DNA of 64,000 nt from Verrucomicrobiota bacterium (lineage in GTDB: Bacteria > Verrucomicrobiota > Kiritimatiellia > RFP12 > UBA1067). Under the pieces are notes generated by a model. It ran no database searches. It was given only the letters and a program-made list of their open reading frames with translations, and had not been told where the DNA came from. The translations under genes were made by a program, and so were the position numbers. This document shows positions 1 through 64,000 of the stretch, piece by piece (the stretch's first letter is position 1; each line of letters starts with the position of its first letter). The stretch covers positions 1 through 64,000 of the forward strand of contig JAHFSX010000005.1 of assembly GCA_023269675.1 (NCBI GenBank), read 5' to 3'.

Positions 1-131
1 CAGACCTCCACACCAACGGGCACACCCCATCTCCGCCAGCCTCTCTCAGTGTCCAGCATTTGACGGATCGACCGTCCCCAAGAAAAACCTACGGTGTCTT
101 TTCTATTTGACGGACTGCGCGGCGGAGTAGA

Positions 132-161
132 TTGACCGGCGCTTCCCTTTTCTGCTATGGT
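132..161 (+). promoter_or_regulatory. Candidate sigma-70-type promoter of the thiol peroxidase gene
   Basis: TTGACC at 132-137 is followed after 18 bases by TATGGT at 156-161, with a TG pair one base upstream of the -10 hexamer (extended -10). It lies about 55 bases before the peroxidase start, the right distance for a short leader. Seen by eye only; no transcription data. Confidence 0.45.
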
Positions 162-214
162 GTTGATCGTCATGATAAGTGAAGTTCATGCGAACAAAAG
201 AAGAGGAGGAAATT

Positions 215-718
215 ATGGCTCAAGTGGCATTTAAGGGTAATCCGGTCAAGACGGCGGGCGACCTGCCGGCCGTCGGCGCCAAGGCCCCGGCGTTTTCACT
301 CACGGGGAAAGATCTGTCGGACAAAACGCTCGCGGAATATGCGGGCAAGACGGTTGTGCTGAACATTTTCCCGAGTCTGGATACGCCGGTTTGCGCGGCA
401 TCGGTGCGCCGTTTCAACGCCGAGGCGAACGCGCTGGGCAGTACGGCCGTGCTGTGCATTTCGGCGGACCTGCCTTTCGCGATGGGCCGATTCTGCACGG
501 TGGAGGGGCTCGAGAAGGTGGTCCCGCTGTCTGTGTTCCGCTCGCCGGCTTTTGGCAAGGACTACGGCGTGGAGATCACCGAGGGGCCGTTGCGCGGCCT
601 GCTCTCGCGGGCCATCGTGATCGTCGACGGCACGGGCAAGGTGACCTACACCGAGCACGTCGCCGAGATCACGAAGGAGCCGGACTACGAGGCGGCGCTG
701 CGCGCGCTCGCGAAGTAA
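215..718 (+). CDS. tpx: Thiol peroxidase (Tpx, atypical 2-Cys peroxiredoxin)
   Basis: Reduces hydrogen peroxide and alkyl hydroperoxides in the cytoplasm using thioredoxin as electron donor. The 167-residue protein matches Tpx over its whole length: peroxidatic Cys60 in PSLDTPVCAASVRRF, resolving Cys94 in FAMGRFC, and the family C-terminus with EITKEPDYEAAL. The start is set at 215 because GAGGAGG lies seven bases upstream; an in-frame ATG at 179 would add 12 charged residues absent from the family. It stands alone with its own promoter and a hairpin after the stop. Together with the rubrerythrin at 18.8 kb it points to peroxide stress in an oxygen-sensitive organism (inference). Confidence 0.95.
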   Translation: MAQVAFKGNPVKTAGDLPAVGAKAPAFSLTGKDLSDKTLAEYAGKTVVLNIFPSLDTPVCAASVRRFNAEANALGSTAVLCISADLPFAMGRFCTVEGLEKVVPLSVFRSPAFGKDYGVEITEGPLRGLLSRAIVIVDGTGKVTYTEHVAEITKEPDYEAALRALAK

Positions 719-747
719 GCGATCGGAGCAGGTCGCATGTGGCCTAA

Positions 748-787
748 CAGCGGGACGCAGAGGATTCTGCGCCCCGTTCTGTATTTG
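748..787 (+). terminator. Candidate terminator hairpin after tpx
   Basis: An imperfect stem pairs GGGACGCAGA (752-761) with TCTGCGCCCC (766-775) across a four-base loop, with one mismatch, about 35 bases after the tpx stop. A short T-rich stretch follows, but there is no long T-run. Confidence 0.4.
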
Positions 788-1128
788 TGACCGTTGGCCA
801 TCTGATGTCCCCTTTTTTCCGGCTGTTCGCGGCACGCGCCCCTTTACATTGGGCAAAAAGCCGGAACACGCGCCGGTCATGACACCCGGCGGACGCGTGC
901 CTGGCTCAAGGCTGCGGCCGGCAGAGCCTTTGACCGCAACGGAGGAAGTGCAAATAGGGCGCAGACAAAAAATGAACCCGCGAGTGTGATATTGGTGTAT
1001 CATTGGGCTCAATAATTTTTTTGGAGTCATTTGTGGAAACCGCATACGGTCTGCCGGATGACGCCGGCACCAACTGAGCGGAGCGTGGCCGGCCGGACGC
1101 GCTGGCCGGCGGACTGTTGATAATAAAG
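788..1128. other. Intergenic region without a recognisable gene
   Basis: No frame here resembles a protein. The only notable signal is a more AT-rich stretch around 985-1025 ending in a run of seven T, which could hold the promoter of the downstream PATR gene, but no convincing -35/-10 pair was found. AGGAGGG just before 1142 is that gene's ribosome binding site. Confidence 0.5.
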
Positions 1129-1141
1129 ACAGGAGGGTGCG

Positions 1142-3514
1142 ATGAATCGATGCGCGGACGGTGCGGGAAGGTGTTCTTCAGTCGGGTTCAAGGCGTGCCT
1201 CATCCTGCTTGCGGTGTCGGGGCTGGTCGCGCTCCCGGCGGCGGCGACGAATTACTTCTGGGGCGGCGCCAGCAGCACGGACTGGACTGCCGCGGGCAAC
1301 TGGGCGGGCTCCATGGCGCCCACCGGTGGCACGTACGACGTCATCCTCGCGGTCACGAACAAGGCCAACAACGCGCTCACCTACACGGCCGCGAACGGAA
1401 GCACCCTCTATACCAGCAGCGGACGCTGCCTGCGCATCGCCGACGGCGCGAACGGCTCGATGGCCATCACGGGCGGCTTCCTGGAGACGCGCGGAACGGG
1501 CGACTTCGTCGGCAACAGCCTCAATGTCAGCGGCACGCTGCTGATCGACGGCGGCACCTACGTGAGCACGAACAGCGAGTTTCTGTTGGGGGCGAACAAC
1601 GCCATGGGGACGTTGACGGTAAACAGCGGCTTAGCCAGGCTGGCGACGCTGAAACTTTGGACATCGGTAGGCGCGGTCAACCTCAATGGCGGCACGCTGA
1701 CGCTGAACACGATGGGGTGGTCGTCCGGCTTTGCGGTCTTCAATCTCAACGGCGGCACCCTGCAGGCGGGAGCCAACACGTCCACGTGGCTGCTCAGCAC
1801 GACAAACTTGGCTTGCAAGCTGAACGGCAGCGTCTTTTTCGACTCGCAGGCGTTCACCGTGACAACCCTGTCGTCTTTAAACGGAACCGGGACGGTGACA
1901 AAGGTCGGTCCCGGCCAGTTGGCACTGAACGTGTCCAACACGCTGGGCGCCGTGACGCTCAACGAGGGCACGCTGACGCTGGGCGGTTCGAACACCGTCA
2001 GCTCCGGCGTGACCCTCAACGCCGCCACCCTGAACATCAACCACGCGGCCGCGCTGGGCGCAAGCGCGTTCACCATCAACGGCGGCCGGATCGACAACGC
2101 CAGCGCCTCGACGGTCGTCAACTCACAAAACGGGCCGGTCAACATCTACAGTAACTTCACCTTCGTCGGCACGAGGGACCTGAACCTCGGCACCGGCGCG
2201 GTGACACTGTTCAACAACCTCGTCGTGAGCAACGCCGCGAAAACGCTGACCTTCGGCGGCAACGTGGGCGACGGCGGCAACAATTATGCCCTGACGGTGG
2301 CGAGCAACGGCACGTTGGCGCTCACGGGCACTCTCGGCATCGGCGGGCGGGTGAGCGTCAAAGGCGGCGCGCTGACACTGGCGGGGGCCAACACCTACAC
2401 CGGAGCCACGACGGTCAGCGCAGGCATTCTGTACGTGACTCACAGCAGCGCGCTCGGGATGACCAACGGCGCCACAGAGGTCGGCGTCGGCAGCAAGATC
2501 CAAGTGACGAACGGCGTCAGCGTCGAGGGCGAGACACTTTATTTGGCGGGCGGCGGGGAAAACTGGGGCGCGCTTCAGGCCGCCGCAAACAGCACGTCGG
2601 CATGGAACGGACCGATCTTCCTGAACGAGCTTAACACGGCCGGGTGGGCTCCGCGACTTGGGCACAAGGCGAGCGGTGTTCTGATCATCGGCGGGCCGAT
2701 CAAGACTGGCCTGAACGGGCAGGGCATCCATCTTTGGATCAGCGGAGAGCCCGGTGCCGGCAGGGTGATCATCGCCAGCACCAACAGCACCTACACCGGG
2801 ACCACGGGCATCATCCGCGGCACGCTCGCCTTGGGCGCGGACAACGCGCTGCCGACCGTCACGACGCTCGACCTGCGCCCTGCGGTCGGCGTGACCGATT
2901 ATTCGAAGTTCGACCTCAACGGGTTCAGCCAGACGGTCGCCGCCTTTTTGGATAATGCCTCCCCGGGGCCACGTTACGTGACCAACAGCAGCGAGACGGC
3001 GGGCGTCCTGACCGTGAACCAAGCGGCCACAACCACGTATTCGGGCCATTTCGACGGCAATGTGGGTCTGGTCAAGGACGGCACGGGCTCGCTGACCCTT
3101 GCGGGCACGAACACCTACAGCGGCGGAACGACGCTGATGAACGGCACGCTCGCTCTCGGCTGCGACGGCGCGCTGAGCCCGGCCACGGCGCTCACGATCG
3201 GCGGAGGCACGCTCAACCCGGGAACCTGGCGGAACACGCTACAACAACTGACCGTGACAGGCGCGGGCACGATCACACTGGGCGACGGCTCTTGCCGTCT
3301 CGAATTTGCAGACAGCCGCAGCCAGGCGTGGACCGGCACGCTCGAACTCACCGGCACACTGGAAGCGGCTACGCTCAGGTTCGGCACGAGCAGGGCTGGC
3401 CTGACTCAAGCGCAGATCGACAGCATCCGTGTGAACGGTATCAAGCCTTGGTTGGGGTTGAGCGCCGATGGTTATCTGCGCAAACTCAACGGCACCATGT
3501 TCCGCGTGCTGTGA
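1142..3514 (+). CDS. Secreted PATR (autotransporter-associated beta-strand repeat) protein
   Basis: A 790-residue exported protein, probably a beta-helical or filamentous surface protein; substrate unknown. Residues 1-36 form a signal peptide ending in LPAAA. The rest is Gly/Asn/Thr-rich and repetitive, with clear PATR units such as GALTLAGANTYTGATTVSAG (about residue 410) and GSLTLAGTNTYSGGTTL (about 655). The C-terminus, with LRFGTSRAGLTQAQIDSI, resembles endings of PATR proteins from Verrucomicrobiota. No C-terminal beta-barrel is present, so it is not a classical autotransporter; how it is held at the surface is unclear. AGGAGGG gives the start at 1142. A second protein of this class lies at 41.8 kb. 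Confidence 0.85.
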   Translation: MNRCADGAGRCSSVGFKACLILLAVSGLVALPAAATNYFWGGASSTDWTAAGNWAGSMAPTGGTYDVILAVTNKANNALTYTAANGSTLYTSSGRCLRIADGANGSMAITGGFLETRGTGDFVGNSLNVSGTLLIDGGTYVSTNSEFLLGANNAMGTLTVNSGLARLATLKLWTSVGAVNLNGGTLTLNTMGWSSGFAVFNLNGGTLQAGANTSTWLLSTTNLACKLNGSVFFDSQAFTVTTLSSLNGTGTVTKVGPGQLALNVSNTLGAVTLNEGTLTLGGSNTVSSGVTLNAATLNINHAAALGASAFTINGGRIDNASASTVVNSQNGPVNIYSNFTFVGTRDLNLGTGAVTLFNNLVVSNAAKTLTFGGNVGDGGNNYALTVASNGTLALTGTLGIGGRVSVKGGALTLAGANTYTGATTVSAGILYVTHSSALGMTNGATEVGVGSKIQVTNGVSVEGETLYLAGGGENWGALQAAANSTSAWNGPIFLNELNTAGWAPRLGHKASGVLIIGGPIKTGLNGQGIHLWISGEPGAGRVIIASTNSTYTGTTGIIRGTLALGADNALPTVTTLDLRPAVGVTDYSKFDLNGFSQTVAAFLDNASPGPRYVTNSSETAGVLTVNQAATTTYSGHFDGNVGLVKDGTGSLTLAGTNTYSGGTTLMNGTLALGCDGALSPATALTIGGGTLNPGTWRNTLQQLTVTGAGTITLGDGSCRLEFADSRSQAWTGTLELTGTLEAATLRFGTSRAGLTQAQIDSIRVNGIKPWLGLSADGYLRKLNGTMFRVL

Positions 3515-3538
3515 CGGGCCGGCCCCGCAAGCCTTCAC

Positions 3539-3774
3539 GGACGACACGGAGGTCGTCCCTCCAGTGCGGTTATGGAGAGCTTGCCTCCATGTGGGCCGTG
3601 GGCGACATTGAGGTCGTACCAGTGCGGTTTATGGAGGGCCCGCCTCCTTGCGGGCCGCGGGCGACATTGAGGTCGTATCGGTGCGGTTTATGGAGGGCCC
3701 GCCTCCTTGCGGGACGTTGGCGACACGGAGGTCGTCCCGGTGCGGTTATGGAGGGCCCGCCTCCGTGCGGGCCG
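3539..3774 (+). repeat. Upstream REP array, four ~59-bp units
   Basis: Four tandem units begin at about 3542, 3603, 3662 and 3721. Each has a first hairpin (CGAC...GTCG, best seen as GGACGACACGGAGGTCGTCC at 3539-3558), a spacer containing GTGCGGTTATGGAG, and a second hairpin, perfect in unit 4 as GGCCCGCCTCCGTGCGGGCC at 3754-3773. Units 1-3 carry substitutions. The array directly precedes the broken RAYT gene, and a matching array follows it, so these are most simply its cognate REP sequences. Confidence 0.85.
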
Positions 3775-3785
3775 GAGAATTATGT

Positions 3786-4273
3786 ATGAAAGATGAGGGT
3801 CTGCATCAAAGACAACATCCTGTGCATCCTTCCGCTATTCAACGCGATAACCGATCCGTTTTGATCTTTTTCACGGTGTGCACACAGGGGCGCCGGCCCA
3901 TTCTCTGCTCGGCCGGGGCTCACGTTTTATTGCGGAAAGTCTGGGCAAGAGCGGATGCTTGGTTGGTTGGACGCTACATCTTAATGCCTGACACATGCAC
4001 TTTTTCTGTGCACCGGGGATCACGGATTATCCGGCGCTCGGCAAATGGGTCTCCTATTGGAAATCGTTGGCTGCCGCAGTTTGGCCGGATCAACCTGTTG
4101 GCAAAGTCTGGCAAAGAGATTTTTGGGACACGCAATTGAGGCGAGGGGATTCGTATGCGGAGAAATGGGAGTATGTTAGAATGAATCCCGTTCGGAAAGG
4201 GCTGGTACGGGAGAGCAACCAGTGGCCTTATCAAGGGGAAATGAATCAACTCGTGTGGCATGGCGAGGTATAG
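3786..4273 (+). pseudogene. REP-associated tyrosine transposase (RAYT, Y1/HUH family), frameshifted
   Basis: RAYTs are IS200-like Y1 transposases thought to nick and move REP sequences. The N-terminal part (3786 to about 3990) reads in one frame through HPVHPSAIQRDN, FFTVCTQGRRPIL and RYILMPD. The rest, ending at 4273, reads in another frame through HMHFFCAPG, VWQRDFWDTQLRRGDSYAEK and WEYVRMNPVRKGLV, which includes the expected catalytic Tyr helix. Adding one C near 3991 (GAC-AC to GAC-CAC) restores MPDHMHFFCAP and a complete 162-residue protein. The missing base therefore lies inside the catalytic HUH motif. GGAG eight bases before 3786 supports the start. Either a recently inactivated transposase or a sequencing or assembly error. 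Confidence 0.88.
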
Positions 4274-4277
4274 AGAT

Positions 4278-4510
4278 GGACGACACGGAGGTCGTCCCTC
4301 CAGTGCGGTTATGGAGGGCCCGCCTCCGTGCGGGCCGTGGGCGATATGGAGGTCGTCCCGGTGCGGTTATGGAGAGGCCGCCTCCATATGGGCCGTGGGC
4401 GATATGGAGGCCGTGCCGGTGCGGTTATGGCTGGCCCGCCTCCGTGCGGGCCGCGGGCGACATTGAGGTCGTCCCGGTGTGGTTATGGAGGGCCCGCATC
4501 CGTGTGGGCC
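4278..4510 (+). repeat. Downstream REP array, four ~58-bp units
   Basis: Four more units of the same repeat as 3539-3774, in the same orientation, begin at about 4281, 4342, 4400 and 4458. Unit 1 has both perfect hairpins (4278-4297 and 4317-4336). The array starts five bases after the RAYT stop and ends 13 bases before the next gene's start, so it forms the leader of that gene and could influence its transcription or mRNA stability. Confidence 0.85.
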
Positions 4511-4523
4511 TTTAGGAAGAAAT

Positions 4524-7412
4524 ATGAAAAACTTATTTGCTGAGAAGCTTGTCCGGTTTTGCGCAACATGTCTGACAGGCGCGGCGTTGGCGGGTACGCC
4601 CGCCTGGGTCAAACAGGAGAAGGGGCATACCCTGACGTATGAGCAGGGCGCGTTTACCTGCGACAACCGGGGGCATCTCATCCTGCGCGCGAACGGGCAG
4701 CCGGCGCTGGAGGTCGGGCTCTTCCTGTGGCATGACGCGTGGATCCATGAGACGCTGGAGGCGGGCAAGGTCGAGGCGGCTGAAGCGTCCGCGGACGGCG
4801 CGCTGCGCCTGCGGGGGCTGTGGGGCGCGCGTGACGGCGCGGCCCCTTTGCGCTACACGCTGACGTTGACGCCGGAATCCGGCCGTGTGGCCGCGCGCCT
4901 GGAGGTCGAGAAGACGGGCGAGCTGAAGCTGACGGACGGCATCTGGGCCTCGATGCGCACCGCGGTGGCGTCCGACGATACGCGCACCGTCTATCTTCTG
5001 CCGAGCGGGGACGCGCCGGTCGGCAAGAGCATCGAGGGCGTTTTCAAGCAGGCGTTTGTCGGCCCGGAGGACGGGACCTCGGTCTTTTTCGGCGGCGAGG
5101 GACTTTGTCATCTGCGTTCGCGCATGGGCGGCAGCAGCCACGGGTTTGAGGTGAAGTTCGCCAAGAAGCGCGATTTCCCCGTCGGCGAGAAGATGACCGT
5201 GGCCATGACTTTCGGCTTCGCGGCCATGCCCAAGATCCTGCGGCCTGTGGTGGCCGGCCACGCGCCGCTGGCGCTTTCCGCCCAGGCGCCGGCGGAGGTG
5301 CCTCTCTATGGCAAGTGCGAGATCGACGTGACTCTGAACGGCACGTGGAGCAATCCCTACGATCCGGAGGAGATCGCGCTCGATGCCGCGGTCACCACCG
5401 CGTCGGGGAAGACCTACACGCAGCCCGGTTTCTTCATGGTGCCGCATAGGCAGGAGCAGGAGGGCTTCGAGGATATCCTGCTGCCCTCGGGCGCCGGACA
5501 GTGGAAGGTGCGTCTCGCGGCCACCGAGCCCGGGCCGCTGCGCGTGACGCTCACGGCGCGCGACCGCAGCGGCAAGCGCGTCTTCGAGTTGCCGCAGGCC
5601 ATCACCGTGACGGCCGGCAAACAGGCGAAGGGCTTCGTGCGCGTGAGCAAGGCGGACGCCCACTATCTCGCCCACGACAACGGTGAGGGCTTCGTGCCGG
5701 TCGGCCACAACGTGCCGATCTGCCAGAGCAGCAACGACATGTCGGTGAAGGACATCCTGGAGAAAATGGCGGCGAACGGTGAAAACTGGAACCGCTGGTG
5801 GATGTCCAAGAGCGGGCTCGGCCTCGAATGGGAACCCAAGCTCGGCTGGTACCGTCAGGCCCAGGCCGCCAAGCTCGACCTGCTGCTGGAGGATGCCGGC
5901 CGGCTCGGCATGTACTATCAGCTTTGCATGGACACGCATCAGGATTTCCGCGAGGACGGCTGGAAGTCCAACCCGTTCAACGTCACGCAGGGCGGCCCAT
6001 GCAAGACCGCCGGCGAGTGGTTCACGAACCCGGCCGCCAAGGCGCTCTACCGCAAGCGCCTGCGCTACACGGTCGCGCGCTGGGGCTACAGCCCGCACGT
6101 GCTGTGCTGGGAGTTCGGCAACGAGTTCGAGGGCTGGGCCGACGCGAAGCAGGAGACGATCATCGCGTGGCACCGCGAGATGGCGCCGGCGCTGGAGGCG
6201 CTCGACCCCTACGGCCACCTCATCTCCACGAGCTGGTGGTCGAAGACCGGCCCCGAGGCGTGCTGGCAGATTCCCGAGATGAGCATCGTGCAGACGCACA
6301 GCTACGCCAACAACGACCTCAACACGGCGCTCGAGGCGCACGCCTACTGCCTCACGCAGTGGAACGGCTTCCTGAAGCCGCACCTCTTCGCGGAGTTCGG
6401 CATCCGCAGCCACAACTTCTCCGCCGAGTCTGATCCCACGGGCCGCGGGATCCACAACACCGCCTGGGCCGCGCTCGCCAGCGGCTGCTGCGGCGCGCCC
6501 ATGCCCTGGTGGCACGAGAACTACATCGAGCCTAAAAACCTTTATTTCCACTTCAAAGCGGTCCGCGCTTTCGTGACCGGACTGCCGTTCGGCACCGAGG
6601 CCTGGCGGCAGGTTACGGTCACCGCGCCCGCCGCCGTGACGCAGCCCGCGCGGCCGTCGCAGCGCGATGCCGTGGCGCTGCCCCGCAGCGGGTTCCGCAA
6701 GCCTGCCGCGAACGTGTTCGCGGTCTCGGATGAGGGCGCGGTTTCGAACGCCGACGAGGTGCTCTCGCCCTTGCACGGCGGCGGGCACCGCGACCTGGTG
6801 AACCCTCCGACCTTCGAGGTGACCTACCCGGCGGACGGAGCGTTCGTCATCCACGTCGACAAGGTTTCCAACGGAGGGCTGCTCAAGATCTTCATCGACG
6901 GCCAACTCGCCTTGGAAAAACCGCTGCCGTGCGGCGAGGGGCAGGGCAAGTCCTGGAAATACGTGGCGCAGTGGAAACTGTGGGAATCGACCTATGACGC
7001 GGACGTCTCCGTGCCGGTCAAGGCGGGCGCGCGCCGCATCCGCGTGGAGAACCAGGGCAAGGACTGGGTGTCGGTGACGCGCTACGTGTTCACCGGCTGC
7101 CGCACGCGGGAGCGCCAGGAGGTGCTTTGCTACGCGCTGGCCGCGCCGGGCGCGGCGGTGGCGTGGATCCAGAACGGCGAGAGCACGTGGGTCAACCACG
7201 CGCAGCACGCGGGGGAGATCCGGCCTTTCCCGGCGGGCGCCTACACGCTCGACGGCTTCGCGGACGGTGACTACGCGGTGGAATGGTGGGAGACCTGGAA
7301 GGGCGCGCCGCAGCGGCGCGAGACCGTGCGCGCGGCGGGCGGCAAGCTCACGCTGAATCCCGGCTCCGTCGCCACCGACCTCGCCGCGAAGATCGTGCCC
7401 CTGCAAAAGTAA
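4524..7412 (+). CDS. Clan GH-A glycoside hydrolase with DUF5060-like domain
   Basis: A 962-residue protein with a likely signal peptide (MKNLFAEKLVRFCATCLTGA). A beta-rich region follows, then a DUF5060-like domain at about 255-360 (VPLYGKCEIDVTLNGTW). The TIM barrel lies at about 380-700, with WEFGNEFEG carrying the presumed acid/base Glu534 and LFAEFG the presumed nucleophile Glu624, as in GH5-like retaining enzymes. The C-terminal 230 residues look like a carbohydrate-binding beta-sandwich. Substrate cannot be read from sequence; DUF5060 proteins act on plant or algal polysaccharides. The start at 4524 follows AGGAAGA; an upstream in-frame ATG at 4479 only reads through REP DNA. Confidence 0.82.
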   Translation: MKNLFAEKLVRFCATCLTGAALAGTPAWVKQEKGHTLTYEQGAFTCDNRGHLILRANGQPALEVGLFLWHDAWIHETLEAGKVEAAEASADGALRLRGLWGARDGAAPLRYTLTLTPESGRVAARLEVEKTGELKLTDGIWASMRTAVASDDTRTVYLLPSGDAPVGKSIEGVFKQAFVGPEDGTSVFFGGEGLCHLRSRMGGSSHGFEVKFAKKRDFPVGEKMTVAMTFGFAAMPKILRPVVAGHAPLALSAQAPAEVPLYGKCEIDVTLNGTWSNPYDPEEIALDAAVTTASGKTYTQPGFFMVPHRQEQEGFEDILLPSGAGQWKVRLAATEPGPLRVTLTARDRSGKRVFELPQAITVTAGKQAKGFVRVSKADAHYLAHDNGEGFVPVGHNVPICQSSNDMSVKDILEKMAANGENWNRWWMSKSGLGLEWEPKLGWYRQAQAAKLDLLLEDAGRLGMYYQLCMDTHQDFREDGWKSNPFNVTQGGPCKTAGEWFTNPAAKALYRKRLRYTVARWGYSPHVLCWEFGNEFEGWADAKQETIIAWHREMAPALEALDPYGHLISTSWWSKTGPEACWQIPEMSIVQTHSYANNDLNTALEAHAYCLTQWNGFLKPHLFAEFGIRSHNFSAESDPTGRGIHNTAWAALASGCCGAPMPWWHENYIEPKNLYFHFKAVRAFVTGLPFGTEAWRQVTVTAPAAVTQPARPSQRDAVALPRSGFRKPAANVFAVSDEGAVSNADEVLSPLHGGGHRDLVNPPTFEVTYPADGAFVIHVDKVSNGGLLKIFIDGQLALEKPLPCGEGQGKSWKYVAQWKLWESTYDADVSVPVKAGARRIRVENQGKDWVSVTRYVFTGCRTRERQEVLCYALAAPGAAVAWIQNGESTWVNHAQHAGEIRPFPAGAYTLDGFADGDYAVEWWETWKGAPQRRETVRAAGGKLTLNPGSVATDLAAKIVPLQK

Positions 7413-7467
7413 CCGCCAAGACACCCAGAGCACCCAGAAGAACCACCGCTTTGTTACAGGGATAAGC

Positions 7468-7506
7468 TTGCCAGATCAATCCGCCAAGCGTACGATTAAA
7501 AGTACG
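7468..7506 (+). promoter_or_regulatory. Candidate promoter and operator of the toxin-antitoxin pair
   Basis: TTGCCA (7468-7473) and TACGAT (7491-7496) are separated by 17 bases. The inverted repeat CGTAC-N8-GTACG (7489-7506) overlaps the -10 element and ends 15 bases before the antitoxin start. This arrangement suits self-repression by the antitoxin or the complex, as usual for such modules; the binding itself is inferred. Confidence 0.5.
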
Positions 7507-7521
7507 AATGGGAGTATGATC

Positions 7522-7785
7522 ATGAACACGATTACCGCCAACGATTTGAAGACGCGGGGCATCCGCAGTGTGGAGCAGATCATGAAGAGGGCCGGCGAGG
7601 CTGCCATTACTGTCCGCGGCAAGGTCCGCTATATGATCGTCACCCCTGAGAAGTATGACCAGCTCCGGGAGGCGGAATTGGAATATGCCGTGCGCCAGGC
7701 CAAACAGGATGTCAAGGATGGCAAAATCGCCGCGACCAGCATCGCCGAGCACCTCAAGCAGTTGAAGCCATGCCGTACCAAATAA
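7522..7785 (+). CDS. Type II antitoxin (Phd/YefM/RelB-like)
   Basis: An 87-residue cytoplasmic protein expected to neutralise the toxin encoded next and to repress the operon. The N-terminal half (ANDLKTRGIRSVEQIM, GEAAITVRGKVRYMIVTPEKYDQL) has the look of Phd/YefM-type DNA-binding domains, and the lysine-rich C-terminus would wrap the toxin. GGGAG seven bases upstream favours the ATG at 7522 over 7516 or 7468. Its last 16 bases overlap the toxin gene, indicating translational coupling. Exact family assignment is uncertain. Confidence 0.8.
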   Translation: MNTITANDLKTRGIRSVEQIMKRAGEAAITVRGKVRYMIVTPEKYDQLREAELEYAVRQAKQDVKDGKIAATSIAEHLKQLKPCRTK

Positions 7786-8045
7786 TTTTCACTGAAAGTT
7801 ATACGAGACGGGCCGAGCGTTTTCTGAAGCAACATCCTGATATGTTGGGTGTTTATGAGAAGACGCTTCAGTTGTTGGAGTTAAATCCAAGTCACCCCTC
7901 GCTGCGACTGCACAAGCTCAAGGGAAAGTTGAAGGACCTTCACTCTGTCTCAGTCACGCTCTCCTGTCGGATCACTTTGTCCTTCGCGCTCATTGAGGAA
8001 GCTATCGTTCTGATCGATATCGGTACTCACGACGAGGTGTATTGA
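7770..8045 (+). CDS. Type II toxin, RelE/ParE superfamily (YafQ-like)
   Basis: A 91-residue basic protein with the RelE/ParE plasmid-stabilisation pattern: FTESYTRRAERFLKQHP, LLELNPSHPSLRLHKLKG, LHSVSVTLSCRITLSF and the end IDIGTHDEVY. Members are either ribosome-dependent mRNA endonucleases or gyrase inhibitors; the C-terminal His-Asp motif and strand order fit the RelE/YafQ side better. It overlaps the antitoxin gene by 16 bases. No frameshift or truncation is visible, so the module may be functional. Confidence 0.85.
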   Translation: MPYQIIFTESYTRRAERFLKQHPDMLGVYEKTLQLLELNPSHPSLRLHKLKGKLKDLHSVSVTLSCRITLSFALIEEAIVLIDIGTHDEVY

Positions 8046-8070
8046 GGGTCCTCGGGCAAGGGGGTGCAGC

Positions 8071-8400
8071 GTGAAAAAGAGCTTTATCGGCGAAGCGCTC
8101 AGGCCGGACGCGGCCACGTTCGATCCCGCCCGGATGGCGGCGGGAGGCCCCGGCTTGCCGCGTGAGTTCACCTGGCGCGGCGAGCGCATGCGCGTCATCA
8201 AAGTCCGCAAGGAGTGGCGCGAGACCGGCCCGTGCCGGCACGGCAGCGGGGAGCGCTACGTCAGCAAGCACTGGTTCGAGCTGGAGACGGACGCCGGGCA
8301 GGTGATGACCGTCTACTTCGAGCGCCGGGCGCGGGGCCGGGCTCTCTCCGTCCGCTGGTGGCTGTTCAGCGTGGAGGAGAACGCGTCGCCTGACGTGTGA
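8071..8400 (+). CDS. Small conserved cytoplasmic protein (DUF6504-like)
   Basis: A 109-residue protein without signal peptide or membrane segment. It reads FTWRGERMRVIKVRKEWRETGPCRHG, then HWFELETDAGQVMTVYFERR and RWWLFSVEE. The alternating aromatic and charged pattern is that of a small beta-barrel like DUF6504 proteins, some of which accompany DNA-repair polymerases in other bacteria. Function is unknown. It starts 25 bases after the toxin stop and may be on the same transcript. Confidence 0.65.
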   Translation: MKKSFIGEALRPDAATFDPARMAAGGPGLPREFTWRGERMRVIKVRKEWRETGPCRHGSGERYVSKHWFELETDAGQVMTVYFERRARGRALSVRWWLFSVEENASPDV

Positions 8401-8474
8401 AACCGAGGCGCGGGCAACCTCCCCCTGATACCGCTGGCGACACTTATTTGGACTGTAATGCCCCGTGTTCGTCG

Positions 8475-8540
8475 GGTAGGGCGAGCCCTCCGTGCCGCCG
8501 GCATTGGGCGTTCCGCGGCGGCGCGGGAGCGCGCACTACC
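8475..8540. repeat. Palindromic element D
   Basis: A 66-base element bounded by GGTAG and CTACC, containing a small hairpin (GGGC-GA-GCCC) and a longer stem pairing GCCGCCG with CGGCGGC. It lies between the ends of two convergent genes. Its terminal GGTAGGG/CTACC layout matches the B elements at 11.8, 52.4 and 60.4 kb although the inner sequence differs. Confidence 0.55.
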
Positions 8541-8601
8541 GGACATTGGCCAATAGAATTCGCCGCGGGCCAACCAGTCCAAACCGCTGACAGACTGCTT
8601 C

Positions 8602-9876
8602 TCACTTTTCGATGCGGTAGAGGTGCGTGGCCGTGCGGACGAGGAGCGACCGGCCGACCACGGCGGGCGAGGCCGAGCAGCCGCTGTTCAGCCTGTTCGT
8701 GGCGAGCAGGCTGAAGGCGTCGCCGAGCGCGGCGACCGCCCCGCCGCCGCTGGTGTTGAACAGATAGATGCGGCCGTCTGCGACGACGGGCGAGGCCAGA
8801 TGCTGGCCGGGGATGGTGCCCGACCAGAGAACCTCGCCGGTCGCGGGTTTGATGCAGCTCAGCGTGGTGGCGGTCAGGGTGTAGAGCCGGTCGTCGACCA
8901 GCATCGGCGAGGGCATGGCTGGGACGTTCTTGCCGGTCTTCCAGACCACGGCGGGCGTGTCGGTGATGTCGCCGCTCGCGCCTTCGGGGCGGATCGCGAG
9001 AAGGGTGGGCTGGACCGTGCCGCTGCAGATGAAGAGGAGCCCGTTGGCGTAAACCGGTCGGGGCACAACGGACCAGCCTCCGTAACGCGCGCACCAGAGT
9101 TCCTTGCCGGTCTTGGGGTCGTAGGCGCGAACGCCGTGGCCGCCGGGGCTGACCAGCTGGTCCTTGCCTGCCACGCTGATGATCAATGGCACGCAGGAGG
9201 AGTGCGTCTTGGAGGGAAGCTTGCTGTTGAGGTATGTCCGGTCGGTGCGCCAGAGGGTCGCGCCCGTGTGTTTGTCGAGCGCGGTCACGAAGTGCTGGTC
9301 GTCGGCTTGGCCGTCGCAGGTGAGGATGAGTTTGTCGCGGTAGAGGATCGGCGAGCTGGCGGGGCCGACGTCGAAATATTTGACGGGGATGTCGCGGCGT
9401 TCCCACAGCGTCTTGCCGGTTTCGGCGTTCAGGCAGGCGGTGCCGGGGGCGCCGAAGGTCACATAGACGCGGTCACCCTCGAGGACCGGCGTGGGTGTCG
9501 CGTAGCTGTTCATGGCGTGGCAGGGCTCGGGCGCCTCGCAGGTGAAGAGCGGGATGTCCCGCGTGATCTGGCCGGTCGCGAAATCGAGGCACAGCACATG
9601 GCGCGTCTTGCCTTTGTCGGGCGAGGCGGTGAGCCAGACGCGGTTGCCGGAGACGGCCGGCGAAGAGTGGCCCACTCCGGGGAGGACGGTCTTCCACTTG
9701 ATATTCTCGGGCTCGCTCCACTTCAGAGGAAGGCCGCGCGCGTCCGAGACGCCCTGGCCGGTCGGCCCGCGGAACTGCGGCCACTCGTCGGCCGCGAGAG
9801 CTGAGGAAAGAAGCGTCGCGAACAAAACGGCATTCAGCACGAGCATCGGGTCTTTGGCAGTCACGTCATCCCCCAA
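8602..9876 (-). CDS. Secreted PQQ-like beta-propeller repeat protein
   Basis: A 424-residue exported protein. After a hydrophobic signal (LVLNAVLFATLLSSALA) it begins with DEWPQFRGPTGQG, typical of PQQ-like propeller proteins of Planctomycetes and Verrucomicrobiota. Blades repeat the pattern ALDKHTGATLWR, AYDPKTGKELWC, CIKPATGEVLWS, with conserved Trp docking. Such proteins are often annotated as outer-membrane assembly factor BamB-like or quinoprotein; no catalytic residues can be claimed. Start is ambiguous: ATG 9876, GTG 9864 (best placed after GGGGGAT) or ATG 9846, all giving a signal peptide. It is divergent from the beta-helix gene at 10002. Confidence 0.82.
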   Translation of the reverse strand: MGDDVTAKDPMLVLNAVLFATLLSSALAADEWPQFRGPTGQGVSDARGLPLKWSEPENIKWKTVLPGVGHSSPAVSGNRVWLTASPDKGKTRHVLCLDFATGQITRDIPLFTCEAPEPCHAMNSYATPTPVLEGDRVYVTFGAPGTACLNAETGKTLWERRDIPVKYFDVGPASSPILYRDKLILTCDGQADDQHFVTALDKHTGATLWRTDRTYLNSKLPSKTHSSCVPLIISVAGKDQLVSPGGHGVRAYDPKTGKELWCARYGGWSVVPRPVYANGLLFICSGTVQPTLLAIRPEGASGDITDTPAVVWKTGKNVPAMPSPMLVDDRLYTLTATTLSCIKPATGEVLWSGTIPGQHLASPVVADGRIYLFNTSGGGAVAALGDAFSLLATNRLNSGCSASPAVVGRSLLVRTATHLYRIEK

Positions 9877-10001
9877 GATTAAAAAACTTTCCCACCACTA
9901 TAAAACAATGCGGGCGCGTTTCCCTAGCGAAAAATCGGATCGGCCTTAACCAGCCATTCATGATACATTCTAAGCAAATCAACGTTGAGAACGGACTCGG
10001 C

Positions 10002-11669
10002 ATGTATAAACGGGGTGGAATCTTTGGGACCATCATTGCGGGGTTGGGGCTGGCTGCCGGATGCCTGTTCGACCGGGGCGCTCAAAGCGGGCCGGGGACG
10101 GCGTTTGATCTGCAGGGCTATATTGACCGGCGGGTCCAGGCCGGGGAGAAGCGCATCGTGGTGCCGCCGGGACGTTACCGGGTGAAGCCGCAGCGGGCCC
10201 AGCATCTGGCGCTCAAGGGGCTGGCGGACGTGACACTCATCGCCGACGGGGTGGAGATGATCTGCACCGAGACCTCGCGGGCGCTGACCCTCACGGGTTG
10301 CACGAACGTCACGGTCCGCGGGCTGTCCATCGATTACGATCCGCTGCCGTTCACGCAGGGCCGCATTGTCAGCCTGTCTGCGGACAAGACGGTTCACGAG
10401 ATCGAGCTTTTCGAGGGTTATCCGCCGGCGGACAAGGTGGACGGCTCGAAGTACGAGATCTTCCGGCCCGACACCCGCACGCTGCGCTGCCCGGACTACA
10501 GCTATACGGTCGAGAAGGTCGACGCGCGGCATCTGCGCGTTCACAAGAACAGGGGCAGCGCCCAGGATCCTGAGCAGGTCGGGGACATCATCGTCATCGG
10601 CACCACCGACGCGCCCGGCGGCCGGAACGCGCACGCGGTCGTCATCGAGCAAAGCCGCGCGGTGCGGCTGGAGAAGGTCAGCCTCTACGCCTCCAACTGC
10701 TTCGGGTTCCTCGAATACGATTGCGACGGGACGACGTATGATCGCTGCCGGCTTGACCGGCGCCCGCCCGCGGGCGACCCGGCCCGGCGCGCCAACCCGC
10801 GCATCCGCTCAGGCAACGCCGACGCCTTCCACAGCAAGCATGCGGTCGGCGGCCCGCACCTGATCGGCTGTGTGGCGCGTTTTCAGGGCGACGACTGCCT
10901 CAACATCTGCGGCGATTACCACATGGTGACCGCGTGCCGGGGCCGCGTGCTGCGCGTGCTGGCCAAGCACCGCATGAACATCGGGGCAGGCGAGCCGGTC
11001 GAGCTGTTCGCCTATGACGGGCGGCGTTTGCCGGACGTGCGGGCGGTGGCGGTCGTGCGCGACGGCACGATTACTGCGGAGGAGAGGGCCTTCGTGAGCA
11101 GGCAGCGCATGGACGAGGGCGTGCGGACCAAAGGCTGCGCCGAAGCTTACACGGTCACGCTCGACCGCGCGGTGACGCTGCCGATGGGTTCGGCGATCTG
11201 CTCGACGCGGCGCGTCGGCAACGGGTTTCTGGTCAAGGGCTGCACCTTCGGCTTCAACCGCTCGCGCGGGATCTTGATCAAAGCCAGCAACGGCGAGGTG
11301 GTCGGCAACACGCTCACGGGGAGCCGCATGGCGGCGGTGCTGGTTTCGCCCGAGTATTGGTGGCTGGAGGCAGGCAGCTCCAACGACGTGGTGATCCGCG
11401 ACAACGAGATCGCCGGCTGCGGCCGGACCGCGATCGAGGTCAGCGCGCACGATGCGAAGGGCCGGATCGCTCCGGCAGGCGCGCATAACCGCATCGCGAT
11501 CGTCAACAACCGCATCTCGGGCAGTCCGTTGCCTTGCATCGCGGTCACCTCGACCGACCGGCTGACAATAGACGGCAATCGCGTGACGGCGCCTTCGGGC
11601 GGGGCAGGCGATGCGGTCGTCACGAACAACTGCACGGCGGTCACGCTGGGGATCAGCCGCGTCCGGTGA
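10002..11669 (+). CDS. Right-handed parallel beta-helix protein (possible lipoprotein)
   Basis: A 555-residue exported protein with an N-terminal MYKRGGIFGTIIAGLGLAAGC, a possible but non-canonical lipobox. Repeated rungs (VTLIADGVEMICTETSRALTLTG, NVTVRGLSIDYD, NDVVIRDNEIAGCGRTAIEV, NRIAIVNNRISGSPLPCIAV) match the parallel beta-helix of polysaccharide lyases, epimerases and GH28-like enzymes. The central segment with HSKHAVGGPHLIGCVARFQGDDCLNI resembles an active-site region of PL/GH beta-helices, but catalytic residues cannot be assigned. A related protein is encoded at 46961-48931. Start 10002 is chosen for the signal peptide; the ATG at 9960 lacks one. Confidence 0.78.
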   Translation: MYKRGGIFGTIIAGLGLAAGCLFDRGAQSGPGTAFDLQGYIDRRVQAGEKRIVVPPGRYRVKPQRAQHLALKGLADVTLIADGVEMICTETSRALTLTGCTNVTVRGLSIDYDPLPFTQGRIVSLSADKTVHEIELFEGYPPADKVDGSKYEIFRPDTRTLRCPDYSYTVEKVDARHLRVHKNRGSAQDPEQVGDIIVIGTTDAPGGRNAHAVVIEQSRAVRLEKVSLYASNCFGFLEYDCDGTTYDRCRLDRRPPAGDPARRANPRIRSGNADAFHSKHAVGGPHLIGCVARFQGDDCLNICGDYHMVTACRGRVLRVLAKHRMNIGAGEPVELFAYDGRRLPDVRAVAVVRDGTITAEERAFVSRQRMDEGVRTKGCAEAYTVTLDRAVTLPMGSAICSTRRVGNGFLVKGCTFGFNRSRGILIKASNGEVVGNTLTGSRMAAVLVSPEYWWLEAGSSNDVVIRDNEIAGCGRTAIEVSAHDAKGRIAPAGAHNRIAIVNNRISGSPLPCIAVTSTDRLTIDGNRVTAPSGGAGDAVVTNNCTAVTLGISRVR

Positions 11670-11746
11670 CTTGTCGGGGACCTCCCGTCCTTGGTATGGT
11701 GATGCGCATGCGGGGTGATCAATTCACTGGAAACAGGTAGGCTCGT

Positions 11747-13447
11747 ATGATGAAACGGTTTTTGCAGAACATGGGTCATGGGGTAGGGACGGTTCCCCGA
11801 ACCGTCCGCCGCGCCCGGAGATCGCGGGCTGTTGCTGGCGCGGGCTCTCCAGGCACGCCTTGCGGACGCCCCGGCGTGGCGTCCCTGCCGGTATTCCTAG
11901 TCGCCCTAACCCTCGCCGCAACCGGTTTCACTCAGCCGTCCGCCCCTGCGCGGCCCAACATCCTTTTCGCGCTGGCGGACGACTGGGGATTCGGCCATGC
12001 GGGCGCCTACGGTTGCACCTGGATCAAGACCCCTGCGTTCGACCGCGTGGCGCGCGAGGGCGTGCTCTTCACGCACGCCTACACGCCGACCGCCAAATGC
12101 GCGCCGTCGCGGGCGAGCATGCTCACGGGCCGTAATCCTTGGCAGCTCAAGGCCGCGGCCAACCATTGGTGCTATTTCCCCTTGGAGTACAAGACCTATG
12201 CCGAAGCGCTGGGCGAGAGCGGATATTTCGTGGGCATGACGATGAAAGGGTGGGCGCCGGGCGTGGCCAAGGACGGAGCGGGCAGTCCGCGCCAGATGGC
12301 TGGAAAACCTTTCAACAGGCGCACGCTGACGCCGCCCGCAGGCGGCATCAGCAAAAACGACTACGCGGCGAATTTCGAGGATTTTATCAAGGCTGCGCCC
12401 AAGGGGCAGCCCTGGTGCTTCTGGTACGGCTGCGTCGAGCCGCACCGCGGGTACGAGTACGGCAGCGGCGCGGCCAAGGGTGGGAAGAAGACCTCCGACG
12501 TGCCGCGCGTGCCGGGCTATTGGCCGGACAACGAGACCGTGCGCAACGACCTGCTGGATTACGCCTTCGAAGTCGAGCACTTCGACCGCCATCTCGGCCG
12601 CATGTTGGACGCGCTGGAAAGGCGCGGGTTGCTCGAAAACACGCTGGTCGTGGTCACCGGCGACAACGGCATGCCCTTCCCGCACGGCAAAGGGCAGACC
12701 TACAGCGACTCGAACCACCTGCCGCTGGCGGTGATGTGGAAGGGCGCGGTCAAAGCGCCGGGCCGCACAGTGGACGACTACGTGAGCGTCATCGATCTGG
12801 CGCCGACGTTTGTGGAGGTGGCCGGCGTGCCGTGGGAGAAGACCGGCATGGCTCCGGCGCAGGGGCACAGCCTGACCGACATTCTGTTCGCCGAAAAGGG
12901 CGGCCGCGTCAATCCGTCGCGCGACCACGTGATCGTGGGGCGCGAGCGCAACGACATCGGACGTCCGCACGACGAGGGCTATCCGGTCCGCGGCATCGTC
13001 AAAGACGAGACCCTCTACCTGCACAACTTTGAGCCGGCGCGCTGGCCCGCCTGTAACCCCGAGACCGGGTATTTGGATGTGGACGGAAGCCCCACGAAGA
13101 CCGAGGTGCTTAAGGCTCGCAATGATCCGGCCATGAAGGGCTATTGGGACGTGTGTTTCGGCAAGCGCGGGCCTGAAGAGTTGTATGATCTGCGCAGCGA
13201 TCCCGACGGCCTCAACAACCTGGCGGGACGGGACATGACGCGCAACCTGCAGACGGCGCTTCAGCGCCAACTCTTCGACGAATTGCGCACGCAGCAGGAT
13301 CCGCGCGTGTTGGGCGAAGGGAAGATGTTCGATGAATATCCGCATGCGAATGAGAAGATGCGCGGCTATTACGAGCGCCAGATGAGGGGCGAGAAGATCC
13401 CGGCCGACTGGGTGAACGCATCCGATTTTGAAAAACCGGCTCACTGA
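11747..13447 (+). CDS. Secreted sulfatase (S1 family) with an element inserted in its signal region
   Basis: A 566-residue arylsulfatase-type enzyme that hydrolyses sulfate esters or N-sulfates in the periplasm or outside the cell. Metal and active-site motifs include [11 protein letters not shown] and Cys118 in [12 protein letters not shown], which would be converted to formylglycine; [14 protein letters not shown] supplies the later metal-binding residues. The sequence resembles N-sulfoglucosamine-sulfohydrolase-type sulfatases. Residues about 13-48 are encoded by repeat element B (11782-11889), which separates the charged n-region MMKRFLQ from the hydrophobic core [12 protein letters not shown] without breaking the frame. 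An in-frame GTG at 11876 could be an alternative start but has no ribosome binding site. Confidence 0.9.
11782..11889 (+). repeat. Element B, copy 1, inside the sulfatase signal-peptide codons
   Basis: A 108-base copy (a multiple of three) bounded by GGTAGGGAC and GCGTCCCTGCC. The left hairpin is intact (9-bp arms GGACGGTTC/GAACCGTCC, loop CCC). The right one is diverged (arms GGACGCC/GGCGTCC). The central spacer is about 30 bases longer than in the copies at 52411 and 60438. Confidence 0.85.
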
Positions 13448-13603
13448 TGAACCCTGCGCACGCAGGCGCAAGAGACCTTTTCCGGGAGGGTGCTCTTGCA
13501 AGCCGAAGCCGGGACTCGGAATCCGGAAGCGGGTGTGCTACGATGTGCCCTCATGTTAAGGTGGACGGCGTGGACGGGATGCGCGTGAGGAGAGGATCGA
13601 GGC

Positions 13604-15316
13604 ATGTCACTGAACAAAGGCGCGTTTTTTGTCATTCTCTTCGGGATGCTCTTTTTGGGCGTCGGGCTGGGAGCGGGCTTCCTTTCGGCGCGCACGCTGG
13701 TGAGGGCGGAGGCCATGCGGACGTGGAGGGAAACCCCGGCCGCCGTGGTGACGTGTGACCTGAACGTTTCGCGCGGCTCCAAAGGCGGGTCGACTTACAA
13801 TGTGAGCGCCCAGTATCAGTATGACGCGGCCGGCGTGCGCTATACCGGGAACCGCGTCTCGCTGCATTCCGGTTCGGACAACGTCGGCCGGTTCCACCAG
13901 CGGGTCTATGCGGATCTGAAGCGGTGCCAGGACCGGAAGGAGATGACGACCTGCTGGGTCAATCCTCAGAATCCCGCTGACGCGATTCTGATCCGCAAGC
14001 CGCGTCCGGAAATGCTGATCTTCATGCAGCTCTTTGTGCTGGCCTTCGGGGGTGCGGGGCTGGCGGTGGTGATGGCGGGGATCGCCGGGCTTTTGCAGCC
14101 GGCCGAGGGCGCGGAATCTTCAGTTGGCCAAGGTCAGATCCGGATGCGCGGGGCATCGGCGCACCGGGTCGCGGGCGTGCTGGCGCTGGCGTGGAACGGC
14201 TACGTCGCCTGGTTTTTGTGGACGGTGTACCGCGTTACGGCTCCGGAGCTGATGCCGTGGTATCTGTGGCTGCTGGCGGCCACCGGCGTGATCCCGGCTG
14301 TGGTCGCGGGGTATCTGATCGGCCGGTTCCGCAAGTTCGGGGTCAGCGTGTTCGAGATGTCGCCCCTGCCGGGTGTGCTGGGCGGGCCCGTCGCCGGCAC
14401 GATCAGGATCCCGGCGAAGGTTGAGACGGCGGACGGTTTCGACCTGGCGCTGCAGTGCATCCATCAGTATACGACCGGCAGCGGCAAGAGTTCGTCGACC
14501 CACCGCGATGTGCTGTGGGAGGATGCGCGGCACATCGACGGGAGTCTCTCATACGGGGACGAGACCATGTTGCCGGTGCGCTTTGCCGTGCCGTATGACC
14601 GGCCGGCCACGACCGTTGCGGGAGGGGGCCCCGGGTACTACTGGCGGCTGAACGTGACGGCCGCCGCGCCGGGGATCGACTACAAGGCGGTGTTCGACGT
14701 GCCGGTCCGGCATACTCCGCAGAGTTCCGCCACGTTTGTGCCGCAGCAGACGCCGGACCCGACCGCGGGTCAAGAGCGCGTGGAGGCGGTGGTCGCGCGG
14801 GCCGCATTGAGGTGGGAGCCGCGCGCGGACGGCGGTTTTGAGCTGATTTTCCCGGCCGCGCGCGCGTGGGCGGCGAATCTGTTCCTGGTGCTGTTCATGG
14901 CGGGGTGGTCCGGCCTTTGCTATGTGCTGTGGGCGGTGGTGAGGGCGCCGATCATGATCTCGGCGGTTTTTACATTGGTCGACGGGGTTCTGGTGATGAT
15001 CCTGCTGGATGCGTTTCTGGTTTCACGGGGGATCATCGTGGACCGGGCCCGGCGCGAGTGCGTGGTCTGGTGGCGCATGGCGGCTTTCCGGAGGCGTGAG
15101 CGGCGCATCCCGTTCAGCGCGGTGATGGACGCGCGCAGCGAGCGGTCGGGGCAGTCCGGAAGCACGGTGTATTATCGGGTTGTGCTGGTCACGGAGAAGG
15201 GCAGCCCCGTCACGGCGGGCTCCGGCATGAAGATGTGGAACGATGCCGAGGATCTGGCCAAGCTGCTGGCGGCCAGCGTGAGGCCGGGATTTGAGCTGCA
15301 AGGTTTCCGCGTGTAG
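13604..15316 (+). CDS. DUF3592 membrane protein
   Basis: A 570-residue inner-membrane protein. TM1 spans about 6-28, followed by a DUF3592 domain at about 40-130 (WRETPAAVVTCDLNVS, YQYDAAGVRYTG, WVNPQNPADAILIR). Further hydrophobic segments lie near 135-160, 185-205, 215-235, 425-445 and 450-470, and the soluble C-terminal part (RERRIPFSAVMDARSERS) resembles a PH-like domain. DUF3592 function is not established. GAGGAGAGG supports the start. It sits between the sulfatase and the FAD oxidoreductase on the same strand, with 156 and 22 bases of spacing, so co-transcription with the latter is likely. Confidence 0.8.
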   Translation: MSLNKGAFFVILFGMLFLGVGLGAGFLSARTLVRAEAMRTWRETPAAVVTCDLNVSRGSKGGSTYNVSAQYQYDAAGVRYTGNRVSLHSGSDNVGRFHQRVYADLKRCQDRKEMTTCWVNPQNPADAILIRKPRPEMLIFMQLFVLAFGGAGLAVVMAGIAGLLQPAEGAESSVGQGQIRMRGASAHRVAGVLALAWNGYVAWFLWTVYRVTAPELMPWYLWLLAATGVIPAVVAGYLIGRFRKFGVSVFEMSPLPGVLGGPVAGTIRIPAKVETADGFDLALQCIHQYTTGSGKSSSTHRDVLWEDARHIDGSLSYGDETMLPVRFAVPYDRPATTVAGGGPGYYWRLNVTAAAPGIDYKAVFDVPVRHTPQSSATFVPQQTPDPTAGQERVEAVVARAALRWEPRADGGFELIFPAARAWAANLFLVLFMAGWSGLCYVLWAVVRAPIMISAVFTLVDGVLVMILLDAFLVSRGIIVDRARRECVVWWRMAAFRRRERRIPFSAVMDARSERSGQSGSTVYYRVVLVTEKGSPVTAGSGMKMWNDAEDLAKLLAASVRPGFELQGFRV

Positions 15317-15338
15317 GTTTCAAAGGGAGGAATGACTG

Positions 15339-17648
15339 ATGAGGGCGAGTGTGTTTGGGTTGCTGAGCTTGTGCGCCTGCGCCGGAACTGCCGCAGCCGA
15401 TCCGGGCCGGGTGCTTTGGCTGGAGGCGGAGGGGTTCGGGACCGTCGGCGGCTGGTCGAACGACTCGCAGTTCGTGGACGTGATGGGGTCGCCCTATCTG
15501 TTGGCCACGGGCGTGGGGAAGCCGGTTCAGGATGCGGTCACGACCGTGGCGGTGCCGGAGGCCGGCGAGCGCCGGCTGTGGGTCCGGTGCAAGGACTGGC
15601 TGCCGGGGCATGCTCCGGGAACGTTTCAGGTCGTGGTCGGCGGGCAGTTTTCGGCGGCGGCGTTCGGAAAAAGCGCTACGAATGCGTGGCAGTGGGTCGA
15701 CGGCGGAACGTTCAGGCTGCCGGCGGGCCCGGCCGAGGTGCGGCTGCATGATCTGACCGGCTGGTGGGGACGCTGCGACGCGGTGGTGCTGGCGCCGCCG
15801 GACTTCAAGCCCGCTGACGACCCGGCCGAGTTGGCGCGGCAGCGGTTGCTCTATGGCGGGGTGTCGCCGACGCTGAACGAGACGGGCGGGCACGACGTGG
15901 TGGTGGTCGGCGGCGGCCCGGCGGGATTGGGTGCCGCGTTGGCGGCGGCGCGTCACGGCTGCCGCGTGGCGCTGGTGCAGGACCGGCCGGTGCTTGGCGG
16001 CAACGCCTCTTCGGAGATCGAGATCCCCCCCATGGGCTACATCGGCAAGCCGCCGGACACGGTGAACATCACCGGCCTGGCGGAAGAGCTGTTCCCCCCG
16101 CAGGGCTGGTCCAGCTTCGCGGACTCGCGTAAGCTGGAAACGGCCGTGCGCGCCGAGCCGAACATCACGCTCTATCTCAACACGCGGGCGACGGGTGTGG
16201 CGATGGCGGACGCGTCGCACATCCGCGCCGTGCTGGCGCTGGATGTCCGGCGCGGACAGCGGTTGTCCTTTGCCGCCCCGTTGTTCATCGACTGCACGGG
16301 CCACGGCTGGATCGGGTATTACGCCGGGGCCGAGTATCGGATGGGCGCGGAGGGCCGCGCGGAGTTCGACGAGACGTTGGCGCCGCTCAAGGCCGGTCCG
16401 GCGACGATGGGCAACAGCCTGTATAAGGCCGTGTTCGAGACGCGCGCGCAGGCGGCGCCTTTCACCTGTCCGGCGTGGGCGCACCGCTGGGAACAGGCGG
16501 GCGACTTCGAGGCGCTCGGCTCACATGTGAGGTCCGAGAAGATCGAGCGGCCCGAAAATTTCGACCGGCCGTCGCGCGGCAAGGGACGCAACCCGGGGGA
16601 CGATGTGAACGGGAGCATCGCTCACGGCTGGTGGGTCGAGTACGGCGGGGCGTGCGATACGGTCAAGGACGCCGAGGCGATCCGCGACGAACTTTTCCGC
16701 GTCTGCGTCGGGCTCTGGGATTACGCCAAGAACCGGAACCCCAAGACCGTCGCGAAGAACGAGAAGCGGGAACTGGTCTGGCTGAATTATGTGCAGGGCG
16801 TGCGCGAGAGCCGGCGACTGGTGGGCGACTATGTTCTGAACCAGCGCGACTTTGACGAGCAAACCGTGTTTCCGGACGTGGTGGCCTTTACCGATTGGGG
16901 GGTGGACGTGCATCACCCCGAGGGGTTCTGGGTGCGCGGCAACGACGCGATCCATGTCTATAAGGGGCGGCGCGTCGGCATCCCCTACCGGACGCTCTAC
17001 TCCAAGAACATCGCGAACCTGCTTATGGCGGGGCGGTGCCACTCGGCCACGCAGACCGCCTTCGGCGGCACGCGGGTGATGCGTCCGATGTGCATGACGG
17101 GACAGGCCGCCGGGACGGCGGCGGCACTGGCGCGGCGTTGCGCCACCACGCCGCGCGGCGTGTACGAGTCGCACATCGGGGAGCTTCAGCAGGCGTTGCT
17201 GCGGGACGGCTGCTACCTGCCGGGCGTTCCCAACAGCGATCCGGACGATCTGGCGTTGAAGGCCAGGGCAGAGGCCTCGAGCGTGGCGGCGGGAGCCGCC
17301 GCGGCGAACGTCAACAACGGGTGGAGCCGGAAGACCGACGCTGGCCGCAACGCGTGGGCCCCCGACCCGAAGGCGGCAGGTCCGGCGTGGATGAGCCTGC
17401 GCCTGGCCGCGCCCGCGGAGGTCGCGAGCGTGCACGTCACGTTCGAGAAGGCCAGTGCGCCCTGTCAGGTTCAGGTGCTGTCCGGTGACGCTTGGCAAAC
17501 CGTGGCATCCCTCGCGCAGGGCGCGCCGCGGCGCGTGGCGCTGGCCGTTGCGCCGGTCCGCGCGGAAGCCGTGCGTCTTCTGTTCCTCGAGACGCCCATG
17601 CCGGTAGCCGTCTGCGAGGTGAGGGTCTATAGCGGGAAGCGGGACTGA
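15339..17648 (+). CDS. Secreted FAD-dependent oxidoreductase with galactose-binding-like ends
   Basis: A 769-residue exported flavoprotein. A signal peptide (MRASVFGLLSLCACAGTAAA) is followed by a beta-sandwich at about 22-155 (VLWLEAEGFGTVGGW) resembling carbohydrate-binding modules. The Rossmann FAD motif is VVVVGGGPAGLGAALAAARHG at about residue 188, then LGGNASSEI and a second glycine-rich region LLMAGRCHSATQTAFGGTRVM typical of FAD_oxidored (PF12831) proteins. The C-terminal about 110 residues look like an F5/8-type domain. Its acceptor and substrate are unknown; genes of this kind commonly sit near sulfatases in this phylum, suggesting a role in sugar oxidation (inference). GGGAGG lies eight bases upstream of the start. 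Confidence 0.85.
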   Translation: MRASVFGLLSLCACAGTAAADPGRVLWLEAEGFGTVGGWSNDSQFVDVMGSPYLLATGVGKPVQDAVTTVAVPEAGERRLWVRCKDWLPGHAPGTFQVVVGGQFSAAAFGKSATNAWQWVDGGTFRLPAGPAEVRLHDLTGWWGRCDAVVLAPPDFKPADDPAELARQRLLYGGVSPTLNETGGHDVVVVGGGPAGLGAALAAARHGCRVALVQDRPVLGGNASSEIEIPPMGYIGKPPDTVNITGLAEELFPPQGWSSFADSRKLETAVRAEPNITLYLNTRATGVAMADASHIRAVLALDVRRGQRLSFAAPLFIDCTGHGWIGYYAGAEYRMGAEGRAEFDETLAPLKAGPATMGNSLYKAVFETRAQAAPFTCPAWAHRWEQAGDFEALGSHVRSEKIERPENFDRPSRGKGRNPGDDVNGSIAHGWWVEYGGACDTVKDAEAIRDELFRVCVGLWDYAKNRNPKTVAKNEKRELVWLNYVQGVRESRRLVGDYVLNQRDFDEQTVFPDVVAFTDWGVDVHHPEGFWVRGNDAIHVYKGRRVGIPYRTLYSKNIANLLMAGRCHSATQTAFGGTRVMRPMCMTGQAAGTAAALARRCATTPRGVYESHIGELQQALLRDGCYLPGVPNSDPDDLALKARAEASSVAAGAAAANVNNGWSRKTDAGRNAWAPDPKAAGPAWMSLRLAAPAEVASVHVTFEKASAPCQVQVLSGDAWQTVASLAQGAPRRVALAVAPVRAEAVRLLFLETPMPVAVCEVRVYSGKRD

Positions 17649-17814
17649 CAGGATGAGCCAAAAGTGGAGCAAGAAAGAGGCCGCGACAAGAAAATGGCGA
17701 ATTCCGCCAATTTATCGTTTTCCAAATCGTTAAGTTTAAAGTCAGGTTGGGGAATGCGGTGCCGTTGACGACGCAAGGCCGGCGCATGGCGCGTGGCTTT
17801 GGGCAATCATAAGT

Positions 17815-18627
17815 ATGGGAAAGCAGGTTATGAGTCACAAGAGAACAGGACTGGTGGTGGTTGGGATACTGGTGTGCATCCTGGCCGGGGCGGGCATCGA
17901 GCATGTGCGGCAGGTGTTGACGACGGTGCCCGCAGAGGAGCCCGATCAGGCGGAAGCTTTCGGGCGGCCCTCGAAGGAGGTTGTCACCCCGCGGACCGTG
18001 GTGGTGAAAGACGAGGCTGCGGAGCGGGCGGCAGCGGAACTGCGGAAGCGCGTGGCTGAACTGGAGGCGGCTTTGGCGGAGCGTGTGCCGGAACCGCCGA
18101 AACCTCAGGAGGAGGCTCAGGCCGCGCCGCCGCGCCGGCAGTCCTTTAATGACCGGATGGAGCAGATGAAAAAGGACGACCCGGCCCAATACGCCGAGAT
18201 GCAGAAGCGCCGTGAGGAGTTTCGCCAGAACATGGAGCAGCGGGTGCAGGAACGCGCCGACTTTATCGCGGCCGTGGATACCAAGAACATGAACGACGCG
18301 CAAAAAGAGAATCACGCGAAGCTGGTGGAGACCGTGGCGCTCGCCAATGAATTGATGGCGCAGATGAGCCAGCCCGGGGTCGAACGCACGCCCGAGATGC
18401 GCCAGCAGATGGGCGAGACCATGGCCGCGCTCGGCGAGCTGTACGGCGCGGAGCGCAGCTACCTGTTGGAGGAGACGGCGCGTGCCGCCGGCTATCAGGG
18501 TGCGCAGGCTTCCGAATTCGCCTCCCAAGTCCAGAGCATCATCGACAACACCACCATGCCCCACCTCGGGCGCCACGGCGGCGGAGGGCCGCCCGCACCC
18601 ATCCCGGCTCCCCCGCCCGCAAAATAG
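17815..18627 (+). CDS. Membrane-anchored periplasmic coiled-coil protein, unknown function
   Basis: A 270-residue protein with one N-terminal membrane segment (TGLVVVGILVCILAGAGIEHV). A strongly predicted coiled coil lies at about 63-90 (AAERAAAELRKRVAELEAALAE), then a Pro-rich linker, then a helical domain rich in Met, Glu and Arg (MEQMKKDDPAQYAEMQKRREEFRQ) and a Pro/Gly tail. No family was recognised; the helical part loosely recalls periplasmic LTXXQ/Spy-type proteins, but the signature is absent. Start could also be ATG 17830. It precedes the rubrerythrin gene by about 170 bases. Confidence 0.7.
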   Translation: MGKQVMSHKRTGLVVVGILVCILAGAGIEHVRQVLTTVPAEEPDQAEAFGRPSKEVVTPRTVVVKDEAAERAAAELRKRVAELEAALAERVPEPPKPQEEAQAAPPRRQSFNDRMEQMKKDDPAQYAEMQKRREEFRQNMEQRVQERADFIAAVDTKNMNDAQKENHAKLVETVALANELMAQMSQPGVERTPEMRQQMGETMAALGELYGAERSYLLEETARAAGYQGAQASEFASQVQSIIDNTTMPHLGRHGGGGPPAPIPAPPPAK

Positions 18628-18731
18628 GTTCGGTCGGGTACCCGCCGCCGAAAATACGGCTTGTCTCCTTTCTCCGGCTATGGGATTATATTCATTACGG
18701 TATCTCGATTGCCCGTGACGGTCATGGGTAT

Positions 18732-18747
18732 ATCGATTTTAATCGAT
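18732..18747. promoter_or_regulatory. Palindromic candidate operator upstream of rubrerythrin
   Basis: ATCGATTTTAATCGAT is a perfect inverted repeat with 7-base arms and a TT centre, 48 bases before the rubrerythrin start in an otherwise unremarkable leader. AT-rich TATATT at 18687-18692 upstream is a possible -10. The site could bind a dimeric redox or metal regulator; it does not match the PerR or Fur consensus. Confidence 0.4.
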
Positions 18748-18795
18748 GCCGCACAACGCGGACGCCGAGGCGCCTGCGGAAAAGGAGACGACGGT

Positions 18796-19419
18796 ATGAA
18801 GATGCATGTTATGGCCGGGGCGATCGCGCTGGTGTGCTTGGGGTTGACGGGTGCGGCAGGCGCTGCCGAGGCGGTCGGCAAGACGACCTTGGACAACCTC
18901 CAGACGGCCTTCAACGGCGAGTCGAACGCGAAGGCAAAATACGAGGCGTTTGCCGTCAAGGCGGACGAGGAGGGGTACAAGTCCGTGGCTTCGCTGTTCC
19001 GTGCCACTGCCGCCTCGGAAACCATTCACGCCCGGAAACATGCGGACGCGATCAAGAAGCTGGGCGCAGAGCCCAAGGCGACGGTCGACAAGCCGCTCGT
19101 GAAGTCCACCAAAGAGAATCTCGAGGCCGCCTTGGCCGGTGAGACCTATGAGAAAGAGACGATGTATCCGGCCTTCGTCAAGCAGGCACAGGTCGAGAAG
19201 AACAAAGGCGCGGTCATGTCCTTCAAGGGCGCCTTGGCGGCGGAAGTCGAGCATGCCAAGATGTACAAGCAGGCGCTGGGCGAGCTGGACGCGTGGAAGG
19301 CGGCAGGCAAGGAGTTCATGGTGTGTCAGGTCTGCGGCTACACGCTGTTTTCCGACCCGGCCTTGCTGAAGTGTCCGGTCTGCGCGTCGCCCAAGGAGAA
19401 GTTCACGATCATTAAGTGA
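18796..19419 (+). CDS. Exported rubrerythrin
   Basis: Rubrerythrins reduce hydrogen peroxide at a diiron centre fed by a rubredoxin-like iron. This 207-residue protein shows diiron motifs GESNAKAKYEAF (Glu42), ASETIHARKHA (Glu75, His78), GETYEKETMYP and AEVEHAKMYKQAL (Glu150, His153), then a rubredoxin domain with Cys177/Cys180 and Cys193/Cys196. Unusually, residues 1-24 form a good signal peptide (MKMHVMAGAIALVCLGLTGAAGAAEA), whereas classical rubrerythrins are cytoplasmic. AAAGGAG nine bases upstream fixes the start at 18796. The next gene, a transmembrane flavocytochrome, begins within 10 bases of the stop, so the two are co-expressed and may act together. Confidence 0.93.
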   Translation: MKMHVMAGAIALVCLGLTGAAGAAEAVGKTTLDNLQTAFNGESNAKAKYEAFAVKADEEGYKSVASLFRATAASETIHARKHADAIKKLGAEPKATVDKPLVKSTKENLEAALAGETYEKETMYPAFVKQAQVEKNKGAVMSFKGALAAEVEHAKMYKQALGELDAWKAAGKEFMVCQVCGYTLFSDPALLKCPVCASPKEKFTIIK

Positions 19420-19424
19420 ACGCC

Positions 19425-20765
19425 ATGAAAAAGGCCGCTTGGTGGGTTCTGGCGGGAGCTCAGCTCCTGATCGTGGTCGGATGTTGGTTCCGGTTCCATG
19501 CGCATCATCCGCTGGGCAATCTCCTGACAGGGGATGCCGTCGGCAGGCTGTTGGCGTGGGGCCGGTTGGCGGGCCTGCTGGCGGTTTTGGCGATCCTGTT
19601 TCAGCTCATGCTGATCGGACGTGTGCGGTGGGTGGAGCGGTCTTACGGTATGGACCGCCTCACCCGCCTGCATCACGTGGTCGGCTTCGCCCTGCTCCTG
19701 CTGCTCCTGCTGCACCCGGTGCTCCTTACGCTTGGGCACTCCCGGCAGGCCGAGGTCGGCTATTGGGCGCAGGCGGTTGATTTCATCAAGACGTGGAAGG
19801 GCCTGCTGTCCGCGGTCGCCGGGCTGAGCCTGGTGGCCGCCGCCAGCGTCTTCTCGGTGCTCGTGCTTCTCAGGCGCGTGCGCTATGAGCGCTGGTACGC
19901 GACCCACCTCGTGCTGTATTTCGCGTTCGGGCTGACTTTCCTGCACCAGGTGGTTTCCGGCAGCGACTTCACCGATCACCCCGCCTTCAGATATTACTGG
20001 TTCGCGCTCTACGCCTTCGTGCTGGTGAGCCTGCTGGGCTATCGGTTCGTGCGGCCTTTGCGGGCCTTCGCACGGCATCGCTTTGTCGTGACCCGGGTGG
20101 TGCCCGAGGCCGGCGATGTGACCTCCGTGTACATCGGAGGGAAGGAGCTGGAGGCGTTCCGTGTCGAAGCCGGGCAATTCATGATTGTCCGCTTTTTGGC
20201 CAAAGGCTTCCGGTGGGAGGCCCATCCGTTCTCCATGTCCTGCTTCCCGGACGGCCGACAGCTGCGTTTGTCGGTCAAGCGGCTGGGCGATTTCACCCGC
20301 CGCATCCCCGAACTGAAGCCCGGAACGCCGGTGCTGATCGACGGGCCCCACGGCATTTTCACCTCCCGGGTCTGCGCGTCGGGGAAAGTGTTGCTGATTG
20401 CGGGCGGGATCGGCATCACGCCCATTCGCTCGCTGGCTGAGGAAATGGCCGGCGCCGGACGCGACGTGGTCCTGATTTACGGCAACCGCAACAGCGAAAC
20501 CCTGGTCTTCAGAAGCGAGCTGGAGGAGTTGGCCGCGCGGGCGGGCGGGAGGCTCCGCCTCGTTAATGTCATGAGCGACGACCCCGCGTGGCCGGGCGAG
20601 AAGGGTCGCGTGGACCGCGAGCGGATCGCACGGCTGGTGCCCGACCTGTCCGGACGCGATGTCTATCTCTGCGGCCCGCCCCTCATGATGAAGGGCGTGC
20701 GCGCGGCGCTGGCCGGTCTGGGCGTTCCCGCCACCCGTATCCATCACGAGCGCTTCGCGCTGTAA
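19425..20765 (+). CDS. NOX/ferric-reductase-like transmembrane flavocytochrome
   Basis: A 446-residue inner-membrane protein expected to move electrons from cytoplasmic NAD(P)H through FAD and two b hemes to the outside. Six membrane helices occupy about 1-215. Two His pairs, His84/His97 and His161/His174, each separated by 12 residues, are the likely heme ligands. The soluble half carries HPFSMSCF (FAD binding), LLIAGGIGITPIRSL and VYLCGPPLMMKGVRAAL (nicotinamide binding). The start may instead be the GTG at 19416, which overlaps the rubrerythrin stop as GTGA. Tight coupling to an exported rubrerythrin suggests that the latter is its electron acceptor, rather than ferric iron or oxygen (inference). 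Confidence 0.88.
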   Translation: MKKAAWWVLAGAQLLIVVGCWFRFHAHHPLGNLLTGDAVGRLLAWGRLAGLLAVLAILFQLMLIGRVRWVERSYGMDRLTRLHHVVGFALLLLLLLHPVLLTLGHSRQAEVGYWAQAVDFIKTWKGLLSAVAGLSLVAAASVFSVLVLLRRVRYERWYATHLVLYFAFGLTFLHQVVSGSDFTDHPAFRYYWFALYAFVLVSLLGYRFVRPLRAFARHRFVVTRVVPEAGDVTSVYIGGKELEAFRVEAGQFMIVRFLAKGFRWEAHPFSMSCFPDGRQLRLSVKRLGDFTRRIPELKPGTPVLIDGPHGIFTSRVCASGKVLLIAGGIGITPIRSLAEEMAGAGRDVVLIYGNRNSETLVFRSELEELAARAGGRLRLVNVMSDDPAWPGEKGRVDRERIARLVPDLSGRDVYLCGPPLMMKGVRAALAGLGVPATRIHHERFAL

Positions 20766-21868
20766 GACAAGCGGGCGTGGCCGGCGGGTGCGGTCTCCGT
20801 CCGGATGGGCGCGCGGTTCTTTTCGAGCAGGTTTCTCAACAGGAACCGCACGGCGGCCTCCTCGCCGTTTCCGGATGAGAGGGCGATCTCGCACGGTTCG
20901 CCCGCCTGATCGCACTGCGCCTTCACGGCCTTCGCGTGGCGCGGATGGTGGACATACTGGTTGCGGTTTGCGGGCTCGCCGTCCGGCTGCGTGCAGGACA
21001 TGAAGAGGGGCGGGTCGTCTTTGGAAATCCAGCGCAGCATGTCGCACTCGGCCAGAACACGCTTGGCGGCATCCGTCTGCAGGTCGGCCTGGCTGCTGAA
21101 ATGGTAGAACTTGGCGTCCTCGTCAGGATCGCTTTTCCATTCTTTGCGGAACGGGCCGATCAGCGTTTCCCATTGGGTCAGGTCGTAGGTCGCCTGCCCG
21201 TTGAGGCACGCGGCGGCGGAGAGGCGCGTGGACTGGCGCAGAACGGGTTCGTCGCTCTTAGGGTCCGCCAGGTCGTCGCGGGTCGCGAGCCAAAGCGACG
21301 TGCCCGCGCCGGCCGAGCCGCCGTAGCAGGCGACGCGCTGCGGGTCGAGGCCATACTCCGAGGCGTGAAGCCGCAGAAACTGGACGGCGCGGGCGGCATC
21401 GCGCAGGATGTCCTGGATCGCCGCCCGGTCGCGGAACCGGTAGTTGATCGTGGCATAGGAGACGCCTGCCGCGAGACAGCCTTCGACGGCGCGCGGTTGG
21501 GCCTGCGACTTGTCTCCGCCGACGAAGCCCCCGCCGTGAATGAACACGATCAGCGGCGACGGCCGGTTCGAAGGAGATACCCAGAGGTCCAGCACGTTAC
21601 TCTCGTAGGGACCGTACTTCAGGTTGGCGTGTGTCGGGGCCGAGGCTTTGTTCGGCTCAGCCGGACGGCGGGCCGCCATCTTTATCCGCCGGTAGTCTTG
21701 CGCCTCCTCCGCGCTCAGGAGTCCGTCACGGTTCGCGTCGGCAGCCGGATAGTGTTTCAGAAAAGCGCTTAACTGTTCGGGGGAGGGTGCTTTCGCGGCC
21801 TGTGCCGGCGCTGCGGCCAAAGCCGAACCTCCAGCCAGTAAAGAGATCGTCATGAATAGCATTCTCAT
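20744..21868 (-). CDS. Secreted alpha/beta-hydrolase (BD-FAE/carboxylesterase-like) with EF-hand
   Basis: A 374-residue exported esterase. After a signal peptide (MRMLFMTISLLAGGSALAAA) comes a calcium-binding EF-hand-like loop DANRDGLLSAEEA. The hydrolase fold shows the oxyanion motif FIHGGGFVGGD and the nucleophile elbow CYGGSAGAG. The acid and His are probably in QPDGE and the HHPRHAK region. Likely an acetyl or acyl esterase removing substituents from polysaccharides; substrate is inferred only from context. Start 21868 follows GGAGAAG; the upstream ATG at 21898 adds an extra basic stretch. Its 3' end overlaps the flavocytochrome gene tail-to-tail by 22 bases. Confidence 0.84.
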   Translation of the reverse strand: MRMLFMTISLLAGGSALAAAPAQAAKAPSPEQLSAFLKHYPAADANRDGLLSAEEAQDYRRIKMAARRPAEPNKASAPTHANLKYGPYESNVLDLWVSPSNRPSPLIVFIHGGGFVGGDKSQAQPRAVEGCLAAGVSYATINYRFRDRAAIQDILRDAARAVQFLRLHASEYGLDPQRVACYGGSAGAGTSLWLATRDDLADPKSDEPVLRQSTRLSAAACLNGQATYDLTQWETLIGPFRKEWKSDPDEDAKFYHFSSQADLQTDAAKRVLAECDMLRWISKDDPPLFMSCTQPDGEPANRNQYVHHPRHAKAVKAQCDQAGEPCEIALSSGNGEEAAVRFLLRNLLEKNRAPIRTETAPAGHARLSYSAKRS

Positions 21869-21937
21869 CTCGCTTCTTCTCCGTTTTTTGCGGCTCATTT
21901 CAACCGGTGCATTGAGCTGATCGTTTGAGGCGGCCTG

Positions 21938-24154
21938 CTACTGTGTGATTTCGAAGAGGATCGTCGGGAACGCGCCCAGTGGAACGCGGAACGTGTTCCC
22001 TTTGGGGGACTGCTTGTCGGCGGCTTGCAGGGGCTGGCCCGACGCCGTGATGATCAGGTTGCCTTTCTGGCCCGGTTTGACCTTTGTCGCGTCGGTTTGA
22101 AGCACCAGCGCCCCACGCGTCATTTCTTTGATGCTGACGCCGTCCGGCGGATCGACCAGCTCGTACGCGATCTCGCGGATAAACCCTCCCACAGGCAGGT
22201 TGAATTCCACCCGAGCCGTTCCGCCCGCCACGATACGCAGAGGCGACGGTGTGGCCACGGACATCTCGCCGCGCGAACGGAAACGCCCGACGATGACGGA
22301 CGTCAGCTCCTGCGCCGGGACGAGATGGCGGTAGGCGAACGCCTGCATCATGTCATCCGCCGGCACGGCAGGCCGGACGGCCGGGCGGCCCTGAAGCGTG
22401 GCTCGTCCTTCAATCGACAGCGCGACCGGTTCCTGCGGGGCCGTCAGCGGGGCCGTCAGCGTGAATTTCACCTGATCCTGGCCGGCCGGTATGAGCGCGC
22501 CCGTGAGCCGGTAACCCGCCGGGGCGTCCTTCAGTGCCAGCGCGATCTCATTCGTGAAGCCGTCCTTGCGCAGCGCGTAGGCGGTGAGCGGGACGCTCGC
22601 GCCGGCCCGCACGTTGAGTCCGGAGGGTGTCACGCGCAACTCGAAGTCGGGCCGGGGCGCGCTCAGGCGCAGGCGGTAGGCGTAAGCCGGTCCGCCGCCG
22701 CGCTGGGTGTCGCCGAGGTAGACCGTGTACACGCCGTCCGCCAGCAGCTTGGCCGTCAGGTAGGAGTCGGCGTGGTGCGTGTTCAGGCCCGAGCCCTTGT
22801 CTTCCCGGTCGTCGTTGACCGCGATCTGCTTGCCTGCCGGATCGATGAGCCTCAGCAGGGAGTCCACCGGCGAGTCGAGGCGGCGCGCGAAAACCTCCGC
22901 GACGACCTGCTGTCCGGCCTGCCCCTCGAAGCGGAACACGTCCCAGTCGCCCGGGTGGTCGATATGGCCGTTGACGATGACGGGCAGGACCACGGGGTTG
23001 GCGTTCGTCTTCGCGTTGTTGGGCTCGCTTTCAAAACGCTCCGGCAGCGTGTCCAAAAGCAGCGGCACCGGATTCGCCAGCCGGTTGACCTGAAACGGAT
23101 AGATCCCCGGCTGCTTGTCCCTGAAGTCCAGCTCGGCCTGGCTGAAGGGCAGATTCCAGCCGCTCACGCGCACGGGTGTTTTCGTGCCGACCCGGCCGCC
23201 CGACGGAAAAACGCCGGTCACGAACGGCTCTTCGCCGACCGTCATGCGGTAGACGAAATCCTCGCGGCCGCGGAAGAGCGAGTCGTGGATCTTGAGCGAG
23301 TAGGCGCCCTCTTTCGGGATCGTGTAAAAGATCACCGGGTCGGGGCGGAACTTGTAGTCGTCGGCAAACGCGACCTCGTTGCTTTGCGCGTCGTACAGCC
23401 CGACCGTGGCCTGCACCCAGCCGGGCACGGCGTCGGCCAGATACGGGATCAGCTCCCGCGCGCTGACGGCAACCACCAGGTGCTGTCCCGCCCGCGCGTT
23501 GAACCGGTAGGTGTCCACGCCGCCGGGCGGGATCTGTCCGTTCAGCGTGGCCGGCAGCTTGATGTCGACGGCGGCCGGCGTGGGATCGTTTTTCGGCTCC
23601 ATGCTGAAGCGCGCCTTGGGAACGTTCTTCCAGTCGGTCTTGCTGGTCTCCGGCAGTTGGCCCACCACAAATGTGCGCGGATTGGACAGTCCGGCCCGCG
23701 AGAGCAGCCGGAGCTCACGGGGACCGGGCAGCGCGTTCGTCGCCACCGTGATCTGAAGCGTGACGAACTCGCCGAGCGAGGGGTTGGCCAGGCGGCGCCC
23801 GAAGGCCGTCAGCTTCTCCCTGGCTTCCGCGGCCATCGTCAGATCGTCCATGCTCAGGCTTTCGCCCTGCTTCCGCTTCTCCTTGAGCTTGCCGAGTTTC
23901 TCCCTCAGATCCTGCTGCTCTTTGGCGGTCACCTGGCGCTCCTGCTTGGCGATCGTGGCGCGCACGCCCGTGCCGGACACGGTCACCTCCGTCGCCTCGC
24001 CGAGGCCCGCTCCGCCGATCACCGCCTCGAACGTGGTTCCCCGCTGTCCGCCCGCAGGGTAAACGTAGCCGATGTGCGCCTCGCGCTGCGCTTGCGCACA
24101 CGCCTGCGACGCCAGCGCGACGCCGAGGAGGAGCGATAGAAGTTGTTTCATCAT
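21938..24154 (-). CDS. Secreted pre-peptidase C-terminal (PPC) domain protein
   Basis: A 738-residue exported beta-rich protein of the kind encoded beside DUF1501 and DUF1549/DUF1553 genes in Planctomycetes and Verrucomicrobiota. It has a signal peptide (MKQLLSLLLGVALASQACA), an IPT-like start (IGYVYPAGGQRGTTFEAVI), a charged helical insert (about 75-110), and two PPC-type domains: GGVDTYRFNARAGQHLVV near 210 and WDVFRFEGQAGQQVVAEV near 400, the latter followed by a DDREDKGSG loop. There are no catalytic motifs; likely a structural or binding component. It is last in a probable three-gene transcript after DUF1549/DUF1553 and DUF1501. Confidence 0.8.
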   Translation of the reverse strand: MMKQLLSLLLGVALASQACAQAQREAHIGYVYPAGGQRGTTFEAVIGGAGLGEATEVTVSGTGVRATIAKQERQVTAKEQQDLREKLGKLKEKRKQGESLSMDDLTMAAEAREKLTAFGRRLANPSLGEFVTLQITVATNALPGPRELRLLSRAGLSNPRTFVVGQLPETSKTDWKNVPKARFSMEPKNDPTPAAVDIKLPATLNGQIPPGGVDTYRFNARAGQHLVVAVSARELIPYLADAVPGWVQATVGLYDAQSNEVAFADDYKFRPDPVIFYTIPKEGAYSLKIHDSLFRGREDFVYRMTVGEEPFVTGVFPSGGRVGTKTPVRVSGWNLPFSQAELDFRDKQPGIYPFQVNRLANPVPLLLDTLPERFESEPNNAKTNANPVVLPVIVNGHIDHPGDWDVFRFEGQAGQQVVAEVFARRLDSPVDSLLRLIDPAGKQIAVNDDREDKGSGLNTHHADSYLTAKLLADGVYTVYLGDTQRGGGPAYAYRLRLSAPRPDFELRVTPSGLNVRAGASVPLTAYALRKDGFTNEIALALKDAPAGYRLTGALIPAGQDQVKFTLTAPLTAPQEPVALSIEGRATLQGRPAVRPAVPADDMMQAFAYRHLVPAQELTSVIVGRFRSRGEMSVATPSPLRIVAGGTARVEFNLPVGGFIREIAYELVDPPDGVSIKEMTRGALVLQTDATKVKPGQKGNLIITASGQPLQAADKQSPKGNTFRVPLGAFPTILFEITQ

Positions 24155-24171
24155 GGAGTGTCCCCGTCTCT

Positions 24172-24240
24172 GTTCGTTGTACCGCCTTCAGGCGGCGGAT
24201 CGGCTTGGTCACGTTGCCGACTAAAGTCGGTACAACAAAC
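24172..24240. repeat. Element F: twin-hairpin palindrome between PPC and DUF1501 genes
   Basis: Ends GTTCGTTGTACC and GGTACAACAAAC are inverted repeats with one mismatch. Inside are two hairpins, CCGCCTTCAGGCGG (24182-24195) and CCGACTAAAGTCGG (24217-24230). It lies in the 92-base gap of an otherwise compact cluster and may tune downstream expression. Similar short palindromes are frequent in Verrucomicrobiota genomes (recollection, not checked). Confidence 0.7.
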
Positions 24241-24246
24241 GGCAGC

Positions 24247-25563
24247 TCAAATGAGCTCCTTCAAGATCCCGCCTGCCTGCGGCGCGGGCGTCGCGCGGGC
24301 TTCCTCGCCTGGCGGATGCAGCCGCCCCGCCTGAGCGCCGATGCCGAGCAGCGCGTACATGCTGGCGATGACATCGTTCGGGCTCACCGGCCGCTCCTTG
24401 ACCTCTTCGCCCCGGGCGTCCGTGGCGCCGACCACCTGGCCGCCCTTGAAGCCGCCCCCCGCCACCAGGGTGCTGAAAGCCTTGCCCCAATGTCCGCGCC
24501 CGCCGTTCCACGGCGCCGAGAAGTCCGCCTTGGGCGTGCGTCCGAATTCGCCGCCGCACCACACGATCGTGCTGGCCAGCAGGCCGCGTTCGGATAGATC
24601 CTGAAGCAACGTCGCCAGCCCCTTGTCCAGCTCAGGCAGCTTGCGGCGCAGGATCGTGAAGTTGTCCTTGTGCGTGTCCCAGCCGTTGTAGTTGATGGTG
24701 ACGTACGGCACGCCTTTTTCCACCAGGCGGCGCGCCATCAGGCAGGACTGTCCGAATTTGTTGCGCCCGTAGCGCTCGCGCAGCTCGTCTTTCTCGGCGG
24801 AGAGGTCGAAGACCTTCGCGCCGTCTCCGAGAATCATGTCGTACGCCTGTTCCTCCGACCGCGCCAACGCCCGAAGGGCGGCGTTCTGCGGCAGCGCGCG
24901 CGGCAGCGTGTTGAGCTTGTTCAGCAGCTCGCGCCGGTCGCGCTGCTGCTGGTCGGAGATGCCCTGCGCCGCGATGCCCTCCACCAGGAACTTGGGCTGC
25001 GACGGGTCGCCGCCCGTGGCGAACGGTTTGTAGCGCGCGCCGAGGAAGCCCGCCTCGTCGAAGCGCCCCAGCGGCTCCGTCAGCGCGATGTACGGCGGCA
25101 GCTGCCCCGTGTACCCCCCTTCGGCGCCGCAGAAGCGCGACACGACCGCGCCGGTTGCCGGGTAAATCACGCGCTCGCCCGCCTTGTGTCCGGTCTGCAC
25201 CATGTAGGTCGCGGTCTCGTGGGCGTTGCTGTCGTGCGTCATGCTGCGGATGAGCGCATACTTGTCGGCCTGCCTGGCCAGCGACGGCAGCAGGTCGCAG
25301 ATGCGGATGCCGGGCACGTTGGTTTCGACCGCCTTGAACGGGCCGGCGTAATCGTTGCCCGCCTCGGGTTTCGGGTCAAAGGTGTCGAGATGCGGCGGCC
25401 CGCCCCACAGCCAGATCTGGATGACCGATTTGGCCGAGCCCGCGCTCCGGGCCGGCGGCGTCGCGGCCCCGGCGCGCAGCGGCAGGCGGCCGGCCAGCCA
25501 GAGGCCCGCGGCTCCCTCCACCGTGCGGCGGAGCGTCTCGCGTCGTGTCAGGTGTGTGTTCAT
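24247..25563 (-). CDS. DUF1501 protein (sulfatase-like fold, Tat-type signal)
   Basis: A 438-residue protein of the DUF1501 family, which shares the alkaline-phosphatase/sulfatase fold but has no established reaction. The N-terminus TRRETLRRTVEGAAGLWLAG looks like a Tat signal. Family landmarks are IWLWGGPPHLDTFDPKP, YALIRSMTHDSNAHETATYMVQTG, INYNGWDTHKDN, WCGGEFGRTPK and GRGHWG, containing the Asp/His clusters expected to hold metal. It starts five bases after the DUF1549/DUF1553 stop, the classical gene pair in this superphylum. Confidence 0.9.
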   Translation of the reverse strand: MNTHLTRRETLRRTVEGAAGLWLAGRLPLRAGAATPPARSAGSAKSVIQIWLWGGPPHLDTFDPKPEAGNDYAGPFKAVETNVPGIRICDLLPSLARQADKYALIRSMTHDSNAHETATYMVQTGHKAGERVIYPATGAVVSRFCGAEGGYTGQLPPYIALTEPLGRFDEAGFLGARYKPFATGGDPSQPKFLVEGIAAQGISDQQQRDRRELLNKLNTLPRALPQNAALRALARSEEQAYDMILGDGAKVFDLSAEKDELRERYGRNKFGQSCLMARRLVEKGVPYVTINYNGWDTHKDNFTILRRKLPELDKGLATLLQDLSERGLLASTIVWCGGEFGRTPKADFSAPWNGGRGHWGKAFSTLVAGGGFKGGQVVGATDARGEEVKERPVSPNDVIASMYALLGIGAQAGRLHPPGEEARATPAPQAGGILKELI

Positions 25564-25568
25564 GAAGG

Positions 25569-27164
25569 TCAGTGCCTGTATTGGAATTCAGCCGTGTTGA
25601 TCAGGGCCCACGCGACATCCTGCGCCACGCGCCAGCCCTCCGCAACCGTCTGCCGGTAGGCGGTCAGGGTGGCCAGCTCGTCGGCGGTCGGGTAACGTGA
25701 CAGAATCGTCAGGTAGAGCGCGTCCACTGTGTCGCGCGGCTTCGCCGCGGGCTGGCGGATCAGCGCGAGCAGCTTGCCGCCCTGTTCCAGCTTGCGCTGG
25801 ATGTGGCTCGAATTCAGGAGGTGCAGGCGCTGGGAGGCGGTGGGATCGTGGTTGCGCTCGGACGCCAGGCCCGTGTCGCGCGCCGAGCGCCCGTAGAGGC
25901 TGAGGAATGGACTGCTGATGCTGCCGTCCGCCAGCGTGATGGTGCGCTGGTTCTCGGGAATGAAGGAGAACGGCTCAGGGATCGAGCTCGTGTACTTTTC
26001 GGTCGAGCCGGTGATCTGGTTCAGGGCGTCGATCAGTACCTCCGCGTCCAGGCGGCGCACCGGATAGAAGGCGAAGTTCCTCTCGGCGGCGGGATTGTCC
26101 GACCCGGGGATGCAGGAAAGCTGATAGGTTTTCGACTTCAGGATCATCTGAAAAAGACGCTTCAGGTCGTACCGGCCCATGACCACCTCCCGCTCCAGCA
26201 GGGCCAGCAGCTCGGGGTTCACGGGCGGATTGTCCGGCCGGATGTCGTCGGGCTCGTCGACGATGCCGTGTCCCATGAACCACGCCCAGGCGCGGTTCGC
26301 GATGGCGCGCGCGAACCAGGGGTTTCGGGGCGCCAGCAGCCAGTCGGCGAAGACCTCGCGCGGATCCTGGTCGGGCGTGAACTCCACCGGCGTGCCGTCC
26401 GGGAAGACGGCGGACATCTGGGCGTTGGTCGACGCCGCATCGAAGTAGATGATCTCTTCTTTCCATTCCGACGTGGTCTTGTAGCCCACTTGTGAGAAGA
26501 AAGCCGCCAGGCCCGCCAGCCGCGCTTCGGGCCAGCCCTCCACACGCGTCCCCATGAAGGTCAGCGCCACGGTCTGCGCCAGCGTCTTGGGGGTTTTGCT
26601 CTGAACCGCCCGGTAAAAGTTCACCTGCGGGGTGCGGAAGTTGCTGCCGTTGGCCGTGAGCAGCTCGCGCGCGAACCGGTCATAGGGCATGTTCTCCTTC
26701 ACGCACGTGCGGATCCAGCGGTGATACGCCTGCACCGCGTTGGGCCACAGGTTGATGGGGAACTCCGACTTGACCCGCAGCAGGTCGCACCACCGCATGG
26801 CCCAGTAGTCCGCAAACTCGTCCCGCGCCAACAGGCGGTCGATCAGCGCGTCGCGTTTCCCCGGGCTCCGGTCCTCCAGAAAAGCCCGCACCTCTTGGGC
26901 GGCGGGCAGCGTGCCGATCGCGTCCAGATACACGCGCCGGACGAACACCTCGTCCGGGCAGACCACCGCCGGCCGGATGCCCAGGCGCTGCAGCGCGCCG
27001 AAGACTGCCCCGTCGATCCGCGCCTGCGGCGTCGCGGACGGCGGCGTCGCGGCGGGCTTGGCGGTCACCCCCGCGGCAGGCGCCGCAAACCAGGCGAGTG
27101 CGGCGACCAGAGGAAGCGCAGGACAGAGGCGGGTGATCCGCGGGAAGACAGGGGTGGCTTTCAT
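25569..27164 (-). CDS. DUF1549/DUF1553 (PSCyt2/PSD1) protein lacking CxxCH
   Basis: A 531-residue exported protein; residues 1-33 form a signal peptide. DUF1549 spans about 48-240 (VVCPDEVFVRRVYLDAIGTLP, YWAMRWCDLLRVK) and DUF1553 about 265-510 (PREVFADWLLAPRNPWFARAIANRAWAWFMGHGIV, LHLLNSSHIQRKL, YLTILSRYPTADE). Related planctomycete proteins carry a CxxCH-type motif in the middle (typically CARCHNHP); here the equivalent stretch reads GTRVEGWPEARLAGL, with no heme motif, and no N-terminal cytochrome domain exists. A heme-independent variant is implied. Function of the family is unknown. Confidence 0.87.
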   Translation of the reverse strand: MKATPVFPRITRLCPALPLVAALAWFAAPAAGVTAKPAATPPSATPQARIDGAVFGALQRLGIRPAVVCPDEVFVRRVYLDAIGTLPAAQEVRAFLEDRSPGKRDALIDRLLARDEFADYWAMRWCDLLRVKSEFPINLWPNAVQAYHRWIRTCVKENMPYDRFARELLTANGSNFRTPQVNFYRAVQSKTPKTLAQTVALTFMGTRVEGWPEARLAGLAAFFSQVGYKTTSEWKEEIIYFDAASTNAQMSAVFPDGTPVEFTPDQDPREVFADWLLAPRNPWFARAIANRAWAWFMGHGIVDEPDDIRPDNPPVNPELLALLEREVVMGRYDLKRLFQMILKSKTYQLSCIPGSDNPAAERNFAFYPVRRLDAEVLIDALNQITGSTEKYTSSIPEPFSFIPENQRTITLADGSISSPFLSLYGRSARDTGLASERNHDPTASQRLHLLNSSHIQRKLEQGGKLLALIRQPAAKPRDTVDALYLTILSRYPTADELATLTAYRQTVAEGWRVAQDVAWALINTAEFQYRH

Positions 27165-27221
27165 GACACGCCTACTAACGTTTGCCCCTGCCGGTTTATT
27201 GTTCAGAAAAGCAACAATGCC

Positions 27222-27905
27222 CTATTCGCCGTCCTTTTCCCACCAGGGCTGAGAAACGAAAATGGTCTGGAGGTCGGCGGCCAGATTCAGCACGGTGCGC
27301 CCGCCGGCATTGGTGTAGGCATTCGGATACTGATACCAGTAACAGCGCACCACGGGAAAACGGCTGGCGGAGTAGGGCCAGTTTTTAGGCTTTTGGACGA
27401 CGTCGCCGTGCAGCAGTTGCCAGTTTTTGGCTTCCGCCCAGGACACGCTCCCGTCCCTGTTCGTGTCCACGTCCGCGAGGCTGGGGTGGTCGCCGAGATA
27501 CGATTTCCAGTCCCACTTGCAGGGGGCCTCGCTGAACTCGTAGAGGTAACTCGACCCTTTTTCGTCGGTCTCGGAAGACTGGGTCCACGCGGCGTAGCTG
27601 TCGGGGACGCCGCCTTCCATGCCCCCGGAGGGGTCGGCGCTGGAGACAAGCGCGCCGGCGGGCAGGTACGCTTGGCTGACGAGATTCGTGAGTCTTGCGG
27701 GAAGCTGTCCGTTGTGGTCGCGCGCATAGGCCTGCAGGGCGGCGCTCACCACCCGCAACTCCGCGGCGAGGCGCTCGTACTGCGCGGCGGGTGCCAGCGC
27801 GGCGTACGGCACGAGCGGCTCCATTTTGCCGGAGGAAGTTTGCCGGAAGGAAGAACAGCCCGACAGCCCTGCGGCCAAAACCGCCAGAACAAGAATCCGT
27901 TTCAT
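27222..27905 (-). CDS. Lipoprotein with pseudopilin-like core and EF-hand-like loop
   Basis: A 227-residue lipoprotein with a canonical lipobox (MKRILVLAVLAAGLSGC). Residues about 45-90 (LRVVSAALQAYARDHNGQLPARL) resemble the first helix and loop of type II secretion pseudopilins without the prepilin peptidase site. An EF-hand-like loop DVDTNRDGSVSWAEA lies at about 150, and aromatic-rich segments follow. Not assigned to a named family; a role in surface protein assembly is only a guess. It is 57 bases upstream of the DUF1549/DUF1553 gene on the same strand and could be co-transcribed. Confidence 0.7.
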   Translation of the reverse strand: MKRILVLAVLAAGLSGCSSFRQTSSGKMEPLVPYAALAPAAQYERLAAELRVVSAALQAYARDHNGQLPARLTNLVSQAYLPAGALVSSADPSGGMEGGVPDSYAAWTQSSETDEKGSSYLYEFSEAPCKWDWKSYLGDHPSLADVDTNRDGSVSWAEAKNWQLLHGDVVQKPKNWPYSASRFPVVRCYWYQYPNAYTNAGGRTVLNLAADLQTIFVSQPWWEKDGE

Positions 27906-28072
27906 TTTTTAGCCCCCTTCACTCGTCACGTAACCTGAATCAAAACAGCGCACGAACGCGCACACGCACAGGGCGTGCCGCGACAGCCATACTTGGCGAT
28001 GATTATGCGGGGAACACGTGAAGCAAGTCAAACCCGTTTTGGTGCTGAACGCGGTGCGCGCGCGGGTGTTGC

Positions 28073-28978
28073 TTAGACGTTGCAGAGGGTGACCGCCTGC
28101 TGCAGGCTCTTGAGCGCGTCCGGCCGCTTGGGGATGAACTCCTGCCCGACATAGCCGGTGAAGCCGGTGTCCGCAATCGCCCGCATCAGCTTCGCGTAGT
28201 CGAGCGTCTGCGTCTCGTCGATCTCGTTGCGGCCGGGCATGCCGCCGGTGTGGTAGTGCCCCCAGCAGTCGGCATGCTTCTGGATATCCGCCAGCACGTC
28301 TTCCTTCATCATGGCGGCGTGATAGATGTCGTAGAGCACCTTGACGCGCGGCGAGCCCACGCGGTGCACCAGCTCGACGCACCAGGCCGTGGAGTCGGCC
28401 ATGTAGTCCTTGTGGTTGATGGAGTTGAGCAGCTCCATGCACACGGTGACCTTTTTCTCTTCAGCGTAGCCCGCGATCTTCTTCAGGGCGGTCACGCAGT
28501 TCTTGAGGCCTTCCTGATCGTCCATCCCTTCGCGGTTTCCGGAGAGGGTGATGACGTTGGGGAAACCGGCCGCGGATGTGGCGTCGATGCTCTTGCGGAT
28601 CGCGGCCAGACACGCGTCGTGGTTCTCCAGGCGGTTCAGCCCTTTGGGGATGCTGTGGCTCGGCGTCATGGCGCAGATCAAGCCGTGTTTCTGCAGCGCG
28701 GGCCACTGGTCGGGGCCGACCAGTTCGACCGACTTCAGCCCCATGGCCGCACAGGCGGCGGCAAAGGCGTCGAGCTCCAGCTTCTCCTTCTTCATGAAGC
28801 CGTTGTAGCACCAGAGGCAGACCGACTGTTTGATGCGTCCCTCATTTGCGGCGGCCCATGACGGGAGGACAAGGCCGCCGGCGGTTCCGGCCGCCACGGC
28901 GCCCGCCAGGCCGCGCAACAGGGCCCGGCGCGAACAGCGGTGATTTGACGAAAGCGACTGATCGGAGCCAGCGTTCAT
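28073..28978 (-). CDS. Tat-exported TIM-barrel protein (hydroxypyruvate-isomerase-like)
   Basis: A 301-residue sugar-isomerase-type protein. The N-terminus CSRRALLRGLAGAVAAGTAG is a twin-arginine signal, so it acts outside the cytoplasm. The barrel contains VELVGPDQW, MTPSHSIPKGLNR, VCMELLNSINH with the presumed catalytic Glu, YDIYHAAMM, HYHTGGMPGRNEID and GYVGQEFIP with a second Glu, the layout of hydroxypyruvate isomerase and related xylose-isomerase-like enzymes. Physiological substrate unknown. AAGGAAG seven bases upstream selects the ATG at 28978. Exported members of this family are frequent in PVC bacteria. Confidence 0.87.
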   Translation of the reverse strand: MNAGSDQSLSSNHRCSRRALLRGLAGAVAAGTAGGLVLPSWAAANEGRIKQSVCLWCYNGFMKKEKLELDAFAAACAAMGLKSVELVGPDQWPALQKHGLICAMTPSHSIPKGLNRLENHDACLAAIRKSIDATSAAGFPNVITLSGNREGMDDQEGLKNCVTALKKIAGYAEEKKVTVCMELLNSINHKDYMADSTAWCVELVHRVGSPRVKVLYDIYHAAMMKEDVLADIQKHADCWGHYHTGGMPGRNEIDETQTLDYAKLMRAIADTGFTGYVGQEFIPKRPDALKSLQQAVTLCNV

Positions 28979-29177
28979 GGGCACTTCCTTTTCAGATTAA
29001 GAGGGCTCATTGTTGTTCAACGTCTGGTCTTTTGTCAATAGCCGTGTTCCGCGGGGAAGGGCCTTGCCGACGCCTGCCGGTCGGCTTGACGCACCTGCGC
29101 ATTTTCATCCGTTCGCCGCGACGGCGACCTCGGATTCCGGGTTGTTCTGCCCGCAGGGCCGTGGCGCGCTCAGGCCG

Positions 29178-29202
29178 GCATGTGTCTGGAACAGACACAT
29201 GC
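29178..29202. repeat. Perfect 11-bp hairpin between two minus-strand genes
   Basis: GCATGTGTCTG and CAGACACATGC pair perfectly around a GAA loop, about 25 bases beyond the stop of the CE15 gene. No T-run follows on either strand, so it is either a Rho-independent-like barrier of low quality, an mRNA-stabilising stem, or a single REP hairpin. The rest of 28979-29227 shows no gene. Confidence 0.6.
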
Positions 29203-29227
29203 GAGTCCGAGAACGTCCCTGCCGGAG

Positions 29228-30493
29228 TTATTGCCGGAAATGCCTGTCGGCGTAAGCCAGCATGGCCTGCCAATCCTCACGGGTGACGTCATGCTTGCCC
29301 GCGCGCAGGAAGTAGCCGATGCGGCTGTCCACGAGCTGGCCGGGCGCCGGCCACTCGTTGCGCGCCAGGCCGTCGGTGCCGAGCAGCCGGTAGACCGGAT
29401 CCGCGCCGAGGCCGCCCAGAAATTCGCCCTTGGGGTCCGACCAGAGGTCCTCGGTGGCGCTGGCGATGAGCAGGGGCCGCGGCGCGATGAGCGCGGCCAG
29501 CTCGTGCTGGTCCATCGGCAGGGACGCCTCGTTGTTGGCGTATTGCCGGAAGTCCGGGCAGAACCAGCGCCCGAGCTTGCCGGTCAGGTTGTCGACGGTC
29601 TCGCCGAAGACGCGCTTGCTCAAGGCCGCGCCGCCCGCGCCGGAGTTGTTGGAGACCACGAGGGCAAAGCGCTCGTCCTGCGCGCCCGCCCAAAGGGCGG
29701 CCTTGCCCAGCCGGCTGAAGCCGATCAGCGCCACGCGTTTCGCATCCACCCGCGGGTTGCTCTCCAGATAGTCCAAAGCCCGGCTGGAGGCCCACGCCCA
29801 CGCCCCGAGGCAGCCCCAGTCCTTCGCCCCCGGCTCCGGGCCCAGTCCGCGCGGACCCTCCCGCCAGCGTCCGTCCGCGTCGGGCTCGACCTCGCCATAC
29901 CCGGCTGTCACCACCCCGTAGCCGCGCTCCAGCGCCAGGTCATACTGCCACATCTCCCGGTGGATGCCCCGCCCGGCCTCGGTCGGGGTGTTCTTGACCA
30001 GCCGGTTGGCGTAGAGCCCCATCGCGAAATGTCGCGCCAGCGGGATGTCCGGCTCGTCGGTGGTGGTGTAGTTGCCGTCGAAATTGAAGCCGAGGAACAC
30101 CGGCACCGGCCCCTTGACGCGATTGGGCAGGTAGACGAGCAGCTCCATCTGCCGGCCGTCCTCCTTGCCTTCGAACAGCACGCCCACCCGCAGGCGGGTC
30201 GCCTTGCCGCCGCGCGCGTCCTTCTTCTCCTCGCGCAGCACAAACCGCAGCGACTCCGGCTTGCCCAGCAGCGTTCTGCCGTACATCTCGCTCTCGAACA
30301 GGCGCAGCAGCTCAGGCCGCCGCTTCTCGCGCCACATGCGGGCGTCGGCGACGCGCGTGCCGTCCCGGCAGACCAGCGGGTCCGGCAGGGTGTAAGGCGG
30401 GATCTGCGTCTCGTTGGTGACGGCGCCGGCGGCCAGGCCTTCAGAGGCGCACGCCACCGTGAGCAGAACCGGAAGGACAGCATGGATGGTCAT
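29228..30493 (-). CDS. Glucuronoyl esterase, carbohydrate esterase family 15
   Basis: CE15 enzymes cut ester links between glucuronic acid (for example on glucuronoxylan) and lignin or other alcohols. This 421-residue secreted protein has a signal peptide ending near GLAAG, the nucleophile motif GFSRLGKAALWAGAQDERFA with Ser260, SNNSGAGGAAL, IAPRPLLIASATEDLWSDP and the C-terminal GKHDVTREDW with the catalytic His, all typical of bacterial CE15. GGAG ten bases upstream favours ATG 30493 over 30523. It stands alone on this strand, divergent from the large FAD oxidoreductase gene. Confidence 0.9.
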   Translation of the reverse strand: MTIHAVLPVLLTVACASEGLAAGAVTNETQIPPYTLPDPLVCRDGTRVADARMWREKRRPELLRLFESEMYGRTLLGKPESLRFVLREEKKDARGGKATRLRVGVLFEGKEDGRQMELLVYLPNRVKGPVPVFLGFNFDGNYTTTDEPDIPLARHFAMGLYANRLVKNTPTEAGRGIHREMWQYDLALERGYGVVTAGYGEVEPDADGRWREGPRGLGPEPGAKDWGCLGAWAWASSRALDYLESNPRVDAKRVALIGFSRLGKAALWAGAQDERFALVVSNNSGAGGAALSKRVFGETVDNLTGKLGRWFCPDFRQYANNEASLPMDQHELAALIAPRPLLIASATEDLWSDPKGEFLGGLGADPVYRLLGTDGLARNEWPAPGQLVDSRIGYFLRAGKHDVTREDWQAMLAYADRHFRQ

Positions 30494-30684
30494 GTTCAGG
30501 ATCTCCGATACCGTTGTGAGCAATGACAGGTTCGCCCGTCAGGAAGAATAGAAGGGCATGGTTCCATACCTGCATGTGTAAAGCAAGCGGTTTAGTCATC
30601 TGGCTCGCTTGGGGCTTGACTTGAAAAGAGGGGGCTCTACACTGGGCACACGGTTTACAAATGGATTCGAAGCAGAGGGGGCGT

Positions 30685-33600
30685 ATGCGAAAGAGCGGAT
30701 GGTTTTTGACGGCGGTCTTTGCGGCGGCGGGCGGGCTCGCGCGGGCGGCGGCGGTGGTCGAGTCGGAGCGCGCCATTCCGGTCTGCGAGGACGTGGATGT
30801 CGTGGTGGTCGGCGGCACGTGCGGCGCGGTGGCGGCGGCGCAGGCCGCGGCCCAGGCGGGCGCGAAGGTCTTTCTCGCCGCGCCGCGCCCGTATCTCGGC
30901 GACGATGTGGCGGGCACGCTGCGGCTCTGGCTGGAGCCGGGCGAGGTGCCCGCGTCGCCGCTCGCGAAGGCCCTGTTCGTGCAGGCCGAAACCAACCTTC
31001 CGTTCACCTACAAGACCGACAAGCCGAGCGGCGGCAAGCACAAGGACACCGGAGACATGCTGTGCGACGGGCGTCAGGACGATGTCCAGCACGGCACCGT
31101 CGAGTTCGCGGGGGACGTCGCGGTCCTGGCCGACCTCGGCGGCGCGAAGGCGGTCGCGGCCGTGGAGCTGATGGCGTTCAGGCGGGCGGGCGACTTCGAG
31201 GCCGCTTCCGTGCAGATGTCGGTCAGCGCGGACGGCAAGACGTGGAGCAAGGCCGTCCCGATGCTCCCCGAAGAAGGTTCGGAGCAGGACCTCGTGCGCT
31301 ATGTGGTGCCGCTGGATCAGCCGGCCCGTCACATCAAGGTGGCGGTGAAGATCAAGGAGGGCGCCAAGCGGCTCCTCCTGAGCGAGCTGGTCGTGCGCGC
31401 CGCGGGCGGCGGGACCGCCGTGATCGTGCCGACGCCGCTGCGCGTGAAGCAGGCGCTGGACAAGGCGTTGCTGGACAGCGGGGCGGGCTTCCTGACCAGC
31501 TCCTACGCGACGGACGTGCTGCGCGACGCGGGCGGAAACGTGGCGGGCATCGTCATGGCCAACCGCACCGGACGTCAGGCGGTGCTGGCGAAGGTCGTCA
31601 TCGACGCGACCGAGCGCGGCGCGGTCGCGCGCATGGCGGGCGCGAAGTTCCTGCCTTATCCCGCGGGGCCGCAGCTCTTCACGCGCGTGATCATCGCGGG
31701 CGAGCCGCCGCCGTCGAAAGAGGTCACGGTCAAGGCCCTTTCCGGAGATTACGATTCGCCGGTCACCTCGGGGTCGCGCAAGACCGCGGTCAAGAGCGTG
31801 GCGGGCAAGGCCTATGCGTGCGCGCTGCGGATCGACATGCGCGACGGCTCGTTCAGGTCCTTTGCCGAGGCCGAGCAGGTGGCGCGCGACCGGACCTTCG
31901 TGAAGACGCTGCTGGATGGCGCGGACACGCTGTTCCAGGTGCCTCCCGACCCGATGGCGGGCGCGGCGGCGCTCCAGGGCGAGTGGCCGGGCAGCGAGAA
32001 GGTGGACCTCGGCTGCTTCAGGCCCGCGGGCGTGCCGCGCCTCTATGTGCTGGGCGGCTGCGCGGACCTGCCGCGCGAGGCGGCGGCAAGCCTGCTGCGG
32101 CCCTTGGCGCTGATGGCGGCGGGCGAGCGCGTGGGCGTCGCGGCCGCGGCGGAGGCCCGGGCGCTGGCCTCGCCCAAAGGCGCGGTCCGGCCGGGCAACG
32201 CCGGACAGGCGGCCGAGCGCGGCGAGGTGAAGGAGCTGCTGACCGGGACGCGGCCGTTCCAGAGCGGGCTGCCGACCGTCCGCGCCGAGCGGACGGCACT
32301 GCCGGTGCTGGGCGAGTATGACGTGGTGGTGGTGGGCGGCGGCACCGGCGGCGCGCCGGCGGGCATCGCGGCGGGGCGGCAGGGCGCGAAAGCGCTGGTC
32401 ATCGAGCATCTGCACGGCTTGGGCGGCGTGGGCACGCTCGGCATGATCGGCGTCTACTGGTACGGCAACGCCTGCGGCTTCACGGCGGAGCACGACCGAG
32501 GCGTGGAGGAGCTGGGCGCGGCGGTCCACGTGGTCGGCAAGAACGAGTGGTGGCGGCGCGAGAACCGCAAGGCCGGGACCGAGATCTGGTTCGGCGCCAT
32601 GGGCTGCGGCACGCTGGTCGAGGGAGGCCGCGTGGTCGGCGTGGTGGTGGCGACGCCCGCGGGGCGCGGCGTGGTGCTGGCGAAGAGCGTGGTCGACGCG
32701 ACCGGCAACGCGGAGGTCGCGGCGTCGGCCGGCGCGGCGTGCGTGTTCCAGGGGGCGGAGGAGCTCGCGCTGCAGGGCGTCGGGCTCTCGCCGCGCAAGC
32801 TCGGGGCCAGCTACATCAACTCCGACTTCGGGTACGTCAACGACTGCGACGCGGCGGACCTGTGGCTGTTCGGCGTGCGCGGCCGCGCCGGCGCGGGCAA
32901 GGTCTGGGACGTGTCGCAGATCGTGGAGAGCCGCGAGCGGCAGCGGATCGTGGGCGACTGCTGGGTGACGCCGCTGGACATCGTGAACGAGCGCACCTTC
33001 CCCGACACGGTGGTGCAGGCGCGCAGCAACTTCGACAGCCACGGGTACTCGATCGCGGACATCTGCTACGTCAGCGAGCCGACCGGGAAGAAGGTCTGCT
33101 GGGCCAACGTGCCTTACCGCGCCCTGCTGCCCAAGGGGGTCGAGGGCCTGATGGTCATCGGCCTCGGCATCAGCGCGCACCGCGACGCGATGCCGATCAT
33201 GCGCATGCAGCCGGACGTCCAGAACATGGGCTATGTGGCGGGCGTGGCGGGGGCGACGGCCGCGCGCGAGGGCAAGACGTTCCGGACGATCGACGTCAAG
33301 GCGCTGCAGAAGCACCTGGTCAAGCAGGGGAACCTGCCGCCGGAGGTCTTGGGGTGGAGAGACAACGCGGTCGTCGACCGCGAGCGTCTCGCCCTGGCGG
33401 TGAAGCATCTGGGCAACAATTACAAGGACGTTGGGATGGTGCTGGCGCAGACCGAGCAGGCGTTGCCGCAGATCCGGCAGGCGTACGCGCAAGCGCAGAC
33501 GCCTTCGGAAAAGCTCGTGTACGCGCACGTGCTCGGGATTCTCGGCGATGCCGCGGGCGTGGAGACGCTGGCGGCCGTGGTGTCGGGCCAACAGCCCGCG

Positions 33601-34071
33601 CCGCGCATGAACATGACGGGCGAGGCCGCGTTCGGGCGGCGCATGAGCGAGCTCGACAGCTACATCGTGGCGCTGGGGCGGACGCGCGACAAGCGGGCGC
33701 TGGCGCCGCTGCTGGCGGCCGTGGCGCAGATGGATGCCCGTTCGAACTTCACGCGCTTCCGGTCCGTGACGCTGGCGCTGGAGGCGCTCGGCGACCCGGC
33801 GGCGGCCCCGGCGTTGGCCGGCCTGCTGCAGAAGCCCGGCATCGGCGGGTACGCGATGACCGACGTGAAGCTGATCACCGCGGCCGGCGGGTACGGCGGC
33901 GCGGGCGCCGCCGAGCGCAACCTCTGCCTGCGGGAGCTCGCGCTGGCGCGGGCGCTCTACCGGTGCGGCGACTGTCAGGGCGTCGGCGAGAAGGTGCTGA
34001 AGCAGTACGCGCAGGACCTGCGCGGCGTGTACGCCTTGCATGCGACGGCGGTGCTGGGCAAGAGCAAATAG
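30685..34071 (+). CDS. Giant exported double FAD oxidoreductase with HEAT-like tail
   Basis: A 1128-residue protein holding two FAD_oxidored-type units in one chain. After a signal peptide (GWFLTAVFAAAGGLARA), the first Rossmann motif is VVVVGGTCGAVAAAQAAAQAG (about 42). An F5/8-like insert interrupts it at about 130-250. The second motif VVVVGGGTGGAPAGIAAGRQG begins near 548, followed by HGLGGVGTLGMIG and the FAD_oxidored C-terminal region (VIGLGISAHRDAM). Residues about 920-1128 form HEAT/PBS-like helical repeats (AHVLGILGDAAGVETLAAVV, ALEALGDPAAAPALAGLL). The first motif deviates from the usual GxGxxG (GGTCGA), so one FAD site may be altered. GAGGGG before 30685 fixes the start. Confidence 0.85.
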   Translation: MRKSGWFLTAVFAAAGGLARAAAVVESERAIPVCEDVDVVVVGGTCGAVAAAQAAAQAGAKVFLAAPRPYLGDDVAGTLRLWLEPGEVPASPLAKALFVQAETNLPFTYKTDKPSGGKHKDTGDMLCDGRQDDVQHGTVEFAGDVAVLADLGGAKAVAAVELMAFRRAGDFEAASVQMSVSADGKTWSKAVPMLPEEGSEQDLVRYVVPLDQPARHIKVAVKIKEGAKRLLLSELVVRAAGGGTAVIVPTPLRVKQALDKALLDSGAGFLTSSYATDVLRDAGGNVAGIVMANRTGRQAVLAKVVIDATERGAVARMAGAKFLPYPAGPQLFTRVIIAGEPPPSKEVTVKALSGDYDSPVTSGSRKTAVKSVAGKAYACALRIDMRDGSFRSFAEAEQVARDRTFVKTLLDGADTLFQVPPDPMAGAAALQGEWPGSEKVDLGCFRPAGVPRLYVLGGCADLPREAAASLLRPLALMAAGERVGVAAAAEARALASPKGAVRPGNAGQAAERGEVKELLTGTRPFQSGLPTVRAERTALPVLGEYDVVVVGGGTGGAPAGIAAGRQGAKALVIEHLHGLGGVGTLGMIGVYWYGNACGFTAEHDRGVEELGAAVHVVGKNEWWRRENRKAGTEIWFGAMGCGTLVEGGRVVGVVVATPAGRGVVLAKSVVDATGNAEVAASAGAACVFQGAEELALQGVGLSPRKLGASYINSDFGYVNDCDAADLWLFGVRGRAGAGKVWDVSQIVESRERQRIVGDCWVTPLDIVNERTFPDTVVQARSNFDSHGYSIADICYVSEPTGKKVCWANVPYRALLPKGVEGLMVIGLGISAHRDAMPIMRMQPDVQNMGYVAGVAGATAAREGKTFRTIDVKALQKHLVKQGNLPPEVLGWRDNAVVDRERLALAVKHLGNNYKDVGMVLAQTEQALPQIRQAYAQAQTPSEKLVYAHVLGILGDAAGVETLAAVVSGQQPAPRMNMTGEAAFGRRMSELDSYIVALGRTRDKRALAPLLAAVAQMDARSNFTRFRSVTLALEALGDPAAAPALAGLLQKPGIGGYAMTDVKLITAAGGYGGAGAAERNLCLRELALARALYRCGDCQGVGEKVLKQYAQDLRGVYALHATAVLGKSK

Positions 34072-34144
34072 GGGGACGCCTCGGCGAGGGGGCCCTGCCT
34101 TCGGGGCGGGCGGCAGGGGAGTCAGGATTGGAAAGGAACAGGAT

Positions 34145-36340
34145 ATGAAGAGTAAAGCAGTTGTTTTTTATGCGGCCGTCGCGTGTGTCATGGGTGCGGC
34201 CGCGGTGGCCGAGGCCCAGGGCGCGGGGCTGTCCAAAAAAGTCGATCCCCTGATCGGCGTGGTGGGCCACGGCTCGTGCATGCCCGGCCCTTGCCTGCCC
34301 CACGCGTCGGCGTATCCGAGTCCCGACACCCTCAAGCCCACGACCTCGGGGTTCGTCTACGACGATGACGTGGTGGGCTTCTCGCAGCTCCACACCCAGG
34401 GCACCGGCGGCACGCCGACCTACGGCAACTTCCTGGTTTCGCCGCGGCTGGGCCCGGGCATCCGCGCGGCCGACCACGCGTCGCCGATCGCGGATGTGCA
34501 GGCGGCGTGTCACTCGTATCGCGCGACCCTGACGCGCTGGGACACGCGCTGCACCGTGGTGCCCTCCGCGCACGGCGCGCTCTACCGCTTCGAGTTCCCC
34601 GCCAACGACGACGCCCGGCTGGTGTTCGACGTCGCGCGCAAGATCGGCAAGGCGGCCGCGCTGACCAACGGCGAGGTCCGGATCGACGCGGCCACCGGCA
34701 CCATCACCGGCGGCGGCACCTTCGACAGCAACTGGAACCCCGCGCCCTACCGGCTCTTCTTCTGCGCCAAGGTGGACGTGCGCCCCGCGGCCGTCGGCAC
34801 GTGGGCCGGCACCAACGTCGCGGACGGCGCCGCCTCGGCCCGCATCGACAGGCGCGACCCGCTCGGCGCATGGCTGCGCTTCGACACGCGTCAGACGCGC
34901 ACCGTCAACCTCAAGATCGCGGTGTCCTTCACCTCGGCCGAACGCGCCGCCGCCTGGCTGGAGCGCGAGATCCCCGCGTGGGATCTAGACGGGCTGCAGG
35001 CGCAGGCGACGCGCGCGTGGGATGAAGCGCTCTCCGCCATCGCCGTGGAGGGCATGCCCGAGGAGGAGCAGCGGCTCTTCTACACGCACCTCTTCCACAG
35101 CATGGTCCAGCCGCGCGACCGCACCGGCGACGCCGACGGCTGGCCCGTCAACGCGCCCTGCTGGGACGACCACTACACGATGTGGGACACCTGGAAGACG
35201 CTCTTCCCGCTTATGGCGATCGTCCGGCCCGACGTGGTCGCCGGCAACGTGAACTCGTTTGTCGAACGCCTGCACCGCAACGGCCAGGTGGCGGCCGCGT
35301 ACATCCAGGGCAAGGAGTACCGCGTGGGACAGGGCGGCGACGAGGCCGACAACGTCATCGCCGACGCCTACGCCAAGCAGATCCCCGGCATCGACTGGAA
35401 CGCGGCGTGGGAGGTGCTCGCGGCCAACGCCGCGCGGCGCACCGAGGATTACCGCACCAAGGGCTGGGTCGCGCACAAGAGCAAGCATGACTACTGCGGG
35501 CGCATGAAGTCCGGCTCGGGCACGCTCGGCTTCGCCTACAACGACTGGTGCGCGTCGCAGGTGGCGGCGGGCCTCGGCAAGAGCGAGGAAGCCCGGCGCC
35601 TGCTGCAGCGCTCGCGCAACTGGCGCAACGTGTGGGACGCGTCGCTGGCCGACAGCGGCTTCACCGGCTTCATCCGCGCCCGCAACGCCGACGGCACATT
35701 CCAGCCGACGGAGGCCCGCAAAGGCTACAACACCGACTTCTACGAGGGCACCTGCTGGCAGTACTCGTATGTGATACCGCACGACGTGCCGGGCATGATC
35801 GAAGCGATGGGCGGCAAGCAGAAGTTCATCGAGCGGCTCCAGTTCGCCCTGACGAACGACCTGATCGATTTCGGCAACGAGCCCTCGTTCATGACGCTCT
35901 GGCTCTTCGACCAGGTGCAGCGGCCCTATCTGGCCTCGTTCTGGGCCGACAAGCTGCGGTCCCTGTTCACCAAAGCCGGACCTCCCGGAGATGACGACTC
36001 GGGCGCGATGGGCTCGCTCTACGTATTCATGGATGCGGGCTTCTTCCCCTTTGCCGGGCAGGACACCTATTACCTGCACGGGCCGCGCGCGCCGCGCTTC
36101 GCGTTCCGCGTGGCCGGCGGCAAGACCTTCACCGTGACCGCCGCGAACGCCGGCGGAGACAACATCTACGTCCAGTCGGCCACCCTCAACGGCCAGCCGC
36201 TCGAAACGCCGGTCATTCATCACCGCGACATCGTCGCGGGCGGCACGCTGGCCTTCGTCATGGGCAGCCAGCCCTCGGCCTGGGGCTGCGGCGGCGAGTT
36301 CGACGCGGAGCGCGCGCGGCGGGAGACGGCCAAGAAATAG
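34145..36340 (+). CDS. GH92 family glycosidase (exo-alpha-mannosidase type)
   Basis: GH92 enzymes are calcium-dependent inverting exo-alpha-mannosidases. This 731-residue secreted protein has a signal peptide (MKSKAVVFYAAVACVMGAAAVAEA) and starts the mature part with KKVDPLIGVVGHGSCMPGPCLPHASAYPSPDT, the family N-terminal signature. Further landmarks are HTQGTGGTPTYG, DDHYTMWDTWKTLFPLM, LIDFGNEPS and PGDDDSGAMGSLYVFMDAGFFP (calcium and catalytic region). AAAGGAA upstream supports the start. It follows the FAD oxidoreductase by 73 bases on the same strand, probably one transcript. Confidence 0.92.
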   Translation: MKSKAVVFYAAVACVMGAAAVAEAQGAGLSKKVDPLIGVVGHGSCMPGPCLPHASAYPSPDTLKPTTSGFVYDDDVVGFSQLHTQGTGGTPTYGNFLVSPRLGPGIRAADHASPIADVQAACHSYRATLTRWDTRCTVVPSAHGALYRFEFPANDDARLVFDVARKIGKAAALTNGEVRIDAATGTITGGGTFDSNWNPAPYRLFFCAKVDVRPAAVGTWAGTNVADGAASARIDRRDPLGAWLRFDTRQTRTVNLKIAVSFTSAERAAAWLEREIPAWDLDGLQAQATRAWDEALSAIAVEGMPEEEQRLFYTHLFHSMVQPRDRTGDADGWPVNAPCWDDHYTMWDTWKTLFPLMAIVRPDVVAGNVNSFVERLHRNGQVAAAYIQGKEYRVGQGGDEADNVIADAYAKQIPGIDWNAAWEVLAANAARRTEDYRTKGWVAHKSKHDYCGRMKSGSGTLGFAYNDWCASQVAAGLGKSEEARRLLQRSRNWRNVWDASLADSGFTGFIRARNADGTFQPTEARKGYNTDFYEGTCWQYSYVIPHDVPGMIEAMGGKQKFIERLQFALTNDLIDFGNEPSFMTLWLFDQVQRPYLASFWADKLRSLFTKAGPPGDDDSGAMGSLYVFMDAGFFPFAGQDTYYLHGPRAPRFAFRVAGGKTFTVTAANAGGDNIYVQSATLNGQPLETPVIHHRDIVAGGTLAFVMGSQPSAWGCGGEFDAERARRETAKK

Positions 36341-36360
36341 GGTCTCGTTCGTTATCAGGT

Positions 36361-36434
36361 TCGCGCAGAGGACGCCAAGGAAGCAGAGGAATAGGGGAAG
36401 CCGGACTCTGCGGTTCTCTGCGGCCTCTGCGCGA
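36361..36434. repeat. Inverted-repeat element between convergent genes
   Basis: TCGCGCAGAGG (36361-36371) and CCTCTGCGCGA (36424-36434) form a perfect 11-bp inverted repeat enclosing CTCTGCGG repeats. It sits in the 116-base gap between the converging GH92 and sulfatase genes and could act as a bidirectional terminator, although no T-run is present. Confidence 0.55.
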
Positions 36435-36456
36435 CATGAGGACTTTAGTCCAGAGG

Positions 36457-38481
36457 TTACTGGGCGGGTCCGCAGAAGACCCGCACGCGCTCGATCAGGC
36501 CGCGGAATGGCGGCGGAGCGGGCTCCACCACGGGGCTTCCCAGATCCGCGCCGATCTGCATGGTGTCGTTCGGGTCGCGGTCGATCAGCTGCGGCAGAGA
36601 GGCTTCGCCGGCTTTTTGGCCGTCGACGGCGAGCGTGATCCGCTGATCAGCCGTGAGGGCGCCGGTCAGCGTGACCCACCCCGTCACCGCGTCCTTGGCC
36701 GTTACGGAAACGGGCTTGCCCCCGGCGGTCACCGTGAAAACCGGGCGGCCCTGTTTCAGCCACAGCGCGTAGCCCGCGCTCTTGCCGCCGCGCGCGAGGA
36801 TCATCCCGTCGGGCTGTTCCGGTTTCACGGTGGCCTCCACGGCCCAAGCGGTATCCGCCGGATTCAGAGATTTCGATTTGGGCACCTCGACATACCCCTT
36901 GCCCTGCAGGCGCAGCGCCTGGTGCCCGTCGCGTCCCTCGACGAGCGTTCCCTCGTGAAGGGTGCCGCCGTTTTCGAGGCCGCTCTGATCGGCCACGTGT
37001 GCGCCGTCGCTCCGCGTGAAGTCGAAATGCAGGCGCAGCCCGGGCTTCGGCGGCAGCGCGTCCGGCCCGCCTGCAAGGCCCCACCACGCGGGGCGGTCCA
37101 CGTAGTCCGGCACGCGGTAGCCCACCGCCTGGGTCAGCCGCGCGTGCTCCGCCGTCAGCCGGTCGCGCAGCCCGGCGCGGGCGGGGTCGCGGAAGAGGTT
37201 GCGCAGCTCATACGGGTCGGCCTTGAGGTCGAAAAGTTCCGTCCAGTCGTCATGGCCCGGGTAGGTGATCAGTTTGGCGTCCGCGGTGCGTACGGCTGTG
37301 ATGTCGGGCACGCGCGAGTTCTTTTGTTTCTCCGCGAAGTACTCGTAGAACCAGCTTTGCCGCCAGGCGGCCGGCTCTCCACTGAGCAGCGGCCGCCAGC
37401 TCTGGCCCTGCATCTCCTGAGGCGCGGGCACACCCGCGAAATCGAGCAGGCTCTGGGCCAGGTCGAGGTTGAGCACCATCTCGTCGCGCGCGCGTCCGCG
37501 GGTCGACGCGCCGAGTCTGGGATCGCGCACGATGAGGGGCACGCGCAGGCTCTCGTCGTAGGCGCTGCGCTTGTCGCCGAGGCCGTGTTCGCCCAGGTAA
37601 TAGCCGTTGTCGCTCGTGTAGATGACCACGGTGTTGGACGCGAGCCCCAGCTCGTCCAAGGCGTCGAGGAGCCGTCCGAGGCAGTCGTCCGCCGCGCTGA
37701 CGCAGCGGAAATAATCGAGGCTCACCGGGACCGGGCCGCTGGCCTTGGCGCTTTTGGCCTTCTTGGTCTCGCCCGTGTAGACGGCGGGCGAAGTCAGATT
37801 GGGAACCGCCCGCGCCTGCTCACCGGCGAAACGCTTCGCGGCGCGCGCGGGCGGCTCGCAGGGACCGTGCGGCGATTTGAAGCCCACGACCAGCGACCAC
37901 GGCTTGGCCGCGTCTTTCTGCCGGCGCATGAAGGCGATGGCGTAGTCCGTGGAGAGGTCGTCGACCCAGCCGCGGGTCGGCGTATCCTTGCCGTCCACGA
38001 TGAAGGGCGGATCGACATAGCGCGCGTGCCCGATGAATGAGGCATGGTAGTCGAAGCCCGGCCGTTCGCGCTGGCTGTCCATGTGCCACTTGCCGATGTA
38101 GCCGGTCGTGTAGCCCGCCGCGCGCAGGAGCGTGGCGTGGGTGACGCTGTTGGTGGGGAAGGGGCGGAAGTTCGAGGCGATGCCGTTGCAGTGGTTATAG
38201 CGGCCGGTGAGGTTCACGGCGCGGCTCGGCGCGCAGAGGGAGTTGACGACAAAGGCGTTGCGGAAGCGCACGCCTTGAGCGGCGAGACGGTCCATGTTGG
38301 GCGTCTTGAACCAGGGGAAGCGGCCTTGCTCGCCCTGCTCCTGCTGCACGGCGGAAAAGGCGTCGTACCGCTGGTCGTCGGTATAGATGAACAGGATGTT
38401 GGGCGGGCGCGCAGGCGCTTCGGCGGCAAGCACACGGCCGCACAGCAGGGGGAGGATGCACAGGGCTGCGAGTTGTTTCAT
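36457..38481 (-). CDS. Sulfatase (S1 family) with C-terminal LamG domain
   Basis: A 674-residue exported sulfatase. Signal peptide MKQLAALCILPLLCGRVLA; NILFIYTDDQRYD metal-binding start; Cys83 in SLCAPSRAVNLTGR for formylglycine; IGKWHMD, VVIYTSDNGYYLGEHGLGDK for later active-site residues; DLKADPYELRNLF marks the end of the catalytic domain. Residues about 480-674 form a laminin-G/concanavalin-like domain (LHFDFTRSDGAHVADQSGLE), probably binding glycan. It resembles N-acetylglucosamine-6-sulfatase-type or related S1 enzymes; precise subfamily not determined. Head-to-tail relation with neighbours is absent, so it is likely its own unit. Confidence 0.9.
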   Translation of the reverse strand: MKQLAALCILPLLCGRVLAAEAPARPPNILFIYTDDQRYDAFSAVQQEQGEQGRFPWFKTPNMDRLAAQGVRFRNAFVVNSLCAPSRAVNLTGRYNHCNGIASNFRPFPTNSVTHATLLRAAGYTTGYIGKWHMDSQRERPGFDYHASFIGHARYVDPPFIVDGKDTPTRGWVDDLSTDYAIAFMRRQKDAAKPWSLVVGFKSPHGPCEPPARAAKRFAGEQARAVPNLTSPAVYTGETKKAKSAKASGPVPVSLDYFRCVSAADDCLGRLLDALDELGLASNTVVIYTSDNGYYLGEHGLGDKRSAYDESLRVPLIVRDPRLGASTRGRARDEMVLNLDLAQSLLDFAGVPAPQEMQGQSWRPLLSGEPAAWRQSWFYEYFAEKQKNSRVPDITAVRTADAKLITYPGHDDWTELFDLKADPYELRNLFRDPARAGLRDRLTAEHARLTQAVGYRVPDYVDRPAWWGLAGGPDALPPKPGLRLHFDFTRSDGAHVADQSGLENGGTLHEGTLVEGRDGHQALRLQGKGYVEVPKSKSLNPADTAWAVEATVKPEQPDGMILARGGKSAGYALWLKQGRPVFTVTAGGKPVSVTAKDAVTGWVTLTGALTADQRITLAVDGQKAGEASLPQLIDRDPNDTMQIGADLGSPVVEPAPPPFRGLIERVRVFCGPAQ

Positions 38482-38616
38482 AGGCTCTCCATGATGGCGA
38501 TAATTTCAGGGCGAAGACTGAAAAGGAGGTGATATTAACGTATTAAAGCGGGGTCTAGTGCCGAAATCGCGGATAAAGTTTACGAATATCGATCATTCAC
38601 TTGGGAACGGACTCAG

Positions 38617-38688
38617 ATCACGATTAGGATTGAGATTAAGAAGAAGGGGACCATTCATAATCGTAATCTAACTCGTAATCATAATCTC
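38617..38688. repeat. AATC-type low-complexity inverted repeat, downstream of araC-like gene
   Basis: A left arm rich in GATTA/GATTAAG (38617-38640) faces a right arm rich in TAATC (38657-38687), able to fold into one long imperfect hairpin. The same kind of element lies on the other side of the regulator gene at 39964-40066. Confidence 0.7.
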
Positions 38689-38695
38689 CGGGCCA

Positions 38696-39565
38696 TCACT
38701 GCAGGATCCGCTGGGTCGACTGGATGAACAGGCGCGGGGAGACGCCGTAGATTTTCTTGAAGAGGCGCGAGAAGTGGTAAGGGTCGGAGAAGCCGGTGGC
38801 TTTCGCGACCTGCTTGACGAGCATGTCCGAGCCGTTCAGCAGGTCGGAGGCGTGACGCATTTTCAGGCGGATCAGCATTTGGTACGGCGACTCGGCGCCA
38901 TACCGCTTGAAAAGCCGGCACAGGTAGGGCGGGTTGATGTGGCCGGCGGCGGTGATGTCGGCCAGGGTGTGCAGCTCGAGAAACCGTTTTTCAATCAGCT
39001 GGCGGCAGCGCTGATAGGTGAGGTGGGCCGGTGACTCCGCGTCGTCCTGCGACAAGGCGTGCTCGGCCACCTGCAGGATGAGCAGCTCGAGCAGGCAGGC
39101 GCAGATGCTTTGCGTGTGCGCGCTCGGGTTGCGGCCGTTCTGCTGGAGGTTCGCGAAGAGCTCCCGGAGGCGCGGGGTCGGGCTGAAATAGCGGGGTTCG
39201 TGGCTTGCCAGCGGATGCTCTTTCAGCAGGCGGGTGAAGCGCGGTCCGCAGAAGTCGATGAAGTACTTGGCCAGCGGCTGCGCGGGGTCGGTGGTGATCT
39301 CGTGACGGGTCTTGGGGCTGTAGTAGAAAACAGCCCCCGGGCTTAAGGGAAAGCTGTTGCCGTTGACCGTCAACACGCCTTGTCCGGCGGCGACATATTC
39401 GATGGAGTGGAACCTGAAACGGTTGCGGGCGATCCGGTAATGGGGGTCGCACTGCTCGTAGCCGCCGCACACGACCGTCCCCGGATCCTTCGTGTCCGGC
39501 CGCAAGTTCAGGAAGTAGTACTCGCCCGACACGACCTGCTGCGATATGAAGGGGGCCTCATTCAT
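38696..39565 (-). CDS. AraC-family transcriptional regulator
   Basis: A 289-residue cytoplasmic DNA-binding protein. Residues about 30-110 form a cupin-type sensing domain (YVAAGQGVLTVNGNSFPLSPGAVFYYSP) and about 185-285 a double helix-turn-helix AraC domain (TLADITAAGHINPPYLCRLFKRY, VKQVAKATGFSDPYHFSRLFKKIYGVSPRLF). Members with this build usually sense sugars and activate nearby catabolic genes. It is the only transcription factor in the window and sits between sulfatase/GH92 and GH29 genes, so local control of these is plausible (inference). AGGAA seven bases upstream gives the start. AATC-repeat elements flank it on both sides. Confidence 0.92.
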   Translation of the reverse strand: MNEAPFISQQVVSGEYYFLNLRPDTKDPGTVVCGGYEQCDPHYRIARNRFRFHSIEYVAAGQGVLTVNGNSFPLSPGAVFYYSPKTRHEITTDPAQPLAKYFIDFCGPRFTRLLKEHPLASHEPRYFSPTPRLRELFANLQQNGRNPSAHTQSICACLLELLILQVAEHALSQDDAESPAHLTYQRCRQLIEKRFLELHTLADITAAGHINPPYLCRLFKRYGAESPYQMLIRLKMRHASDLLNGSDMLVKQVAKATGFSDPYHFSRLFKKIYGVSPRLFIQSTQRILQ

Positions 39566-39696
39566 GGTCAGTTCCTGATCTCACCAAACGCCTCATGCGA
39601 ATTGAATTTACATCGACAGCGTAGGGGGCACGGACGAGAAAGTCAATTATATCCATCACCAGCGCAAAAACCGGCGAAAGTCGTTTCGCTCCGCAC

Positions 39697-39784
39697 TGGA
39701 GGGCGAGCGTCCGCGCGAGCCGGTTTCGCCTTGTTGCGGGCACTATCCGGCGGACGACGCGGCTCGACAGAGTCTCGCCCTCCA
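39697..39784. repeat. Element G: nested inverted repeat upstream of the regulator
   Basis: TGGAGGGCGAG and CTCGCCCTCCA (11 bp, perfect) bound an 88-base element. Nested inside are CGTCCGC/GCGGACG and CGAGCCG/CGGCTCG pairs. It lies 130 bases upstream of the AraC-type gene. It resembles a dispersed palindromic element rather than an operator. Confidence 0.65.
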
Positions 39785-40208
39785 TGTCTTGCCATACGGA
39801 CAAAGGGCACACGGTCGGCGCGCTTATCTTACAGGGGGATGTTTAGGCACTGGCATCCCTGTATGGTAGTGCCTGGGCCGGTCAAGGTGGCGGTCACCAT
39901 TGACCGCAGGGGATGCCGCTAGACGGTCAAGAGTGAGGCTGGCGAAATAGACCAGCGGGAGCGGATTAAGATCAGGATTAAGATTACGATTAAGAGAGGG
40001 CGGCGTCGTTCGTAATCCTAATCCTAATCCTAATCCTAATCCTAATCGTAATCGTAATCTTAATCATGGGTGTCTACGTGATATCCGGAAAACGCCTTAA
40101 CTCCATTCCAAAGTTTCCGGTTTGGTTGTATGATAACGCAAAACCGCGCGGGCATTTACGTGATTAGCCGATGGTCCTCACGTGCGGAAGTAAGGAGGAG
40201 CGCTGCGT
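39785..40208. other. Intergenic region between araC-like and GH29 genes
   Basis: Together with 39566-39784 this is the longest gene-free stretch (643 bases). It holds element G, an AATC-type repeat (39964-40066) and, at its right end, the strong ribosome binding site AAGGAGGAG of the fucosidase gene. No further gene or convincing promoter hexamers were seen, although the regulator's targets would be expected here. Confidence 0.5.
39964..40066. repeat. AATC-type low-complexity inverted repeat with (CCTAAT)n tract
   Basis: The left arm (39964-39996) consists of GATTAAG/GATTACG repeats; the right arm (40011-40064) begins with five CCTAAT-type hexamers and ends in AATCGTAATCGTAATC. The arms are complementary over much of their length with a short GC-rich loop between. 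Hexamer number is likely variable. Confidence 0.75.
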
Positions 40209-41675
40209 ATGAAACGGATCGGACTCATCTTTCTGGCAACGGGGCTGACCTTGTCGGTGTTTTCAAAAGACGGGACGGAGTCCGGCGGCGCGGGGCCTGC
40301 CGCCGTGTCCGAGACGCGCGCCGAGCGCGATGCCCGCATGCGGTGGTGGCGCGACGCGCGCTTCGGCATGTTCATCCACTGGGGCGTCTATGCGGTGCCG
40401 GGCGGGATTTATCACGGGCAGATTGTGGATGCCAAGCACGGCGCGGAATGGATCATGTGCGACGCCCTGATCCCCCGCGCGGACTACGAGCCCTTTGCGA
40501 AACAGTTCAACCCGACCAACTTCGACGCGGACGCGTGGGTCGGCATCGCCCGGTCGGCCGGCATGAAGTACGTCGTCATCACGTCCAAGCACCACGATGG
40601 CTTCAGCATGTACGGCACGCGGGTGAGCGGCTACAACATCGTCCAGGCCACGCCGTTCAAGCGCGATCCGCTGAAGGAGCTCTCGCTCGCCTGCAGGAAG
40701 GCCGGGCTGCATTTCGGCGTCTACTACTCGCAGCTCGACTGGCATCATCCGGCGCAGGAGAACGATCCGGCCAAGGAGGGGCGGCAGGCGTACCGCTTCA
40801 ACCGCATGCGCGACGGCATGAAGGACCGCTATGTGGCCGACATGAAGGCGCAGCTGAAGGAGCTCATCCAGGATTACGGCGTGGAGGTGATCTTCTTCGA
40901 CGGCGAATGGGTGCCGTGGTGGACGCAGGAGGACGGCCGCGACCTGCTGGCGTATGTCCGGGGTCTGAATCCGCAGCTCATCGTCAACAACCGCGTCGGC
41001 AAGCGCAAGAAGGAGGACGGCGACTACGGCACGCCCGAGCAGGAGATTCCATCGGCCGGGCTGGACTACGACTGGGAGTCCTGCATGACGCTGAACGGCA
41101 CCTGGGGCTACAAGAGCTACGACCACGACTGGAAGACGAGCAGCGATCTGATCTTCAAGCTGGTGGACATCGCCAGCAAAGGCGGCAACTTCCTGCTCAA
41201 CGTCGGCCCGGATGCGCTGGGCGTGATTCCCGAGCCCAGCGTGCAGCGCCTGCGCGAAATGGGCGACTGGCTGCGCGTCAACGGCGAGGCGGTTTACGGC
41301 ACGCGGCTGTGGAATCCCCACGCGAAGTTCGATCCCTCCGCCGAGGCCGAGGCGTTCGGTCCCGGACCCGAGGAAAAGGCGCCGGTCGAGACCGCGGCCG
41401 GCAAGGACGCCTCGGCCGAATCGAAGAATATCCGCTACACCCTCAAAGGCGACACGCTCTACGCGGTCCTGTTCGCCTGGCCGTCGGACGGGGCGGTCAC
41501 CTTCAAGGCCTTGGCCGCGGGCCGCACCGCCCGCGAGATCCGCGCCGTCGAGCTGCTCGGCTCCGACGCGAAGCTGGAGTGGTCGCGTAACGCCGAGGGG
41601 CTTACGGTCCGTCTGCCGCCGCCGAAGCCGAACGGGACCGCGGCCGTGTTCAAGATCGTGTCAGCCATGAAATAG
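40209..41675 (+). CDS. Alpha-L-fucosidase, GH29
   Basis: Releases alpha-linked L-fucose. The 488-residue protein has a short signal peptide (MKRIGLIFLATGLTLSVFS) and all GH29 landmarks: WWRDARFGMFIHWGVYAVPGG, MKYVVITSKHHDGFSMY, GVYYSQLDW and the nucleophile Asp231 in VIFFDGEW; Glu residues in TPEQEIP are candidates for the acid/base. The C-terminal domain (about 380-488) is a beta-sandwich. A strong AAGGAGGAG precedes the start. It is next to the AraC-type regulator, divergent from it, supporting fucose- or fucan-linked regulation (inference). Confidence 0.94.
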   Translation: MKRIGLIFLATGLTLSVFSKDGTESGGAGPAAVSETRAERDARMRWWRDARFGMFIHWGVYAVPGGIYHGQIVDAKHGAEWIMCDALIPRADYEPFAKQFNPTNFDADAWVGIARSAGMKYVVITSKHHDGFSMYGTRVSGYNIVQATPFKRDPLKELSLACRKAGLHFGVYYSQLDWHHPAQENDPAKEGRQAYRFNRMRDGMKDRYVADMKAQLKELIQDYGVEVIFFDGEWVPWWTQEDGRDLLAYVRGLNPQLIVNNRVGKRKKEDGDYGTPEQEIPSAGLDYDWESCMTLNGTWGYKSYDHDWKTSSDLIFKLVDIASKGGNFLLNVGPDALGVIPEPSVQRLREMGDWLRVNGEAVYGTRLWNPHAKFDPSAEAEAFGPGPEEKAPVETAAGKDASAESKNIRYTLKGDTLYAVLFAWPSDGAVTFKALAAGRTAREIRAVELLGSDAKLEWSRNAEGLTVRLPPPKPNGTAAVFKIVSAMK

Positions 41676-41812
41676 CGGTTGACTGTCATCCTCCCCGTCC
41701 GCACAATAGCATCCGTTAAATCAATCAGTCGGTGCTCTGTCCGTTCACGCCGCAAAGGCGGGCGAGGCTTTCCGGATATCATGGCAGAATGCTGGAGGGG
41801 GAGATGGTCCAA

Positions 41813-44536
41813 ATGACAAACAGAATTCAGGCGTTGATGCGGTTCGTGACCTGTCGTGCTGTCGGCGCGATGAGTGTGTTGCTTTCCATGTTTCTTGCTC
41901 CTTCTGCCCAAGCGGCCAACATCTGGGACGGCGGCGGCGCGGACGACAACTGGGGTTCGGCGACCAACTGGGACGACAACGTGGTCCCGACCTTCCCCGC
42001 GGCGTTGACGTTCAGCGGTTCCACCCGTCTGACACCCACCAACGACCTGGTCGCTGCGACAGTCACCAACATCACCTTCGCCGCCGGCGCGGGGGCGTTC
42101 GCGCTCGGAGGCAACCCGGTCACGCTGGGCGGGAACGTCGTCGTCATGGCGGGCGGGAGCGTCACGAACGATCAGACCGTCAACCTGTCCGTCACGCTGG
42201 GCACGAACGCGACCTTGACCGCGGCACCCGTGGGAGGAAACACGGTCGTGGGCAAAGGTGTGCTCGTCATCAACGGCGCGATCAGCGGCCCGTTCGGCCT
42301 GACCGCGACCGGGAAAAATTACGTACAGTTCAACGGCGCGAACACGTACACGGGTGACACGCTCATCACAGGCGGTGATGCCTCTTTCTCCATCGGCAAC
42401 GCGGATGCCTTCGGCACCGGCAAACTGGTCGTTGGCGCTAGCCTGGGAGAGTCGCAGATGTGGATACAGTCGGTCGGGAACAAAACGGTCACCAACAGGG
42501 TGGAGATCCGGACGGGGCGGTTTATTCCGGCCACTTATACGGTCGCGGGAAAGGCGGCCGGCAATCTGACCTTGAGCGGCAGCGTCCTGCTGAATCAGAA
42601 CACCGGCAACGACTTCTGGTGCCAAAAAGAGCTGACCCTGAGCGGGACGGTCAGCGGCGGCAACCTGAACGGACTGAGGATGGCCAGCGGCAAGATCATT
42701 TTGACCGGCGTGAACACGTTCACCAATCATCTGACTTCGAATTACGCCTCATCTACGCCCACCTTCAATATCAACGCGGACGCCGCCTTGGGCCACACCA
42801 ACAACGGGGTGCGGGCGCTCGTCAGCAGCTTGGTGTTCCAGACGGCGGCCGGCACGTCCATCAGCCTGGCTCCCAGCCGAACCTTTACCGTGTCTGCCGG
42901 CAAAACCAACACCTTTGATGTGCCAGCCACCTCCACGCTGACCGTGCCGGGGTTGATCACAGGCAATGTCATCGCCAAGTCCAGTCCCGGCACCTTGTTT
43001 CTCACGGGCGTGAACACGTACACCGGCGGTACGATCCTCAGCGGCGGCATCCTGAACGCCACCACCAATGCCTCGTTGGGCGCCGACACCGGCAGCTTGA
43101 ATTTCTCGGGTGCCGGCATATTCCAGCCCGGAGCGACGCCCTTCACGCTGCCCTCCAGCAGAAGCGTCAACCTCACGGATGCCGGCACCTACGCCGCCGC
43201 CTTCGACGTGCCCACCAACTTTACTTTGACCGTAGACGGCGTGATGAAGGGCAATGTGGCCACGAACAGCTCTCTCAGCAAGACAGGCCCCGGCACCCTG
43301 ATTCTCACGGGCGGTTCGGGCGGAGCCCCGCTGGGCGGCTTGAACGTGCTGGCGGGCAAGGTCTCGATCCAGGGCGGCGTGTGGTCCGTGGCGCCCGCCG
43401 CGACCGCTGACGGGACGGTCTTCAACGTTCTGGGAGGCGCGACCTACGAGCAGACCGGCGGCACGAACACGCTCCCCATCTACGCCAGCGTTTCCCAGCA
43501 GAGCGTCGGCGGGGCGACCACGAACCTGACTTCCGTCGGCATCCTCAGCGGCGGGACCCTGACCGGGATGGAGCTGATGGTCGGCCGCAGGAACAGCGCG
43601 GTGATGACGATCTCGGGCAATGCGCTCCTGGACCTGTACGCGTTCAAGTTGGGGGAGCTCGAGGGGTACACTACGACATGCAATCTGGACGGCGGCGTCG
43701 TGGCCTGCAACTACATCGCCTCGCGCGGCACGAACTCGACCCTCACGACGTCGATCCTGAACTTCAACGGAGGCACGCTGCGGGCCAAGAACACCGCGGG
43801 CACGCCGAACATCATCGGCGGTTACGGCAGCGGCACGGTCTCTTACCTGACCCGCGTCAACGTGAGGAGCGGCGGCGCGGTGATCGACAGCCAGTCTTTC
43901 GCGGTCACGATTCCCCAAGTGCTGAACCACGATCAGGATTTAGGCGCGACGCTCGACGGCGGCCTGACCAAACGGGGCACGGGCTCGTTGACGCTGACGA
44001 CCAACAACACCTTTACCGGCGCGACCTCGGTCGAGGCGGGCACGCTCAAGCTGGGCGTCGCGAATGCGCTCTCGAACAGCGTCTCGGTGCTCGTGGCTTC
44101 CAACGCGGTCTTCGACGTCAACGGCAAGGTCCAGGCGCTCGAGGGTCTGGGCGGCAGCGGCACGGTGACCAACAGCAGCCTGCTGACGGTGACGCTGGGT
44201 GTCACGCCCGGCGGCACCAACGCGGTCGGCACGCTGACCCTGGCGGCGGCGCCCGCCGCGCTGGGCGGGGTGTTCTTGGTGGATGTCGCGCCCGACGGGC
44301 TCTGCGACCGCTTGCACGTGCAGGGCGACCTGAGCCTCTCCGGACTGGCCCTGGCCGTGGCGGACACTGGAACCATGAACAAGGACCAGAAGTATGTGAT
44401 CGCCACGTATACGGGAGCGCTGGTCGGGCCGTTCAGTTCCGCGCCGCTGCCGCAACGGTGGCATGTCAAGTATGACACGGCCGCCCGCCAGGTCTACCTG
44501 AGCTACGATTTCGGCACACAGATCCAGGTGCGCTAA
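41813..44536 (+). CDS. Secreted PATR repeat protein, second copy
   Basis: A 907-residue exported beta-repeat protein. The signal peptide ends near FLAPSAQA, then NIWDGGGADDNWGSATNWDD, the usual N-terminal module of these proteins. PATR units recur, for example GKIILTGVNTFTNHLTS, GTLFLTGVNTYTGGTILSGG, GSLTLTTNNTFTGATSVEAG. The last part (GGVFLVDVAPDGLCDRLHVQGDL) is a distinct beta domain also found in PATR proteins. No autotransporter barrel or PEP-CTERM sorting signal was seen. ATG 41813 lies about ten bases after GGGAG; ATG 41804 is an alternative. It is similar in build, not in direct sequence, to the protein at 1142. Confidence 0.82.
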   Translation: MTNRIQALMRFVTCRAVGAMSVLLSMFLAPSAQAANIWDGGGADDNWGSATNWDDNVVPTFPAALTFSGSTRLTPTNDLVAATVTNITFAAGAGAFALGGNPVTLGGNVVVMAGGSVTNDQTVNLSVTLGTNATLTAAPVGGNTVVGKGVLVINGAISGPFGLTATGKNYVQFNGANTYTGDTLITGGDASFSIGNADAFGTGKLVVGASLGESQMWIQSVGNKTVTNRVEIRTGRFIPATYTVAGKAAGNLTLSGSVLLNQNTGNDFWCQKELTLSGTVSGGNLNGLRMASGKIILTGVNTFTNHLTSNYASSTPTFNINADAALGHTNNGVRALVSSLVFQTAAGTSISLAPSRTFTVSAGKTNTFDVPATSTLTVPGLITGNVIAKSSPGTLFLTGVNTYTGGTILSGGILNATTNASLGADTGSLNFSGAGIFQPGATPFTLPSSRSVNLTDAGTYAAAFDVPTNFTLTVDGVMKGNVATNSSLSKTGPGTLILTGGSGGAPLGGLNVLAGKVSIQGGVWSVAPAATADGTVFNVLGGATYEQTGGTNTLPIYASVSQQSVGGATTNLTSVGILSGGTLTGMELMVGRRNSAVMTISGNALLDLYAFKLGELEGYTTTCNLDGGVVACNYIASRGTNSTLTTSILNFNGGTLRAKNTAGTPNIIGGYGSGTVSYLTRVNVRSGGAVIDSQSFAVTIPQVLNHDQDLGATLDGGLTKRGTGSLTLTTNNTFTGATSVEAGTLKLGVANALSNSVSVLVASNAVFDVNGKVQALEGLGGSGTVTNSSLLTVTLGVTPGGTNAVGTLTLAAAPAALGGVFLVDVAPDGLCDRLHVQGDLSLSGLALAVADTGTMNKDQKYVIATYTGALVGPFSSAPLPQRWHVKYDTAARQVYLSYDFGTQIQVR

Positions 44537-44624
44537 CGTCCGCTGCCTGCCGCAGAGAGGCTCGATTCTTAAGGGGCCGCCACCGACGGCCAGCCGGGGG
44601 CCGAAGGCGCAGTTGATTACTGAT

Positions 44625-44843
44625 GAACGGGAAGGGCAGATTTGCGGTTATCGCCGTGTTAGGCAGGCGTTCAGAACGTGGAGGTCGGTGCCTCTTCGTA
44701 TGACGCACCTTCTGGCAGGTTGCCAGCGGAGAAAAACGCAGGCGTGATGTGGAGTGCGGCGGCAAGCGGTCGCCCGCGCGACGCCGCTTTGCGTGGACGG
44801 GCCGGAAAGCGGTGCCGCGCTACGCTTGTCACCGCACTCCATA
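44625..44843. repeat. Element C, copy 1
   Basis: Bases 44625-44812 match 60241-60429 closely (GAACGGGAAGG start, GATGTGGAGTGCGGCGGC, GCCGGAAAGCGG end). Only this copy keeps the right part, where CACCGCACTCCA closes the palindrome opened by TGGAGTGCGG, with an inner stem pairing GCGACGCCGCTTT and AAAGCGGTGCCGC with G-U pairs. The remaining bases of 44537-45027 show no gene. Confidence 0.75.
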
Positions 44844-45027
44844 AGAAACACGGCCTCCAGCCTCTTTCTTGCCACTGAATCTTCAACACTTTTCAATTGC
44901 GCCCGCCGTCGACCGCCCGTGACTATCACCTTGATTTTCGTTGATAGAGGATCTATCTTAAAACATGTCAATGTGGATGCGCAACGCGTACGGTTGGTTG
45001 AACCCCCCAAAGAAGGAGATGGTCAAA

Positions 45028-45228
45028 ATGAGGAATGGAAAGCAAGTCGGAACCGCACTTCTCGCGGCGGCGGTCGTCTCGGTTTTCGCGGCGGGACTGA
45101 CCGGCTGTGACGAAGATCAGAAAAAAGCGCCGGCGGGCGCTCCGGCGTTGGGTGTGAGCAATGCGCCGGCCATGCCGACTGCGGAGAACCCGGCCACGGC
45201 CAAGCCCAAGGACCATCCGGCGCATTAG
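45028..45228 (+). CDS. Small lipoprotein, 66 residues
   Basis: A short exported lipoprotein: basic n-region MRNGKQ, hydrophobic core ALLAAAVVSVFAAG and lipobox LTGC at Cys27 by sequence, followed by DEDQKKAPAGAPAL and a Pro/Ala-rich tail ending KPKDHPAH. No known family. AAGGAG sits ten bases before ATG 45028. It is 121 bases upstream of a transglutaminase-like lipoprotein on the same strand, so the two may share a transcript. Confidence 0.65.
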   Translation: MRNGKQVGTALLAAAVVSVFAAGLTGCDEDQKKAPAGAPALGVSNAPAMPTAENPATAKPKDHPAH

Positions 45229-45349
45229 AATCCGGAGGCGGGCAGGACCCGGGTGTCAAAGCCAAGGGGCGGCGACGTGCGGCGCGTGGCAAGGCCCGCC
45301 GCACGGCGCGTCCCGCTCCATATGGGCACGTTCGACTGGAAAGGCGTAT

Positions 45350-46792
45350 ATGCATATGACGCATCATCCCCGTAAGCCGGCGGGGCCTTCGGAAACTTTG
45401 CGCCTGACCGCGGTCATGCTGACCTGCGCCATTCTGGCCGCGTGCGAGGATACGCGCAAGGAGACGTCGGCTGTCCTGCAGCCTGTGCCGAACGTCGTGA
45501 CCGGCGACATCCAGGCCGGCATCGAGAAGCATATCGGGGAACAGGTCCGGCTGGGCAACGGGTTCTTCCGCCTGCCTTTCAAGGAGCAGGAGCTGCGGCT
45601 CAGGCTCGTCCGCGTCCACATCGAGTACCTGGCCACGCTCGGGCCGCGCCACCATTTCGCCTGCGTGGACATGGTCAACGATGACGGCGAGTTCTACGAT
45701 GTGGACTTCTTCCTCGACGGGGACCCGGGGGCGATGACGGTCACGGAGACGACGGTCCACAAGCTGAACGGCAAACCGTTTTATCTGTGGAAGCAGAATC
45801 CTGACAAGACCTGGGTCCGGGCGCCGGTTGACGACGCCTCGCGGCAGCTGCTCGGGGTTCTGTCCGGACGTGACGTCTTCGAGTTCCGTTACCAGGCCAC
45901 GCTGCCTGTGATCCAGGGGCCTGCCCGCGCCTGGCTGCCGCTGGCCCAGTCGGACGCGTTCCAGAAGATCACCGTCATATCGGTCCGTGCCCCGGGAAAG
46001 CGGCAGACCCTGAAGGACGCGGCGTACGGCAACCTGGTTCTCTATCTGGAGCTGGGGCCCGAGGACGGCGGCAAGACCATCGACATCCTCTACGACGTGG
46101 ACCGCCTGGAGAAGGGCTCCTACGCCGGGGACCCCGCGGACGCCGCCCGGTACCTGCAGGCCGAAAAGCTGGTGCCGACCGACAACGCGATCGCGGCGAT
46201 CGCGCTGAAAGCCACGGCAGGCAAGCCGAGCGATCTGATGCGCGCCCGGGCCCTTTATGACCGGGTTTTGGATGACATGCGTTACCGGAAGTGCGGCGAG
46301 GGCTGGGGCAAGGGCGATGCGGTCTATGCCTGCACGGCCCGGAGCGGGAACTGCACCGACTTCCACGCCTATTTCATCGCCCTGGCGCGGGCCGTGGGGA
46401 TACCCGCGCGCTTCGCCATCGGCGCGGCGGTCGCGTCGGAGCGTGACGAGGGCGGCGTGGACGGGTATCACTGCTGGGCCGAGTTCTACGCCGAGGGCAA
46501 GTGGTGGCCTGTGGACATCAGCGAGGCGGACAAGTTCAGCGCGCTGAGCGCCTATTACTTCGGGCACCATCCGCCCAACCGCATCGAGCTCAGCCGGGGC
46601 CGCGACCTGGTGGTTAACCCGGGGCCGGCTTCCGGTCCGATCAACTTTCTGGCCTACCCGGTGATCGAGATCGGGGGCAAGCCCGCCAAGGCGCAGATCC
46701 TGTTCTCGTTCCGGCGCACCGCCGGAAGGATGCAGACGGCTGCTGCCGGCGCCGCCGCGGGGGCGGCGGCTCATCACACAAGCGCACCTTGA
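45350..46792 (+). CDS. Transglutaminase-like lipoprotein
   Basis: A 480-residue exported lipoprotein with lipobox LAAC (MLTCAILAAC). The C-terminal half holds a transglutaminase/protease-like core: Cys in RSGNCTDFHAYFIALARAVGIPARF, His in YHCWAEFYAEGKWWPVDIS and the following Asp complete a Cys-His-Asp triad. The N-terminal half (FFRLPFKEQELRLRLVRVHIEYL) is a beta-rich domain of unknown type. Bacterial members are peptidases or protein-crosslinking enzymes; the actual reaction is not predictable. Start is ATG 45350 or 45356 after GGAAAGG. Confidence 0.82.
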   Translation: MHMTHHPRKPAGPSETLRLTAVMLTCAILAACEDTRKETSAVLQPVPNVVTGDIQAGIEKHIGEQVRLGNGFFRLPFKEQELRLRLVRVHIEYLATLGPRHHFACVDMVNDDGEFYDVDFFLDGDPGAMTVTETTVHKLNGKPFYLWKQNPDKTWVRAPVDDASRQLLGVLSGRDVFEFRYQATLPVIQGPARAWLPLAQSDAFQKITVISVRAPGKRQTLKDAAYGNLVLYLELGPEDGGKTIDILYDVDRLEKGSYAGDPADAARYLQAEKLVPTDNAIAAIALKATAGKPSDLMRARALYDRVLDDMRYRKCGEGWGKGDAVYACTARSGNCTDFHAYFIALARAVGIPARFAIGAAVASERDEGGVDGYHCWAEFYAEGKWWPVDISEADKFSALSAYYFGHHPPNRIELSRGRDLVVNPGPASGPINFLAYPVIEIGGKPAKAQILFSFRRTAGRMQTAAAGAAAGAAAHHTSAP

Positions 46793-46882
46793 CGCTGTCT
46801 CCTGCTCAGCGGCGATCCGGCTTTCCCGTATCGTCCGCGCGGGCCACCTTTTTCTGCTTGCCAGCGGAGGACGCGGGAACGG

Positions 46883-46903
46883 AGAGGTCGGCCTCGTTTT
46901 TTT
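46883..46903 (+). terminator. Weak candidate terminator
   Basis: GAGG-TCGG-CCTC-... forms a four-base stem followed by GTTTTTTT, 90 bases after the transglutaminase-like gene. Short stem, so low confidence. The rest of 46793-46960 lies between converging genes and shows nothing else. Confidence 0.3.
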
Positions 46904-46960
46904 ACGGGGATCCGAGGGTGCTGCGTCCTTCTGCGGCGGTGCGGTGCAGCAGGGCGGGTT

Positions 46961-48931
46961 TCATTTGTTATTGGGCCCGGAGTCTCGCTTCGGTACGTCG
47001 GGGAGGCGCCTGCCATCGAGCGTGATGTCTTTCGTCCCTTCTAGGCCGAGCATGGGGCTCTGGCTGCTGGCATCGGGTTTGGCGTGCTGCTCCAGGTCGC
47101 TGAGCGTGTTGCCTTTCACCTCCACGGCGGTGCTGTGATGGAGCATGATAGCTTGACGGTCGATCACATCGGCGGGGCGTGCCATTACGGTGGCGCGGAC
47201 GGGCGACTCGAAGTGATTGCTTTCGATATGACTCTTTTTGATGCCGGTGAGGTTCATTGCGGGGCCGCCTGACCGGGAGAACGTATTGCCGGTGATGAAG
47301 AGGCGCTCGATGGGCGGGACGCCGGCCTGGCCCTGGGCGTTATGGGCGTAGGCGTCGATGGCTGCGCCATGCGGACGCGGATTCACGTCCATAAAGGTGT
47401 TGTCGGCGATGGTGATGTCATTGGGAATGCCGCCGACGAGGCCCATGCCGGTGTTGAGCGAGATGCTGCCGCCCATGCGCGTGAAGGTGCAGCCGCGCAC
47501 GATGCCGGGGCCGGACATGATGAGCAGGCGCTGGAAGTTATCTTCCCAGCGGCAATTTTGCACGGTCCAGCCAGCGCACTCATGATCGAGCCACTCGGAC
47601 TGCGCGTCGGCGAAAGGCGTGGCGTCTTGATCGAGCGTGAGCTGGAAACCGTTGAGTGCGGTTAACTTCGCCTCGCCGAGAAGGACGCCGGTTTTGCGAT
47701 GGAGGAAGCGCAAACGGTCGCCGGGGCGGGCGTTGGTGAGCGTGGGACGCAGTGAGGCATTCGACTCCAGCGTAACGTGCTTGCCGGCCACAGTTTTCAC
47801 TTTTCCCCAGATGCCGTGGAAGTTCTGAAGGTCATCCGCGGTGTGTCGGATAGTGACGTGGTCGAGGGTCGAACCATAGCGCGTGGAGCGGCACAGATAA
47901 CCGTCCGCGCCCTTCCACTGGCTGGTGCCGGGCCGAGGTCCAAAGTAGCAGTCCTTCCACAGATGCGCGCCGTCGCCGCCGCTCTCGCTCGGACCGCCTT
48001 TGGCGACATAGACGCTCACGCCGTACATCGTCAGGTTCGCCGAGTCTTCGAGCGCGATGGCTCCGGCGGTGGTGTAGAGACAGGAGCAGCCATCGCCCAC
48101 GCGCAGCACGCCGAGTTCGCCATAAGCGCGCTCCCAGTTCGCGTCATGGATGCGCTCCATCAGGTCGGGATCGCGCATGTTGATCCAGTAACGGCCGTCG
48201 GCCGAAGGCGTGATGTCTTTGTAGCGCAGCCTGCGAATGCCGGGCTGCAAATCATAGAGCGGCGCGCAGAAGCGGCCATCGCTCTTGAAGGGAAACAGGC
48301 GCTGCTCTTCACCGCCCTTATAAGTCGCAGGCACGACGATGCCCGGCGAAGGCTGGATTTCAATGCGATTGCCTACGCGGTCGATGCGCGTGATGCGGCC
48401 CTCGATGCAGCCGCGCGTGCCACGGTCGATGGTCGCGCCGCGGAGTACGATGTTCCGGCAGTCGCGAAAGCCGACGCAGCGGTGCCCCGGTGGCATTTGC
48501 AGGTCATCCAGGTCGAACCAAAACGTCGCGCCCGCCGCATCGATCACGAAGGGATGCTCCGCGTCGCGCTGCATGTTTTCGAAGGCCAGCGGATAAATCA
48601 CCTTGGCGCCTTCATAGCGCTCCTGGCCGAAACGGTAATCGCCCGGCACAAGCCGAACCTCGCCCGCACCGCTGTCGAAAGCCTGCTTCACCATCGTCAC
48701 GACTTCATGGCCACGCTCACGCTGCGCCTCCTTCTCGGCCTCGGTGAACTGAGGCCCGGCCGGCGCTTCGAAGCTGAACGTCGCGGCGGAAGCCGGCGGC
48801 GATTCCGATTCGAGAATCACACGCTGATGGGGCGAGAGCTTCGCATGGGAATCAGCGGCGTGCAGCCCAGCCAGCGGTGCCAGCAGCAAGCAGGTGAGGC
48901 TGTGTTTAATGGTGCGGCCTTTCGTCTTCAT
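46961..48931 (-). CDS. Secreted parallel beta-helix protein
   Basis: A 656-residue exported protein. Signal peptide MKTKGRTIKHSLTCLLLAPLAGLHA; a pectate-lyase-like helix follows with rungs NIVLRGATIDRGTRG, ANLTMYGVSVYVAKGG, LDHVTIRHTADDLQ, RGCTFTRMGGSISL, NDITIADNTFMDVNPRPHG and RLFITGNTFSRSGGPAMNL. Distantly like the protein at 10002-11669. The last rung is followed by an LDGRRLPDVPKR tail. Its ATG overlaps the upstream gene's stop as ATGA, so it is translated in step with it. Likely a polysaccharide lyase, hydrolase or binding protein; catalytic residues not identified. Confidence 0.8.
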   Translation of the reverse strand: MKTKGRTIKHSLTCLLLAPLAGLHAADSHAKLSPHQRVILESESPPASAATFSFEAPAGPQFTEAEKEAQRERGHEVVTMVKQAFDSGAGEVRLVPGDYRFGQERYEGAKVIYPLAFENMQRDAEHPFVIDAAGATFWFDLDDLQMPPGHRCVGFRDCRNIVLRGATIDRGTRGCIEGRITRIDRVGNRIEIQPSPGIVVPATYKGGEEQRLFPFKSDGRFCAPLYDLQPGIRRLRYKDITPSADGRYWINMRDPDLMERIHDANWERAYGELGVLRVGDGCSCLYTTAGAIALEDSANLTMYGVSVYVAKGGPSESGGDGAHLWKDCYFGPRPGTSQWKGADGYLCRSTRYGSTLDHVTIRHTADDLQNFHGIWGKVKTVAGKHVTLESNASLRPTLTNARPGDRLRFLHRKTGVLLGEAKLTALNGFQLTLDQDATPFADAQSEWLDHECAGWTVQNCRWEDNFQRLLIMSGPGIVRGCTFTRMGGSISLNTGMGLVGGIPNDITIADNTFMDVNPRPHGAAIDAYAHNAQGQAGVPPIERLFITGNTFSRSGGPAMNLTGIKKSHIESNHFESPVRATVMARPADVIDRQAIMLHHSTAVEVKGNTLSDLEQHAKPDASSQSPMLGLEGTKDITLDGRRLPDVPKRDSGPNNK

Positions 48932-50655
48932 TTGATCGTCTTTTCCGAGCGTTGAAGTTGGCCCGCCGCCTGATCTGGTTTGGGATGCAACTTGATCACC
49001 CGCACAAAGCGGATGACCGCGTCGCCCTTCAGCGCGCGAATCTGCAAATCCAAACCGGTGTAGCCCCGGCCGGGAAAGCACGCGTCGTTGAGAATGAACG
49101 TGATGGTCTTGGCCGCGCCCGAGTCGCCGCAGGTCACTTGACGCGCCGCGGTCATTTGGGTGCCGGCGAAAGATTCCAACTGCCACTCGGCATGGGCACG
49201 ATCGATATAGGTGACCTTCACGGCGACGGCGTGCGGCCCGCCGGCGAGAAACGCTTCGTCCACGCCGAAGCGGATCAAGGATTGCCTCTTGGCCATCTGG
49301 GTTTGGCGCGCCGTCAAGTCGTACAGGCGGTTCCGGTCGAATTCAAACATGTGCGGCGGGAGCTCGACCTTCTCTGTGGCTTCGGTGCGCGCGCCGTCGG
49401 CATCGCGTTGGTACAGCCAGCGTTCGAAGTTCTTCACCGGTTGTCCCTGCGGCCCGCCCTTGACGGCACTTTCGCGCAGGTAGCACCAGGCGTCGGGCGC
49501 GTCCTGGGCGGTCTTGCCCAGCTCCAAGGCCAGGTAGTGGAGCAGCGGCGAGTTGATCAGCCACGGGCCGCCTTCGGCCCAGACAAAGTTGCGACGCATC
49601 TGCAGCATCCGCAATGTGGCCTCGCGGTAGCGGTGGGGAAAGGTCGCGATCGGGCCAAAGCGCTCCTCGTGGCTGCTGGTGTATTCTTCGTTCTCGTCGC
49701 CTGACGCGCGGTTCTCGGCGATGAGCGGACACTTCTCATTGACGACCAGGTAGCCTTCGGAGTCGAGCTCCTGGCCCAAAGCGGGATTGGGCGCATGGAG
49801 CATATAGTGCTCGACGAAGCCGTTGCGCTGGCCCATGCCGAGCTTCAGCCCCAGTTTCATGTTGTCCTCCTTGCCGGAGACCAGACACAGTTTATAGGTG
49901 ACGCCCTTGAAGGCCTCCGCCCAGGCCCGCAAACGCTCCTCGTAAAGCGGACGCCTGGGATCGCCGACCGGCGGCCCCGCGCCTTCTTCACCGCGTGACG
50001 CCGAAACCAGATGCAGGTAGCAGATGTCCAGTTCCTTCATCTGCGGAATCCCGCTCCGGCCGAAGGCTTCGATCAGTTTCAGGTATCGTCGATGATACTC
50101 CGGATGGAAGATGTCCAGATTGACGACCTGGAACGGGATCGACTTGTTCGGTTGCTCTTCCATCAGCGGGATGCCGTAGTGCTTGAGCCAAAGCGGAGCC
50201 GTGCCGGAGGCTGTCTTTATGAGGGTCCGGTCTTGCAGGCTCTGGAAATAGCGTGTCTCCCAGACGGACGCCCCCAGCCCCAGCTTGACGGCGTAGTTGC
50301 CACCCTCGCTCTCCTTGATGATCTCCTGGCGCAGGCTGCGGAAATCGAAGGTGCCCTCCGCAGGTTCGGTTTCCCGCCACGAGGCATGAACGGCGCGTTG
50401 GATGCGGCCGGGAAACTCCGCCGAAACCAGTTTCGGGCTGATCTGGATGCCGCTGTAACGCGCCGGCTGCACCCACAACGGCAGCGACCAGTCATCGCCA
50501 TCCACGGTGTGGTCGGTCTCGTCCCAGGCGTGGAAAGAGTAGTTCTTGGTAAAGAGCGTGGCCGCCTTCCGATCGAAGTCACTGCTGGGCGCGCCATTCA
50601 AGTGCGGCGCGGCCAGCGCCACCAGCATGAGGACAACGCGCTGCCAAGGCCTCAT
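48928..50655 (-). CDS. Unclassified secreted glycoside-hydrolase-like protein
   Basis: A 575-residue exported protein without a confident family. Signal peptide MRPWQRVVLMLVALAAPHLNGA. The N-terminal two thirds look like a TIM barrel: VHASWRETEPAEGTFDFRSLRQEI is typical of the first strands of GH-A enzymes acting on beta-linkages, followed by GLGASVWETRYFQ, ELDICYLHLVSASRGEEG and MLHAPNPALGQELDSEGYLVVNEKCPLIAENRASGDENEEY. Residues about 460-575 form a beta-sandwich (LRFVRVIKL end). Candidate acidic residues exist but none can be assigned. It sits between a sulfatase and a beta-helix gene with 4-base overlaps on both sides, arguing for a shared substrate. Confidence 0.6.
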   Translation of the reverse strand: MRPWQRVVLMLVALAAPHLNGAPSSDFDRKAATLFTKNYSFHAWDETDHTVDGDDWSLPLWVQPARYSGIQISPKLVSAEFPGRIQRAVHASWRETEPAEGTFDFRSLRQEIIKESEGGNYAVKLGLGASVWETRYFQSLQDRTLIKTASGTAPLWLKHYGIPLMEEQPNKSIPFQVVNLDIFHPEYHRRYLKLIEAFGRSGIPQMKELDICYLHLVSASRGEEGAGPPVGDPRRPLYEERLRAWAEAFKGVTYKLCLVSGKEDNMKLGLKLGMGQRNGFVEHYMLHAPNPALGQELDSEGYLVVNEKCPLIAENRASGDENEEYTSSHEERFGPIATFPHRYREATLRMLQMRRNFVWAEGGPWLINSPLLHYLALELGKTAQDAPDAWCYLRESAVKGGPQGQPVKNFERWLYQRDADGARTEATEKVELPPHMFEFDRNRLYDLTARQTQMAKRQSLIRFGVDEAFLAGGPHAVAVKVTYIDRAHAEWQLESFAGTQMTAARQVTCGDSGAAKTITFILNDACFPGRGYTGLDLQIRALKGDAVIRFVRVIKLHPKPDQAAGQLQRSEKTIK

Positions 50656-52361
50656 TTTTTATTCTTTCCGCCGGAGATGAACTCGTCGCGGCTGAGGAGA
50701 CCGTCTTTGTCCGTGTCAAAAAGGGGGAAGCGCTTGGGCGCCTCGGCCGGATCGGGCTGGCCGTCGAGGAACTCCGCGCGGGTGAGCTGGCCGTCCTTGT
50801 CCTTGTCGCGCTTGTCGAACATCGCGGCGCGGTCCTGCCTGGGCTTGTTGTTCGCCGCGGGTTTGTCGCCGGGTTTCCCCTCGCCTCTGATCTGCGGCTT
50901 GGCCTCGGGCTGCGCTGCCAGCAGGGCGCGGAGCCCCGCGACCACCTCGGGCTTCTCTGTTGCGAGGTTCTTGGTTTCGGCGGGGTCGGCCTCGTAATCG
51001 TAAAGCTCAAGCACCGCGCCCGAGGCGGGGGCGCCGATCTTCTTCCACTCGACCAGGCGGTAGCGCTCGGTGCGCACGGCGCGGCCCATGAGGTCGTTGC
51101 GCGGGTAGACGTGGTAGACCGCCTCCTTGGTCTTGGCGGAAGGCGTTTTGAGGACGCCGGCGAAGCTCGCGCCGTCCAGCCCCTGCGGCGCGGGCAGCCC
51201 GGCCAGTTCGCAGAGGGTCGGATAGAGGTCCACCGTTTCGACCAGCGCGCCGGTCCGGGTGCCGGCCTTCGTCACGCCGGGCGCCACGACGAGCAGGGGG
51301 ATGCGCGCGGCCTGCTCGTAATTGGTGTGCTTGCACCACATGCCGTGGTCGCCGAGGTGCCAGCCGTGGTCGCCCCACAGCACGATGACGGTGTTTTCCG
51401 CGAGGCCGTCCCGGTCGAGCGCGTCGAGGACGCGTCCGAGCTGGGCGTCCATGTAGCTGACCGCCGCGTGATAGCCGTGGATCAGGTGGCGCGTCTGGGC
51501 GTCGTCCAGCGGGCCGATCTTCGGCATGTCGCTGTAGTTGCGCAGCTCGCCCCACGTGGTGGGCGCGAACTCCGGGGCGCCCAGCGGCGGCGTCTTCAGC
51601 GCGGGCAGCGGGAAGGCGGCCGGGTCGTAGAGGTCCCAGTATTTCTTCGGCGCGCAGAAGGGGAGGTGCGGCTTGAGGAAGCCGACGCCGATGAACCACG
51701 GCTCGCCGGGCTTGGCCTGCGCCGCGGCGAGGCGGCGGATGGCCTCGTCGGCGATCTGGCCGTCACCGTAAAACGAGTCGGCCACGTCCGCACACTCGGT
51801 AGGCGCGCTTTTGGCGGTGTTGGCGATTTTGGAGGCCGAGAGGCCGTCGGCTTTGGCTTTGGCCACCGCTTGCCTCTGCCGGTCGGCATTGGCAGGCAGC
51901 GCGTATCCCCCACCTTGGGGTTTCCAGTGCGGCACGGACCACGAGGCGTCGTCCTCGTGGTTGCCGTGGCCGACGTGCATGATCTTGCCCATCGCCTCGG
52001 TGCGGTAGCCGTTCTTCATGAAATATTGCGCCACAGTGACGGCGTCGGGCGCGGACGTGCGGAAGTTGGTGCCGAGGTCGTAGATGCCGAGGGTCTGCGG
52101 ACGCTTGCCGGTCATCAGGGAGTTGCGCGAGGGCGCGCACACGGCCTGGTTGCAGAAGGCGCGCTCGAACAGCACGCCGCGCGCGGCGAGGCGGTCGATG
52201 TTCGGCGACTTGACGAGCGGCGCGCCGTAGCAGCCCAGCAGCGGCTTGAGATCGTCCACGCAGATCAGCAGGACGTTCGGTCGGCGGCCGGGCGCGTCGG
52301 CGGCCAGGGCGGCTCCACAGAAAAGACCGGCGATGAGTGCGGCGATGCAAGTCAGTTTCAT
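50652..52361 (-). CDS. Iduronate-2-sulfatase-like sulfatase with two EF-hands
   Basis: A 569-residue exported S1 sulfatase. Signal peptide MKLTCIAALIAGLFCGAALA; NVLLICVDDLKPLLGCYG and SPNIDRLAARGVLFERAFCNQAVCAPSRNSLMTG (Cys75 becomes formylglycine) match iduronate-2-sulfatase-type enzymes, as do FLKPHLPF and LWGDHGWHLGDHGMWCKHT. After the catalytic domain (to about 480) two EF-hand loops, DKRDKDKDGQLTRAEF and DTDKDGLLSRDEF, suggest calcium binding. Its stop overlaps the next gene's start by four bases, making it first in a three-gene operon. The SD AAGGAATACACC lies just before the start. Confidence 0.92.
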   Translation of the reverse strand: MKLTCIAALIAGLFCGAALAADAPGRRPNVLLICVDDLKPLLGCYGAPLVKSPNIDRLAARGVLFERAFCNQAVCAPSRNSLMTGKRPQTLGIYDLGTNFRTSAPDAVTVAQYFMKNGYRTEAMGKIMHVGHGNHEDDASWSVPHWKPQGGGYALPANADRQRQAVAKAKADGLSASKIANTAKSAPTECADVADSFYGDGQIADEAIRRLAAAQAKPGEPWFIGVGFLKPHLPFCAPKKYWDLYDPAAFPLPALKTPPLGAPEFAPTTWGELRNYSDMPKIGPLDDAQTRHLIHGYHAAVSYMDAQLGRVLDALDRDGLAENTVIVLWGDHGWHLGDHGMWCKHTNYEQAARIPLLVVAPGVTKAGTRTGALVETVDLYPTLCELAGLPAPQGLDGASFAGVLKTPSAKTKEAVYHVYPRNDLMGRAVRTERYRLVEWKKIGAPASGAVLELYDYEADPAETKNLATEKPEVVAGLRALLAAQPEAKPQIRGEGKPGDKPAANNKPRQDRAAMFDKRDKDKDGQLTRAEFLDGQPDPAEAPKRFPLFDTDKDGLLSRDEFISGGKNKK

Positions 52362-52410
52362 GGTGTATTCCTTTTATCGAGAGCGTCCCAAAGGGATTCA
52401 TTATTTCTCT

Positions 52411-52485
52411 GGTAGGGACGGTTCCCCGAACCGTCCGCCGGTGCCCGCCATGGACAAGCGGACGCCTCGGGGAGGCGTCCCTACC
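52411..52485. repeat. Element B, copy 2
   Basis: A 75-base element bounded by GGTAGGG and CCCTACC, with two perfect 9-bp hairpins: arms GGACGGTTC/GAACCGTCC with loop CCC, and arms GGACGCCTC/GAGGCGTCC with loop GGG. It lies in the 147-base gap between the octaheme cytochrome stop and the sulfatase start. Confidence 0.85.
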
Positions 52486-52508
52486 TTCAATGTCGAAAGG
52501 GGGCACTG

Positions 52509-54755
52509 TCAGCGCGGCCGTTGCAGTTCCGCCAGCAGCGCCGTGATCTGATCCGAGGTGACGCCGCGCAGGCGCGCGTCCTGCAGGAGCGTGGCCGCCT
52601 CGGTCCTCTGCCCGCGCGCGACGAGGTAATAGGCGCAGGTGTAGACATAGGCTGCGTTCTGAGGCAGCAGCTCGGCGGCTTTGCGGCACCAGCCCACACC
52701 CTCTTCGGTCACAGCCTTGCTGTTCAGCAGCACACCCAGGTTGTAGGCCGCCTGGCCTGAGGTCGGGTCTGCATTGAAGGCGGTACGGAAATGTTGTTCC
52801 GCCTCGTCCAGTTTGCCCTGCTCCGCCAACGCCATGCCGAGATTGAGGTTCACGGCCGCATGCCGGGGTTCGACGCGCTCAGCTTTCTTGAGCAGCACGA
52901 CGGCCGCGTCGATGTCGCCCTGCCGCGCCCGCATCATGGCGGCGTTCACCATCGGGGGGATCACGTCCGGACGCAGCCGCATCGACTGCTCGTACGCGGC
53001 CAGCGCCTTGGCGGGCCAGCCCCGCTCCTCGAAATAATTCCCGATGTTGTAGTGCGCGCTCCAGGCGTCGGGCAGACAGAGGAGGCTGCTTTCGAGTTCC
53101 TTAAAAGCGGCCTCGCAGACCGGCCGCGCCGGCGGTGATTCCAGCAGCGCCGGAGGATACCTCGCCAGCGACGAGGCCGCCGACACGCGGACCAGGCGAT
53201 ACTCATCTTTGGCGGCCGCCAAGAGCCCGGCAAACGTCTCTCGGCTGAGATCCCCGGACAGGAGGTGGGCCGCGGCCGAGCGGACCAGCGGGTGCGGCTG
53301 CTTGAGAGCCTGGCGGAGCGCCGGCCACTTGCGGGGGGCGTCGCACGGCTCCAGCAGGCGGATCAGCGACACGGCGAAAACCGGATCGCTCTTCGCGTCG
53401 CCGATGAAGGCCAGCATCTCGTCCAGCCGCGCCCACTCCCGCTTCCGGGCCGCGGCGATGAGACCGGCACGGTACAGGACCGGCGCCTGATAATCGCGCG
53501 TCCGCCACTTGCGCACATGCCCGTCGGCCCAGCCGGCATCCTTGTCCTGGTGGCAGAGGTTACAGGCGTTGGGCGAGCCGTAGGCCAGCGTGGCGGACGG
53601 CGTGGGCGGCCGCAGCGAGTGGTCGGAGCGCCGCATGCGCGCGAAGCTGGTCACGGGCATGTGGCATGACACGCACTGGTTGCCCTTGCTTCCGGCCTTG
53701 TGGTGCGAATGCTCGGTCGCCTTCTCGACGCGCTCCCGGTGGCACGGCAGACAGGACTCGTTGGTCTTCTCGCCCGCGAACTTGAAGCGCCCGCTGGAGG
53801 TATGGCAGTGCGTGCAGTCCAGCTTGCCCGCCTGAACGCACGGGCTTGTCAGCCACAGCGTGTACGTGTAGTTCTCGCCCAGGTCGCGGCCGTCCGGATA
53901 GAAGTCCTGATTCTCAAGCGTGACCAGGTCGAAGTGGTCGAAGAGACGGTCGCCCGGAGTGAAGCCCGTCGTGATCGGCCGCATTTTGGCGTGGCAGGTG
54001 GCGCAGGTCTCGTCGCGCTGCACGCCCGTCATGGCTTTCATGCTGATGAGCTTCAGGTCTTTGGGAGGGGCGTTGGTGGGCGCTGCCCGGCAGACCCGGA
54101 TGTGCTCGGCGCCCGGCCCATGGCACGCCTCGCAGTTGATGCCCGGCTCGCGCCAGACCGTGCGGTACGTATCGGTCTTCAGATCGTAATTTTTGGAGAG
54201 CTGGCTGACGTGGCAGCCGAAGCAGGCCGTGTTGAAGGTCAGCTGCTGATCCCGCCAGTCGAGCGCCTCGTCGCCGCCTTCCGCGAAGTGGCGGACCATG
54301 CTGGCCCCGGCGTTAATCCACTCTTTCTGCCGTACATCATAGGCCAGCGGCAGCACCTGCAGCCGCCCGCGCGCCATCGGGGTGAGCAGGTAGTAGATGT
54401 TCTTGCCACCCAGGGCCTGCACCATCGGATAGGACTGGGTTCCCTCCGGCCCTTCTTCGCGGATCACGCGTGCGGCCGCGTCGGCCCGGAAGCGGTGCTT
54501 GCCGATCTCGATCGCGTTCGTATGCGCCGCCAGAGCCTGCCGCGCGAAGGCTTCCGTCACCGGCTGCATCGCCAGGCCGTGGCGGGAGGTGGACCAGAGC
54601 GTGTAGAACTTCTCGTGGCACTCGCGGCAGCTGGCCGACCCGGTGAACGCGCCGCCGGCGTCTGCGCTGCGCGCGTGCCGCGAGCAGCCGGCGCCCAGGA
54701 GCGCCAGCCACGTGAGCAGCACGATCCGGCGACTATAGAGAAGCACAAACCACAT
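52509..54755 (-). CDS. Octaheme c-type cytochrome with HEAT and TPR repeats
   Basis: A 748-residue exported electron-transfer protein. After MWFVLLYSRRIVLLTWLALLGAGC (possible lipoprotein signal) come eight CxxCH heme motifs: CRECH, CFGCH, CEACH, CATCH, CTHCH, CLPCH, CVSCH and CNLCH, the layout of cytochrome c554-like and doubled-CxxCH proteins. A HEAT-like region (about 460-540) and four to five TPR units (AHYNIGNYFEERGWPAKALAAYE, AVNLNLGMALAEQGKLDEAEQHF, AAYNLGVLLNSK) form the C-terminal third, probably for protein contacts. Start 54755 or 54797; longer in-frame reading runs into the neighbouring gene and is discarded. Confidence 0.88.
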   Translation of the reverse strand: MWFVLLYSRRIVLLTWLALLGAGCSRHARSADAGGAFTGSASCRECHEKFYTLWSTSRHGLAMQPVTEAFARQALAAHTNAIEIGKHRFRADAAARVIREEGPEGTQSYPMVQALGGKNIYYLLTPMARGRLQVLPLAYDVRQKEWINAGASMVRHFAEGGDEALDWRDQQLTFNTACFGCHVSQLSKNYDLKTDTYRTVWREPGINCEACHGPGAEHIRVCRAAPTNAPPKDLKLISMKAMTGVQRDETCATCHAKMRPITTGFTPGDRLFDHFDLVTLENQDFYPDGRDLGENYTYTLWLTSPCVQAGKLDCTHCHTSSGRFKFAGEKTNESCLPCHRERVEKATEHSHHKAGSKGNQCVSCHMPVTSFARMRRSDHSLRPPTPSATLAYGSPNACNLCHQDKDAGWADGHVRKWRTRDYQAPVLYRAGLIAAARKREWARLDEMLAFIGDAKSDPVFAVSLIRLLEPCDAPRKWPALRQALKQPHPLVRSAAAHLLSGDLSRETFAGLLAAAKDEYRLVRVSAASSLARYPPALLESPPARPVCEAAFKELESSLLCLPDAWSAHYNIGNYFEERGWPAKALAAYEQSMRLRPDVIPPMVNAAMMRARQGDIDAAVVLLKKAERVEPRHAAVNLNLGMALAEQGKLDEAEQHFRTAFNADPTSGQAAYNLGVLLNSKAVTEEGVGWCRKAAELLPQNAAYVYTCAYYLVARGQRTEAATLLQDARLRGVTSDQITALLAELQRPR

Positions 54756-54823
54756 AAGGCCGATAGCATACCTTGCCCTGTTAGCTGACGCAAGCATCCG
54801 GAGGATCGGAGGTATTCTCGCGT

Positions 54824-56998
54824 TCACGGTTTGGCCGATGATGAAAGGGACCGGTACTGGGCTCGCACCTCGTCGGCCGTCAGGGCGCGGCTGTAGAGCT
54901 TCACCTCGTCGAGCAGCCCGGTGAAGTGCGCCGCATGACCCGCGTCGTAGTTGCCCAGGCACAGGGGCTGGGTGTTGGGATGGAGCGGCCCGGGCCGCGC
55001 CAGCGAGCCTTGCTCCTCGCCGTCCATGTAGAGGCGCATGACGGCGCCGTCGAAGGTGCCCGCGAGATGGGTCCAGCGCCCGACGGGCAAGAGCGCCTTG
55101 CCGGTCAGGTGATGGCTGAACGAGGTCACCGGAACGCCGAAGCAGGGTTTGCCGTCCTGCGTGCCGAGCCGGAAGCCCGTGGAAGTGCTGCCGCCGAAGA
55201 TGCGGTTCACGAACCACGTGTGCTTCTGTCCCGCCAGGTCCGTCTTGACCCAGCAGGTGACGGTCAGCGCGTGGGTCGGGGAGAGCAGGGGGCTGCTGCC
55301 GACCATGACGCTGCCGCCCCGGCAGACCAGCGCGTGGCCGTCGATGCCTGCCGCGCGCTCGGCATTCTCGAGGACGCCTCCCAAGCCGTGGCCCGAATAG
55401 TCCAGCGTGACCGTGTCGTTCGCGGGCTCGTCGAACGCCCACCAGCCGATCAGCCCCGCTTCCGGCGCGCCCGACTTGGTGACGTTCTTCGAAAGCAATT
55501 TATTAAGGGTCCGCTCCTGTTCGGCATGGGCGCGGTAGGCGCTGTCGTAAGGGCCGAGTCCGATGTCCTCCGGGATCAGGTCTTCGTGGGGCCCGGCATT
55601 TTCCGCGAACACGTTGCGCACCGCGTCCAGATAGCCGAAGCCGTACTCGCGGTAGGGCGCGATGTAGTGGCCTTCGCCCCACTCGTTCCAGTTGTCCAGC
55701 AGCAGCATCCGGCTGCCGAGCTGGTCGGGGGGCAGCGTGTCGATGAACGCCTTGGCTTGGCGCAGGAGACCCTCGAAATCGACGGGCGGGATTTTCCAGA
55801 TGCTGCCCTCGTCGCGCCAGCCGCTCCACGCCTGCGAGACGGTGACGACCTGCGGCAGGACGGCCAGCTCCTGCGTCTTGCGGATGTTGGCCATCTGCGC
55901 CTGGACCGCCTGCTCCGGCGTGGGGCTGCCGGGTATGCCCCAGCAGTAGGCGAAGGTGTAGTCGAGCCCGAGCGTCTTCATCAGCTCAAGATGCTTGGGG
56001 TCGAGCCCGCGGTACTCGCCGAGCAGGGTGAGCCCGTCAAAGCCCGCGTCGCGGCAGGCCTGGCGCATCTTGGCGAAAGCGGATGTCACGTTCTCAACGC
56101 TTCCCAGATCCTTGACGAGAAACTCCGGCCGGTAAATGAAGAGCACGGGCTTGTTGTCCACCTTGAGATAACTCGGATGCTTGAAGTAAGTCCCGATCCA
56201 GTAGGGGAGCAGGTTCGCCAGGAGGTCGCGCTCGTCCGCGACGCCGGCCGTGCCGCGCGACTGGTTTTCCCACATGATCGTGAACTTCATCTTGCCGACA
56301 AACTGGGAATGGAACAGGGCGTCGTTGATCGCGCTGCTGTACCGCGTCTGGACCGCGCCGCCCTGACTCGCCCGGTACCAGCAGTAGATGAAGAACGAGA
56401 CGCCGTGCTCGACCGCCCATTTGGTCTCCCAGTCGGAGACTTGCGGGTTCTCCTGCGCGTAGAAGCCCAGCGCGGGCGTGCGCTCGGGATGCTTGAGCAC
56501 GTTGTCCCACATCCGGTATTTGTCGGCCTCCCACAGCGGGCAATGGTGCGCGCCGATCAGGATCGGAGTCTTAACAGGATCGGGGGCGGGAATGTAGGCA
56601 AGCTGGCGCCGCTCGGCCGCGGGCAGGAATCGCATCGCAAGGGCGGCGGCGGCCACGGACGCGTCGCCGGCGCTGACCTCCAGCCGCAGCTCGCACGGCC
56701 CGGCGGTCTCCGCTTCGACCTCCCAGCTGATCCGCTGCTCCTCCCGGCTGGCGATGCGGACCGTCGCGGCCGCATCCCCGCGCACGGCCCGGACGCCGTT
56801 CGGGAGCACGAGTTTCGCCTGCACCTCGGCCGGCGCGGTCCCCGTGTTCGCGATCACCGCCGTGACGGGTGCCGGCCGCCGTGCGCGGCTGAGCGGCCGC
56901 TCCGGCTGGAAGTCGCGGATCTGGATGTCACCCGCGATGGCCGCGCCTGCAAGAACAGCGCATGCTGACCCATGAAAGAGGAGTCGTGTCAGGCTCAT
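54824..56998 (-). CDS. WbsX/GH99-like hydrolase with N-terminal beta domain and C-terminal LamG
   Basis: A 724-residue exported protein. Signal peptide MSLTRLLFHGSACAVLAGAA, then a CARDB-like beta domain at about 35-140 (VTAVIANTGTAPAEVQAKLVLP). The central domain (about 155-500) reads GAHHCPLWEADKYRMW, DWETKWAVEHGVSFFIYCWYRAS, MWENQSRG and LDNWNEWGEGHYIAPYREYGFGYLDAV, the signature of Glyco_tran_WbsX/GH99-type endo-acting glycosidases. Residues about 540-724 are LamG (WVKTDLAGQKHTWFVNR, GLLDEVKLYSRALTADEV). AAGGAG eight bases upstream gives ATG 56998; longer reading only crosses palindromic repeats. It may share a transcript with the octaheme cytochrome gene 68 bases away. Confidence 0.85.
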   Translation of the reverse strand: MSLTRLLFHGSACAVLAGAAIAGDIQIRDFQPERPLSRARRPAPVTAVIANTGTAPAEVQAKLVLPNGVRAVRGDAAATVRIASREEQRISWEVEAETAGPCELRLEVSAGDASVAAAALAMRFLPAAERRQLAYIPAPDPVKTPILIGAHHCPLWEADKYRMWDNVLKHPERTPALGFYAQENPQVSDWETKWAVEHGVSFFIYCWYRASQGGAVQTRYSSAINDALFHSQFVGKMKFTIMWENQSRGTAGVADERDLLANLLPYWIGTYFKHPSYLKVDNKPVLFIYRPEFLVKDLGSVENVTSAFAKMRQACRDAGFDGLTLLGEYRGLDPKHLELMKTLGLDYTFAYCWGIPGSPTPEQAVQAQMANIRKTQELAVLPQVVTVSQAWSGWRDEGSIWKIPPVDFEGLLRQAKAFIDTLPPDQLGSRMLLLDNWNEWGEGHYIAPYREYGFGYLDAVRNVFAENAGPHEDLIPEDIGLGPYDSAYRAHAEQERTLNKLLSKNVTKSGAPEAGLIGWWAFDEPANDTVTLDYSGHGLGGVLENAERAAGIDGHALVCRGGSVMVGSSPLLSPTHALTVTCWVKTDLAGQKHTWFVNRIFGGSTSTGFRLGTQDGKPCFGVPVTSFSHHLTGKALLPVGRWTHLAGTFDGAVMRLYMDGEEQGSLARPGPLHPNTQPLCLGNYDAGHAAHFTGLLDEVKLYSRALTADEVRAQYRSLSSSAKP

Positions 56999-57046
56999 CA
57001 AATTCTCCTTAACGTTCTCTGTAAAAACTTTAATCCGCCCGCCTCC

Positions 57047-57102
57047 CATGCGCAGGGATGCGCATGGCACATCCGGATGTGGCACGCCCATCCGTGGGCG
57101 TG
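57047..57102. repeat. Triple-hairpin palindromic element
   Basis: Three consecutive stems: CATGCGC-AGGGAT-GCGCATG (57047-57066), CACATCCGGATGTG (57068-57081) and CACGCCCA-TCCG-TGGGCGTG (57083-57102). It fills the gap between the WbsX-like and HzsA-like genes. It resembles a BIME-type repeat or an mRNA-end stabiliser. Confidence 0.7.
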
Positions 57103-57139
57103 CGCGGTGCTTGCCGCCCACCGGCCGACGATGGCCCTC

Positions 57140-60100
57140 TTACCGGATACGTCCGGCCAGCGCATCGGTCACAGGCTGCAGGCGGTCGATGGCGGGGGCG
57201 GTGCAGGTCTTGACCGGCACGGGAAAACGGTCGGCGATCTGCGGCGGCGGGTCGGGGATCTGCCGGACCTCCTCGTCGCCGCGGTAAACGCAGTTGCAGT
57301 CCACCCAGGCGATCAGGCGCTGCAGGTCTTCGCCCTCGACCTTCACGTCATGGTGCTTGCCGCCCGTCACCAGTTCGATCAGCCGGCTCGTGGAGGAGAG
57401 CACGGTCATCGGCTGGAGCGCGGCGTACTGGTGGCCGACCTCCACGTTGAGGCAGCCGGCGAGGCCGAGGCCCGCGCCGGTGCCTTCGGGTTTGGGGCCG
57501 CTCCACGCCTGGCCGACGAGCGTGAGGTACGGTTCCTTGAAGGGCCAGAGCTTGGGGTCGTCGATGCCCTTCTCCTGCACGCCGCCGCGCAGGGTCAGGT
57601 CCAGTTTGGCGCGGGCTTTGCCGTTACCCTCGTGGCATTGGCCGCAATGGCGGTCGAGGACCGGCTGGCAGAAGCGCTCATAGCTGATGCTGGTGCCGGC
57701 GCCCCACGCGGGCGGCGTCAGGTCGGCGGGCGGCTCGCGGAGCGCGAGCGCGCTCTGGCGCACATCCGGCGTGGCCGTATGCAGGGCGTGGCAGCCTTGG
57801 CAGCCGCGCGTCTCGCCCGGCATGACCCCCGTGAAGGAGCGCATGATCTGCACGCAGCGCTGGCGCTCGTCCAGGAGCTGGAAGTGCAGCGCCTTGCCCG
57901 CGGGTACCTTGAACGCGACCGAGCCGTCGGGCCGGATGGGCACGGTGCCGAGGATGCGCTTGACGCCGTCCTCTTGGATGACCGAGATGGCCGGCCCGGA
58001 ATGGCGCCAGGATTTGAATCCCATGCTGTAGGTCTTGGCGTCCATCTCGATCACGCGGATGAATTTCGCGGTGCCGGGCGGCAGTCCCTCGACGCCGGCG
58101 TAGACATTCGGGCTGAAGAGCACGCCGCCCTGCGCCTGTTCGCCTGAGGCGGGCCACGCCACGCGGTCGGGGAGCGCTGGCGGCGTCTTGCGCGGACGGA
58201 GTGGCTGCGCATACCAGACGGTCTGCCGTCCGGTGTAGAGCAGTTCCCGGTTGCCGTGGATATCCATGAGGAAGAGCGCGAAGTCGCCGCCGGTGGCGCG
58301 TGCGGCCGAAACCAGGAAATCCTCCGGGCCGAGCGGATAGGGGCTGCGCACGGACCACAGCCCGCCGCTGGCGTGATAGCGCGGCGAGGCGATGGGGCTG
58401 CCCCCTTCCGGCTCGCCGACCTCCGGCCACTGCAGCTCGCCGGTGACCTTCGTGATGCCGTCCGGCCATTGCAGGCCGCGGCCGACGTCGAGCAGGCCGA
58501 GGCAGCCGGTCACGACGTTGTGGTGGCCGACGCCGACGAACATTACCTGGGAGCTGCCCGGGACCGGACGTCCCTCCCAGAGCATGTCGGGGTAGGCGCT
58601 GCCGTTGCCCCAGTAGACCGCCTCGCCCGTGCCGTCGGGGTTGATGGTCCAGAGCTTCTGTAGCCGCCAGAGCGGGCGCTCCGTGTATTCCCAGCGCGTG
58701 TAAAGCACGCGGCCGTCGGGCAGCAGCGCGGGCGTGTAGTCGGGCTCGTTGTTGCGCGAGATCATCGTGATGTTGCGGCCGTCGGCCTCGCAGCGCGCGA
58801 GCACGGTGGAGGCCGACTGCGGCAGACAGCGGACATACGAATTGCCGCGCGATGTCGAGAAGAGGATGTGGCCGTCAGGCAGATAGATCGGATCCATGTC
58901 GTCGTAAAGGCTGCCGGTCAGCTGGCGGCGGCCCTGGCCGTCGATGCCGATCTCGTAGAGGTGAAAACTGTCGTCGGCCTTGGGCTTGAGGCTGAACACG
59001 ACCTTCGAGGCGTCGAACGCCAGGTCCATGCGCATGATGTAGCCTTCCGTGCCCGGCACCAGCTCGCGCTCGGCGCCGTCCGGCCGAAGCCCGTCAAGGA
59101 CCAGCAGACGGCTGCCCGCCATCTGATGGCCGTAGGCGTAGCCGTTGCGGTGCGCCGATTCGTGCTTGCCGGCATAGGCGGGTCCGTCCACGAGCAGGAG
59201 CCGGTCGAAGTTCAGGAGCGGATTGCGGAGCAGCAGCGCGCGCTTGACGCGGCGCACGGCCAGATAGAGGCCGCGCGTCGTGTCGTCGTCCTGTGCGGGC
59301 GGCAGGCCTTTCAGCCGGGCCTCGAGCGCGGCGAGGGCGGCCAGCTCCGGCGCGAAATTCAAGGTGGGAGTCTGTCCCGTCAGCCGTGCGGCGAGTTCGC
59401 GTGCCCAGCCGCTCTCCTGGAGTGCCCGCTGCGCGGTCGTGTTGTCGTTGGCCTGGAAAATCCAGTCCTCCTCGATCAGCGCCTTCGCCTCGGCCGGCGT
59501 GACCGGCTGCTCGCCGCGCGGCTTCGTCAAGGTCATCAGCGGCAAGCAGGGGCATTGCATCTTTCCGCCCCACGGAGCCATCGTCACCGGTCCGAGGACC
59601 ATCGCGGTCGGCCAGGCCGCGTCATCGAAGCGGGGCTGCTCCCAGCCCGGCGCGGGTTTGTCCGAAGCCTTCCATGTTCCGTCGGTCACGGCCAGCACGC
59701 GCTTTTCTTTACCCATGCGGACCACGAGCCAGCCGATCACGCCGGCGGCCGAGGTGGAATTGTGCACCTCCACCGCTACCACGTTGCGGCCGGCGCGCAG
59801 CAGGGCGGTCACGTCATAGGGCTCGAAATCCGTCCAGCCGCCGCTCTTGCGGGCAAGGGGCTTGCCGTTGAGGTACGGCGTGCAGGTGTCGTCGGCATTG
59901 ATGACGAGCTGCGCGGCCGTGACCGCCGCATTGGCGGGCAGCGTCACCGCCGCGCGGAAGTAGCGCTCGCCTTCCGGCGCGCTGCGTGCGGGCTGGCCCT
60001 CCGGATACCAGATCCAGCGGAGCTGCGGGGGATAATCCGTGAGTTCAGGCGCGGCCATGCCCGCGGCGATGCCGGCAGGGGCCTTGCCCGATGCGCCGGT

Positions 60101-60154
60101 GCAAGCGAGCGCGAGCGCCAGCGCGGCCGCCAAACGAATACAAGCCAGTTTCAT
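57140..60154 (-). CDS. Hydrazine-synthase-alpha-like (HzsA-related) diheme beta-propeller protein
   Basis: A 1004-residue exported protein. Signal peptide MKLACIRLAAALALALACTGASG; an alpha-L-rhamnosidase-N-like beta domain at about 60-190 (INADDTCTPYLNGKPLARK); a TolB/HzsA-type propeller at about 350-700 (FSTSRGNSYVRCLPQSAS, YTPALLPDGRVLYTRWEY); and two c-heme motifs, GCQGCH (Cys785/Cys788) and HCGQCH (Cys837/Cys840), with a KHHDVKVEGEDLQRLIAWVDCNC C-terminal region. This is the layout of HzsA-related proteins in PVC genomes; true hydrazine synthase also needs HzsB and HzsC, not seen here. Therefore called HzsA-like, not hydrazine synthase. ATG 60154 is chosen for the signal peptide. Confidence 0.8.
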   Translation of the reverse strand: MKLACIRLAAALALALACTGASGKAPAGIAAGMAAPELTDYPPQLRWIWYPEGQPARSAPEGERYFRAAVTLPANAAVTAAQLVINADDTCTPYLNGKPLARKSGGWTDFEPYDVTALLRAGRNVVAVEVHNSTSAAGVIGWLVVRMGKEKRVLAVTDGTWKASDKPAPGWEQPRFDDAAWPTAMVLGPVTMAPWGGKMQCPCLPLMTLTKPRGEQPVTPAEAKALIEEDWIFQANDNTTAQRALQESGWARELAARLTGQTPTLNFAPELAALAALEARLKGLPPAQDDDTTRGLYLAVRRVKRALLLRNPLLNFDRLLLVDGPAYAGKHESAHRNGYAYGHQMAGSRLLVLDGLRPDGAERELVPGTEGYIMRMDLAFDASKVVFSLKPKADDSFHLYEIGIDGQGRRQLTGSLYDDMDPIYLPDGHILFSTSRGNSYVRCLPQSASTVLARCEADGRNITMISRNNEPDYTPALLPDGRVLYTRWEYTERPLWRLQKLWTINPDGTGEAVYWGNGSAYPDMLWEGRPVPGSSQVMFVGVGHHNVVTGCLGLLDVGRGLQWPDGITKVTGELQWPEVGEPEGGSPIASPRYHASGGLWSVRSPYPLGPEDFLVSAARATGGDFALFLMDIHGNRELLYTGRQTVWYAQPLRPRKTPPALPDRVAWPASGEQAQGGVLFSPNVYAGVEGLPPGTAKFIRVIEMDAKTYSMGFKSWRHSGPAISVIQEDGVKRILGTVPIRPDGSVAFKVPAGKALHFQLLDERQRCVQIMRSFTGVMPGETRGCQGCHALHTATPDVRQSALALREPPADLTPPAWGAGTSISYERFCQPVLDRHCGQCHEGNGKARAKLDLTLRGGVQEKGIDDPKLWPFKEPYLTLVGQAWSGPKPEGTGAGLGLAGCLNVEVGHQYAALQPMTVLSSTSRLIELVTGGKHHDVKVEGEDLQRLIAWVDCNCVYRGDEEVRQIPDPPPQIADRFPVPVKTCTAPAIDRLQPVTDALAGRIR

Positions 60155-60240
60155 AATCACTGAAGTGTAACAGAACCATCGGACGACGGTCACCCGATTT
60201 TACGCGTATCACTCCTTCACGGGCGCCATTGAATACTCTT

Positions 60241-60429
60241 GAACGGGAAGGGAGGATTTGTGGTTATCGACGCGTTAGGAAGGTGTTCAGAACATGGAAG
60301 TGGGGGGCTCATCATATGAGCGCACCTTCTGGAAGGTTGCGAGCGGAGCGAAACGCGGGCGTAATGTGGAGTGCGGCGGCAAGCGGGATCCCGCGCGACG
60401 CCGCTTTGCGCGGACGGGCCGGAAAGCGG
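60241..60429. repeat. Element C, copy 2 (right end truncated)
   Basis: Matches 44625-44812 along its length, but the closing half of the palindrome present in copy 1 (about 30 bases) is absent. Eight unmatched bases follow, then element B begins, suggesting that B landed in or replaced the right end of C. Confidence 0.75.
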
Positions 60430-60437
60430 CGAATTCG

Positions 60438-60514
60438 GGTAGGGACGCCTCCCCGAGGCGTCCGCCCGTCGGTAGGCACAGGACAGGCGGACGGTTCGGG
60501 GAACCGTCCCTACC
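60438..60514. repeat. Element B, copy 3 (inverted relative to copy 2)
   Basis: A 77-base element with the same two hairpins as copy 2 in opposite orientation: arms GGACGCCTC/GAGGCGTCC with loop CCC, then arms GGACGGTTC/GAACCGTCC with loop GGG. Only the central spacer differs from copy 2. Confidence 0.85.
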
Positions 60515-60547
60515 GGTGGTTCTGTTCATTTTTTTCGCGACACCTAT

Positions 60548-63500
60548 TTAGCGCGCGACGAACCGGTAGCTGCCGGACTCGACCGCGAGCACGGCTGCTG
60601 AACCTTCCATGCGCAGCAGATTGACGCCGCGCGCGTCGCTCAGGGCGCGGCCGCCTTCGGTGATCGCCTCCGCACGGCTGGCGGGCACGTAAACGGTGGC
60701 CGTGGCGTTGGGCGGAATCGTGATCTTCCAGTCGAACGCGCCCTTCTCCAGATGCCACTCGCTCGTGATGCGTCCGTAGGGCGAACGGTACGAGGCCTTG
60801 ACGAAGGTCAGGTCGCCGACCGGCTGCGGCCGCATGATGATGTGCTTGAAGCCCGGCTGCTCGGGGTCGGACTTGATGCCGGCGAGGGTCTCGTAGAACC
60901 AGATCACAAGGTCGCCGACGAGCATGACGTGGTTGCCCGAGTTCATCGCGGGGTCGGCGGTGTTGCCGTTCCAGAGTTCCCAGATGGTGGTCGCGCCCTG
61001 CCCGATCATGTAGCCCCAGCTCGGATAGGTCGTGTTCGTCGCGAGGCCGTACGCGAGGTCCGCCCGTCCGCCCTCGGTGAGCACGCGGTTGAGCCACTGG
61101 CCGCCGATGAGCCCGGTGCCCACATGGCCTTGGGTCTCCTGCGTGATCTTCTGCACCAGGTGCCCGAACACGCGTCCGCGCTCCGCTTCCGGCACCAGGC
61201 CGAAGGCCAGCGGCAGCACGCAGGCCGTTTGCGAGCCGTTGTCGTAATAGCCGAGCTCGGGCCGATAGTACTGCCTGTTCAGGGCGGTCTTGAGCTGGGC
61301 GGCCAGCGCGGTGAAGCGCTGGGCGTCGTCGGGTTTGTCCAGCACGGTCGCGTAGCGCGCCATCAGGGAGAGGCAGTGGTAAAAGTAACTCGTGGCGAGG
61401 ATCGCGGGCGCGGTCTTGCGGGCCGGATCTTTTGAGTGGATCAGCTTCGGGTCTTCGGGCGGCACGCACCAGTCGCCGTAGCTGTCCTTGGCGATGATCC
61501 CGTCCTTGATGAAGCCGCTCATGTGCCCGATCCAGCGCGTCATGCTCGGGTACTGGCGTGCGAGGACGCGCGTGTCCGCGTACTGCTCGAACAGCGTGCC
61601 CGGGATGATGACCGCGCTGCTGGGCCATGTCACGCTGTCGTTGTAGAGCGGCCAGTAGGGCGGGCAGACGTCGGGGATGCTGCCGCTCTCCTTCTGCGCG
61701 TCGGACATGTCCCGCACCCATTTGGCATAGAGGGCGGAGATGTCGAACAGGTAGGTTTCGCCTTTGGATTCCGCCGAACGGTCGCCGAGCCAGCCCTGGC
61801 GCTCGTCGCGCTGCGGGCAGTCGGTCGGGATGCTGCGGTAGTTGCCGCGCACGCCCCAGAGGGTGTTCCGGTAAATGCGGTTGAGGGTCGGGTTCGAGCA
61901 CGTGAACTTGCCGGCGCGCGCCACGTCATCGTTCACCACGCGGCCCTCGAGCGTCGCGAGGGTCGGCTTGCCGGGGAAGCCCGTGACCTCGACGAAGCGG
62001 AACCCGTGGTAGGTGAAGCGCGGTTCGTAGACCTCCTTGCCTCCGCCCTTGAGCGTGTATGCGTCCGTGACTTGGGCGCCGCGGAGGTTGGCGAGGTAGA
62101 GCGTGCCGTCGGGTTGCAGCGTCTCGGCGTGGCGCAGCGCGACGCGCGCGCCCGCCGGGCCGCGTACGGCGAGGCGGCACCAGCCGACCATGTTCTGGCC
62201 CATGTCGAAGATGAACACGCCCGGCTTGGGCTCGGTGAGCGCCACGGGCTTGAGGGTCCCAGTCACGCGGATCGGTTCGATCATCTGCGCCGCGAGCACG
62301 CCGCCTGGCGCGTCGACCGCCTGCGCGGCCGGCCACGCGGCCGCGTCGAAGCCGGGGGCCGACCAGCCGGGCAGTTCGCGGCGCGCGTCGTAGGTCTCGC
62401 CGTCGTACTCGTTGTTCGCCTGGAGCGGTCCCTCGGCGGTGAGCCGCCATGTGCCGTCGCTGACGACCGTGTCGCGCGTGCCGTCGGCGTAATCGATCTC
62501 CAGCTGCAGCAGCAGCTTCGGGTAGCCGTAGCCGACGGTTTTCGTCGGCGCGTTCGAGCGGGGCGCGTAGAAGCGGCCGTTCCCGAGCCAGACGCCGAGC
62601 GCGTTGGGGCCGCGCTTGAGCTGCGCCGTCACATCGTGCGTCACATAGAGCACGCGCTTGGTGTAGTCGGTCAGCCCCGGCGAGAGCACGGCGTCGCCCA
62701 CCTTCGCGCCGTTCAGGTAAAGCTCCGAAAGGCCGAGTCCGCTGCAGTAGACCGTGGCGCGCGCGACCTTCTTCGCGGCGGTGAACTCCTTGCGCAGCAT
62801 GCGTGCGGCGAGGGCGCGGTCCTCGGCCCCGGAGACGTTGCCCCAGGGCGCCATGCCGACGGGCCCCAGCACATGGGCCGTTTTCCATGACGCGTCACCG
62901 CAGGCCGGCTGCTGCCATTGCGCGAGCTCTTGGCTGGCCACCTTCCACTGGTTATCCGTGGCCAGCACCAGCGGCGCGCCTGTTTCAAAGGCGACGGTCA
63001 GCCGGCCGACCAGCCCGGCGGGGTTCGGCGTTTCGCCAGCGTTGTCGACCCGCACGGCGATCAGGTTCTTGCCTGGACGCAGGCGCGCGGCGACATCCTG
63101 CTGGGCCGCGGCCGAAAAGCTGTGCCCGCTCATGACGCGCTCGCCGTTCACCCAGCACTCGAACGCGTTGTCGCCCGCAAGACTCAGTTCGGCTTTGGTA
63201 ACGGTCTGATTGGCGGGCAGCTCGAAGGTGCGGCGGTAATAGCGCACGCCCGGCGCGCCGTTGACGCCTGGCAGGCCCTCCGGGTAGCCGATCCACGAGC
63301 AGTCCGTGAGGCGGTTGTCTTTGGGGGACTCGTCTTGGCCGATCCAGCGTCCCTGCCAGTCGCCCGGCTGGAGCAGGCCCATGGTCCACGACGCGGAATC
63401 GCTCCACGATGACGCCTGTCCGCCCTGGTCATAGACGCGCACCTTCCAGAAGCAGGTTTGACGCGAGGCGAGCGGCCGGCCCGCATACACGACGTTGACG

Positions 63501-63784
63501 CACTGTCCGGAAGCGACCTTTCCGGAGTCCCACAGGTCGCCCGCTTCTTCATTGAGCAGATCCTCGCTGCTCGCCACTAGGATCTGATACGCGGTCTGCT
63601 TGACGCCGCGCGCGTCATCCGCGTCGAGCAGCCAGCTCAGGCGCGGCTGGTTTTCGTCGATGCCCAGAGGGTTGGCGAGATATTCGCAGCGGAGATCTTC
63701 GACCTCAGGGGCCGATGTCCAGAAGGCGGCGGACGCGGTTGTCGCCAGCAGCAGGGCAGCGCAGATGACGGGGGGCAGTTTCAT
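60548..63784 (-). CDS. Alpha-L-rhamnosidase, GH78
   Basis: Releases terminal alpha-L-rhamnose. The 1078-residue exported enzyme has a signal peptide (MKLPPVICAALLLATTASA), an N-terminal Ig-like domain with NPLGIDENQPRLSWLL (typical for GH78), two rhamnosidase-N beta domains (about 170-290 and 320-460), then the (alpha/alpha)6 barrel. DCPQRDERQGWLGD (Glu near 660) and TIWELWNG (Glu near 935) carry the presumed general acid and base. C-terminal beta-sandwich to the end. AAAGGA ten bases upstream; starts 16 bases after the previous gene's stop, so the two are co-transcribed. The rhamnosidase-N-like part resembles that of the HzsA-like neighbour. Confidence 0.94.
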   Translation of the reverse strand: MKLPPVICAALLLATTASAAFWTSAPEVEDLRCEYLANPLGIDENQPRLSWLLDADDARGVKQTAYQILVASSEDLLNEEAGDLWDSGKVASGQCVNVVYAGRPLASRQTCFWKVRVYDQGGQASSWSDSASWTMGLLQPGDWQGRWIGQDESPKDNRLTDCSWIGYPEGLPGVNGAPGVRYYRRTFELPANQTVTKAELSLAGDNAFECWVNGERVMSGHSFSAAAQQDVAARLRPGKNLIAVRVDNAGETPNPAGLVGRLTVAFETGAPLVLATDNQWKVASQELAQWQQPACGDASWKTAHVLGPVGMAPWGNVSGAEDRALAARMLRKEFTAAKKVARATVYCSGLGLSELYLNGAKVGDAVLSPGLTDYTKRVLYVTHDVTAQLKRGPNALGVWLGNGRFYAPRSNAPTKTVGYGYPKLLLQLEIDYADGTRDTVVSDGTWRLTAEGPLQANNEYDGETYDARRELPGWSAPGFDAAAWPAAQAVDAPGGVLAAQMIEPIRVTGTLKPVALTEPKPGVFIFDMGQNMVGWCRLAVRGPAGARVALRHAETLQPDGTLYLANLRGAQVTDAYTLKGGGKEVYEPRFTYHGFRFVEVTGFPGKPTLATLEGRVVNDDVARAGKFTCSNPTLNRIYRNTLWGVRGNYRSIPTDCPQRDERQGWLGDRSAESKGETYLFDISALYAKWVRDMSDAQKESGSIPDVCPPYWPLYNDSVTWPSSAVIIPGTLFEQYADTRVLARQYPSMTRWIGHMSGFIKDGIIAKDSYGDWCVPPEDPKLIHSKDPARKTAPAILATSYFYHCLSLMARYATVLDKPDDAQRFTALAAQLKTALNRQYYRPELGYYDNGSQTACVLPLAFGLVPEAERGRVFGHLVQKITQETQGHVGTGLIGGQWLNRVLTEGGRADLAYGLATNTTYPSWGYMIGQGATTIWELWNGNTADPAMNSGNHVMLVGDLVIWFYETLAGIKSDPEQPGFKHIIMRPQPVGDLTFVKASYRSPYGRITSEWHLEKGAFDWKITIPPNATATVYVPASRAEAITEGGRALSDARGVNLLRMEGSAAVLAVESGSYRFVAR

Positions 63785-63799
63785 GGCGGGGTGGTCCTT

Positions 63800-64000
63800 T
63801 TACGGTTGTTTGCGAAGGAGATAGGTCGGGGTGCAGCTCCAGGCGTGGCAGTAGCTGTTCATGAGATGGCTCTTGTAGGGCGAGAGGAAATCGTCGCCGG
63901 GCACGTAGACCTCCCAGAAGGTGTCGGCACCTTTCTTGAGCATGCCGCCCCAGTAATCGCGCAGCAGGCGGTCGGCGTCCTCCTTGAGGCCGGCGGCCAG
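63800..64000 (-). CDS. C-terminal end of a hydrolase, partial (cut by window edge)
   Basis: The last 66 residues of a protein running off the right edge: RLLRDYWGGMLKKGADTFWE, then MNSYCHAWSCTPTYLLRKQP and stop at 63800. The YWGGML...TFWE and SYCHAWSxxPTYLL pattern is typical of the end of the alpha/alpha barrel of GH78-like and related glycosidases. It lies 15 bases before the GH78 start, suggesting an operon of two such enzymes. Family is inferred from this short stretch only. Confidence 0.65.
   Translation of the reverse strand: MAAGLKEDADRLLRDYWGGMLKKGADTFWEVYVPGDDFLSPYKSHLMNSYCHAWSCTPTYLLRKQP

Follow-up and report, generated by a model that had tools for sequence, protein, structure and literature searches.

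Two-hairpin repeats around a frameshifted RAYT in a Verrucomicrobiota genome are probably inverted REP dimers with one conserved loop

Two short arrays of repeats in a 64,000-nt stretch of DNA (referred to here as the window) raise the question of why a repeat unit should be built as two hairpins with complementary loops. The earlier note on this DNA, in which such units and an apparent compensatory change were described, offered two answers: the loops might kiss in single-stranded DNA or RNA, or the second hairpin might be an inverted copy of the first, with loops conserved for transposase recognition while the stems diverged. The window contains eight two-hairpin units in two arrays of four (3539-3773 and 4278-4510), with the remnant of a REP-associated tyrosine transposase (RAYT) in between. 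Spacing between units is 58-61 nt, and each unit has two 20-nt hairpins (A and B) with 7-nt arms and a 6-nt loop. The features, with the units listed as REP pairs 1 to 8, are:

3539 to 3597, forward strand: REP pair 1; hairpin A is GGACGAC-ACGGAG-GTCGTCC, followed by the tail CTCCA
3578 to 3597, forward strand: hairpin B of REP pair 1; loop CTCCAT, stem decayed (one mismatch and three G-T)
3600 to 3656, forward strand: REP pair 2; A loop ATTGAG, B (3637-3656) loop CTCCTT
3659 to 3715, forward strand: REP pair 3; A loop ATTGAG, B (3696-3715) loop CTCCTT
3718 to 3773, forward strand: REP pair 4; A loop ACGGAG, B (3754-3773) GGCCCGC-CTCCGT-GCGGGCC
3786 to 4273, forward strand: RAYT remnant, frameshifted, between the two arrays
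4278 to 4336, forward strand: REP pair 5, the best kept of the window pairs; A GGACGAC-ACGGAG-GTCGTCC with CTCCA, spacer, TGGAG, B GGCCCGC-CTCCGT-GCGGGCC
4339 to 4394, forward strand: REP pair 6; A GGGCGAT-ATGGAG-GTCGTCC, B AGGCCGC-CTCCAT-ATGGGCC with three stem mismatches
4397 to 4452, forward strand: REP pair 7; A GGGCGAT-ATGGAG-GCCGTGC with two stem mismatches, B loop CTCCGT
4455 to 4510, forward strand: REP pair 8; A loop ATTGAG, B loop ATCCGT

The loops pair fully in units 3718 and 4278 (ACGGAG with CTCCGT) and in unit 4339 (ATGGAG with CTCCAT), in which both have changed. Unit 4397 pairs with one G-U, unit 3539 has one mismatch, units 3600 and 3659 have two mismatches each, and unit 4455 has two mismatches and one G-U. 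This largely agrees with the earlier reading of the letters, in which the units had been placed at 3721, 4281, 4342 and 4400, within a few bases of their starts. The units are real and the repeats multi-copy, but the pairing of loops in the window was no better than that obtained by permuting the B loops among the eight units, with three full matches against 1.6 expected (p = 0.19) and 39 matched loop cells against 38.75 (p = 0.57).

Across the genome, the unit follows the pattern of an A hairpin GGACGAC-ACGGAG-GTCGTCC, the tail CTCCA, a spacer, and a B hairpin such as GGTCGGG-CTCCGT-CCCGACC, and the spacer ends pair with each other (CTCCA with TGGAG). The design is identical when read from the opposite strand, and the unit is therefore a pair of REPs, one inverted relative to the other. 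The genome has more than 40 additional copies, and crude gene calls placed 36 of 40 between genes, in both convergent and tandem gaps. Nearly all pairs have GGAG as the foot when the tail (CTCC) is put 5′. Both arms carry CTAC at one locus, that of a RAYT relative (L192), which is GTAG on the opposite strand, and this suggests that GGAG stands in for the classical GTAG foot. Rfam searches of the eight unit loci returned sub-threshold matches only, none of them inside a unit, and a search of plasmid DNA gave no match. Pairing of the loop GGAG with the tail CTCC of the same REP was considered since the two motifs are complementary; it was dropped as a general rule, as other loops found within the same RAYT clade (TAAA, CAAG, AGAC, ACAAG and GTGGCA) mismatch the tail.

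Many of the genome copies (L011-L043, with a 40-nt spacer) sit inside a longer imperfect inverted repeat, GGTTGCGCTGAAAAAGTCGG ... CGACTTTTTCAGCGCAACC, which in the alignment covers about 30 nt on each side of the unit and which the window units lack; given this longer repeat, the mobile element may extend over about 140 nt. Two other REP families were also observed. One is CTCC-tailed, with the loops AGGA and GGGA and a middle stem that is mismatched (GGCTCGCGAGGACGCTCGCC in one of the arms); it gave 18 hits in G012 and occurs at C8, C15, C20, C67 and C68 of G000, and it is abundant in the sister species. The other (G019, e.g., C124 and C182) has the form GGACGGTG, short loop, CACCGTCC CTCCA, is present in many copies and also adjoins a RAYT (L166).

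In the RAYT remnant, the reading frames meet just before the HUH motif, with a first part from 3786 to about 3994 and a second part (3992-4273) whose translation carries HMH and YVRMNPV. The second part matched NCBIfam NF047646 (REP_Tyr_transpos) with 54.8 bits, below the curated whole-protein cut-off of 80, while the RAYT pieces had no matches in Pfam and matched only families of unknown function in PHROGs. Alignment with intact relatives places MPDHIHFFC and YVRxNPV at the expected positions, and the HUH and Y motifs were found in those relatives. CTCC-tailed hairpins of this design also flank the homologous RAYTs of other family genomes and of named Verrucomicrobiota/Kiritimatiellota/Lentisphaerae MAGs. 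Other matches to the window RAYT in its own genome were distant (42-44% identity), the genome's three Y1_Tnp loci had no adjoining CTCC-tailed hairpins, and a second RAYT of the window clade was not found in the assembly. With its RAYT broken and no other of the same clade in the assembly, the genome's repeats may be stranded, and current activity is doubtful because the RAYT is broken.

The units are most probably inverted REP dimers (REPINs) of a REPtron, and we assign a probability of roughly 0.85 to this explanation. Three features that mark a REPIN/REPtron in the broad sense were found: multi-copy, mostly extragenic hairpins, a unit that is an inverted pair with recurrent A and B arm types, and a cognate RAYT flanked by the same REPs, although in the window this RAYT has a frameshift and falls short of the family cut-off. 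The gene between the two arrays, frameshifted in this assembly, would be the transposase gene of the REPtron. Each REP, read on one strand, comprises a 5′-GGAG foot, a 7-bp stem and the 6-nt loop CTCCGT, and two facing REPs present this one conserved loop once as ACGGAG and once as CTCCGT, so that complementarity of the loops follows automatically. The stems of the two arms differ while each retains its own pairing, so that either arm could form its own hairpin in single-stranded DNA. By analogy, the RAYT would recognize and cleave such hairpins in single-stranded DNA and spread the pairs as non-autonomous elements; the copy number likewise suggests that inverted pairs have spread.

The loops themselves may serve as a recognition element, by analogy with TnpAREP, whose cleavage is sensitive to particular bases of the loop in two systems out of three, that of E. 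coli being the exception (PMC8266576). However, a weak point of the REPIN explanation is that loop conservation by transposase recognition finds no clear support in the RAYT tree, since close RAYT relatives differ in loop type. Loop type changed 9 times on the tree compared with 10.1 times with shuffled labels, with no clear association.

To examine the two arms and their loops, 92 pairs were gathered regardless of loop sequence from the source genome, family relatives and RAYT loci elsewhere, the genome sequence examined being the stretches around the matches. The arms differed in 91 of the 92 pairs, whereas loop and tail (CTCC[A/C]) were conserved. Within the ACGGAG class (n = 65 pairs), the arms agreed nearly everywhere; the exceptions were base pairs 3, 6 and 7 of the stem, identical in 9/65, 13/65 and 15/65 pairs, respectively. 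An alignment of 40 units had 98% of stem cells paired, with base pairs changed on both sides at three of seven positions in one stem and five of seven in the other, and covariation supports each of the two hairpin stems (helices 1 and 4). The survey thus upheld the proposal of an inverted second copy with conserved loops and diverged stems, while the purpose attached to it, transposase recognition, would be an interpretation of that pattern.

The whole unit may instead act as one long imperfect hairpin whose helix takes in the loops, and might then be a transcription terminator, an RNA stabiliser or a cruciform. This extended fold was lower in energy than the two-hairpin fold by an average of 2.9 kcal/mol as DNA and 5.7 kcal/mol as RNA, with many units almost equal, and a typical unit takes this form as its minimum-energy RNA fold; by crude gene calls, 14 of 40 copies lie between convergent genes. 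However, covariation occurs within each arm and not across the arms at stem pairs 3, 6 and 7. Homodimers made in silico, with B as the exact inverted A, favour the extended fold by 19 (DNA) and 28 (RNA) kcal/mol, yet all but one of the natural pairs have unlike arms, as if this fold were disfavoured. As the explanation of the units a long hairpin is unlikely, if still worth keeping in mind; such a fold could also be an additional role for these REPINs and not compete with that explanation. REP heterodimers have been reported before without an obvious explanation, and protection from hairpin-cleaving enzymes has been proposed (Di Nocera, PMC3733652). Alternatively, and alongside this protection idea, unlike stems may keep separate hairpins available to the transposase. 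The fold energies offer a numerical clue on Di Nocera's open question of unlike arms: unlike stems leave the two-hairpin and extended folds near-equal, and like arms would lock a REP dimer into one long hairpin.

The remaining proposal, kissing loops with a compensatory change as raised by the earlier note, is taken here to mean that both hairpins form together, that the loops pair with each other, as single-stranded DNA or as RNA, and that selection maintains the complementarity. Loops were fully complementary in 51 of 70 pairs with six-nt loops, and the two identical double changes in the ACGGAG class (L044 and L212 at 741) occurred in different genomes, both in line with pairing. However, loop changes were mostly one-sided: among the 65 pairs of this class, 48 had both loops unchanged, 12 had one changed, 2 had both changed identically and 3 had both changed differently, so that 12 of the 17 pairs with any loop change were one-sided and 2 identical on both sides. 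A search of 115 family genomes for AGAG in one arm recovered eight ACGGAG-class units, and the partner was also ACAGAG in only one of these. Furthermore, non-complementary loops are fixed in sister families, with AGGA facing GGGA in five of seven pairs of that family in G012 (a class in which permutation is uninformative, as one arm hardly varies), CAAG facing TAAA in G041, and ACGGAG facing ACGGCG in G071. In the 40-unit alignment, two of the six base pairs of a loop-loop helix had any double change, with four such cells. When B loops were permuted within genomes, full matches reached p = 0.04 and matched cells p = 0.07, and at loop position 3 both arms were changed in three pairs (hypergeometric p = 0.02, uncorrected for relatedness or for the six positions). 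There is thus a weak excess of double loop changes, which counts somewhat against the REPIN explanation too, but one-sided change is the rule. Covariation of the two loops beyond shared ancestry, on which the earlier note had let its proposal depend, was not found among the 92 pairs apart from this weak excess, and kissing loops are highly improbable.

The double change in the window is part of a tract that extends beyond the loop into the stem. In pair 6, A reads GAT-ATGGAG and inverted B reads CAT-ATGGAG; in A of pair 7 the letters are GAT-ATGGAG-GC, and their GC is that of arm B and not of arm A. The tract ATATGGAGGC, which spans stem positions 6-7 and 14-15 plus the loop, occurs both in inverted B of pair 6 and in A of pair 7, hairpins separated by only 2 nt. 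The changes in this tract weaken the stems, giving the mismatches listed for pair 6 B and pair 7 A, and the fully matched unit 4339 has decayed stems. Such a stem-damaging tract is explained by copying between inverted neighbours but not by selection for kissing hairpins. Apparent compensatory changes are a documented product of template switching (PMC8794818), and the co-changed tract, as read from the sequences of the two pairs, points to templated copying between inverted repeats. Under the REPIN explanation, the double loop change would have come from such copying, by template switching or conversion, and not from loop-loop selection.

It is similarly improbable that REPIN loops pair in single-stranded DNA so as to join the ends of the REPIN in a transposition complex, with the stem differences preventing the long hairpin; if true, the loop would serve for pairing in addition to recognition. 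That two unrelated hairpins are complementary by chance is refuted by the presence of the same architecture and loop in more than 40 genome copies and in four or more further genomes of the family.

Kissing-loop RNAs such as ColE1 RNAI/RNAII have two hairpins with complementary loops of 6-7 nt. The units share this two-hairpin layout with complementary loops but, unlike ColE1-type kissing loops, tolerate one-sided changes and fixed mismatches, their covariation being only a weak excess. With REPINs or REP dimers and their RAYTs (PMC3116915, PMC2817692, PMC3733652) they share a short hairpin with a tetranucleotide foot, inverted pairs, a spacer of 20-100 nt, many intergenic copies, a REP-flanked RAYT and arms with unlike stems (heterodimers). 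The foot in those systems is GTAG/GTGG or CGTC, whereas here it is GGAG (CTCC on the opposite strand), in a host that its RAYT relatives place in the Kiritimatiellota/Verrucomicrobiota group. TnpAREP subclass 2.4 (PMC6006769), a putative match among the closest systems, differs in its foot, GT[AG]G. We did not file the repeats in the GTAG-tagged REP superfamily, as its 5′ GTAG/GTGG foot is replaced by GGAG, or in the CGTC-tagged superfamily, which has a CGTC tag, a 4-5 nt loop and no associated transposase (PMC3733652), as opposed to the CTCC tail, 6-nt loop and associated RAYT found here. A search of the text of three REP/RAYT papers found no RAYT-linked GGAG foot, and literature searches turned up nothing relevant to REP kissing loops, to REPINs of Kiritimatiellota or to RAYTs of Verrucomicrobia beyond the Di Nocera survey. 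The question of the loops was settled here with a sample gathered regardless of loops. The kind of repeat is already known, as the REPIN; the GGAG foot appears new, if modestly so, and adds a RAYT-linked REP group to a region of the tree in which few REPs have been described.
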